Positions 1 through 33,989 of a stretch of DNA of 33,989 bases are shown piece by piece. A model generated the notes under the pieces. That model saw only the letters and a program-made list of their open reading frames with translations. It was not told where the DNA came from and made no database searches. The position numbers and the translations under genes were made by a program. The number at the start of each line of letters is the position of its first letter. The first letter of the stretch is position 1. This DNA comes from Chloroflexi bacterium HGW-Chloroflexi-2 (lineage in GTDB: Bacteria > Chloroflexota > Anaerolineae > Anaerolineales > Anaerolineaceae), in the NCBI GenBank assembly GCA_002840735.1, contig PHBY01000027.1, positions 20,269-54,257 of the forward strand, in the 5' to 3' direction.

Positions 1-130
1 TTCAAATCCCAACGGTATCCTATGAATCAATTCATAGGATAATGAACCTCAAATTCTTTAAAAAGAATTTCTGAATCGGTTTCAACCGGTTTGAAATTTC
101 CTATCCATGGATTTGAATCCATGGATATTT
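1..130. repeat. Palindrome-rich tandem element, copy A (probably cut by window edge)
   Basis: About 130 bp, repeated at 183-313 with roughly five differences. It is made of consecutive inverted repeats: a perfect 10 bp stem at 17-40 (loop TCAA), a 9 bp stem at 51-70 (loop AA), a 6 bp stem TTTCAA/TTGAAA at 80-96, and an 11 bp stem at 102-127 (loop TTGA). In addition TTCAAATCC at 1-9 is the exact reverse complement of GGATTTGAA at 109-117, so the whole unit can be closed by an outer stem. No coding sense is evident. It lies downstream of the murJ stop. It could be a REP/BIME- or MITE-like element or a structured transcript; its family is not recognised. Confidence 0.85.
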
Positions 131-182
131 GGATCAGTGAACAACTCCTTCGGAATAATCCCTTCTCACCCCCATCCTGTGA

Positions 183-313
183 TTCAAATCCCAACGGTAC
201 CCTATGAATCAATTCACAGGATAATGAACCTCAAATTCTTTAAAAAGAATTTCTGAACCGGTTTCAACTGGTTTGAAATTTGTCTATCCATGGATTTGAA
301 TCCATGGATATTT
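183..313. repeat. Palindrome-rich tandem element, copy B
   Basis: Second copy of the element at 1-130, offset by 182-183 bp with a one-base insertion near 281. Inverted repeats recur at 199-222, 233-252, 262-279 and 285-310, and the closing pair TTCAAATCC (183-191)/GGATTTGAA (292-300) is intact. The first stem has acquired two mismatches relative to copy A. However, its changed 3' arm TCACAGGAT (214-222) pairs perfectly with ATCCTGTGA just upstream (174-182), an alternative outer pairing. The 52 bp spacer 131-182 and the stretch 314-342 show no gene. Confidence 0.85.
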
Positions 314-342
314 ACGATGGATGCTATTTTCCCCACCATTCC

Positions 343-1929
343 CTATTTCGTTTTTCGCCGAATCATCGCCAGCGGGATATTGACCACATCTTTGATCCCC
401 AGGAAATACACCACCACAAAATAGATCAGCAACCCGATTCCACCCCCCACCACCAGCTGGATCAAATCGGAAGCTGGCAGTACCTTCCCTAACAGGATTA
501 CCGCTAAAGCCATTACAGCAGTAGCCAAAAGGGCTTTGGAAAGATCAATCAAAATCCGTTTAATGTCCACACCTTTCCAGCGGATGGAAAGAATCAACAT
601 ACCGATGGATGCTTCAATCAACACCGCCAGCCCATTGGCGAAAGCAGGACCACCATGCGAAATACCACCCTGCTCAATCGGACGGGTAAACCAGATTGCC
701 AGACCAATATTAATCATCGTGGTGAAAATCGAAATGTATAGGGGGGTGTAGGTATCCTGTTGGGCAGAAAATGCACGTACCACCACTTCCAGCATGGATT
801 GGCTGATTAATGCCAAGGTGTAGAAACGCAGTGCATAATAAACCAGCTGGGTACTATCGGCTGTAAACTCTCCCCCTTCAAACAGAATACGAATGATGGG
901 CTCTCCGAATAAAATCAAGGCTGCCGCAGCAGGGATCGCCAATGTCAGAATAGCCCGTAATGATCCACTGAAGGCCTTGCGTTGCGCATCAACATCCTTT
1001 TGAGCTGCCATTGCAGCCATGGTCGGAAAGACTGCAATACCAATGGCTGTGCCGATCAAAGTCCAGGGCATGTTCATCAACCGGTAGGCAAAATCCAGGG
1101 CCGCCAGCCTACCTTCACCCAAGCGGGAACTGAGGGTAGCGTTCAACCAGTTGATACTGGCCCGTGCCATCAGTAAATCAATGATGCGCGGCAGCATTAA
1201 AATAGCAACCTTGCGCACGAAAGGATCAAACGAAAGCATTGGTCGCCACTTGACTTTGTAATGGATTAAAGCTGGTATTTGAATCAATAGATGTAAAAGG
1301 GATCCTAATACAGCTCCCCAGGCGATACCAAAAATTCCCCAGGCAGGCGCAAACACCAGCGCGCCAAAAATAATCCCGGCGCTATACAATGACGGTAATA
1401 ATGCCGGTGTGATGAAATGTTCATGCGCATACAGGGTGGATGTCAGAATACTGGATACTGAAAATATGATCGTGGAGAGCAATAACACCCGCATCAAATC
1501 AATGGTTAATTCCTGCACTTCAGCCGGAAAGAGCGCACCAACACCCCAATTGGATGTCACCAAAAATGGCGCAAACACGAAAGCTAATAATGACAGAAAC
1601 AGCGTGATTAGAAAAATCCAGTTAATCACTTTGCTGAACAAATCACTGGCGTTTCCAACCTTCTCCAGCCGTTCTTTGTAAACCGGAATAAAGGCAAATC
1701 CCAGCGCTCCACCCGAGAGCATGGTGTAGATCAATTCCGGGACGACATTCCCGGCTGTGAAAGCATCCAGCACCGCGCTGGTGCCAAATTGCCCGGCGAT
1801 GATGCGTTGCCGTAGCAGACCGACTACAATCGATGCTCCCCATCCGGCACTGATGATCAAAGTGGAACGCGCGATTAATCCGACTTTACTTTTGGTGTTG
1901 TTGATATCCGGGGTAGGGTCAGCTTGCAT
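343..1929 (-). CDS. murJ: Lipid II flippase MurJ (MviN family)
   Basis: Polytopic membrane protein of 528 residues, the usual length for MurJ, which moves lipid-linked peptidoglycan precursor across the cytoplasmic membrane. The N-terminal part reads as the MurJ/MviN signature: a first membrane segment, then an arginine-rich loop (LLRQRIIAGQFG, about residues 39-50), then DAFTAGNVVPELIYTMLSGG with the conserved 'D.F..A...P' pattern. About fourteen hydrophobic segments follow and the protein ends in basic residues (RRKTK). The ATG at 1929 has GAGG four to five bases upstream. It lies 105 nt downstream of pcrA on the same strand, with a strong hairpin between them. Wzx-like exporters are related, but the N-terminal motif favours MurJ. 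Confidence 0.9.
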   Translation of the reverse strand: MQADPTPDINNTKSKVGLIARSTLIISAGWGASIVVGLLRQRIIAGQFGTSAVLDAFTAGNVVPELIYTMLSGGALGFAFIPVYKERLEKVGNASDLFSKVINWIFLITLFLSLLAFVFAPFLVTSNWGVGALFPAEVQELTIDLMRVLLLSTIIFSVSSILTSTLYAHEHFITPALLPSLYSAGIIFGALVFAPAWGIFGIAWGAVLGSLLHLLIQIPALIHYKVKWRPMLSFDPFVRKVAILMLPRIIDLLMARASINWLNATLSSRLGEGRLAALDFAYRLMNMPWTLIGTAIGIAVFPTMAAMAAQKDVDAQRKAFSGSLRAILTLAIPAAAALILFGEPIIRILFEGGEFTADSTQLVYYALRFYTLALISQSMLEVVVRAFSAQQDTYTPLYISIFTTMINIGLAIWFTRPIEQGGISHGGPAFANGLAVLIEASIGMLILSIRWKGVDIKRILIDLSKALLATAVMALAVILLGKVLPASDLIQLVVGGGIGLLIYFVVVYFLGIKDVVNIPLAMIRRKTK

Positions 1930-1984
1930 AAAACCTCATTTCTTAATTCAAGATTTCCAGTGTCATTTCTATAATGAACGGTTA

Positions 1985-2022
1985 GGGTGTTTTTGGAGTG
2001 CGTCTGCACGCCAAGAACACCC
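1985..2022 (-). other. Long hairpin between pcrA and murJ
   Basis: A 17 bp stem (GGGTGTTTTTGGAGTGC against GCACGCCAAGAACACCC) with loop GTCT, one A-G mismatch and one G-T wobble. It lies 12 nt beyond the pcrA stop and about 55 nt before the murJ start on the minus strand. No U-run follows on that strand, so it is not a canonical intrinsic terminator. It may be a 3' stabiliser, processing site or attenuator separating pcrA from murJ. Confidence 0.6.
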
Positions 2023-2034
2023 GCTTACCTCGAT

Positions 2035-4374
2035 TTATTGAGATGATACAATTTCCAGTTTTACAAAGGAAGCTGCCAGTTTTTTCTGCTGCTTTAGCTC
2101 TGAGAAGAAAATATCCAGGGTTTCTTCCCCATCCCCTTCCAGGCGTACATTCAATATCATGCCTTCCCCAAAAGAGGGATGTTTGACCTTCATCCCGGCT
2201 TTATAAGTAGGTTCTGTTTTCTTTTCGCGTTGAGGAGCATCCGATTTTTGCGGGAGAATAGCTGCATGTCCCGCATCCCCAAATCGATTTTCCCGACTTG
2301 GGTTGACGCTTTTCCAGGTGTGAGTGGAAGTCGCTTTTTCATCCCAGCTTTCAAAGAAAGAGTCATCCTGATTCCGGCGACTTCTTCCCGATCCATTCCG
2401 ATAAGATCCCCTCTCCCAGCGGTCATAGCCGCGTTGGCTGGATGATCGTTGGGGGGATTCGATCTGCACCAATTCATCCGGGACATCCTTAAAGAAGCGT
2501 GATGGAAATTGCATTTCATAGGAACCAAACATGCTGCGACGCTCGGCCCGTACCAGATAAAGTTGATCCCTTGCGCGCGTAATGCCTACATAGAACAAAC
2601 GCCGTTCTTCCGCCATTTCTTCTTCGTCTTCAAAGGAACGATTATGTGGTAAAACACCATCATCCAGTCCGATGATAAAGACCCGGTCAAATTCCAGACC
2701 TTTGGCTGCATGCAATGTCAGCAGGGTTGGACTGTCCAGTTTCTCCGCAATCGTATCCTGGTCGGAAACCAAAGCCAGATTCTCCAGTAGAGACACTAAC
2801 CCAAGTTCTTCAAACTCAAATGCCTGTCGGCGTAATTCCTGCACATTGCCCCAGCGGTCAATCACTTCTTCTTCTGAGCCATCCTGCAAGTATTCCTGAT
2901 ATTCCACATCCAGCAGGATGCGATCGAATAAATCCGGTAGCGAAACTTTATCCCTGATCTCCAACCAGCCAACCATCAATCGGGCAAACTGATAGATCGA
3001 GGCTGCACTGCGATCCAATGCCCCCCAGATTTCAGACTGTGATCCCAGCAAACCCAATTCCTGCAGAACATCCCCCAGGCTGCTTTCAGTTAACCGGGCA
3101 ACTTCTGCCAGCTTCTCCACCGATTTATCACCGATTTTTCGAGGTGGCACATTGATCACCCGGCGGATACTGACTTCATCTTTCGGGTTTTGCACCAGTT
3201 TCAGAAAGGCAATCACATCCTTAACCTCACGCCTGCCATAGAAGCGTTGTGCCCCCACCAGGCGATACGGAATCCCGGCTTTCATAAAGGCTTCTTCCAG
3301 CATACGTGATTGCGAATTCATGCGATACATGATCGCAAAGGATGCCGGGCTGATACCTTTCTTGATTTCTGAACCAATCGTGCGTACAACATAATCGGCT
3401 TCATCACGGTCGTCCTCAGCGTTGTAAAACCGGACTAGAGAACCACTGCCTCTTTCGGTAAAGAGCGCTTTGGGTGTACGATGGTGATTCTGGTCGATAA
3501 TGGAACGAGCCAGATCGAGAACCTTCTGGGTGGAGCGATAATTCTGTTCCAGCAGTACCTTGCTGAAATTGCCATAATCCTCCTCAAAACGCAACACGTT
3601 GCGGTAGTCCGCTCCACGCCAGCGGTAGATGGATTGGTCTTCATCACCCACCACAAATAAGTTTTTATGCACACTCGATAATAGCCTTACCAACTCATAT
3701 TGAATCTGGTTGGTATCCTGGAATTCATCCACCAGTACATGTTCAAAGCGGGTGGCATATTTCTCGCGTACATCATCATTTTCGTACAACAAAGAGAGTG
3801 CAGAAAGCAATAGATCATCAAAATCCATGGCATTACAGGCACGCAGACTGGCCTGATAGCGCTCGTAAATCTCCTGGATTTTGGCATCCTTTGACGTACG
3901 AATGTTGTATTGTTTGGGCATGATCATCTCATTTTTTGCCCGCGAAATTGTCTCCTGAATCGCGCCAGGTCGATAGAGCTTGTCATTCAGGTTCAGATCT
4001 TTAAGAATATTCTTGATCAGAGCTGCCTGATCATCCACATCATAAATGGTGAAATTTGAGTCAACAGGTAAATATCGTGCTTCCCTGCGCAGAATCTTGA
4101 CGCAAATTGAATGAAATGTGCCCAACCAAACACTCTGAGCGCGCTCCGGCACCATGCTTTCCAGGCGTTTTTTCATTTCATTCGCGGCTTTATTGGTAAA
4201 AGTCACCGCTAAAATGCGATAAGGTGGTATGCCCATCTGATCGATCAGATGAGCAATACGATGTGTCAGGACACGGGTCTTACCCGAGCCTGGCCCTGCC
4301 AATACCAGTGTTGCCCCGCCTTCAACAGTGACAGCATCCAATTGTTGTTCATTTAATAAGCTGCGTGGGTCCAT
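2035..4374 (-). CDS. pcrA: ATP-dependent 3'-5' DNA helicase PcrA/UvrD
   Basis: Superfamily 1A helicase of 779 residues that unwinds DNA in nucleotide-excision repair, replication restart and removal of RecA filaments. Visible motifs: Walker A AGPGSGKT at 26-33, motif Ia AVTFTNKAANEM at about 56-67, Walker B DEFQD at 216-220, motif III GDEDQSIYRWRGA at 243-255, motif IV LEQNYRS at 275-281, motif V TLHAAKGLEFD at about 564-574 and motif VI YVGITRARD near 610. A basic, serine-rich linker leads to a C-terminal PcrA-type Tudor domain (about 727-775; MKVKHPSFGEGMI), the part that contacts RNA polymerase in other bacteria. That tail separates it from Rep. A near-consensus promoter sits directly upstream. 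Confidence 0.95.
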   Translation of the reverse strand: MDPRSLLNEQQLDAVTVEGGATLVLAGPGSGKTRVLTHRIAHLIDQMGIPPYRILAVTFTNKAANEMKKRLESMVPERAQSVWLGTFHSICVKILRREARYLPVDSNFTIYDVDDQAALIKNILKDLNLNDKLYRPGAIQETISRAKNEMIMPKQYNIRTSKDAKIQEIYERYQASLRACNAMDFDDLLLSALSLLYENDDVREKYATRFEHVLVDEFQDTNQIQYELVRLLSSVHKNLFVVGDEDQSIYRWRGADYRNVLRFEEDYGNFSKVLLEQNYRSTQKVLDLARSIIDQNHHRTPKALFTERGSGSLVRFYNAEDDRDEADYVVRTIGSEIKKGISPASFAIMYRMNSQSRMLEEAFMKAGIPYRLVGAQRFYGRREVKDVIAFLKLVQNPKDEVSIRRVINVPPRKIGDKSVEKLAEVARLTESSLGDVLQELGLLGSQSEIWGALDRSAASIYQFARLMVGWLEIRDKVSLPDLFDRILLDVEYQEYLQDGSEEEVIDRWGNVQELRRQAFEFEELGLVSLLENLALVSDQDTIAEKLDSPTLLTLHAAKGLEFDRVFIIGLDDGVLPHNRSFEDEEEMAEERRLFYVGITRARDQLYLVRAERRSMFGSYEMQFPSRFFKDVPDELVQIESPQRSSSQRGYDRWERGSYRNGSGRSRRNQDDSFFESWDEKATSTHTWKSVNPSRENRFGDAGHAAILPQKSDAPQREKKTEPTYKAGMKVKHPSFGEGMILNVRLEGDGEETLDIFFSELKQQKKLAASFVKLEIVSSQ

Positions 4375-4383
4375 ACCTCATGG

Positions 4384-4413
4384 ATTGTACACGTTGAACG
4401 GGAGCATTGTCAA
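4384..4413 (-). promoter_or_regulatory. Sigma70-type promoter of pcrA, predicting a leaderless mRNA
   Basis: On the minus strand: -35 TTGACA (4413-4408), 18 bp spacer, -10 TACAAT (4389-4384). Only nine bases separate the -10 from the ATG at 4374, so a start point 6-8 nt past the -10 would leave zero to three untranslated bases. The match is strong; the leaderless inference depends on the annotated start, which agrees with the N-terminus of the family. Confidence 0.75.
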
Positions 4414-4504
4414 CATAGCCATCGAGCGGAAATGAATAAACTGGAACTTATTACCACACAGAATTAATACCAACGCCAAAAAACCCGATCAGTTACCAAC
4501 ATGA

Positions 4505-5461
4505 TCACTCCAAAGTCAGTGGATTTTCCTGTGAGATATTTGTGTAGGTTTCACCACTCAGAATACTGGAAACAAAAAATGCTCCCGGAATGCTGCCTAT
4601 CATCATTAATACCCGGATAATCAGCGCAATACTCAAACCTGTTGGATCGGAGATACCCCCAAATACAGTAAACAGATTGATGAAAGATAGTTCCTGCAAT
4701 CCCAGACCATTAATCGAAACAGGAATCAGTGTGATGAAATATGTCAAACTCCACAAACCAGCAATTTTCCAAAATGGCATCATCTCATTCATGCCAACTA
4801 CTAAAACTTCGATAATCAAAAACAGACACAACATATGTATAAAAGTGAAGAACAAAGCCAGTATTAAATAGCGAGGGTGATGGATCCAGAATGAAAACGA
4901 GGAAAAAATCTTTTGAATCATGGCCTTGATTTTCAACACAATTTTATTATTGAAAAAAAATCCACCTGATAAAATTGTCGAATGGAATGTATTACCGGTT
5001 AATTCGCCCAGATTTGTCAGAACCGGGACCAGACCCAATGGCGCAACCAACGCCATGCCAGCCATGCCAATCAGACGATCAACCATTAAAGAGGCGGCTG
5101 CCAGAGAACCACCGATCCCCAGGCGCATCGCCCCAGCCAGACGGACCACATCTCCGCCAATCGTGGTGGGTAAGAAATTGGCAGCAAACAGCCCCGCGAA
5201 GGTTAAACGCAGACTGTCCTTCCAGTTGACTTTGATTGATTCAATTTGCAGCAAGACATGCCAGCGGCCAAAGGTAGCTAATCGGGAAACAAAGATTAAA
5301 ACAATAACCAAAACAATTCTGCCAATGGATAAATTCTTCAGGCTTGCCAGAAACTCATCCAATCCCACCGAATAAAATAGATAAATGAGCAGAACAATGG
5401 AGAGGATTGTGCCTGCTAAGCGGATGAGAAATTTCCATTTGGATTGCGATTTTTTGACCAT
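4505..5461 (-). CDS. Lysylphosphatidylglycerol synthase TM-domain family protein (flippase-like)
   Basis: Integral membrane protein of 318 residues with about eight hydrophobic segments and a basic N-terminus (MVKKSQSKWK). The stretch NFLPTTIGGDVVR at 95-107 matches the conserved 'N..P...GGD..R' region of the LPG_synthase_TM (UPF0104/AglD-type) family, and SINGLGLQE near 245-253 matches the second 'NG.G..E' motif. The soluble aminoacyl-transfer domain of MprF is absent, so it should not be called a lysyltransferase. Stand-alone members are thought to flip or help transfer lipid-linked substrates. The ATG at 5461 has AGGA five bases upstream. It is co-directional with pcrA and murJ, but pcrA has its own promoter. 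The substrate is unknown. Confidence 0.8.
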   Translation of the reverse strand: MVKKSQSKWKFLIRLAGTILSIVLLIYLFYSVGLDEFLASLKNLSIGRIVLVIVLIFVSRLATFGRWHVLLQIESIKVNWKDSLRLTFAGLFAANFLPTTIGGDVVRLAGAMRLGIGGSLAAASLMVDRLIGMAGMALVAPLGLVPVLTNLGELTGNTFHSTILSGGFFFNNKIVLKIKAMIQKIFSSFSFWIHHPRYLILALFFTFIHMLCLFLIIEVLVVGMNEMMPFWKIAGLWSLTYFITLIPVSINGLGLQELSFINLFTVFGGISDPTGLSIALIIRVLMMIGSIPGAFFVSSILSGETYTNISQENPLTLE

Positions 5462-5474
5462 TCAATTCCTGGGT

Positions 5475-5524
5475 ACTAGCTGAACTAGCATTTGGGGTAG
5501 GATATTTCTGCTAGTTGGATTATA
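5475..5524 (-). promoter_or_regulatory. Candidate -10 with overlapping inverted repeat upstream of the flippase-like gene
   Basis: A perfect -10 TATAAT (minus strand, 5524-5519) lacks a good -35. Just downstream, around the expected start point, lies the inverted repeat AACTAGCA (5483-5490)/TGCTAGTT (5509-5516), and a third ACTAGC at 5475-5480. This arrangement suggests either an operator over the start site or a hairpin in the 5' leader. Confidence 0.4.
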
Positions 5525-5600
5525 CCGTAGATCTAAAATGATAAAACGATGATAAGGATCAGATACACTTTATACTTATATTTCTTTACACAACAGTTTA

Positions 5601-5609
5601 TGCTACAAT
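5601..5609 (+). promoter_or_regulatory. Candidate extended -10 for the first nuclease gene
   Basis: TGCTACAAT fits an extended -10 (TGnTAnnAT) in the A+T-rich region between the divergent membrane-protein and nuclease genes. No convincing -35 is seen at 17 bp. The resulting leader would be about 140 nt. Nothing else is recognised in 5525-5757. Confidence 0.3.
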
Positions 5610-5757
5610 TTTATTGGAGAACATTTTAATATAATGTTCAGTATCAAACAATCCCTCTTACATCTCAGCCAGCTATGAACCTTTGTTGTGCTTTCAATTA
5701 CTGAAAGCTTGTAATTGTTTAACCAAAATTAATTGTTTTCAATGGAGGATTGAAATA

Positions 5758-8700
5758 ATGAAAACGAAAATAGGTTTTGTAAACTTGCTTATGGCAAGTG
5801 TTCTGGCATGGACTTCCATTTTAGGTGAAGTGATGCCACACCAGATTGTTCAGGCTGAAACAGCAGAGCTCTTCTTTTCAGAATACATTGAAGGTTCCAG
5901 TTTCAATAAAGCCTTAGAAATATTTAATGGGACAGGTGCACCAATCGATTTGACAGTTGGTGGTTACAACATCCAGATGTTCTTTAATGGATCATCAACA
6001 GCAGGACTAACTATTAACCTCATTGGTACTGTTTCAGATGGAGACGTATTTGTTGTTACAAATGCTTCAGCAATTGATTCAATCAAATCAGTTGCAGATC
6101 AAATTACAACCGCAACAAATTGGTACAATGGTGACGATGCAGTTGTTCTACGAAAAGGAACTTCCATAATCGATTCTATTGGGCAAATTGGTTTTGATCC
6201 AGGGTCAGCTTGGATTTCAGGTTCAATTAGTACAATAGATAATACCCTTCGCAGGAAATTTGATATTTGTGAAGGTGATTTGGAAGCCTATGATGCTTTT
6301 GATCCAGCTTATGAATGGGATGGGTTTCCAAAGGACTCAATTGATGGATTAGGCTCTCATTTAGCTGAATGTGGTCAAGGTTCAAAAGAACCAAAAATCA
6401 ATGAGTTCTTAGCAAATCACGTAGGTACAGACATCATCGAATATGTGGAAATTTATGGTGAACCAAACACAGACTATTCTGCATACAAAATTCTAGAGAT
6501 TGAGGGAGATTTTTATCAAGCTGTAACAGGAACGATCGATGAAGTTATCCCCTTAGGAACAACTGATTCGAATGGATTGTATTTAGCAAATTTACCAGCT
6601 AATGCTCTTGAAAATGGCACATTAACCCTTTTACTTGTCAAGAATTTCACAGGTGCGTTAGGCAACGATCTTGACACAAATGAAGATGGAATTTTCGACA
6701 TCTATCCCTGGGACACAATCGTTGATGCTGTTGCGGTTAATGATGGAGGAGCAAGTGACCTCACATATGGTGTGCCCGTTCTCACAGCATATTATGATGG
6801 ATTACCGTATGTTCCTGGTGGCGCTTCCCGCATTCCAGATGGCTATGACACAGATGTAGCTACCGATTGGATCCGTAACGACTTCGATCTGGCGGGTATC
6901 CCTGGATTTACAGGAACAATTACTCTGGGTGAGGCATACAACACGCCCGGCTTGCTGAATATGATCTACGAAACCCCACCACCTCCTCCAGAACAATGTG
7001 GAGATCCTTATACAACAATATCATCGATACAGGGGATTGGGCTGGAGAGTCCATTTAAAGATTCCTTTGTTTCTACTGAAGGTGTAGTAACTGCTACCTT
7101 TGATGGAAAAAATGGCTTCTTTATCCAGGACCCGATTGGTGATGATAATCCTGACTCTTCAGAGGGAATATTTATTTACTTATCAGGATTTATTCTTCCT
7201 GAAGAATTTTCCAATTGGGATACAGTTCGTGTTCGTGGCAGTGTATCTGAATTTAATGGATTAACTGAGATCACCATAACTCAATTGTGGATTTGTAACG
7301 ATATTGACCCTGAAAATTCCGCTGAGCCAATCGAAACAATAACGCCAACAGAAATCACATTGCCAGTCACAACAGTTGATGAATTCGAAAAATTTGAAGG
7401 TATGTTGGTGGCTTTACCACAAGCATTAACAATTTCAGAATATTTTAACTTTGATAGATACGGTGAAATTGTATTGACAACTGAGCGCTATCTAACTTTT
7501 ACTGCAGAGTATGAGCCCAGCATACTTGATTATTTAGATGCAGTTGAGGAATTTAAACGCAATAGAATCATTATTGATGATGGACGTACCGCACAAAACC
7601 CAGATCCAGCTATTCATCCAAATGGTTCCATCTTCGATTTAGGTAATTTATTCCGCGGAGGTGATACAGTTGCTAATGTAACCGGTATCATGGATTATGG
7701 ATTTAGTGAATACCGCATTCAACCAACCCAGGGTGCGGATTACACGGGTATTAACCCGCGTACGAATTCACCAGAGGATGTCGGTGGCGATATCAAAGTT
7801 GCCAGTTTCAATGTCCTTAATTATTTCACCACTCTTAATAGCAGGGGTGCAAACACAATTGAGGAATTTGTACGACAACGCGCAAAGATCATCGCTGCCA
7901 TATCAGTCATTGATGCAGATGTAGTAGGCTTGATGGAAATTGAAAATAACAATGCTGCCATCATGGACTTAGTAGCAGGTTTGAATGGTCTTATGGGGCA
8001 AGGCACGTACGCCTATGTTGATACAGGTGTAATTGGCACGGATGAAATCAAAGTAGCTATGATCTATAAGCCTTCAACAGTAGATTTATATGGCAGCCAC
8101 GCGATTCTGGATAATTCTGTTGATCCACGATTCCTGGACACTAAGAACCGTCCTGCGCTGGCCCAATCTTTCATGGATAAAACCAATGGTGGAGTCTTCA
8201 CGGTCGCTGTCAATCACCTCAAATCTAAAGGATCCGATTGTAATGATGTTGGTGATCCCGATCTGGGTGATGGCGCTGGCAATTGTAACCTGACACGTTT
8301 GAATGCTACACAAGCTCTAGTAGATTGGCTGGCAGATGATCCCACTGAAAGCGGAAGTAAAAACTATCTCATCATCGGTGATTTGAACTCCTACGACAAA
8401 GAAGATCCAATTGACGCCATTCTGGCAGGTCCGGATGATGTGGCAGGAACAGAAGATGATTACACCGATTTACTCTTCCATTACGTCGGTGAGGATGCTT
8501 ACACTTATGTGTTTGATGGTCAGATAGGTTATCTCGATCACGCCCTGGTTAACTCAGATCTCTTTGACATGGTAACCGGCACCACAGTATGGCATATCAA
8601 TGCAGACGAACCAGATCTGATCGATTATGACATGTCATTCAAACTTCCCGCTCAGGATGCCTTGTACGCTCCAGATCCATTCCGCTCATCCGATCACGAT

Positions 8701-9078
8701 CCGGTTATTGTAGGATTGAAGGTATGTGAACTGGTTCCCCCATCGGTAGAGGTGACTGTTACCCCTGATCTATTATGGCCTCCCAATCATAAATATGTAG
8801 ATGTGGTTGCAACCGTTACAGCATGGGATAACTTTGATCTTGATCCTCAAATCACGTTAGTTTCTGTTTCCTCCAATGAACCGGACAATGGTGACGATGA
8901 TGGCAATACAATTGATGATATTGTCATAGTAGATAAATTTACCTTCAAACTTAGAGCTGAACGATCTGATACCGGTACAGGACGAATTTACACGATCACT
9001 TACATGGTTACAGATGCATGTGGAAATACCACTTATCAATCAGCAATGGTTTATGTTCCCATCAGTATGGGCGAATAA
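5758..9078 (+). CDS. Secreted ExeM/NucH-type endonuclease with two lamin-tail domains
   Basis: The ATG at 5758 is chosen because GGAGG (5744-5748) lies nine bases upstream and a signal peptide follows; an in-frame ATG at 5683 lacks both. The product is 1106 residues. Order: signal peptide to about 33 (VQA|E), lamin-tail domain about 37-200, second LTD-like domain about 212-340, proline linker (PPPPP) near 408, OB-fold of the YhcR/ExeM type about 420-515, then an endonuclease/exonuclease/phosphatase domain about 676-987. EEP motifs: FNVLNYF, GLMEIENN (E727/E729), GDLN (D875, N877) and SSDHDP (D979-H980-D981). The C-terminal domain begins with WPPNHK near 1007. The family degrades extracellular DNA and sometimes RNA, with divalent metals. 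It is followed by an intrinsic terminator and a paralogue. The gene is visibly A+T-richer than holB or pcrA. Confidence 0.88.
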   Translation: MKTKIGFVNLLMASVLAWTSILGEVMPHQIVQAETAELFFSEYIEGSSFNKALEIFNGTGAPIDLTVGGYNIQMFFNGSSTAGLTINLIGTVSDGDVFVVTNASAIDSIKSVADQITTATNWYNGDDAVVLRKGTSIIDSIGQIGFDPGSAWISGSISTIDNTLRRKFDICEGDLEAYDAFDPAYEWDGFPKDSIDGLGSHLAECGQGSKEPKINEFLANHVGTDIIEYVEIYGEPNTDYSAYKILEIEGDFYQAVTGTIDEVIPLGTTDSNGLYLANLPANALENGTLTLLLVKNFTGALGNDLDTNEDGIFDIYPWDTIVDAVAVNDGGASDLTYGVPVLTAYYDGLPYVPGGASRIPDGYDTDVATDWIRNDFDLAGIPGFTGTITLGEAYNTPGLLNMIYETPPPPPEQCGDPYTTISSIQGIGLESPFKDSFVSTEGVVTATFDGKNGFFIQDPIGDDNPDSSEGIFIYLSGFILPEEFSNWDTVRVRGSVSEFNGLTEITITQLWICNDIDPENSAEPIETITPTEITLPVTTVDEFEKFEGMLVALPQALTISEYFNFDRYGEIVLTTERYLTFTAEYEPSILDYLDAVEEFKRNRIIIDDGRTAQNPDPAIHPNGSIFDLGNLFRGGDTVANVTGIMDYGFSEYRIQPTQGADYTGINPRTNSPEDVGGDIKVASFNVLNYFTTLNSRGANTIEEFVRQRAKIIAAISVIDADVVGLMEIENNNAAIMDLVAGLNGLMGQGTYAYVDTGVIGTDEIKVAMIYKPSTVDLYGSHAILDNSVDPRFLDTKNRPALAQSFMDKTNGGVFTVAVNHLKSKGSDCNDVGDPDLGDGAGNCNLTRLNATQALVDWLADDPTESGSKNYLIIGDLNSYDKEDPIDAILAGPDDVAGTEDDYTDLLFHYVGEDAYTYVFDGQIGYLDHALVNSDLFDMVTGTTVWHINADEPDLIDYDMSFKLPAQDALYAPDPFRSSDHDPVIVGLKVCELVPPSVEVTVTPDLLWPPNHKYVDVVATVTAWDNFDLDPQITLVSVSSNEPDNGDDDGNTIDDIVIVDKFTFKLRAERSDTGTGRIYTITYMVTDACGNTTYQSAMVYVPISMGE

Positions 9079-9105
9079 AACTTTCAACCTGGAGTAATTA
9101 AGGTA

Positions 9106-9140
9106 AAAGAGCTGGCAAAAATAATTGCCAGCTCTTTCTT
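9106..9140 (+). terminator. Intrinsic terminator of the first nuclease gene
   Basis: Perfect 13 bp stem AAAGAGCTGGCAA/TTGCCAGCTCTTT (9106-9118/9125-9137), six-base loop, with T-rich sequence at the 3' side (CTCTTTCTTATAT). It lies 28 nt past the stop codon. The remaining 9141-9331 is A+T-rich leader for the next gene, with a small 8 bp hairpin at 9173-9191 (loop CAA) and no clear promoter. Confidence 0.85.
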
Positions 9141-9331
9141 ATATGTTAAAATTAGTCATCCAAATATTGTGTAATTTATTCAAAATAAATTCTTCAATCT
9201 GATTCAATGTAAAATCATTTATAAAAATTCCTTTCCAGAGATAAGTAACAACACGGAATACATCAAATAATACTGTCGATAAATCAATACTGCGATTATT
9301 CAACATCCTGATTCTCAATCCAAAAGGAATA

Positions 9332-12148
9332 ATGATGAAAATCTTCCTTCACTCGATATTGTTTACTTTTCTCATGTTTCAATTCGTTGGTTCGAATCAA
9401 CAACCAATAAATATACACGCACAACCTCTTCTTGATGCGACTTTCCACCGGCTATCAGATGGAATTTTCTATCAAGATTGGTCTGATCCTGGCTTGATTA
9501 CTACGAAAGATGATTGGTCAGGGGTTGAGAACATTATTGGTTTTCGAGGAGATGGATTAACCAATAGCGATGGCAGCGACCCACAAACAATCCTACAGGA
9601 TGATATCCCTGGCGTTGTGGATGTCAATGCAAACTTGCTCAATCCCAACACATTCACCACCGGTGGCGTCACAGAATTTGAATCAACATACCAGACCATT
9701 GCATTAAGTGGATCCGGCACAGCCGATGCTCCTTATATAAAAATCACCCTGGAAACAACCACCTGCTCAGATATTCGAGTGAAATACACAATCAAAGATC
9801 TGGACGGCTCAAGTGATAACGCCATCCAACCGGTAGCCATGCATTATCGCACGGGTGGAGCTGGTAATTTCAACAATGTTCCGGAGGCATTCATACCGGA
9901 TGCCACCACCGGACCAGGGCTGGCTCATAAAGTCACACCTGTGGATGTCACTCTGCCAGGCAATTCAAACAATCAACCCAAATTGGAAATTCGCATTATG
10001 ACTGCCAATGCTGTTGGAAATGATGAATGGGTTGGAATCGATGACATTGAAATTTCTGGTAATTGTCATAACCCGTATGCCAACCCCATAACACCTACCT
10101 GCCCTTCCAGTCTATTTACATATGAAGGAATTCCTATTTCGACGACGATCTCAGCCACAGATCTGGACGGAAAAGTGGTGCAAACAACGCTTCAGAGTTC
10201 CCCCGTTATGGGAATAATGCTTGAGGAAATACAACCTGCTGTTGAAATCGGTGGTGTACTTTCCGGCACTTTGTTCATCGCAGAGAACACACCGGGAGGA
10301 ATTTACAATATTGAGCTATTATTTTCCAATGATGATCCCTCACCGCAAACTGCCAGTTGTACTATACCTGTCACTGTGGTTCCACAGGTCTGTTCAAGAC
10401 TTGATACACACCAAATTGGCGAAATCCAGGGGACTGGATCAGCCAGCCCGTTTTACGGACAAAGCAACATCACCTTGAGTGGCAATGTGACTGCTAATTT
10501 TTCAGTTGGCGGATTAAATGGCTTTTATTTACAGGATGCAAATGGTGATGAGAATGAGTTAACTTCCGATGGTATTTTTATTCGCTACAATGATCCAGCA
10601 TTAGTAGATGGTCAACCAGTTCAGGTTACCGGAAAAGTGGATGAATATTACGCCCGAACCCAGCTTTCAGAAATCAGCCAGCTCACCTTTTGTGGAGTTC
10701 CGCAAGAACTTGCTGCCACGCCGCTCTCCTTAACGGTCAATCAGCGCAGCGATTTTGAAAAATACGAAGGGATGCTGGTTACATTTCCTCAAGCCCTGAT
10801 TATCTCGGAATATTACAATTTCGATCGCTACGGTGAATTAACTCTTACATCCAACCGCCACCTTAGTCCTACCAGCCAATATGAACCTGGTTCTCCAGAA
10901 TATTTCCAGGCCGTTGAAAATTTCCTGTTGGATCGAATCATCCTGGATGATGGGCGTACTAACCAAAATCCCGATCCTGCATTTCACCCTGCTGGAACAA
11001 TTTTCAATTTGGACAACCTATTCCGTGGAGGAGATCAATTGAGAAATGTAACCGGCATTTTAGATTTCTCCATGAATGCATACCGCATTCAACCTGTACA
11101 AGGCGCTGAGCACATTCTATCCAACCTTCGCCCGGAGCAACCGGCTGATGTTGGTGGGAATATCCAAGTAGCCAGCTTTAATGTCATGAATTATTTCACA
11201 ACCCTGGGAAGCCGTGGAGCTGATACAATAGAAGAATTCAATCGTCAACGTGACAAAGTCATAGCTGCTTTAATGGTGATCGACGCTGACATCGTAGGAT
11301 TGATCGAGATCGAGAATAATTCCTTAGCTATCCAGGATCTGGTTTCTGGATTAAATACAGCGCACGGAAAAGATGTCTATTCCTATGTAGACACTGGTGT
11401 GATCGGCATCGATGAGATCAAAGTTGCCATAATTTACAAACCTGCGACAGTTTCGCTCGTTGGAAATTATGCCCTGCTTGATTCATCTGTTGATTCACGC
11501 TTTTTGGATACAAAAAACCGCCCCAGCCTGGCGCAGTCCTTTCAAGATCTCAATAATGGTGTTGTTTTTACGGTTGTAATCAATCATTTCAAGTCCAGAA
11601 GCTCCAGTTGTGACGATATCGGTGACCCAGATGTTGGTGATGGAGCAGGCAATTGCAATCTTACCCGTAAAGCTGCTGCCGAAGCACTGGTTGATTGGCT
11701 TTCTGGTGATCCAACCAACAGTGGAAGTGAACATAACCTCATCATAGGAGATTTGAATGCCTATCGCAAAGAAGCTCCCATTGTAGCCATTCTTGCTGGT
11801 GCTGATGATCTCCATTCAACAAATGATGATTACAGCAATTTAATCACCACCTTTGTGGGGGAATCTGCCTATACGTATGTTTTTGACGGTCAGGCCGGGT
11901 ATCTGGATCATGCATTTGCCAGCATTTCACTTGCACCGATGGTAACAGGCACAACCATCTGGCATATCAATGCGGATGAACCAGATTTGATCAATTATGA
12001 CATGACATATAAACAACCTGCACAGGATCTGCTCTATGCACCAGATGCATATCGATCTTCTGATCATGACCCGGTGATTATCGGATTAGATTTGACACTA
12101 CTTTCAACCCCACACACGATTATCTATATCCCTTTGATTTGCAGGTAA
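9332..12148 (+). CDS. Secreted ExeM/NucH-type endonuclease, paralogue with Y-[LI]-P-L-I tail
   Basis: Product of 938 residues; AAGGA lies four bases before the first ATG, and a second ATG directly follows, so the start may be 9335. Signal peptide to about 30 (IHA|Q). The N-terminal region (about 35-245) resembles the beta-rich module preceding the OB-fold in other secreted nucleases (NDEWVGIDDIEISG near 225-238) and has no lamin-tail domain. An Ig-like stretch follows (about 255-350), then the OB-fold (about 353-455), then the EEP nuclease (about 608-918) with GLIEIEN (E659/E661), GDLN (D807, N809) and SSDHDP (D911-H912-D913). From the OB-fold onward it is closely similar to the preceding gene product. 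It lacks the C-terminal domain and instead ends in IIYIPLICR, similar to the tail of the protease at 13281-17942. Confidence 0.88.
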   Translation: MMKIFLHSILFTFLMFQFVGSNQQPINIHAQPLLDATFHRLSDGIFYQDWSDPGLITTKDDWSGVENIIGFRGDGLTNSDGSDPQTILQDDIPGVVDVNANLLNPNTFTTGGVTEFESTYQTIALSGSGTADAPYIKITLETTTCSDIRVKYTIKDLDGSSDNAIQPVAMHYRTGGAGNFNNVPEAFIPDATTGPGLAHKVTPVDVTLPGNSNNQPKLEIRIMTANAVGNDEWVGIDDIEISGNCHNPYANPITPTCPSSLFTYEGIPISTTISATDLDGKVVQTTLQSSPVMGIMLEEIQPAVEIGGVLSGTLFIAENTPGGIYNIELLFSNDDPSPQTASCTIPVTVVPQVCSRLDTHQIGEIQGTGSASPFYGQSNITLSGNVTANFSVGGLNGFYLQDANGDENELTSDGIFIRYNDPALVDGQPVQVTGKVDEYYARTQLSEISQLTFCGVPQELAATPLSLTVNQRSDFEKYEGMLVTFPQALIISEYYNFDRYGELTLTSNRHLSPTSQYEPGSPEYFQAVENFLLDRIILDDGRTNQNPDPAFHPAGTIFNLDNLFRGGDQLRNVTGILDFSMNAYRIQPVQGAEHILSNLRPEQPADVGGNIQVASFNVMNYFTTLGSRGADTIEEFNRQRDKVIAALMVIDADIVGLIEIENNSLAIQDLVSGLNTAHGKDVYSYVDTGVIGIDEIKVAIIYKPATVSLVGNYALLDSSVDSRFLDTKNRPSLAQSFQDLNNGVVFTVVINHFKSRSSSCDDIGDPDVGDGAGNCNLTRKAAAEALVDWLSGDPTNSGSEHNLIIGDLNAYRKEAPIVAILAGADDLHSTNDDYSNLITTFVGESAYTYVFDGQAGYLDHAFASISLAPMVTGTTIWHINADEPDLINYDMTYKQPAQDLLYAPDAYRSSDHDPVIIGLDLTLLSTPHTIIYIPLICR

Positions 12149-12220
12149 GAAAAATCAAATCACATTTCGGAAAGCCAATTATTATTGCCATCCCAATGGA
12201 ACTACGCTACAATCCAAGCC

Positions 12221-13228
12221 ATGGAATGGATGATTCACGGGCACGAATGGGCTGCCCAGATACTACAGAAACATATCACACAGAACAATGTCCGGCATGC
12301 TTACCTGCTGAGTGGGGCGCCTGGTATTGGACGGCGCAGTCTGGCAATCCGCTTTGCCCAGGCGCTCAATTGCACCCAACCACCGGCTCCCGGTGAACCC
12401 TGCGGGGAATGCCGATTGTGTAAGCAGATCGCTAAAATGCAGCAGGCAGACCTGACTATTACCCAAAGTCTGGATGACGCCAGAACCATCAAGGTGGAAC
12501 AAATCCGCGAACTGCAGGGCAGCTTATCTCTGGCACCCTACGAAGCCAGATACCGGATTGCATTAATGCTCAACTTTCAGGAAGCCACTCCCAATGCCCA
12601 GAATGCCCTGCTGAAAACCCTTGAGGAAGCACCACCCAGGGTGATCCTGATTCTCACGGCTGATTCAGTGGAAAACTTGCTGCCCACCATCGTCTCGCGT
12701 TGCGAAATCCTGCGGCTACGTCCTCTCTCAGTCGACCTTTGCACCACTGCCCTCCAAAAGCACTGGCAAATCCCTGCCGAGATGGCGCATGAACTGGCTC
12801 ACTTAACATCCGGTAAAATTGGTCAGGCTGTGCGCTATTATCAGGACCCGGATCAACTGGAGAAACTGCACCAGCTCGTACAGGATGTTTTTGATCTGTT
12901 AGGCAGTTCGCTGGCTGAGCGCTTCGATTATGCTGAAAAGATAGCCGATCTCAAACGCAAGAATGTAACCCGTGAGAGTATCGCCATGCTGCTGCAAACC
13001 TGGCTCTCCCTGTGGCGCGATTTTTACATCTGTGCCAATGGTTCAGATATGCCCATGACCTTTCTAAATTTCAAATCCTACAGCCAGGGGACAGCAGAAA
13101 AATTGACTGAACCCGTGATTTACCAGCAGCTTATAATTCTAGAAACCGCCCTGGGGCAATTGGATACCAATCTGAATAGTCGTCTGTTGCTGGAGAACTT
13201 GCTGCTGGATTGGCCGAAGATAGAGTAA
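12221..13228 (+). CDS. holB: DNA polymerase III delta' subunit
   Basis: Clamp-loader subunit, 335 residues from the ATG at 12221; an in-frame TTG at 12185 would add 12 residues but has no better ribosome site. AAA+ fold: the P-loop is degenerate, GAPGIGRRS at 32-40, with Arg where the ATP-binding Lys would be. This suits delta', which does not need to hydrolyse ATP. A zinc-binding set follows (C51, C61, C64, C67; CGECRLC). The sensor region includes PNAQNALLKTLEEAPP near 125-140 and SRC in 'TIVSRCEILRLRPL'. The C-terminal collar domain follows. It stands alone between secreted-protein genes, 72 nt after the second nuclease, and may rely on readthrough; no promoter was recognised. It ends at a strong terminator. 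Confidence 0.9.
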   Translation: MEWMIHGHEWAAQILQKHITQNNVRHAYLLSGAPGIGRRSLAIRFAQALNCTQPPAPGEPCGECRLCKQIAKMQQADLTITQSLDDARTIKVEQIRELQGSLSLAPYEARYRIALMLNFQEATPNAQNALLKTLEEAPPRVILILTADSVENLLPTIVSRCEILRLRPLSVDLCTTALQKHWQIPAEMAHELAHLTSGKIGQAVRYYQDPDQLEKLHQLVQDVFDLLGSSLAERFDYAEKIADLKRKNVTRESIAMLLQTWLSLWRDFYICANGSDMPMTFLNFKSYSQGTAEKLTEPVIYQQLIILETALGQLDTNLNSRLLLENLLLDWPKIE

Positions 13229-13260
13229 AAAAACGATCAGCTCTTGCTGATCGTTTTTTT
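13227..13260. terminator. Bidirectional intrinsic terminator between holB and the protease gene
   Basis: Perfect 15 bp stem, seven A residues plus CGATCAGC, loop TCTT, then GCTGATCG plus seven T residues. The A-run and T-run give a U-tract on either strand, so it can stop both convergent genes. The stop codon of holB overlaps its first bases. Confidence 0.93.
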
Positions 13261-13280
13261 ACTAAGGAATTGTAGATACT

Positions 13281-16200
13281 TTACTTGAATATCAATGGCA
13301 AGTAGATTTTCCCAGCAGGATGAACAGTAATGGTTACTGTAGCAGTGTCCACATACTCGCTTGTCGGCATTGGAATACCCAACATGTAGTAAGTAAATGT
13401 GTCAGTTCCAAAGAAACCAACATCAGGCGTGTAAGTAAAGGACCCGTCCTGATTCAACACCAACGTTCCATGCATAGGCTCATCTTTGACATCCACAAAA
13501 ATGGCATCTGTTGGATCCAAATCAACATCATTTGCCAATACACCGGGAGCAGGTACATCCAAAACAACGTCCTGCATTGTTTCATAGCTGTCATCCATTG
13601 CTTTTGGCGAGTCATTAACATTGATTACCTTGATGGTAATGGTTGCTTCTTCACTGGTTCGCATACCATCGCTTACAGTAAAGGTAAAACTATCTATACC
13701 ATAGAAATCATCATCTGGCGTATAGGTTAATTCTGGAGCAGTTCCGCTTAAAGTACCGTGAGCAGGATCATTGACCATCCAGGTTAAGGCACCACCAGGA
13801 TAAGTGTCAGAAGCTGTTAATGTGATATCCAAAGGTGTTTCTTCCAGCGTCTCCAATTTCTGGTCGTCTGCAAAAGGTTGGTCATTTACGATGAAGGAAG
13901 CAAAGGCTGTTTCCTCCATCATACCAAATCCATCAGCTGTGTGCATAACATTATTTGTGATCGTGTCACCAAATTTCAATCCAGAATCCACTATAACACC
14001 AAATGTTATCACAACGGGTTCTGCTCCAGCTTCTGCATAGTCAAAACAGATAATATCACCACTGGAAGGAGCCCAATCATTATATGCATATTTTGAACCA
14101 AGTGTCGCATCAATGTTTTCAAGGCCTACTGCGCCTAGATTATCCCAAGAGCCAACAACATTATCATACGCAATAACGAGGTCAGGATATCCAATAGAAG
14201 GATCCACTTCTCTCCAACCCCAGATTTGATAATCCATCTTTAGATTAGGATCTTCGAAATCTTCGATATCATCAAATTCAACTACCCACAAAGCACCACC
14301 TGCAAATGTAACACCTGTAACTCCTTTGTTTGTTGCTGCATCATAGACAATCACAGTATCGCGCATCCATTCCGCCACAATACCATTAGGTGTGGTAGGA
14401 TCTGGGAAATCTTGGATCTCCCAATTCCACCAATAATCAAGGATTCCATACATGTACACATAACCATCAGACGTAAAGCGAGGTGTGCTTGGAATTGGAG
14501 AACCATAATACTGTGTACCTAGACCTAAGCCAGACCATGCCCAATGAATACTATCCCCCGCAAGACCAGCAATGGTTGGGTAACCAAATTCAGTAAATGC
14601 ATCCATATAACCGCCCCATGGGGTATCACAATATGTTGGATTGATTGTGTTATCTGAGACAATATAGGTGTATTCGATTTTTGGCATTGTGCCTTCCCAA
14701 TTGATCGAATCATTTACTGGATCATATGTGGCTGGAGTGAATGTACCAGTCGTCTCTAATGAACCTGCAACATAAGTCACACCTTCGGGCAAAACATCAT
14801 CAATTACATAATGAAGGTCAGCTCCTGTTCTATTCGGGGCTACAGTAATCGTGTATGTTAACACCTCACCCTCATCCCCATAATCAGCAGACACCTCTTT
14901 GGTCACATCATCATATCGACGGTAGAGATTAACTTCAGTTTGACCAATATTGCCTGCACTCGCAGAATCAGAACCCACACTGAACCAACCATACCAGGCT
15001 GAGAGTGGTTCCATCTCTGGGATAGCCCAGGTGACTTCCAGATCAAACATTTCCAAAGCTGGAACTGCTGCTGGACCTGTGACTTCAAAATTGGTCGATG
15101 GATTCTCTGGGACAACCGCTAGAGCAAGTGTTATATCGTCCGGAGTAGCAGTACCACCCCAATTTTGAACAAGCACCCACCATTGATACTCGATTGGATC
15201 TACCCAACTCAGATATTCCAACGCCGCACCGGTTGCTGCTGCATCCCATAGCGTTGCTTCAGAAGGAACTGGACCATAACCAAAGAATAAATCCAGATCC
15301 GATGCAGAAGTCTCTAAAATCTCCATGACTACCCGTTTTGTACCAGCTGGAATATCAAAAGTCGTATACCAGACATCGCTTAGATCATCAAATGGATCAC
15401 CATTCGTTGGATCAACTGGTAATTCAAACTCAAACAATTCAGCTTCAGTTAAACCCGATTGCTTTATAGTGAGATCTGAAATTTCAATCGCATATAGATC
15501 TTCCAAAATCACACCACCAGCATCTCGATAGACATTTTTCTTAACCAAAGCTGGCAAGTTTCCCGCATCTGGTTTTACTGCCAAGGGAATACGAACATCA
15601 GTAATGGCTTCACCAGTTCCATGTGTGCTATCCGTATCAAATGTGACGGAGGCAAATTGCCAGGTGCCAATATCAGCAGCCATTACATCAATTTCAAAAA
15701 GTACTTCCTGTGTGTCACCGGCAAGAATATCAAAAGCGGATGGTGTAACAGTGATTTCAATCCCAACAGGAGCAACAGCAACTGCAGTGTATGAACCATC
15801 AGCAACAGCTGTGAATGTTCTGGTAAACGAGCATTCACCAACACACTGACTATTCTGATAAGAGGGGATATTCAAAGTTTTGACATCTCCTCCTTCAGCC
15901 GGATCAGCATCCAGAAAATTATCCCTGGTTTCATCCATGGTTAAGCCGACTAGTGCAGCTTTCGTCAAGTCAAGACGCCCATTACCATCATCAAATGCAT
16001 CTGTTGGAGTTATACCATTATCTTTAAGCATATTCTCATCAAACGCTGACATGGTAAGAGCTGATTTGATTTGCATGGGTGTCCATGTGGGGAATAAATC
16101 TTTCATCAATAGGATGGATCCTGCCACATGTGGACTTGCCATCGAGGTACCGGACATCAAATCAATTTCGTAACTGTTATTAACACCACCAAAAGGCGCT

Positions 16201-17942
16201 GTTTCTCCAGGTGTGTTGTAGGCAGCCAAAATATTTGTGCCGGGGGCTGCTACTTCTGGTTCTAAAATGTCTAATAATCCATATGGTCCACGTGAGCTAC
16301 CAGAAGCCAAAACATCAGCCCAAATGGTTTTGAATGCTGCTACCTGATCTGAATATGCTGATGTCATCAAAGTGTCAGTCATCAAAGCGACGATAGCTTC
16401 ACCATCTTCTTTGTCTAACATTGCAGAAGGGATAGTTGTGCCCTCAATACCAGCCATCACGATAGGCGGACCACCCGCATTGTTGTAGACTAATACGCCA
16501 ACGGCTCCCGCGGCGGTGGCATTATTGATTTTTATAGCAAAACTACAAGTTCCACGAGAAATTAACGCGATCGACCCATTAAAATAACTTGGTGTGAATG
16601 GATCACATCCATCAAAATTATCTGCTACATCATCGCCAGCCCAACGAATAGGTAAATCTACCAAATCCGTCGAGAAAGGAACACCCACACCCGGCAAAGC
16701 GATTGCTTCAAATGGAACCCCGCTGGGTTCGTAAACCTCAACAGGATATCCAAAAATGCGACCATGGGTGCTATTCGCAACTACAACTGACCAGGGTGGG
16801 GCTTTATAGACAGTGGATCCATTGGGACCACTGTTTCCAGCAGATGTTGCGGTAAGAATGCCTGCATGCATAGCATCCAGCATAGCCAACTCGACTGGGT
16901 TCTCGTAAGGGTTCACTGCCCCAGATGTTGGTCCAATTGAATAATTGAGAACATCCACACCATCCAAAATTGCTTGTTGAACCGCAGCCAAAGATGCAGC
17001 ATTTGGACACCCATCCTCGTAACAGACATCATAAGCAATGATATTTGCATGCGGAGCCATACCTGAGATTGACAGTGTAATCCCGTTATAATCCACATCC
17101 AGGTAGTTACCAGCAGTCGTTGAAGCAGTGTGTGAACCATGCGCATGAGTATCTTCACCAAAAACCGCTTCATTTGCTTGGGTATACGCATAAACACCAA
17201 CTAATTTATCATTACAGACATAATTGGTTGAGTCTGTCAAACATAGGCCTTTGTAGACTCCTTCACCAAAAGGATTCGTGTGATCATAACCATCGCCACC
17301 AATATCAGCGAATGATGGATGATCCATATTAATGCCTGTATCAAGGATACCCGCAATTAATCCTTCACCTTTTGTAAATATTCCACCAGGAGTACTGGTT
17401 CCTTCCCAGATAGTATCTACCCCTAAGAATCCAGGGCTAACATCTGTATTGATTTGCCAGAGTTCATTGGGATAGACCCCCCGAACACCAGGTAAAGTCA
17501 ACAATTGAGCTGCTTCTTCAGGGCTCATTTTGGCAGAAAATCCATTTAGTATTACATCATAGCGAAATTCAATGGCTAATTTTCTGCCTAATGTGATTTC
17601 AGCGCTCTTAATAAAACTGTCCTGTTCAGCTTTTAGAAATCGCAGATATGATACAGCTGCAGGACTATCCAATTCTAATTTTCCTTCATCTGTTCTGTCT
17701 ATGGTTCCAAACCCAGAAATCTCACCTTCTAGTGATGCAAGAGAAGGCTCTTCCAACAGGACAATGAAACTATCTGCCTTGGAAAAACTTTGAACCCAGG
17801 CTAATTCAGCTGGTTCTGGATCCCCTAAACCTTTTTCCCAGGTAACATTGCCTGTTGGTGCTGGGGTTTGAGCAATTGCTGGTGAAACCACCATCGCCAG
17901 TACTACCATTATTGCAAAGATTTTAAATAAATTTCGTTTCAT
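13281..17942 (-). CDS. Secreted subtilisin-like serine protease (S8) with PA, DUF11-like and cadherin-like domains
   Basis: The ATG at 17942 is chosen (1553 residues) because AGGGAG lies six bases upstream; an ATG five codons earlier would overlap that site. Signal peptide to about 25 (AIAQ). An I9-type propeptide spans about 55-165. The S8 catalytic triad is readable: D201 (GILDTGIN), H268 (HAHGSHTAS) and S600 (SGTSMASPHVAG). A PA domain is inserted between His and Ser (about 410-520; GTCSFAIKINNATAAGAVGVLVYNN). Further on come beta-rich domains, a DUF11-like repeat (about 1025-1090; VLTYTITVAPN...LPEGVTYV) and two cadherin-like/Big-type repeats (about 1352-1545; YTPDDDFYGIDSFTF and YTPDVGFFGTDTFTY). 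It ends in KIYLPLIFK, a tail shared with the second nuclease. Probable role: extracellular protein degradation or cell-surface processing. Confidence 0.92.
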   Translation of the reverse strand: MKRNLFKIFAIMVVLAMVVSPAIAQTPAPTGNVTWEKGLGDPEPAELAWVQSFSKADSFIVLLEEPSLASLEGEISGFGTIDRTDEGKLELDSPAAVSYLRFLKAEQDSFIKSAEITLGRKLAIEFRYDVILNGFSAKMSPEEAAQLLTLPGVRGVYPNELWQINTDVSPGFLGVDTIWEGTSTPGGIFTKGEGLIAGILDTGINMDHPSFADIGGDGYDHTNPFGEGVYKGLCLTDSTNYVCNDKLVGVYAYTQANEAVFGEDTHAHGSHTASTTAGNYLDVDYNGITLSISGMAPHANIIAYDVCYEDGCPNAASLAAVQQAILDGVDVLNYSIGPTSGAVNPYENPVELAMLDAMHAGILTATSAGNSGPNGSTVYKAPPWSVVVANSTHGRIFGYPVEVYEPSGVPFEAIALPGVGVPFSTDLVDLPIRWAGDDVADNFDGCDPFTPSYFNGSIALISRGTCSFAIKINNATAAGAVGVLVYNNAGGPPIVMAGIEGTTIPSAMLDKEDGEAIVALMTDTLMTSAYSDQVAAFKTIWADVLASGSSRGPYGLLDILEPEVAAPGTNILAAYNTPGETAPFGGVNNSYEIDLMSGTSMASPHVAGSILLMKDLFPTWTPMQIKSALTMSAFDENMLKDNGITPTDAFDDGNGRLDLTKAALVGLTMDETRDNFLDADPAEGGDVKTLNIPSYQNSQCVGECSFTRTFTAVADGSYTAVAVAPVGIEITVTPSAFDILAGDTQEVLFEIDVMAADIGTWQFASVTFDTDSTHGTGEAITDVRIPLAVKPDAGNLPALVKKNVYRDAGGVILEDLYAIEISDLTIKQSGLTEAELFEFELPVDPTNGDPFDDLSDVWYTTFDIPAGTKRVVMEILETSASDLDLFFGYGPVPSEATLWDAAATGAALEYLSWVDPIEYQWWVLVQNWGGTATPDDITLALAVVPENPSTNFEVTGPAAVPALEMFDLEVTWAIPEMEPLSAWYGWFSVGSDSASAGNIGQTEVNLYRRYDDVTKEVSADYGDEGEVLTYTITVAPNRTGADLHYVIDDVLPEGVTYVAGSLETTGTFTPATYDPVNDSINWEGTMPKIEYTYIVSDNTINPTYCDTPWGGYMDAFTEFGYPTIAGLAGDSIHWAWSGLGLGTQYYGSPIPSTPRFTSDGYVYMYGILDYWWNWEIQDFPDPTTPNGIVAEWMRDTVIVYDAATNKGVTGVTFAGGALWVVEFDDIEDFEDPNLKMDYQIWGWREVDPSIGYPDLVIAYDNVVGSWDNLGAVGLENIDATLGSKYAYNDWAPSSGDIICFDYAEAGAEPVVITFGVIVDSGLKFGDTITNNVMHTADGFGMMEETAFASFIVNDQPFADDQKLETLEETPLDITLTASDTYPGGALTWMVNDPAHGTLSGTAPELTYTPDDDFYGIDSFTFTVSDGMRTSEEATITIKVINVNDSPKAMDDSYETMQDVVLDVPAPGVLANDVDLDPTDAIFVDVKDEPMHGTLVLNQDGSFTYTPDVGFFGTDTFTYYMLGIPMPTSEYVDTATVTITVHPAGKIYLPLIFK

Positions 17943-18225
17943 TAGATTCTCCCTCATAAAAATTGAAATGATTTTCCCTATTCATTGGATACATTGATTT
18001 TATTTTCAGCGCACCTCCCTTTCTAAAGGTGAAAAATCAGAACGATTAACCGAAAAACCTCCATTGATGAAATAATCAACCATTTCAGCAACAGATTGGT
18101 TTTTCTTTGGATACAATTAATAAAACGTTTGCATTGACCAATAAGGATGAAATCCTCACACTTATAGTATAGTAATTTAAATAATTCAGTCAACCTAAAA
18201 CTTTTCTCAATTGCTTACAAATTCC

Positions 18226-19413
18226 ATGTCTGATCAAAATCTATCTTCCCAATTCCTGCTCGACCCAACCATCATCTTCCTCAATCACGGCTCCTTCGGT
18301 GCCTGCCCCAAACCGGTCTTCCAGCAATATCAAAGCTGGCAACGAAAGCTGGAGGAACAACCGGTATTGTTCCTGGGCCGGAAGTATCATGACCTCATCC
18401 GGCAGGTCATCCAACCACTGGCAGAATTTCTGGGCACATCCCCATCCAACCTGGTGTTCGTACCCAATGCCACCTACGGGGTCAATCTGATTGCTCGCTC
18501 TGTGATCCTGCAACCCGGGGATGAAATTCTGTCCAGCGATCAGGAGTATGGAGCCTGCGATTACACCTGGGAATTCATTTGCTCGAATCATGGTGCTCGT
18601 TATATACGCCAACCCCTTCCATTTCCAGCCGTTTCTGAGGATGAAATAGTTGAACTCTTCTGGCAGGGGGTTACCAACCGGACCAAATTGATCTTTCTCA
18701 GTCACATTACCTCGCCCACCGCCTTACGCTTTCCTGTGGAAGCCATCTGCCAACGTGCCCGTGAACATGGCATCCTGACATTGATCGATGGCGCGCATGC
18801 GCCTGGACAAATCCTCCTTAACCTGGATCAAATCGGTGCTGATTTCTACACCGGGAATTGCCATAAGTGGCTGCTTTCTCCCAAAGGGGCTGGATTTCTG
18901 TATGCGGCTCCCCCTGTGCAGGATTTGATCGAACCGCTGGTCGTCAGCTGGGGATACCAGACCGATCCCGCCAAATCTTCAGGTTCTCGCTTCCTGGATC
19001 TGCTCACCTGGACCGGTACGCATGACCCGGCGGCTTACCTGAGTGTGCCGGCTGCCATCCAGTTTCAACAGGAGCACCACTGGCAGCAGGTGCAACAGGA
19101 TTGTCATACCCTCATCAAGAAATACCTGCCAAAATTTTCAGCATTAACCGGCTATCCAGTTCTCTACCAGCATGACAATCAATACCAGCAGATGGCCTGC
19201 ATTGAAATCCCGCTGATGCAGAACCTTGAAATGTTTAAAACTCAACTGTACGACCAATTCCGGATTGAAATCCCCACCATCGACTGGAATCAGCGACATT
19301 TTTTGCGCATCTCGATGCAGGCTTACAACCAGGCTTCTGATCTGGATGCATTACTGGAAGCCTTAGTATACCTGATCCCTATTCATGTCAGCGTGGGGAC
19401 TGGAAAACAATGA
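18226..19413 (+). CDS. Class V aminotransferase-fold PLP enzyme (isopenicillin-N epimerase-like)
   Basis: Product of 395 residues from the ATG at 18226; an in-frame TTG five codons upstream is less likely, and neither has an obvious ribosome site. The N-terminus FLNHGSFGACPKPV (about 15-28) is typical of the isopenicillin-N epimerase-like branch. The cofactor motif LIDGAHAPGQ (about 189-198) supplies the Asp and the His region, and the Schiff-base lysine is K214 in GNCHKWLLSPKG. Class V members include cysteine desulfurases, epimerases and lyases; nothing nearby shows the substrate. There is no sign of a beta-lactam cluster, so the epimerase name should be read as a fold label only. It is convergent with the ABC-F gene, seven bases apart. 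Confidence 0.85.
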   Translation: MSDQNLSSQFLLDPTIIFLNHGSFGACPKPVFQQYQSWQRKLEEQPVLFLGRKYHDLIRQVIQPLAEFLGTSPSNLVFVPNATYGVNLIARSVILQPGDEILSSDQEYGACDYTWEFICSNHGARYIRQPLPFPAVSEDEIVELFWQGVTNRTKLIFLSHITSPTALRFPVEAICQRAREHGILTLIDGAHAPGQILLNLDQIGADFYTGNCHKWLLSPKGAGFLYAAPPVQDLIEPLVVSWGYQTDPAKSSGSRFLDLLTWTGTHDPAAYLSVPAAIQFQQEHHWQQVQQDCHTLIKKYLPKFSALTGYPVLYQHDNQYQQMACIEIPLMQNLEMFKTQLYDQFRIEIPTIDWNQRHFLRISMQAYNQASDLDALLEALVYLIPIHVSVGTGKQ

Positions 19414-19420
19414 TTTATGA

Positions 19421-21346
19421 TCAGACCCGATCCAGCTGTAAAGCCAGTTCTTCCCATAATTGCATGTGTTGTGACAGCGCTGATTGCACTTCGCTGTATT
19501 TCTTTCCCAATTGAACTACTTTTTTAGCATCAACCGGTGGATTCTGTAATTGCATTTCTATTGCTGCCAGATTGGCTTCCAACTGTGAGATTTCCTCTTC
19601 CACACGCAACATGCGTTTCTGCAGGCGTTGCAATTCATTTTTGGAAAGCCCTGTGCCTCCTTCCGATTGACCGGATTTGATCGCTATTTTCTGCGGTTCT
19701 TCCTCAACTTTTCCATTATCTCTGGTTGTTTCATTTTGCAGCCAGGCTTTATATTCGCTGTAGCCGCCCTCAAAAATCCGCAGCATCGATTGACCCGGAA
19801 CCACTTCCCAGATTTGGGTTGCCAGCGCGTCAATCAGGAAGCGGTCATGCGAAACCAGCAGAATAGTGCCGTTGAACTCAGCCAGCATGGTTTGCAGGAT
19901 CTCTTGCGATGGCAAATCCAGATGGTTGGTGGGTTCGTCCAGTAACAATAAATTAGCTCCCTGCAAAGCCAGGATGGCCAGCGCCAGCCGACCCCGTTCC
20001 CCGCCGGATAAAAATTCGACGGTCTTGAAGACATCTTCACCAGTGAAGAGGAATTTCGCCAGGTAATCCCGGATCTGGGCCGGCAACCACTGCGGGACTA
20101 CGGCACTGATTTCGTCCATCAGGCTGCGTTCGGGGATCAAGCCTTCATGTGCCTGGGCAAAATATCCAATTTTCAAGCTAGCTCCCAGCGTCACCTCACC
20201 ACGATAAGCCGGGATTTGTTCAAGGATGGTCTTAAGAAAAGTTGTTTTACCCGCGCCATTCGGACCAATGATGGCGGCACATTCCCTGCGTATCAACAAC
20301 AAATCTGGCGTGCTGAACAAGGGTCTGCCTTCATCTTCATAGCCTACCTGCAAATCCTGGGTACGTAAAACCAGCTCCCCCGAACGTCCCCCTGTATCCA
20401 GTTGCATATGCATCCTGCGCCGGGCGGTTGGTGGTGGTGTGATTTTCGATTCTTCCAGCATACGTTCCAGGCGTCTGCGGCGTCCCTTCGCCTGCCGTGT
20501 ATTCTGCCCGGCGATATTACGCCGGATATAATCTTCTTCTTTCTGGATGAATTCCTGTTGTGCTTCATATTCTGCCAGCCGTCTGGTATAACGTTCGGTT
20601 CGCTGCACCAGATAGGCACTGTAATTTCCCCGGTAGGTTTCCAAAGCAGGGGTCATCTCATAAATCGAGGTGGCCATCTGATCCAGAAAATAACGGTCGT
20701 GAGAAACGATAATGATCGCCCCCGGCCAGTCTTTAAGGAAGGATTCCAGCCACTCTACCGCAGCAATATCCAGATGATTGGTTGGTTCATCCAACAACAG
20801 CAAATCCGGCGCTTCCAGTAAAATCTTTGTCAAATAAGCCCGGGTTCGTTGCCCACCTGAAAGTTGCTGAACCGGACGCCCCTCATCCTCCGGTGAAAAC
20901 CCCAGTCCACTCAGCATCTGGTGGATGCGTGTTTCGAAGTCATATCCCCCCAGATATTCAAAGGTTTGCTGAATTTTGCCATAGGCTTCCATTATTTCTG
21001 CAGTATTCTCCTGCGAGCGGCTCATTTTTTCTTCCAGTGCTCTCAATTCCTTCTGCCGACTCAGCAGATCATCAAAAACATGCAAACACTCCTGCCATAA
21101 AGTGCGTTCAGAATGAAGTTGAGCGCGTTGGGGAAGATACCCAACCCGAACCCCTCGGGAAAACTGAATCTGACCTTCAGAAGCGCTTTCTTCTCCCACC
21201 AGAATCCGTAATAGCGTGGTCTTCCCAACGCCGTTGGGTCCAACCAGTCCAATGCGAGCGTTTTTGGATACACTGAATGAAAGCTCTGAAAAAATTTCAA
21301 CAGCGCCAAATGATTTACCCAGATTACTGACGGTCAATACAGCCAT
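19421..21346 (-). CDS. ABC-F family ATPase (Uup/YdiF-like, ribosome-associated)
   Basis: Soluble protein of 641 residues with two ABC cassettes and no membrane segments. First cassette: Walker A GPNGVGKT at 36-43, signature LSGGQRTRAYLTK near 160, Walker B LLLLDEPTNHLD near 182. A charged linker (about 240-320, with RRNIAGQNTRQAKGRRRRLER) matches the ABC-F interdomain arm. Second cassette: GPNGAGKT near 361, LSGGERGRLALAI near 440, LLLLDEPTNHLD near 463. The C-terminal about 75 residues form a coiled coil rich in Lys, Glu and Leu, as in Uup/YdiF-type members. ABC-F proteins act on the ribosome (translation rescue or antibiotic protection) rather than in transport. Probably follows the THEP1-like gene in one transcript, 78 nt apart; a TATAAT in the gap could be an internal -10. 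Confidence 0.9.
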   Translation of the reverse strand: MAVLTVSNLGKSFGAVEIFSELSFSVSKNARIGLVGPNGVGKTTLLRILVGEESASEGQIQFSRGVRVGYLPQRAQLHSERTLWQECLHVFDDLLSRQKELRALEEKMSRSQENTAEIMEAYGKIQQTFEYLGGYDFETRIHQMLSGLGFSPEDEGRPVQQLSGGQRTRAYLTKILLEAPDLLLLDEPTNHLDIAAVEWLESFLKDWPGAIIIVSHDRYFLDQMATSIYEMTPALETYRGNYSAYLVQRTERYTRRLAEYEAQQEFIQKEEDYIRRNIAGQNTRQAKGRRRRLERMLEESKITPPPTARRRMHMQLDTGGRSGELVLRTQDLQVGYEDEGRPLFSTPDLLLIRRECAAIIGPNGAGKTTFLKTILEQIPAYRGEVTLGASLKIGYFAQAHEGLIPERSLMDEISAVVPQWLPAQIRDYLAKFLFTGEDVFKTVEFLSGGERGRLALAILALQGANLLLLDEPTNHLDLPSQEILQTMLAEFNGTILLVSHDRFLIDALATQIWEVVPGQSMLRIFEGGYSEYKAWLQNETTRDNGKVEEEPQKIAIKSGQSEGGTGLSKNELQRLQKRMLRVEEEISQLEANLAAIEMQLQNPPVDAKKVVQLGKKYSEVQSALSQHMQLWEELALQLDRV

Positions 21347-21424
21347 AAATGTTGGTGATTATCCTTTGATGAATTCAGCGTTCATTATAACCGCCCAACG
21401 CTTTTCGATCATTGTTTGCAATAT

Positions 21425-22003
21425 TTATTTCCCGGATATCCATTCCTGCATTAATTCATTTGTGATGGCAGGCACCTGCTCTACTGTTTCAATCTCAATC
21501 GTACTTGCCCACGGCCAGCGGGATTGAGACATTGCAAGCAATTTGGGACGCATAACCAGGATCGCCTGCCGGTATTGCCTGGAATCGAGGGCAGGCAAGG
21601 CATTCACCCAACCCTGTTCCCGTTTCATTTCCAACGGGCCAACCTCATCCACCACCAGTAAATCGGTCGGGACTGCGTGTGCAAAGACCTGATTTCCCCA
21701 CGCTAATACCTGCGGATCAAATGTCCAATGGATCGGTTCATCTTCCAGTCCATCCGGTTTGTAATCGTGCACAGCAAGTTGGCGTATTTCCTTTGTGGAA
21801 AGATTTTCTACAGCAATGCCAATTTTTTTACCCGCTTCCATGATGGCTGGTGAACGCAATCCGCTGATCAGCCAACCAAGATCTTCAAAAGCTTTGATCA
21901 GACTGGCGCATAAGACCGTTTTACCAGCGCCAATCTCGCCACTGATGATCCAAAGATGTCCTTCAAAGTTTCTTCTGATCAAACGCTGTTTCTCCTTCTT
22001 CAT
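21425..22003 (-). CDS. THEP1-like nucleoside-triphosphatase
   Basis: Small P-loop protein of 192 residues. Walker A is SGEIGAGKT at 21-29, and DLLVVDEVGPLEM near 113-125 is the Walker B-like 'DE.GP.E' motif characteristic of the NTPase_1 (THEP1) family. The region between them (GLRSPAIMEAGKKIGIAVENL) resembles the 'R.GF...' part of THEP1 but is diverged, so a DUF2478-type or cofactor-related NTPase is an alternative. Archaeal and thermophile homologues hydrolyse several NTPs in vitro; the cellular role is not established. It is divergent from the histidine kinase gene and upstream of the ABC-F gene. Confidence 0.72.
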   Translation of the reverse strand: MKKEKQRLIRRNFEGHLWIISGEIGAGKTVLCASLIKAFEDLGWLISGLRSPAIMEAGKKIGIAVENLSTKEIRQLAVHDYKPDGLEDEPIHWTFDPQVLAWGNQVFAHAVPTDLLVVDEVGPLEMKREQGWVNALPALDSRQYRQAILVMRPKLLAMSQSRWPWASTIEIETVEQVPAITNELMQEWISGK

Positions 22004-22154
22004 TAATGAATAATCGTGCTAAACGATTAAGTAAATTATAACGTCATCCTTTTTAGTCATTGTCATTGCCGTGAAAACCGCTAACCCTGCATAAAGAATA
22101 CAAAATCGGTCAAAATCAAGTAAAATAATTCAGAAAAGAGATGCATTAACCAAA

Positions 22155-23846
22155 ATGAGTTCGATTGAATTAACCAGAGAACAACTACAGGAACGCTTGC
22201 TGGCACTCCATAGAGCCAGTTTAGAAATGATCCAGGATATTTCCCTGGAATCCTTATTGGAACGCATCGCCATTCTTGCCTGTGAACAGGCTGGAGCCCA
22301 ATATGCCGCCCTGGGTGTCAATAACGAACAGGGAAAGGTGGAGCAATTTATCCCGATTGGCATGAATGAAGCTGAAATCGAAGCCATGCCTCATCCCCCG
22401 TTGGGGTTGGGATTAATCGGCGCTTTGATGAATAAACACGAAAGCATTCGCCTTACTGATCTGACCAAAGATGCGCGCAGCAGTGGTTTTCCCAAAGGTC
22501 ATCCTCCCATGAACTCCTTTCTGGGGGTTCCTATTGTGCTGGGTGATCGCAACCTGGGACAGATCTATCTGACCAATAAACTGGATGGGCCTGAATTTAC
22601 GCCTGAAGATGAATTACTGATCGAAATGCTGGCAGCCTATGCAGCCGTAGCCATCTCAAACGCTAAAATGTACCGCGGATTAATTCAGCGCGATCGCATC
22701 CTGACCCGCAGAAATGAAAACCTGGCGCTGCTCAACGAACTCTCATCCACCCTGGCTACCTCATCTGATATCGATGAGATTCTGGAAAAAGCGCTCAATC
22801 AGATCATGGATTATCTGCAATTGGAAGTGGGGGAATTCTTCCTGATGCAGGAAGATCGTCGCAGACTGAAACGCTCCATGCACCGTGGTGAAATCGTCAA
22901 TACCATCTGGCGCACAGATTATTTCAAATTGGGTGAAGGCTTTGTTGGAGTCACCGCCAAAGATGGTTTTCCTCGTTTGCTTGATTTGCCCTTTGATGAC
23001 GAAAACAATGAACTAGACCCGGTCATATATGAAAAACAATTTCGACAGCTGGCGCTATTACCTTTGCATGGCCGCCGCGGTATTTTAGGTGTTCTGTGTG
23101 TAGGTACCTGCCATCCGCAACCATTGGATGAATTGGAAGTCCAATTTCTGGCAGCCATCAGTTCCTGGGTAGGCACTGGAATTGAGAATATGCAACTCAA
23201 CCTGCAGGGTCGCCGTCTGGCAATCCTGGAAGAACGCGAACGCATCGGGATGGATTTGCATGATGGCATTATCCAGTCTATTTACGCTGTGGGTCTTACC
23301 CTGGAACATGCCCGCCTGTTGTTGAATGAAGAACCGGATGTTGCCCGTCAGCGGATCGAACAATCGATTGTCGATCTTAACAGTGCGATCCGCGATATTC
23401 GTTCCTATATCCTCGATTTGCGCCCGCGCCAACTGCATGATGAAAGCCTGATGAATGGCATCCAGCGCCTGACGACTGAATTACGTGCCAACACCTTGCT
23501 GGAAATCAACTTACAGGGACCCAGCGATGGTTTCAAAGATCTTACCGAAGCCAATGCAGTCGCTCTCTTCCACATCTGCCAGGAAGCCATGGCAAATATT
23601 GCCAAACACGCTCATGCCCATAGTGTGAATGTAACACTCTGGAAAACACCCCAAAGAGTCCTTTTAGAAGTCAGCGACGATGGCCGTGGATTCGATTTTG
23701 AAGTTAAAAAAATGAGTATTGGCCACGGCCTGGCAAACATCCAGACCCGCGCCCGTAACGTGGGTGGCGACGTGGAATTTACCTCAGAACCGGGTCTGGG
23801 CACTACAGTGCTGGCATGGGTGCCTTATGAACGAGCCAGTGAATAG
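22155..23846 (+). CDS. GAF-GAF sensor histidine kinase, NarL/LiaS type (HisKA_3)
   Basis: Cytosolic kinase of 563 residues without a membrane segment. Two GAF domains can be made out, about 18-175 and 205-345. The HisKA_3 dimerisation domain carries the phosphoacceptor H369 in GMDLHDGIIQSIYAVGL, and the HATPase_c domain has the N-box-like ICQEAMANIAKHA near 475-487, DDGRGFD near 510 and GHGLANIQTRA near 523. Such kinases pair with NarL-type response regulators, but none lies in this window, so it is an orphan here. The GAF ligand is unknown; no haem or iron-sulfur Cys cluster stands out. Its 3' end overlaps the ubiE start by 20 nt, which suggests translational coupling. Confidence 0.9.
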   Translation: MSSIELTREQLQERLLALHRASLEMIQDISLESLLERIAILACEQAGAQYAALGVNNEQGKVEQFIPIGMNEAEIEAMPHPPLGLGLIGALMNKHESIRLTDLTKDARSSGFPKGHPPMNSFLGVPIVLGDRNLGQIYLTNKLDGPEFTPEDELLIEMLAAYAAVAISNAKMYRGLIQRDRILTRRNENLALLNELSSTLATSSDIDEILEKALNQIMDYLQLEVGEFFLMQEDRRRLKRSMHRGEIVNTIWRTDYFKLGEGFVGVTAKDGFPRLLDLPFDDENNELDPVIYEKQFRQLALLPLHGRRGILGVLCVGTCHPQPLDELEVQFLAAISSWVGTGIENMQLNLQGRRLAILEERERIGMDLHDGIIQSIYAVGLTLEHARLLLNEEPDVARQRIEQSIVDLNSAIRDIRSYILDLRPRQLHDESLMNGIQRLTTELRANTLLEINLQGPSDGFKDLTEANAVALFHICQEAMANIAKHAHAHSVNVTLWKTPQRVLLEVSDDGRGFDFEVKKMSIGHGLANIQTRARNVGGDVEFTSEPGLGTTVLAWVPYERASE

Positions 23847-24546
23847 CGAATCACAGAAAAAAGCGCAATCGGTACAATCCATGTTTTCGCGGATTGCACC
23901 ACGCTATGATTTAATGAACCGTTTGATGACCGCTGGAATGGATGTGCGCTTGCGCAAGATCGTGATCCAGCGATCCAAGCTCCCATCCGGTGGAGCGCTC
24001 CTCGATTTAGGTGCAGGCACCGGTGATCTGGCGCAGGAAGCCATCAAACAGTATCCTGGTCGGCGGATATTTGCCGCTGATTTTACCCTGGGTATGATGC
24101 AAGCCGGCCAAAAACGGTCCGGACCTAAAGTAGAATTCACCGCAGCGGATGCGCTGCAAATACCTTACGCAAATAATAGCTTTGATGCAGTAGTATCAGG
24201 ATTTCTCCTAAGAAATGTTGTTGATCTCTCGCTGGCATTACTGGAACAATGGCGTGTCCTTAAGCCAGGTGGAATCTTTGTCTCTCTGGATACCACCCGA
24301 CCTAAAAAATCCATTCTCAGTCCCTTCATCAACTTTCACACACATCAGGTTATTCCCTTTTTAGGCAAAATTCTCACCGGAGATCGGGATGCGTATGTAT
24401 ATCTGCCCACCACAACCGACAAATTCCTTTCCGCAGAGGAATTGGTCGTCTATCTGGCACGCACTGGCTTCCAAAAAATCCTTTTTCAACGTGCCATGTT
24501 CAATACGGTTGCCATCCATTGGGCACAAAAACCATCCCTAAATTAA
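23827..24546 (+). CDS. ubiE: Demethylmenaquinone methyltransferase UbiE/MenG
   Basis: Class I SAM-dependent C-methyltransferase of 239 residues catalysing the last step of menaquinone (and in some bacteria ubiquinone) synthesis. The N-terminal signature is VQSMFSRIAPRYDLMNRLMTAG (about 14-35), followed by SAM motif I LLDLGAGTGDLA near 60 and a UbiE-type motif DAVVSGFLLRNVVDL near 122. The ATG at 23827 is chosen because the frame upstream of it overlaps the kinase and has no family similarity; a GTG at 23839 is another possibility. It overlaps the histidine kinase gene by 20 nt. No other quinone-synthesis gene is in the window. Confidence 0.9.
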   Translation: MNEPVNSESQKKAQSVQSMFSRIAPRYDLMNRLMTAGMDVRLRKIVIQRSKLPSGGALLDLGAGTGDLAQEAIKQYPGRRIFAADFTLGMMQAGQKRSGPKVEFTAADALQIPYANNSFDAVVSGFLLRNVVDLSLALLEQWRVLKPGGIFVSLDTTRPKKSILSPFINFHTHQVIPFLGKILTGDRDAYVYLPTTTDKFLSAEELVVYLARTGFQKILFQRAMFNTVAIHWAQKPSLN

Positions 24547-24625
24547 GTGAAACAGTCAACTTCTCATACAGGAGCGGCTATGGTAGTATTGGGGTCACAA
24601 TAAGCGTGGAGAAAAATCAACAACC

Positions 24626-25378
24626 ATGAGCAGTACACATTCAGAAAAAGCAGCTTTGCGCGGAGAACCCTCTTATGTCTGGCGCAGCGGCCAGGATCGC
24701 CGCATGCAGATGATTCGAAAAGCTGCTGGCGAACGTGTCCATGGCAAAGTCTTTGAAATCGGTGTTGGATTAGGGGCGTATCTGTCTCGTCTGGCACAGG
24801 ATGCTCAACAGGCGGTTGGTTTGGATGTCGAACACGAACGCACCCTGGAAGCGCATCAGCATGTGGATCAGGTGGTCTGCGGCGTTGGCGAACACTTGCC
24901 TTTTCCAGCGAACAACTTTGATCTGATCCTCAGCAATGAAGTGCTGGAACATGTGTTGGATGATCGAAAATCCGTGCAGGAGATGGTGCGGGCAGTAAAG
25001 CCAGGTGGTCGCATTTTGTTCTTCTGCCCGAACCGCGGCTATCCATTTGAAACCCATGGCATCTTTTGGAGAGGGAATTACCGCTTTGGCAACATTCCGC
25101 TGGTCAATTACCTGCCCACCCCCTGGCGCAACAAATTAGCTCCACATGTACGGGCTTACACCAAAAATCAACTGAAGCAGCTATTCAAAGGCTTGCCGGT
25201 AAAATTTATTCAGCGTTCGATCGTCTTTGGCGCTTATGACAATATCATCGCACGTCGTCCTGGTTTGGGAAAATTCTTACGCGGGTTTCTGCAATTTTTA
25301 GAAAAAACACCCTTCCAGGTGTTAGGATTATCACATTTTTGGGTGGTTGAAAAACTGGATCAAGCACAAACAAACTAG
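24626..25378 (+). CDS. Class I SAM-dependent methyltransferase
   Basis: Product of 250 residues with a Methyltransf_11-type core. SAM motif I is VFEIGVGLGAYLSRLA (about 42-57), followed by an acidic residue after strand 2 (GLDVEHE) and motif IV NFDLILSNEVLEHVLDD near 103-119. The C-terminal part (HVRAYTKNQLKQLFKGLPV) resembles methyltransferases acting on lipids or small molecules, but the substrate cannot be told. GGAG lies about 14 bases before the ATG, which is long. It follows ubiE by 79 nt. Its TAG stop abuts the TAA stop of the convergent next gene with no base between. Confidence 0.8.
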   Translation: MSSTHSEKAALRGEPSYVWRSGQDRRMQMIRKAAGERVHGKVFEIGVGLGAYLSRLAQDAQQAVGLDVEHERTLEAHQHVDQVVCGVGEHLPFPANNFDLILSNEVLEHVLDDRKSVQEMVRAVKPGGRILFFCPNRGYPFETHGIFWRGNYRFGNIPLVNYLPTPWRNKLAPHVRAYTKNQLKQLFKGLPVKFIQRSIVFGAYDNIIARRPGLGKFLRGFLQFLEKTPFQVLGLSHFWVVEKLDQAQTN

Positions 25379-26272
25379 TTAGTTTAAATCATCCAAACGA
25401 AAATTATAAATGCCATCATCTACCGGGTATTCCTGACCACACTTCTGGCATATCAACAGCGGTGCGGTGTCATTCAGAGCTGTATCACACTGTGGGCATT
25501 TGAAGAATGAACCTGGATGAGCAGTCTCATTGGTCCCGACCGCGAGATTGCGGCTGAACACGCTCGGGCTGAGTTGCCAGGCATTACCGCTTAATTGTGC
25601 CATGCTGTCCATCCACACCAGGACTTTAAGGGGAATGATTTTTTTGAATAAACCCATACGGTAATGAGACACGGTTAACTGTCGTTGAATTTCAAATCCA
25701 TTGTCTTGCAGCCATCTTTTGATAGAACGCGGGTGAAAATCAAAATTCAAGGCAGCAAATTCCACCGGTTCAGTTGAAAAGGGGCTCCACTTTTGTTTGC
25801 CCAACAAATATCGCAAAATCGCTTTCAGATTTTGTTTATTGGCATATTCCAGGATAAAAACAGCATTTTCCTGCAACACTGATCGCACCTGTTGCAGCGC
25901 TTTTGGGGCATCTGCCATGTGGTGTAGGGTGCGGATCATGGTAGCGCCATCAAATAAACCAGCCACAAATGGCAAGCGATACACATCCGCGGCAACATAA
26001 ATATACTTGTTACCAGTTCCCAAACGTGATTGTGCCTGTTGTAGTTGGGTTTTTGAGTAATCCAGCAGAACCACCCGATCAAAGCCAGCATAGCGTGGTG
26101 TGTTGCGTCCGGCGCCGGCTCCTAACTCCAACAATAATTTTCCATGGTTGGGGAGTAATCGTTTTAATGCAACCGCTTCCACGGCATCTTCATAGGCACG
26201 ATCCGCCTGATCCCAGAAGCTGGTTTGGTAATCGGAGCCTTCATAATTGCAAATGGGTGGTTTTTCACTCAT
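25379..26272 (-). CDS. SAM-dependent methyltransferase with C-terminal zinc ribbon
   Basis: Product of 297 residues. SAM motif I LLLELGAGAGRNTPRY (about 45-60), VVLLDYSKTQL for strand 2, and a Methyltransf_11-type 'GATMIRTLHHMADAPKALQQV' region near 107-127. The final 40 residues form a zinc ribbon with C259, C262, C275 and C278 (FKCPQC...ICQKCGQEYPVDDGIYNF), a Trm112-like arrangement. In many methyltransferases the ribbon is N-terminal or a separate protein, so its fusion at the C-terminus is notable. The start is 29 nt downstream of the ffs RNA on the same strand, so it may be expressed by readthrough from the ffs promoter. The substrate is unknown. Confidence 0.82.
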   Translation of the reverse strand: MSEKPPICNYEGSDYQTSFWDQADRAYEDAVEAVALKRLLPNHGKLLLELGAGAGRNTPRYAGFDRVVLLDYSKTQLQQAQSRLGTGNKYIYVAADVYRLPFVAGLFDGATMIRTLHHMADAPKALQQVRSVLQENAVFILEYANKQNLKAILRYLLGKQKWSPFSTEPVEFAALNFDFHPRSIKRWLQDNGFEIQRQLTVSHYRMGLFKKIIPLKVLVWMDSMAQLSGNAWQLSPSVFSRNLAVGTNETAHPGSFFKCPQCDTALNDTAPLLICQKCGQEYPVDDGIYNFRLDDLN

Positions 26273-26300
26273 GATTTTGCTAACCTTTAATAAAAATGTC

Positions 26301-26402
26301 CAGGTAGGGTTCCCGGCGGCACCCAGAGGTACCTCCTTATCGCTGCTTCCTCTCGGACCTGACGAAGTTCGAAGGTTTCTGCCGCGCCGGCCCCACCCGG
26401 AC
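26301..26402 (-). ncRNA. ffs: Signal recognition particle RNA, bacterial small (4.5S) type
   Basis: The minus strand contains the near-invariant SRP domain IV: GTCAGGTCC, GAGA tetraloop, GGAAGCAGC (within 26373-26340), which binds Ffh. The ends pair perfectly: GGGTGGGG (26398-26391) with CCCTACCT (26309-26302), followed by a second helix CCGGC..GGC/GCC..GCCGG. Length of about 100 nt fits the small bacterial form without an Alu domain. GAGA in place of the common GGAA is an allowed GNRA variant. A matched promoter lies immediately upstream. Confidence 0.95.
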
Positions 26403-26408
26403 GCCTAA

Positions 26409-26437
26409 AGGATACCGCATCGAGGTCAGAACGTCAA
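26409..26437 (-). promoter_or_regulatory. Sigma70-type promoter of ffs
   Basis: On the minus strand: -35 TTGACG (26437-26432), 17 bp spacer, -10 TATCCT (26414-26409), placing the start point at about 26402, right at the predicted 5' end of the SRP RNA. The position independently supports the RNA boundaries. Confidence 0.8.
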
Positions 26438-26452
26438 GAATCCTTTTTTCTA

Positions 26453-26481
26453 TTTACAATATCTTCTTTCATTGGTATTAT
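26453..26481 (+). promoter_or_regulatory. Sigma70-type promoter of the dtxR-iron transporter operon
   Basis: -35 TTTACA (26453-26458), 17 bp spacer ending in TGG, -10 TATTAT (26476-26481), so an extended -10 (TGGTATTAT) with a good -35. It is divergent from the ffs promoter, with only 15 bp between the two -35 boxes. The transcript would have a leader of about 40 nt before the ATG at 26529. Confidence 0.65.
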
Positions 26482-26485
26482 ATGG

Positions 26486-26515
26486 AATAACATAACATTT
26501 TATAATTATTTATAA
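26486..26515 (+). promoter_or_regulatory. Possible operator for the DtxR-family repressor
   Basis: Just downstream of the -10 lies an imperfect A+T-rich inverted repeat, AATAA-C-ATAA against TTAT-AA-TTATT (26486-26510), overlapping TTATAATTATTTATAA (26500-26515). The position over the start point fits a repressor site for autoregulation. The sequence does not match the classic DtxR box, and such repeats are easy to find in A+T-rich DNA. Confidence 0.3.
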
Positions 26516-26528
26516 GGTTCACAATAAC

Positions 26529-27197
26529 ATGAACGACAGTCAGGAAATGTATCTGGTGGTAATCGCCCAGGCAAATGAGGATGGCATCAACCCGGTGCCG
26601 GTGAATCATCTGGCTGAGCGACTTAAGGTCCAACCGGTATCTGCCAATCAGATGATCAAAAAGTTGGAAGAAACCAGTTTAATTTGTTACACCCCTTATA
26701 AAGGTGTTGAACTTTCCCCAACTGGCCGGCGGGAAGCAGCCCGCCTGTTGCGCAATCGCCGCATGTGGGAAGTATTCCTCGTAGAAAATCTCGGATATCC
26801 ACCTCTCCAAGCCGATGCCATTGCCTGCCAACTCGAACACATCGTTTCTGACGAAATGGTTGAAAAATTATCATCTTTCCTGGGTACTCCGAAAACCTCT
26901 CCACTGGGTAAACCCATTCCTTCCAATCCAATGGCTCAACCGGACAAGCCTGTTCTGGATGCGCCTTTATCCATGAGTAACGCTGATGAGGAGGTCATTG
27001 TCACCTCCATACACACGGCCGAAACCGAAAGACGATTTCTGAACCACAGCGGTGTAAAGGTTGGTTCCAGCCTTCAAATTCTAGCTGTTCAGAGCAATGG
27101 CACTTGCCTGATCCGGCCAGAAGGCTTTCCCATCCTGCAGCTAGCTCCCTGGATCAGCCATGCTGTTTTCGTGCGATTATCTACAACAGAAGCATAA
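26529..27197 (+). CDS. DtxR-family iron-dependent transcriptional regulator
   Basis: Product of 222 residues: winged helix about 1-65, dimerisation/metal domain about 66-120, proline-rich linker about 120-145, and SH3-like FeoA domain about 152-218. By alignment from memory with DtxR, the primary-site ligands M10, C102, E105 and H106 correspond to M7, C100, E103 and H104 (EMYL and ACQLEH). The Met and Cys are the iron-type (DtxR/IdeR) choice; MntR has Asp and Glu there. Ancillary-site residues differ: H79 becomes R77 and H98 becomes D96, while E83 (E81) is kept. It is followed 46 nt later by a ferric transporter operon, which it very likely represses when iron is sufficient. AAGG lies about 12 bases before the ATG, a weak site. 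Confidence 0.88.
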   Translation: MNDSQEMYLVVIAQANEDGINPVPVNHLAERLKVQPVSANQMIKKLEETSLICYTPYKGVELSPTGRREAARLLRNRRMWEVFLVENLGYPPLQADAIACQLEHIVSDEMVEKLSSFLGTPKTSPLGKPIPSNPMAQPDKPVLDAPLSMSNADEEVIVTSIHTAETERRFLNHSGVKVGSSLQILAVQSNGTCLIRPEGFPILQLAPWISHAVFVRLSTTEA

Positions 27198-27243
27198 CGA
27201 AATCAATATCCTTTAAGACCATAAAATGACAAGGAGAACAAAC

Positions 27244-28290
27244 ATGCATCATAAGCTCATGCCTGTATTGGCTGCCCTCACCCTGATATTATCCGCCTGT
27301 GCTGGCTCTACCTCCCAACCGGATCCAATCTCATCCAATCAGAATGGCAACATATCCGGAAAATTGATCGTTTATTCAGGTAGGTCAGAACCTTTGATCC
27401 AACCTGTGTTGGCAGCCTTCCAGGCAAAATACCCACAGGTAGAAGTTTTATTAAAGTCTGGCAGCAATAGTCAGATGGCAAACACATTGTTGGAAGAAAA
27501 AGCCAACCCCCAGGCGGATGTGTTCATCACCACTGAAGTTTTTACAGCCCACGCCCTCAGCCGGGAGGGGGTTTTCCAATCCTATGAGCCAGTCGGTTAT
27601 CAGAATTTACCGGATGCTTATAAAGCGGATGACACTTCCTGGGCTGGATTAACCCAGCGCATGCGCGTCATTATGTATAACAAAGATCTGGTCAGCCTGG
27701 ATGAACTACCTGCTTCCATGTTTGATCTTACCGATCCTAAATGGAAGGGGCAAATTGCTGCAGCTGGTTCTACCAATGCTTCCATGCAGGCACAGATTGC
27801 CAGTATGATCCAGCTGGTAGGGCAGGAGCAAACAGAAGCCTGGTTGAATGGTTTAATGGAAAACGAAGTGACGTTCTTTGGAGGTCACAGTGATGTCCGT
27901 AAAGCAGTTGGCGCAGGTGAATTTAAATTAGGTCTGGTAAATCACTATTACTATTATTTGCAGCTGGCAGAAGGTAGCAATGTCGGCATCATTTATCCTG
28001 ATCAGGCACCCGGTGAGATGGGTATCATTTCCAATGCCACAACAGCTGCCATTATCCAAGGATCCAGAAATCCAGATGCTGCCAGAGCTTTTCTTGACTT
28101 TCTGGTTTCCGCGGAAGGCCAGAAGATTTTTGCAGAAGGAAATTACGAATATCCACTTCTGACAGGTGTCACGCTTCACCCGGATTTGGTACCCACAGAT
28201 GGGCTGAGCATGGCAAATATTGAACTGGCGCAGGTCGTCGACCACTTTGATGCGACCTTTGACTTGATTGACATGGCAAACCTTCCGTAA
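27244..28290 (+). CDS. Ferric iron ABC transporter, substrate-binding lipoprotein (FbpA-like)
   Basis: The ATG at 27244 is chosen: AAGGAG (27231-27236) lies seven bases upstream, whereas an in-frame ATG at 27226 precedes that site. The product is 348 residues. A lipoprotein signal peptide ends in LILSACAGS, with the Cys at about residue 19. The mature N-terminus LIVYSGRSEPLIQPVLAAF is the FbpA/FutA-type opening. The tyrosine run Y235-Y238 in NHYYYYL matches the iron-ligating tyrosine pair of FbpA-type proteins. It captures Fe(III) outside the membrane and hands it to the permease. Its TAA stop directly abuts the permease ATG. Confidence 0.9.
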   Translation: MHHKLMPVLAALTLILSACAGSTSQPDPISSNQNGNISGKLIVYSGRSEPLIQPVLAAFQAKYPQVEVLLKSGSNSQMANTLLEEKANPQADVFITTEVFTAHALSREGVFQSYEPVGYQNLPDAYKADDTSWAGLTQRMRVIMYNKDLVSLDELPASMFDLTDPKWKGQIAAAGSTNASMQAQIASMIQLVGQEQTEAWLNGLMENEVTFFGGHSDVRKAVGAGEFKLGLVNHYYYYLQLAEGSNVGIIYPDQAPGEMGIISNATTAAIIQGSRNPDAARAFLDFLVSAEGQKIFAEGNYEYPLLTGVTLHPDLVPTDGLSMANIELAQVVDHFDATFDLIDMANLP

Positions 28291-29925
28291 ATGTTCAGAA
28301 CATCAGCATTACGTTCAAGCCACAGGAGACAGAACAAACCCATCCCCAAAATTGCCTTTCTGGCGGGATCGGTGGCTTTGTTGGCAGTCATTCCGGTCAT
28401 ATACATTCTGATCCATGCACTGACAGGCGACCCTGAACTCTGGCAAAGGATCATCCAGACGCGTCTGATTAAATTATTCAGCAACACATTATGGTTGGTC
28501 CTTGCAGTCACCACCGGAACATCTCTTCTGGGCGTCAGTATGGCATGGTTAACCGAACGTACCGATGTGCCTGGACGAAAAATCTTTCGCTGGCTGCTGG
28601 CTTTACCGCTGGCTATTCCTCCTTATATAGGTGCGACCATCCATCTGGCGCTCTTGCGTCCACGCGGGGGATTAATATCACTATGGTTGGAAGGAAACAA
28701 TTTATCTTTCTTACCCTTGCCCATTCCAACCGGTTTTTGGGGTGCAGCTTTTGTGCTGATTATTTTTTCGTATCCGTATGTATATCTTTTAAGCGGAGCA
28801 GCATTTCGATCTATGAATGCCTCCTTTGATGAAGCAGCCCGCATGTTGGGACGTACACCCTGGCAGACTTTCTGGCAGGTGACCATCCCCAGCATCCGTC
28901 CGGGTATCACTGCCGGTGCTTTACTGGTCGCTCTCGATATGCTGGCAGAATATGGAACGGTTGCCCTCTTGCGCTTCGAAACATTTTCTTCCGCAATCTT
29001 TGTCCAATTAGCCGGTCGCTACGATCGTTCTGCTGCATCTATTCTGAGTGGTGTATTAATTCTGCTGGCATTGATCATTCTGTACGGAGAATTTCACATC
29101 CAGGGTCGGGCACAATTCACACAAATTGGATCGCATTGGCGTCCAGCCACCCTCATTCATCTTGGAAAACAGCGGATCTGGGGGTTTCTGGCGTTATTAT
29201 TTACGGTTTTGATGAGTTTCATCATTCCAGTTAGTTTACTGATGTTCTGGAGCACACAGAGCATTCTGGATAGTCAAACCTTCTCCGGGATGCAGATTGG
29301 TTCCAGAGGTTTGCTAAGTTTCATTTTCAACAGCGTCTGGAGTTCCGGATTCGCTGCTCTACTGGCGGTGCTATTTTCGATACCCATTGCTATTTATGTG
29401 GTACGTTACCCCGGTAAAATTTCCCGCTTGTTTTCAAGATTATCACAGGTAGGTTACGCCATCCCGGGTGTGGTTGTGGCATTGAGTCTGGTGATGCTGG
29501 TCAATCGCTTCCTGCCCTTTCTGTATGCCACACCTCTGGTGGTTGTCATGGCATACGTTGTCCGTTACATTCCTCAGGCAGTCCGATCCAGTGAATCTGC
29601 CATGCGCCAGTTATCTCCCAGCCTGGAAGAAGCATCCCGGCTTTTAAAAAGGAATGCACTTCAAACCTTTATGCAGGTGACTTTGCCACTCATCCTTCCT
29701 GGTTTATTGGCTGGAAGCGCGTTGGTTTTTCTGAGTTCACTGAAAGAATTACCTGCCACACTTCTTTTACGCCCGGCTGGATTCGAAACCCTGGCTGTGC
29801 GGGTCTGGATCTGGTCTGAAGAAGGTTTTTATTTTCAAGCTGCGCCAGCGGCTTTGTTATTGGTGGTCATGTCCATCATCCCACTCTATTTTCTATTACA
29901 GAGGGAGTCCATTTTTAAACAATGA
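28291..29925 (+). CDS. Ferric iron ABC transporter, fused double permease (FbpB-like)
   Basis: Membrane protein of 544 residues with about twelve hydrophobic segments, two BPD_transp_1 halves fused in one chain as in FbpB/SfuB. Both EAA loops, which dock the ATPase, are visible: EAARMLGRTPWQTFWQVTIP near 182-201 and EEASRLLKRNALQTFMQVTLP near 445-465. The basic N-terminus (RSSHRRQNK) is cytoplasmic. The start abuts the previous stop, and its TGA overlaps the ATPase start (ATGA), so all three genes are translationally coupled. ThiP has a similar layout, but the binding protein points to iron. Confidence 0.9.
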   Translation: MFRTSALRSSHRRQNKPIPKIAFLAGSVALLAVIPVIYILIHALTGDPELWQRIIQTRLIKLFSNTLWLVLAVTTGTSLLGVSMAWLTERTDVPGRKIFRWLLALPLAIPPYIGATIHLALLRPRGGLISLWLEGNNLSFLPLPIPTGFWGAAFVLIIFSYPYVYLLSGAAFRSMNASFDEAARMLGRTPWQTFWQVTIPSIRPGITAGALLVALDMLAEYGTVALLRFETFSSAIFVQLAGRYDRSAASILSGVLILLALIILYGEFHIQGRAQFTQIGSHWRPATLIHLGKQRIWGFLALLFTVLMSFIIPVSLLMFWSTQSILDSQTFSGMQIGSRGLLSFIFNSVWSSGFAALLAVLFSIPIAIYVVRYPGKISRLFSRLSQVGYAIPGVVVALSLVMLVNRFLPFLYATPLVVVMAYVVRYIPQAVRSSESAMRQLSPSLEEASRLLKRNALQTFMQVTLPLILPGLLAGSALVFLSSLKELPATLLLRPAGFETLAVRVWIWSEEGFYFQAAPAALLLVVMSIIPLYFLLQRESIFKQ

Positions 29926-30959
29926 AACTGGAAATTGAACAACTCAGCAAACGTTTCACAGGAAATCAATACCCAGCAGTGGATAACATAACATTTTCCA
30001 TGCAAGCGCATGAAATTCTCTCTTTTGTTGGTCCCAGTGGCTGTGGAAAGACCACCACCTTGCGCGTGATCGCAGGCTTAGAAAGACCAGACCAGGGTAT
30101 TATCCGCCTGGATCAACGCACGATCAATGATGACCGCACGTTTGTCCCGCCTGAAAAACGAAACATCGGCATGGTCTTTCAGGATCATGCCTTATTCCCG
30201 CATTTATCCGTTTTTGACAATATTGCTTTTGGTCTGCGAGGTTTCACAAAAGCAGAAAAGAAAGATCGTGTCTCAGAATTACTGAATTTGGTGGGCGTGG
30301 AAGCATTGGCAAAACGTTTCCCGCACTTCCTCAGTGGTGGAGAACGCCAACGGGTTGCATTGGCACGCGCCCTGGCACCCGAACCCGCCTTGCTATTAAT
30401 GGACGAACCCTTCAGCAGTCTGGATGCCCACCTACGTCTGGAGGTTCGCGAACAGATTCGTAATATTCTCAAAGCCTCTCAATCTACTGTCATTTTTGTT
30501 ACCCATGATCAGGAAGAGGCACTCTTCATGGGAGACCGGCTGGCAGTATTCAATCAGGGAAAAATGGAGCAAATCGGGCTACCTGAAACCATATTCCATG
30601 ATAGCGGTAGCCGTTTTGTGGCAGCCTTCATGGGAGATAGTGATTTCGTGTGCGGAAAATCAAATCCGACCGGTTTTGAAACAGAATTAGGCTTACTGGA
30701 CCAGCAAAATGATTATTCTCCTGGGACTGATGTGGAAATCGCCATCCGGGCTGACGATATCGATTTTGAGCTAAACAAACAGGGCAATGGCAGAATTATT
30801 AACCGCTTCTTTCGCGGGGCATTCAATTTCTACCGGGTTGAACTGGATTCTGGCGCGATCGTGCATGTGTTTAAATTGCATACCGAGATATATCAGCCGG
30901 GTGAACGGGTATTGACCTTCTTCAACGCAGGACATCCACTCAAGATATTTGCGCGATAG
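29922..30959 (+). CDS. Ferric iron ABC transporter, ATPase (FbpC-like)
   Basis: Cytoplasmic ATPase of 345 residues powering iron uptake. Walker A GPSGCGKTT (about 37-45), Q-loop MVFQDHALFPH near 85-95, signature LSGGERQRVALARALA near 136-151, Walker B LLLMDEPFSSLDAHL near 156-170 and switch His in VTHDQEEA near 193. The C-terminal about 110 residues form a TOBE-like regulatory domain (EIAIRADDIDFE). It overlaps the permease gene by four bases (ATGA). No terminator was recognised after the stop; the next gene begins 81 bp on with its own -10-like box. Confidence 0.92.
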   Translation: MKLEIEQLSKRFTGNQYPAVDNITFSMQAHEILSFVGPSGCGKTTTLRVIAGLERPDQGIIRLDQRTINDDRTFVPPEKRNIGMVFQDHALFPHLSVFDNIAFGLRGFTKAEKKDRVSELLNLVGVEALAKRFPHFLSGGERQRVALARALAPEPALLLMDEPFSSLDAHLRLEVREQIRNILKASQSTVIFVTHDQEEALFMGDRLAVFNQGKMEQIGLPETIFHDSGSRFVAAFMGDSDFVCGKSNPTGFETELGLLDQQNDYSPGTDVEIAIRADDIDFELNKQGNGRIINRFFRGAFNFYRVELDSGAIVHVFKLHTEIYQPGERVLTFFNAGHPLKIFAR

Positions 30960-31005
30960 ACGAACATTTCCTAACCAATCCCAGCAACTTCAAAGCCTCT
31001 GGCTG

Positions 31006-31011
31006 TATAAT
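31006..31011 (+). promoter_or_regulatory. Candidate -10 for the Cys/Met PLP enzyme gene
   Basis: TGTATAAT gives a perfect -10 hexamer 29 nt before the ATG, but no -35 match is found at 16-18 bp. GGAGG lies closer to the start and is the probable ribosome site. Confidence 0.35.
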
Positions 31012-31040
31012 CAAGTTATCTACAATTACCGGAGGTCGAT

Positions 31041-32270
31041 ATGTCACGCCATAAACCGGGTATTTCAACCATAGTCACACATCACGCTGAGGAATCCAAT
31101 GACCTGGGAGCACACATTTCCCCAATTTATCAAACTTCTGCCTTTCGTTTTCCGGATGTGGAAACAGGGGCGTCCATTTTTCAAAATCAACATCCCGGAT
31201 ACTATTACACCCGTATTGAAAATCCTAATCAACGCCAGGTCGTTAGCAAGATAGCAGCACTGGAAGCCATCGATTTGCCATCGGATGTCATCTCAGAAAC
31301 AGGAACACCGCTTGATGGGCATTTATTCTCATCCGGGATGGCTGCCGTCACAGCTGCCGTGTTGGGCTGCCTGAAAAGCGGTGATAAATTAATTGCACAT
31401 CAGAATTTATACGGAGCTACCTACTCCTTGCTACACCATTTAGCAAATGAAAACAAAATCCAGGTCGTCTGGTTAAAATCTGGCGATGTCTCCGAATGGG
31501 AACAGGCATTTCAAGATCATCCAGATGCCCGGTTGGCTTACGCTGAAACTCCCACCAATCCTAACCTTTCCCTGGTTGATTTGCAGGCGGTTGCTCAAAT
31601 CGCCCATCAAAACAATGCCTGGCTGTTGGTCGATAATACTTTTGCCAGTCCCTACTGTCAGCGTCCTTTCAACCTGGGAGCAGATATTGTGTTGCATTCC
31701 ACCACAAAATATCTATGTGGTCATGGCACCGTCATTGGTGGCATTGTCCTGAGCAGGCATCTGGATTGGGTTAAAGAACGACTCTGGAATCAACTCAAAC
31801 TGTATGGTGGTTCACCTTCTCCCTTCGATGCCTGGTTGACCCATCTGGGTTTAAAGACCTATGAATTGAGGATGGCTCGTCATTGCGAAAATGCCAGTAC
31901 CATCGCCCGTTGGCTGCTGGATCATCCAAAAATTGGCAGGGTATTTTATCCGGGCTTGCCAGATCACCCCGGACATGACATTGCAAAGCGTCAAATGCTT
32001 GCTTTTGGTGGTATGCTGGCATGTGAACTTAAAGGCGGATATCAGGCAGTGATCAATTTCATGAATCATGTCAAACTGTTTGCCCTGGCCCCCACGCTTG
32101 GAAATGTGGATTCACTCATCCAGCACCCTGCCAGCATGAGCCATGTCAATGTACCACAGTCGGACCGACTCAAGGCTGGTATTACGGATGGACTGGTCCG
32201 GCTTTCAGTTGGTATCGAAAATGTAGAAGACTTATTGGAAGATCTTTCACAGGCTTTAGAAAAAATATAA
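31041..32270 (+). CDS. Cys/Met metabolism PLP-dependent enzyme (methionine gamma-lyase/cystathionine gamma-synthase-like)
   Basis: Product of 409 residues. The N-terminus has the family pattern HISPIYQTSAFRF and YYYTRIENPNQRQV, with the Tyr/Arg that bind the cofactor phosphate of the partner subunit (Y and R near 55-58). The Schiff-base lysine is K223 in HSTTKYLCGHG. The C-terminal SLGG-equivalent is LGNVDSLIQHPASMSH near 353-368, followed by RLSVGIENVEDL, typical of this group. Candidates are methionine gamma-lyase, O-acetylhomoserine sulfhydrylase and cystathionine gamma-synthase/lyase; sequence alone does not separate them safely. The first residues (PGISTIVTHHAEE) are common to all. GGAGG lies five bases before the ATG. 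Confidence 0.88.
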   Translation: MSRHKPGISTIVTHHAEESNDLGAHISPIYQTSAFRFPDVETGASIFQNQHPGYYYTRIENPNQRQVVSKIAALEAIDLPSDVISETGTPLDGHLFSSGMAAVTAAVLGCLKSGDKLIAHQNLYGATYSLLHHLANENKIQVVWLKSGDVSEWEQAFQDHPDARLAYAETPTNPNLSLVDLQAVAQIAHQNNAWLLVDNTFASPYCQRPFNLGADIVLHSTTKYLCGHGTVIGGIVLSRHLDWVKERLWNQLKLYGGSPSPFDAWLTHLGLKTYELRMARHCENASTIARWLLDHPKIGRVFYPGLPDHPGHDIAKRQMLAFGGMLACELKGGYQAVINFMNHVKLFALAPTLGNVDSLIQHPASMSHVNVPQSDRLKAGITDGLVRLSVGIENVEDLLEDLSQALEKI

Positions 32271-32284
32271 TGGAGAGGAAAAAA

Positions 32285-33319
32285 ATGGAAAAAATCATCA
32301 GTCAACCAGGTTTATTGCTCAGACCGAATGGAGAATTAGCTGTTCGAGGTTGGTCTCCTCAGCCATTATTGGATTCCAATCTGGAATATGTAAACTTCTA
32401 CAAATTGAAATTCCTGCAATCTCTTCGGTTAAAACGCTGGGATTATTACGGTTTGACCACCAAAACCCATTATTTCTCCTTCACCATATCCGATATTGGT
32501 TATCTCGGCATGGTGTTCGCTTATGTGATTGACTTTGAAAATAAAGTAATGCATGAAGAAACACTGGCTTCACCGTTCGCAGCTGGAGTAAAGATTGCGC
32601 GTAATAGCACCGAAGGGGTAACTGAATATCAGAATAAAAATGTCAAACTGCGTTTCACCACCAGCAATGATCAGCGCAAACTTTCCATTGCCTGGCAGAA
32701 TTTCCACCAGAGCAAGGATTTAAACGCTGAATTAGAACTCTCTCTGCCGTCTGAACATGAATCGATGAATCTGGTCATCCCGATTGAAACCCGGCGTTTT
32801 TATTTCAACCGCAAGATCAATTGCCTGCCTGCCAAAGGCATGGTGGAATATTTGGGGGAAAAATATGAAATCACCTCTGACACTGCTCTGGGTAATCTGG
32901 ATTGGGGCCGTGGCGTCTGGGCTTATGATTCCTTCTGGGTATGGGCTTCAGCCTCGGGTTTTACAAAAGACCACCAGACAATCGGGTTAAACATGGGATA
33001 TGGTTTTGGAGATTCCAGTGCAGCGTCAGAGAATGCTTTTATTCTGAATGGAAAAATTCATAAAATTGGGAAACTCGAATTTCATTACGATTCTAAAGAT
33101 TTCATGCAACCCTGGTCGATGGAGTCCGAAGATCAGCGTTTGAAGCTCACCTTTACACCATTTCTCGATCGCCCGGCTAAAACTGATATAAAAATTTTGT
33201 ATTCTGAAGTTCACCAAATGTTTGGAAAATACACTGGCACATTGATCACGGATGAAGGCAAAACCATAGAAATTCAGGATTTGATCGGTTTTGCAGAAGA
33301 GCATCATGCTCGCTGGTAA
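32285..33319 (+). CDS. DUF2804 family protein of unknown function
   Basis: The ATG at 32285 is preferred (344 residues) because GGAGAGG lies just upstream; an earlier ATG at 32270 overlaps the previous stop (TAATG) and contains that site. The central to C-terminal part carries the DUF2804 hallmark LGNLDWGRGVWAYDSFWVWA (about 207-226), and the N-terminal LRPNGELAVRGWSPQPL region also fits the family. The fold is probably a beta-rich lipocalin-like or hydroxyneurosporene-synthase-like shell; no catalytic motif is evident, and no signal peptide. Close coupling to the PLP enzyme suggests co-transcription, though no functional link is known. Function is not assigned. Confidence 0.82.
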   Translation: MEKIISQPGLLLRPNGELAVRGWSPQPLLDSNLEYVNFYKLKFLQSLRLKRWDYYGLTTKTHYFSFTISDIGYLGMVFAYVIDFENKVMHEETLASPFAAGVKIARNSTEGVTEYQNKNVKLRFTTSNDQRKLSIAWQNFHQSKDLNAELELSLPSEHESMNLVIPIETRRFYFNRKINCLPAKGMVEYLGEKYEITSDTALGNLDWGRGVWAYDSFWVWASASGFTKDHQTIGLNMGYGFGDSSAASENAFILNGKIHKIGKLEFHYDSKDFMQPWSMESEDQRLKLTFTPFLDRPAKTDIKILYSEVHQMFGKYTGTLITDEGKTIEIQDLIGFAEEHHARW

Positions 33320-33345
33320 TCCATCCATGATCAGATAATAAAAAA

Positions 33346-33840
33346 TTAATCCAGTATCTCGAAAATAAGCTCGTCAGTATCCAGATCAAGAATAGCAACA
33401 CTGCGGCTTTGTTTCCTGGTCCCCCCTAAAGCACCAGGATTGATGAGTCTGGTTCTGCCAATTCTTTTATCCACCCTTACATGTGTATGTCCGGAAAATA
33501 GATAATCCAATTGCCCATCATTGACCATTTCATCGTAATAATTTAGCAGGTGACCATGGGTAACACCAATCTTTTTCCCACTCAACTCGCCTTTATAAAC
33601 ATAACCGGCAAAATTCGACTGATTATATGCTTTTAAGAATGCTTTGATCTCGCCAGTCATAAAATCTCCATTACCAAATGTATAAATGATCGGATATTCA
33701 CAAAACCACTCAATCGATTCGACGGTTGTGGCATCACCGCAAAAAATGAGAATATCAGGTTTGTGATTTTCAAAAATTGCCAGTGCCTTTTGAATATTCG
33801 AGTGATGATTGTGTGTATCTGATAAAATACCAATTTTCAT
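33346..33840 (-). CDS. Metallophosphoesterase, YfcE/MJ0936 family
   Basis: Product of 164 residues, the usual size for this small calcineurin-like phosphodiesterase family. Metal-binding motifs in order: SDTH (D8, H10), CGD (D36), GNGD (N57, D59), THGH (H95, H97) and SGHTH (H118, H120). Most relatives read GNCD where this protein has GNGD; the Asn needed for catalysis is kept. Members hydrolyse phosphodiesters with Mn or similar ions; the natural substrate is uncertain. The start ATG overlaps the stop of an upstream frame (ATGA). It is convergent with the DUF2804 gene, 26 bp apart. Confidence 0.88.
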   Translation of the reverse strand: MKIGILSDTHNHHSNIQKALAIFENHKPDILIFCGDATTVESIEWFCEYPIIYTFGNGDFMTGEIKAFLKAYNQSNFAGYVYKGELSGKKIGVTHGHLLNYYDEMVNDGQLDYLFSGHTHVRVDKRIGRTRLINPGALGGTRKQSRSVAILDLDTDELIFEILD

Positions 33841-33989
33841 ATGTTAATCATATTCATTTTTTTCATCACCCGGTCCAATGAGTGATTTCTCCTGACTTGC
33901 TCATTTTTGTAATTATTCATCAAATCCAGGCGTAAAAAAGGGATTTTCAGGACACTAATGACCATTTGAAATAGATTAAAATAGATTAC
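33837..33989 (-). CDS. Probable 3' end of an unidentified gene running off the window
   Basis: On the minus strand a frame is open from the window edge for 50 codons and ends in TGA that overlaps the ATG of the phosphodiesterase gene (ATGA). That overlap is typical of an operon partner. The visible residues start hydrophobic (VIYFNLFQMVISVLKIPF) and end in a basic, Asn- and Met-rich tail. The open length could occur by chance in A+T-rich DNA, so the support is the junction. No family is recognised. Confidence 0.45.
   Translation of the reverse strand, partial: VIYFNLFQMVISVLKIPFLRLDLMNNYKNEQVRRNHSLDRVMKKMNMINI

Follow-up and report, generated by a model that had tools for sequence, protein, structure and literature searches.

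A short helix-free C-terminal tail on exported proteins of Chloroflexota and its relation to the catalogued YLP-box

Introduction

PEP-CTERM, LPXTG, GlyGly-CTERM and MYXO-CTERM are C-terminal signals that occur as a suffix on unrelated proteins with signal peptides, many per genome. Signals of the PEP-CTERM/LPXTG type are described as tripartite, consisting of a motif, a transmembrane helix and a basic cluster (PMC3237569), and MYXO-CTERM is also described as tripartite and has the helix. The C-terminal signal of type IX secretion is about 80 residues long (PMC7468200), and PorU, the sortase of this system, belongs to the gingipain family (PMC7468200, PMC4560394) and has a conserved Arg 32 residues past its catalytic Cys (PMC4560394). 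Moreover, Chloroflexota have been reported to be without BAM and LPS genes, and some of them show extra envelope layers (PMC13319060).

We analyzed a stretch of 33,989 nucleotides from Chloroflexi bacterium HGW-Chloroflexi-2, here referred to as the window. The initial annotation had proposed that two secreted proteins in it share an undescribed C-terminal signal, possibly for sorting or anchoring. In fact, NCBIfam release 20.0 already holds this motif in NF053834 (ultrashort_CTERM) and NF050076 (sort_motif_YLP), models of 10 and 11 positions that are both designated “YLP-box putative sorting motif-containing protein” and name no mechanism. As for the literature, among the papers listed in our searches we found none whose title concerns the motif, the model names or a C-terminal signal of Chloroflexota. 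The results below characterize the tail as a real, lineage-restricted and helix-free C-terminal tag on exported proteins, for which sorting or anchoring after export is the most likely, although unproved, reading.

Results and Discussion

Two tailed proteins in the window

The second ExeM/NucH extracellular nuclease of the window (positions 9332..12148, forward strand) has 938 residues counted from the first ATG and matches NF033681 with 559.6 bits (cut-off 300). It ends with IIYIPLICR (12119..12145, forward strand), of which YIPLICR occupies 12125–12145. On the reverse strand, an S8 subtilase of 1558 residues (13281..17957), assigned PA, fn3 and Big_9/cadherin-like domains by domain profiles, ends with KIYLPLIFK (13284..13310, reverse strand), of which YLPLIFK occupies 13284–13304. 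Both proteins have signal-peptide-like N-termini according to our own hydrophobicity rule, which is not SignalP, and their bodies are unrelated in Pfam and NCBIfam (ExeM/NucH with Exo_endo_phos vs Peptidase_S8 with Big_9/cadherin-like domains). The near-identical tails that had been noticed exactly at the stop of two unrelated proteins with N-terminal signal peptides are thus confirmed in the sequence. In addition, the profile matches stop short of the tails, the ExeM match at residue 921 of 938 and the Cadherin_5 match at residue 1524 of 1558. The two nucleases of the window adjoin each other: the first (5683..9078, forward strand) contains a lamin-tail (LTD) domain, ends with YVPISMGE and carries no tail. 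An ExeM homologue from family f2 (G012) has a similar end, VTVPLNQGN, and the end of the first nuclease therefore looks like the close of a shared domain, as had been supposed.

Both tailed proteins show the YLP-box position as we read it from the model name, namely the extreme C-terminus of an exported protein, and we searched their ends with the two models. The S8 tail scored over the curated cut-off of 10 for NF053834, with 12.6 bits (E 0.11) in a scan of the last 60 residues and 13.3 bits in a six-frame search; a scan of the whole protein did not list it at E up to 0.1, and NF050076 was not reported for it. The nuclease tail was matched by neither model at E up to 10, a search in which HMMER filters can drop weak matches. 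Among ten tails of several families scanned at high E, NF050076 and/or NF053834 was reported for seven, six of them over the cut-off, and among ten ends from the window and its own genome, nine of them tailed, four were reported and three, including the S8 tail, passed the cut-off. Five other tails of the own genome, besides that of the nuclease, were unreported or scored under the cut-off. A profile search of the own genome with NF053834 gave ten matches. Since 11 of 14 control genomes also scored in this search, a score is no proof by itself, and at the three best-scoring places we found no ORF with the tail at its end. Hence the window adds one standard member (S8 subtilase) and one divergent member (nuclease) to the catalogued YLP-box.

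Anatomy and register of the tail

In the own genome, 34 matches were obtained with a broad stop-anchored pattern, against 21 for the control read backward. Reading 30 own-genome loci by frame yielded many long tailed ORFs together with some short chance frames. The window and 20 other own-genome stretches contain 17 ORFs that we called tailed, 15 of them with a signal-peptide-like start. The two others are an ORF of 122 residues (L058) and a false call (L070, EEWLPFLQGW), and dropping the latter leaves 16 own-genome tails; the strict pattern caught 4 of these 16. Two loci of the own genome concern C25 peptidases. A C25 peptidase with 741 residues and the off-consensus tail FSHLPVLFK is encoded at L242:4959-7184, on the window's own contig (C30) and 13 kb to the left of the window, and the cluster L062:3987-16055 contains a tailed C25, an untailed C25 resembling a lipoprotein and two more tailed proteins close by.

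The whole tailed set was compiled from 61 stretches, of which 40 come from 32 other Chloroflexota genomes and the rest from the own genome. It comprises 69 ORFs of more than 120 residues (16 own, 53 other) that end in variants of [VI]-[YFW]-L-P-L-[VI]-x-[RK]. The aromatic is Y in 57, F in nine and W in three tails, followed by L in 64, P in all 69, L in 62 and V (32) or I (28); the seventh place is R in 49 or K in 19, and 68 of the 69 tails stop there. Variants with residues beyond the basic one also occur (VYLPFVNKN), as does one that is without it (LYLPIIFSP). The information content is 3.4–4.3 bits at the conserved Y, L, P and L and at the final K/R, five positions in all, vs 0.4–0.8 bits at positions -12 to -2, and the conservation is limited to the last eight residues. 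This consensus and register are partly built in because the pattern used to choose most stretches already contained the motif; in particular, P and the tail length are partly imposed by the search expression and by the selection. We therefore also counted all occurrences of the core motif. In ORFs with a signal peptide (71 occurrences in 100,723 residues), 57 lie exactly seven residues from the end, one at eight and 13 beyond 12, whereas six of 38 occurrences in ORFs without a signal call lie at seven. The bycatch occurrences, which the selecting patterns do not match and which are free of most selection bias, agree with this, with eight at distance seven, two elsewhere within 5–15 and 39 internal. 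The tail thus belongs to the C-terminus and not to internal positions. Its synonymous codons differ, with all six Leu codons at position 1, all four Pro codons and all three stops in use, and the signal accordingly resides in the protein.

One alternative is that the tail is the last strand of an adjoining beta domain, or a coincidence. AlphaFold, run on the S8 end as a single sequence, does draw a strand at the tail, at a mean pLDDT of only 38.8, which is uninformative. The 150 residues preceding the tails, however, fall into 50 groups distinct by BLASTP (E 1e-3), profile matches end ahead of the tails, and five of the 69 tails come after Pro-containing low-complexity linkers. With this diversity upstream and the fixed register, the tail stands separate from any one domain, its likeness among proteins is not due to chance, and we regard this alternative as hardly credible.

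The strict register could also point to a tag for quality control or turnover, read by an extracytoplasmic protease of the PDZ type. Proteases of this type that read C-termini usually read hydrophobic ends, and the basic last residue of the tail is unlike these. Furthermore, the carriers are large secreted enzymes with complete domains, and a turnover tag is accordingly very unlikely.

Distribution among genomes and export of the carriers

Within the genus, all eight genomes contain a strict match, with 26 matches vs 8 in the control, and each of the 23 genus loci outside the own genome holds a frame of at least 109 residues with the tail at its end. Across 301 evenly drawn Chloroflexota genomes, the DNA pattern gave 159 matches vs 32 for the reversed control (summed by hand), and 51 genomes had at least one strict match. 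The impression that such tails recur in secreted proteins of Chloroflexota is therefore borne out, for part of the phylum. Among 29 loci read from this search, several single matches are chance matches in short frames (L078, L079, L080), and the control count reaches two in 2 of the 34 genomes with at least two strict matches (G286, G000). Two other phyla showed no excess of the pattern over the reversed control in the genomes sampled: the phylum to which the Paenibacillus genome G312 belongs gave 35 matches vs 38 (119 genomes) and the third phylum 9 vs 18 (118 genomes, with G311 set aside), both summed by hand. Unlike the other genomes sampled from its phylum, the bin G311, named uncultured Acidobacteria, shows eight strict matches vs none in the control and several tailed ORFs (L207–L210), which may reflect a contaminated bin or lateral spread. 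Families are given here by the labels that the search tool assigned (f1, f2, f23, f33 and others); f23 includes Chloroflexus, as its member G059 shares both match places with the genome behind L105, whose record is named Chloroflexus.

Tailed ORFs are enriched in signal-peptide-like starts (60 of 67 vs 122 of 733 other ORFs), as had been predicted. The enrichment holds in the own genome (15 of 17 tailed vs 49 of 286 untailed ORFs; Fisher 1.7e-9) and in the other genomes (45 of 50 vs 73 of 447; 3e-26), with an identical rule for both groups that over-calls some cytoplasmic proteins. A loose lipobox rule matched five of 60 tailed proteins with signal peptides vs 33 of 119 untailed ones, and these five matches mean that some tailed proteins may be anchored twice.

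Comparison with known signals and interpretation of the tail

Like PEP-CTERM, LPXTG, GlyGly-CTERM and MYXO-CTERM, the tail is a suffix on unrelated proteins with signal peptides and is found many times per genome. The difference lies in the helix: in LPXTG, PEP-CTERM and GlyGly-CTERM it follows the motif, and MYXO-CTERM has it as well, whereas the YLP tail ends within seven residues and a crude C-terminal hydrophobic segment was seen in two of 60 tailed proteins. The tail, with 7–9 residues and conservation in the last eight only, also differs from the type IX signal of about 80 residues. Thus, a catalogued C-terminal signal can do entirely without a membrane helix.

We consider it probable that the tail is a C-terminal tag without a transmembrane segment that is read after export and sorts or anchors exported proteins at the outer envelope; that NCBIfam curators named the YLP-box a putative sorting motif supports a sorting role. 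The N-terminal signal peptide would export the tailed protein, its last seven residues and free carboxyl end would then be recognized outside the cytoplasm, and the recognized protein would be directed to the outer layers of the envelope or retained there. In this reading, recognition after export and a surface fate are what we infer. Being short and countable, such a tag on secreted enzymes predicts the cargo from sequence and makes surface placement in Chloroflexota testable.

Two narrower forms of this sorting or anchoring reading concern the recognizing partner; the confidence expressed in each of the readings is a share. In the first, the tail docks non-covalently: its hydrophobic strand with a basic end binds in a groove of a protein or layer of the envelope, and no enzyme processes it. 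This form agrees with a very short tail at a free end and without a transmembrane segment, and with the multilayered envelopes described for some Chloroflexota without BAM or LPS genes (PMC13319060). Moreover, sortase, exosortase and C25, the three enzyme families tested, all fail to follow the tail strictly, as detailed below. We hold docking to be possible, if rather unlikely. The second form assigns the tail to a C25 (gingipain/PorU-family) peptidase, which would read it, cut nearby and perhaps join the newly formed C-terminus to a carrier in the envelope, in the manner of PorU.

Candidate partners of the tail

The initial annotation had suggested checking whether the motif count tracks a candidate processing enzyme. 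Among the 201 genomes searched first, sortase (PF04203) is present in 138 and exosortase (PF09721) in 17. No PF04203 was found in G175 and G207, which have five and two tail matches and whose tailed ORFs were read, and none of the main tailed families f1, f23 and f33 has PF09721, although the tailed genome G018 has one. Both enzymes were rejected as partners because these genomes have tails without them.

C25 was tested because one tailed protein of the own genome is a C25 and PorU belongs to the gingipain family. At a line of 150 bits, which was drawn after the tables were seen, C25 is present in 31 of 34 genomes with at least two strict tail matches, 5 of 17 with one and 6 of 250 with none (Fisher 5e-32). 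At the family's own cut-off, the figures are 31 of 34 vs 12 of 250 genomes without tail matches (3e-28). The association holds as well in the remaining 100 genomes, which are not among the first 201: 11 have both, three C25 only, seven the tail only and 79 neither (6.5e-8), or 11, 7, 7 and 75 in the same order at the family cut-off (4e-6). The genomes are related, and all of these p-values therefore overstate the significance; counted by family, the association is 8 of 11 vs 4 of 70. C25 also tracks the tail better than ExeM, the cargo control, does in the 201 genomes (21 of 23 vs 3 of 168 for C25; 13 of 23 vs 8 of 168 for ExeM). Within f1, five genomes with tail matches have a strong C25, and of the two without tail matches one is without C25 and the other has a partial match of 26.8 bits. 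In the aligned C25s the Cys/His dyad is kept (His in 51 of 52, Cys in 50 of 52), and in a PDB comparison the C25 of L231 is nearer PorU (9.9e-9) than gingipain (1.2e-5).

These findings supply the first candidate gene for testing the tag, but other findings stand against C25 as its reader. G157 (99% complete; L145, L146) and G283 (L125) have tails on proteins with signal peptides and no C25 match; G215 (98% complete, one contig) has the tailed frame L086 and no C25, and G022 (84% complete) and G286 are also without it. Moreover, 30 of the 52 C25s themselves fit a tail rule, as cargo would. The Arg of the PorU type is missing in 50 of 52, as judged by eye with PorU outside the alignment; the two that have it are both from G018. 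The own-genome C25 of L062 is nearer gingipain R (7.5e-12) than PorU (4.4e-7). Because of the tails without C25, the C25s tailed like cargo and the missing Arg, we do not name C25 as the reader. The tail thus shares with type IX secretion the company of a C25 family, but not the conserved Arg of PorU. As to such tracking, the statistical association with C25 stands, while sortase, exosortase and C25 as a universal partner do not.

A C25 reader is accordingly doubtful. Its fuller version is somewhat more doubtful still: a C25, as a distant relative of PorU, would read the C-terminal heptapeptide and attach the cargo to the outer layer, forming a separate post-export system for the BAM-less envelope of Chloroflexota. 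A search for literature on C25 or PorU in Chloroflexota gave nothing on sorting in this phylum among the 10 of 14 papers listed, at the level of titles and abstract openings.

The C25 tails were also suspected to be systematically off-consensus, with the aromatic missing in 9 of 14 vs 2 of 78 elsewhere, a contrast inflated because Tyr was part of the pattern that selected the greater part of the comparison sequences. We do not claim such a bias, since the difference was not significant once the Tyr-selected sequences were left out (p=0.32).

ExeM with and without the tail, and neighboring genes

The 201 genomes contain 30 ExeM loci, of which 27 are readable, the frames of L172, L181 and L182 running beyond the sequence end. 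The tail or a near variant is found in eight of the 27 (G041, G050, G085, G109, G117, G111, G175 and G207) and is absent from ExeM in all six of the sister family f2 and all four of f23. ExeM with and without the tail is “sequence suffix” behaviour, as described for PEP-CTERM and LPXTG (PMC3237569). The ExeM of Shewanella is reported to have a signal of the GlyGly type, whose processing was not needed for activity (PMC6085458).

Neighbor genes common to several genomes were generic, namely a sensor-kinase-like group (13 of 33) and an ABC ATPase group (5 of 33), counted without a background comparison. In f33, coordinates place a C25 gene about 1 kb away from a gene for sortase (PF04203) in each of the six genomes compared (G117, G085, G041, G109, G050 and G077), and three of these C25s (L224 of G117, L227 of G077 and L254 of G085) end with LYLPLTIADY, LYLPLAIADY or YYLPMLRLDH.
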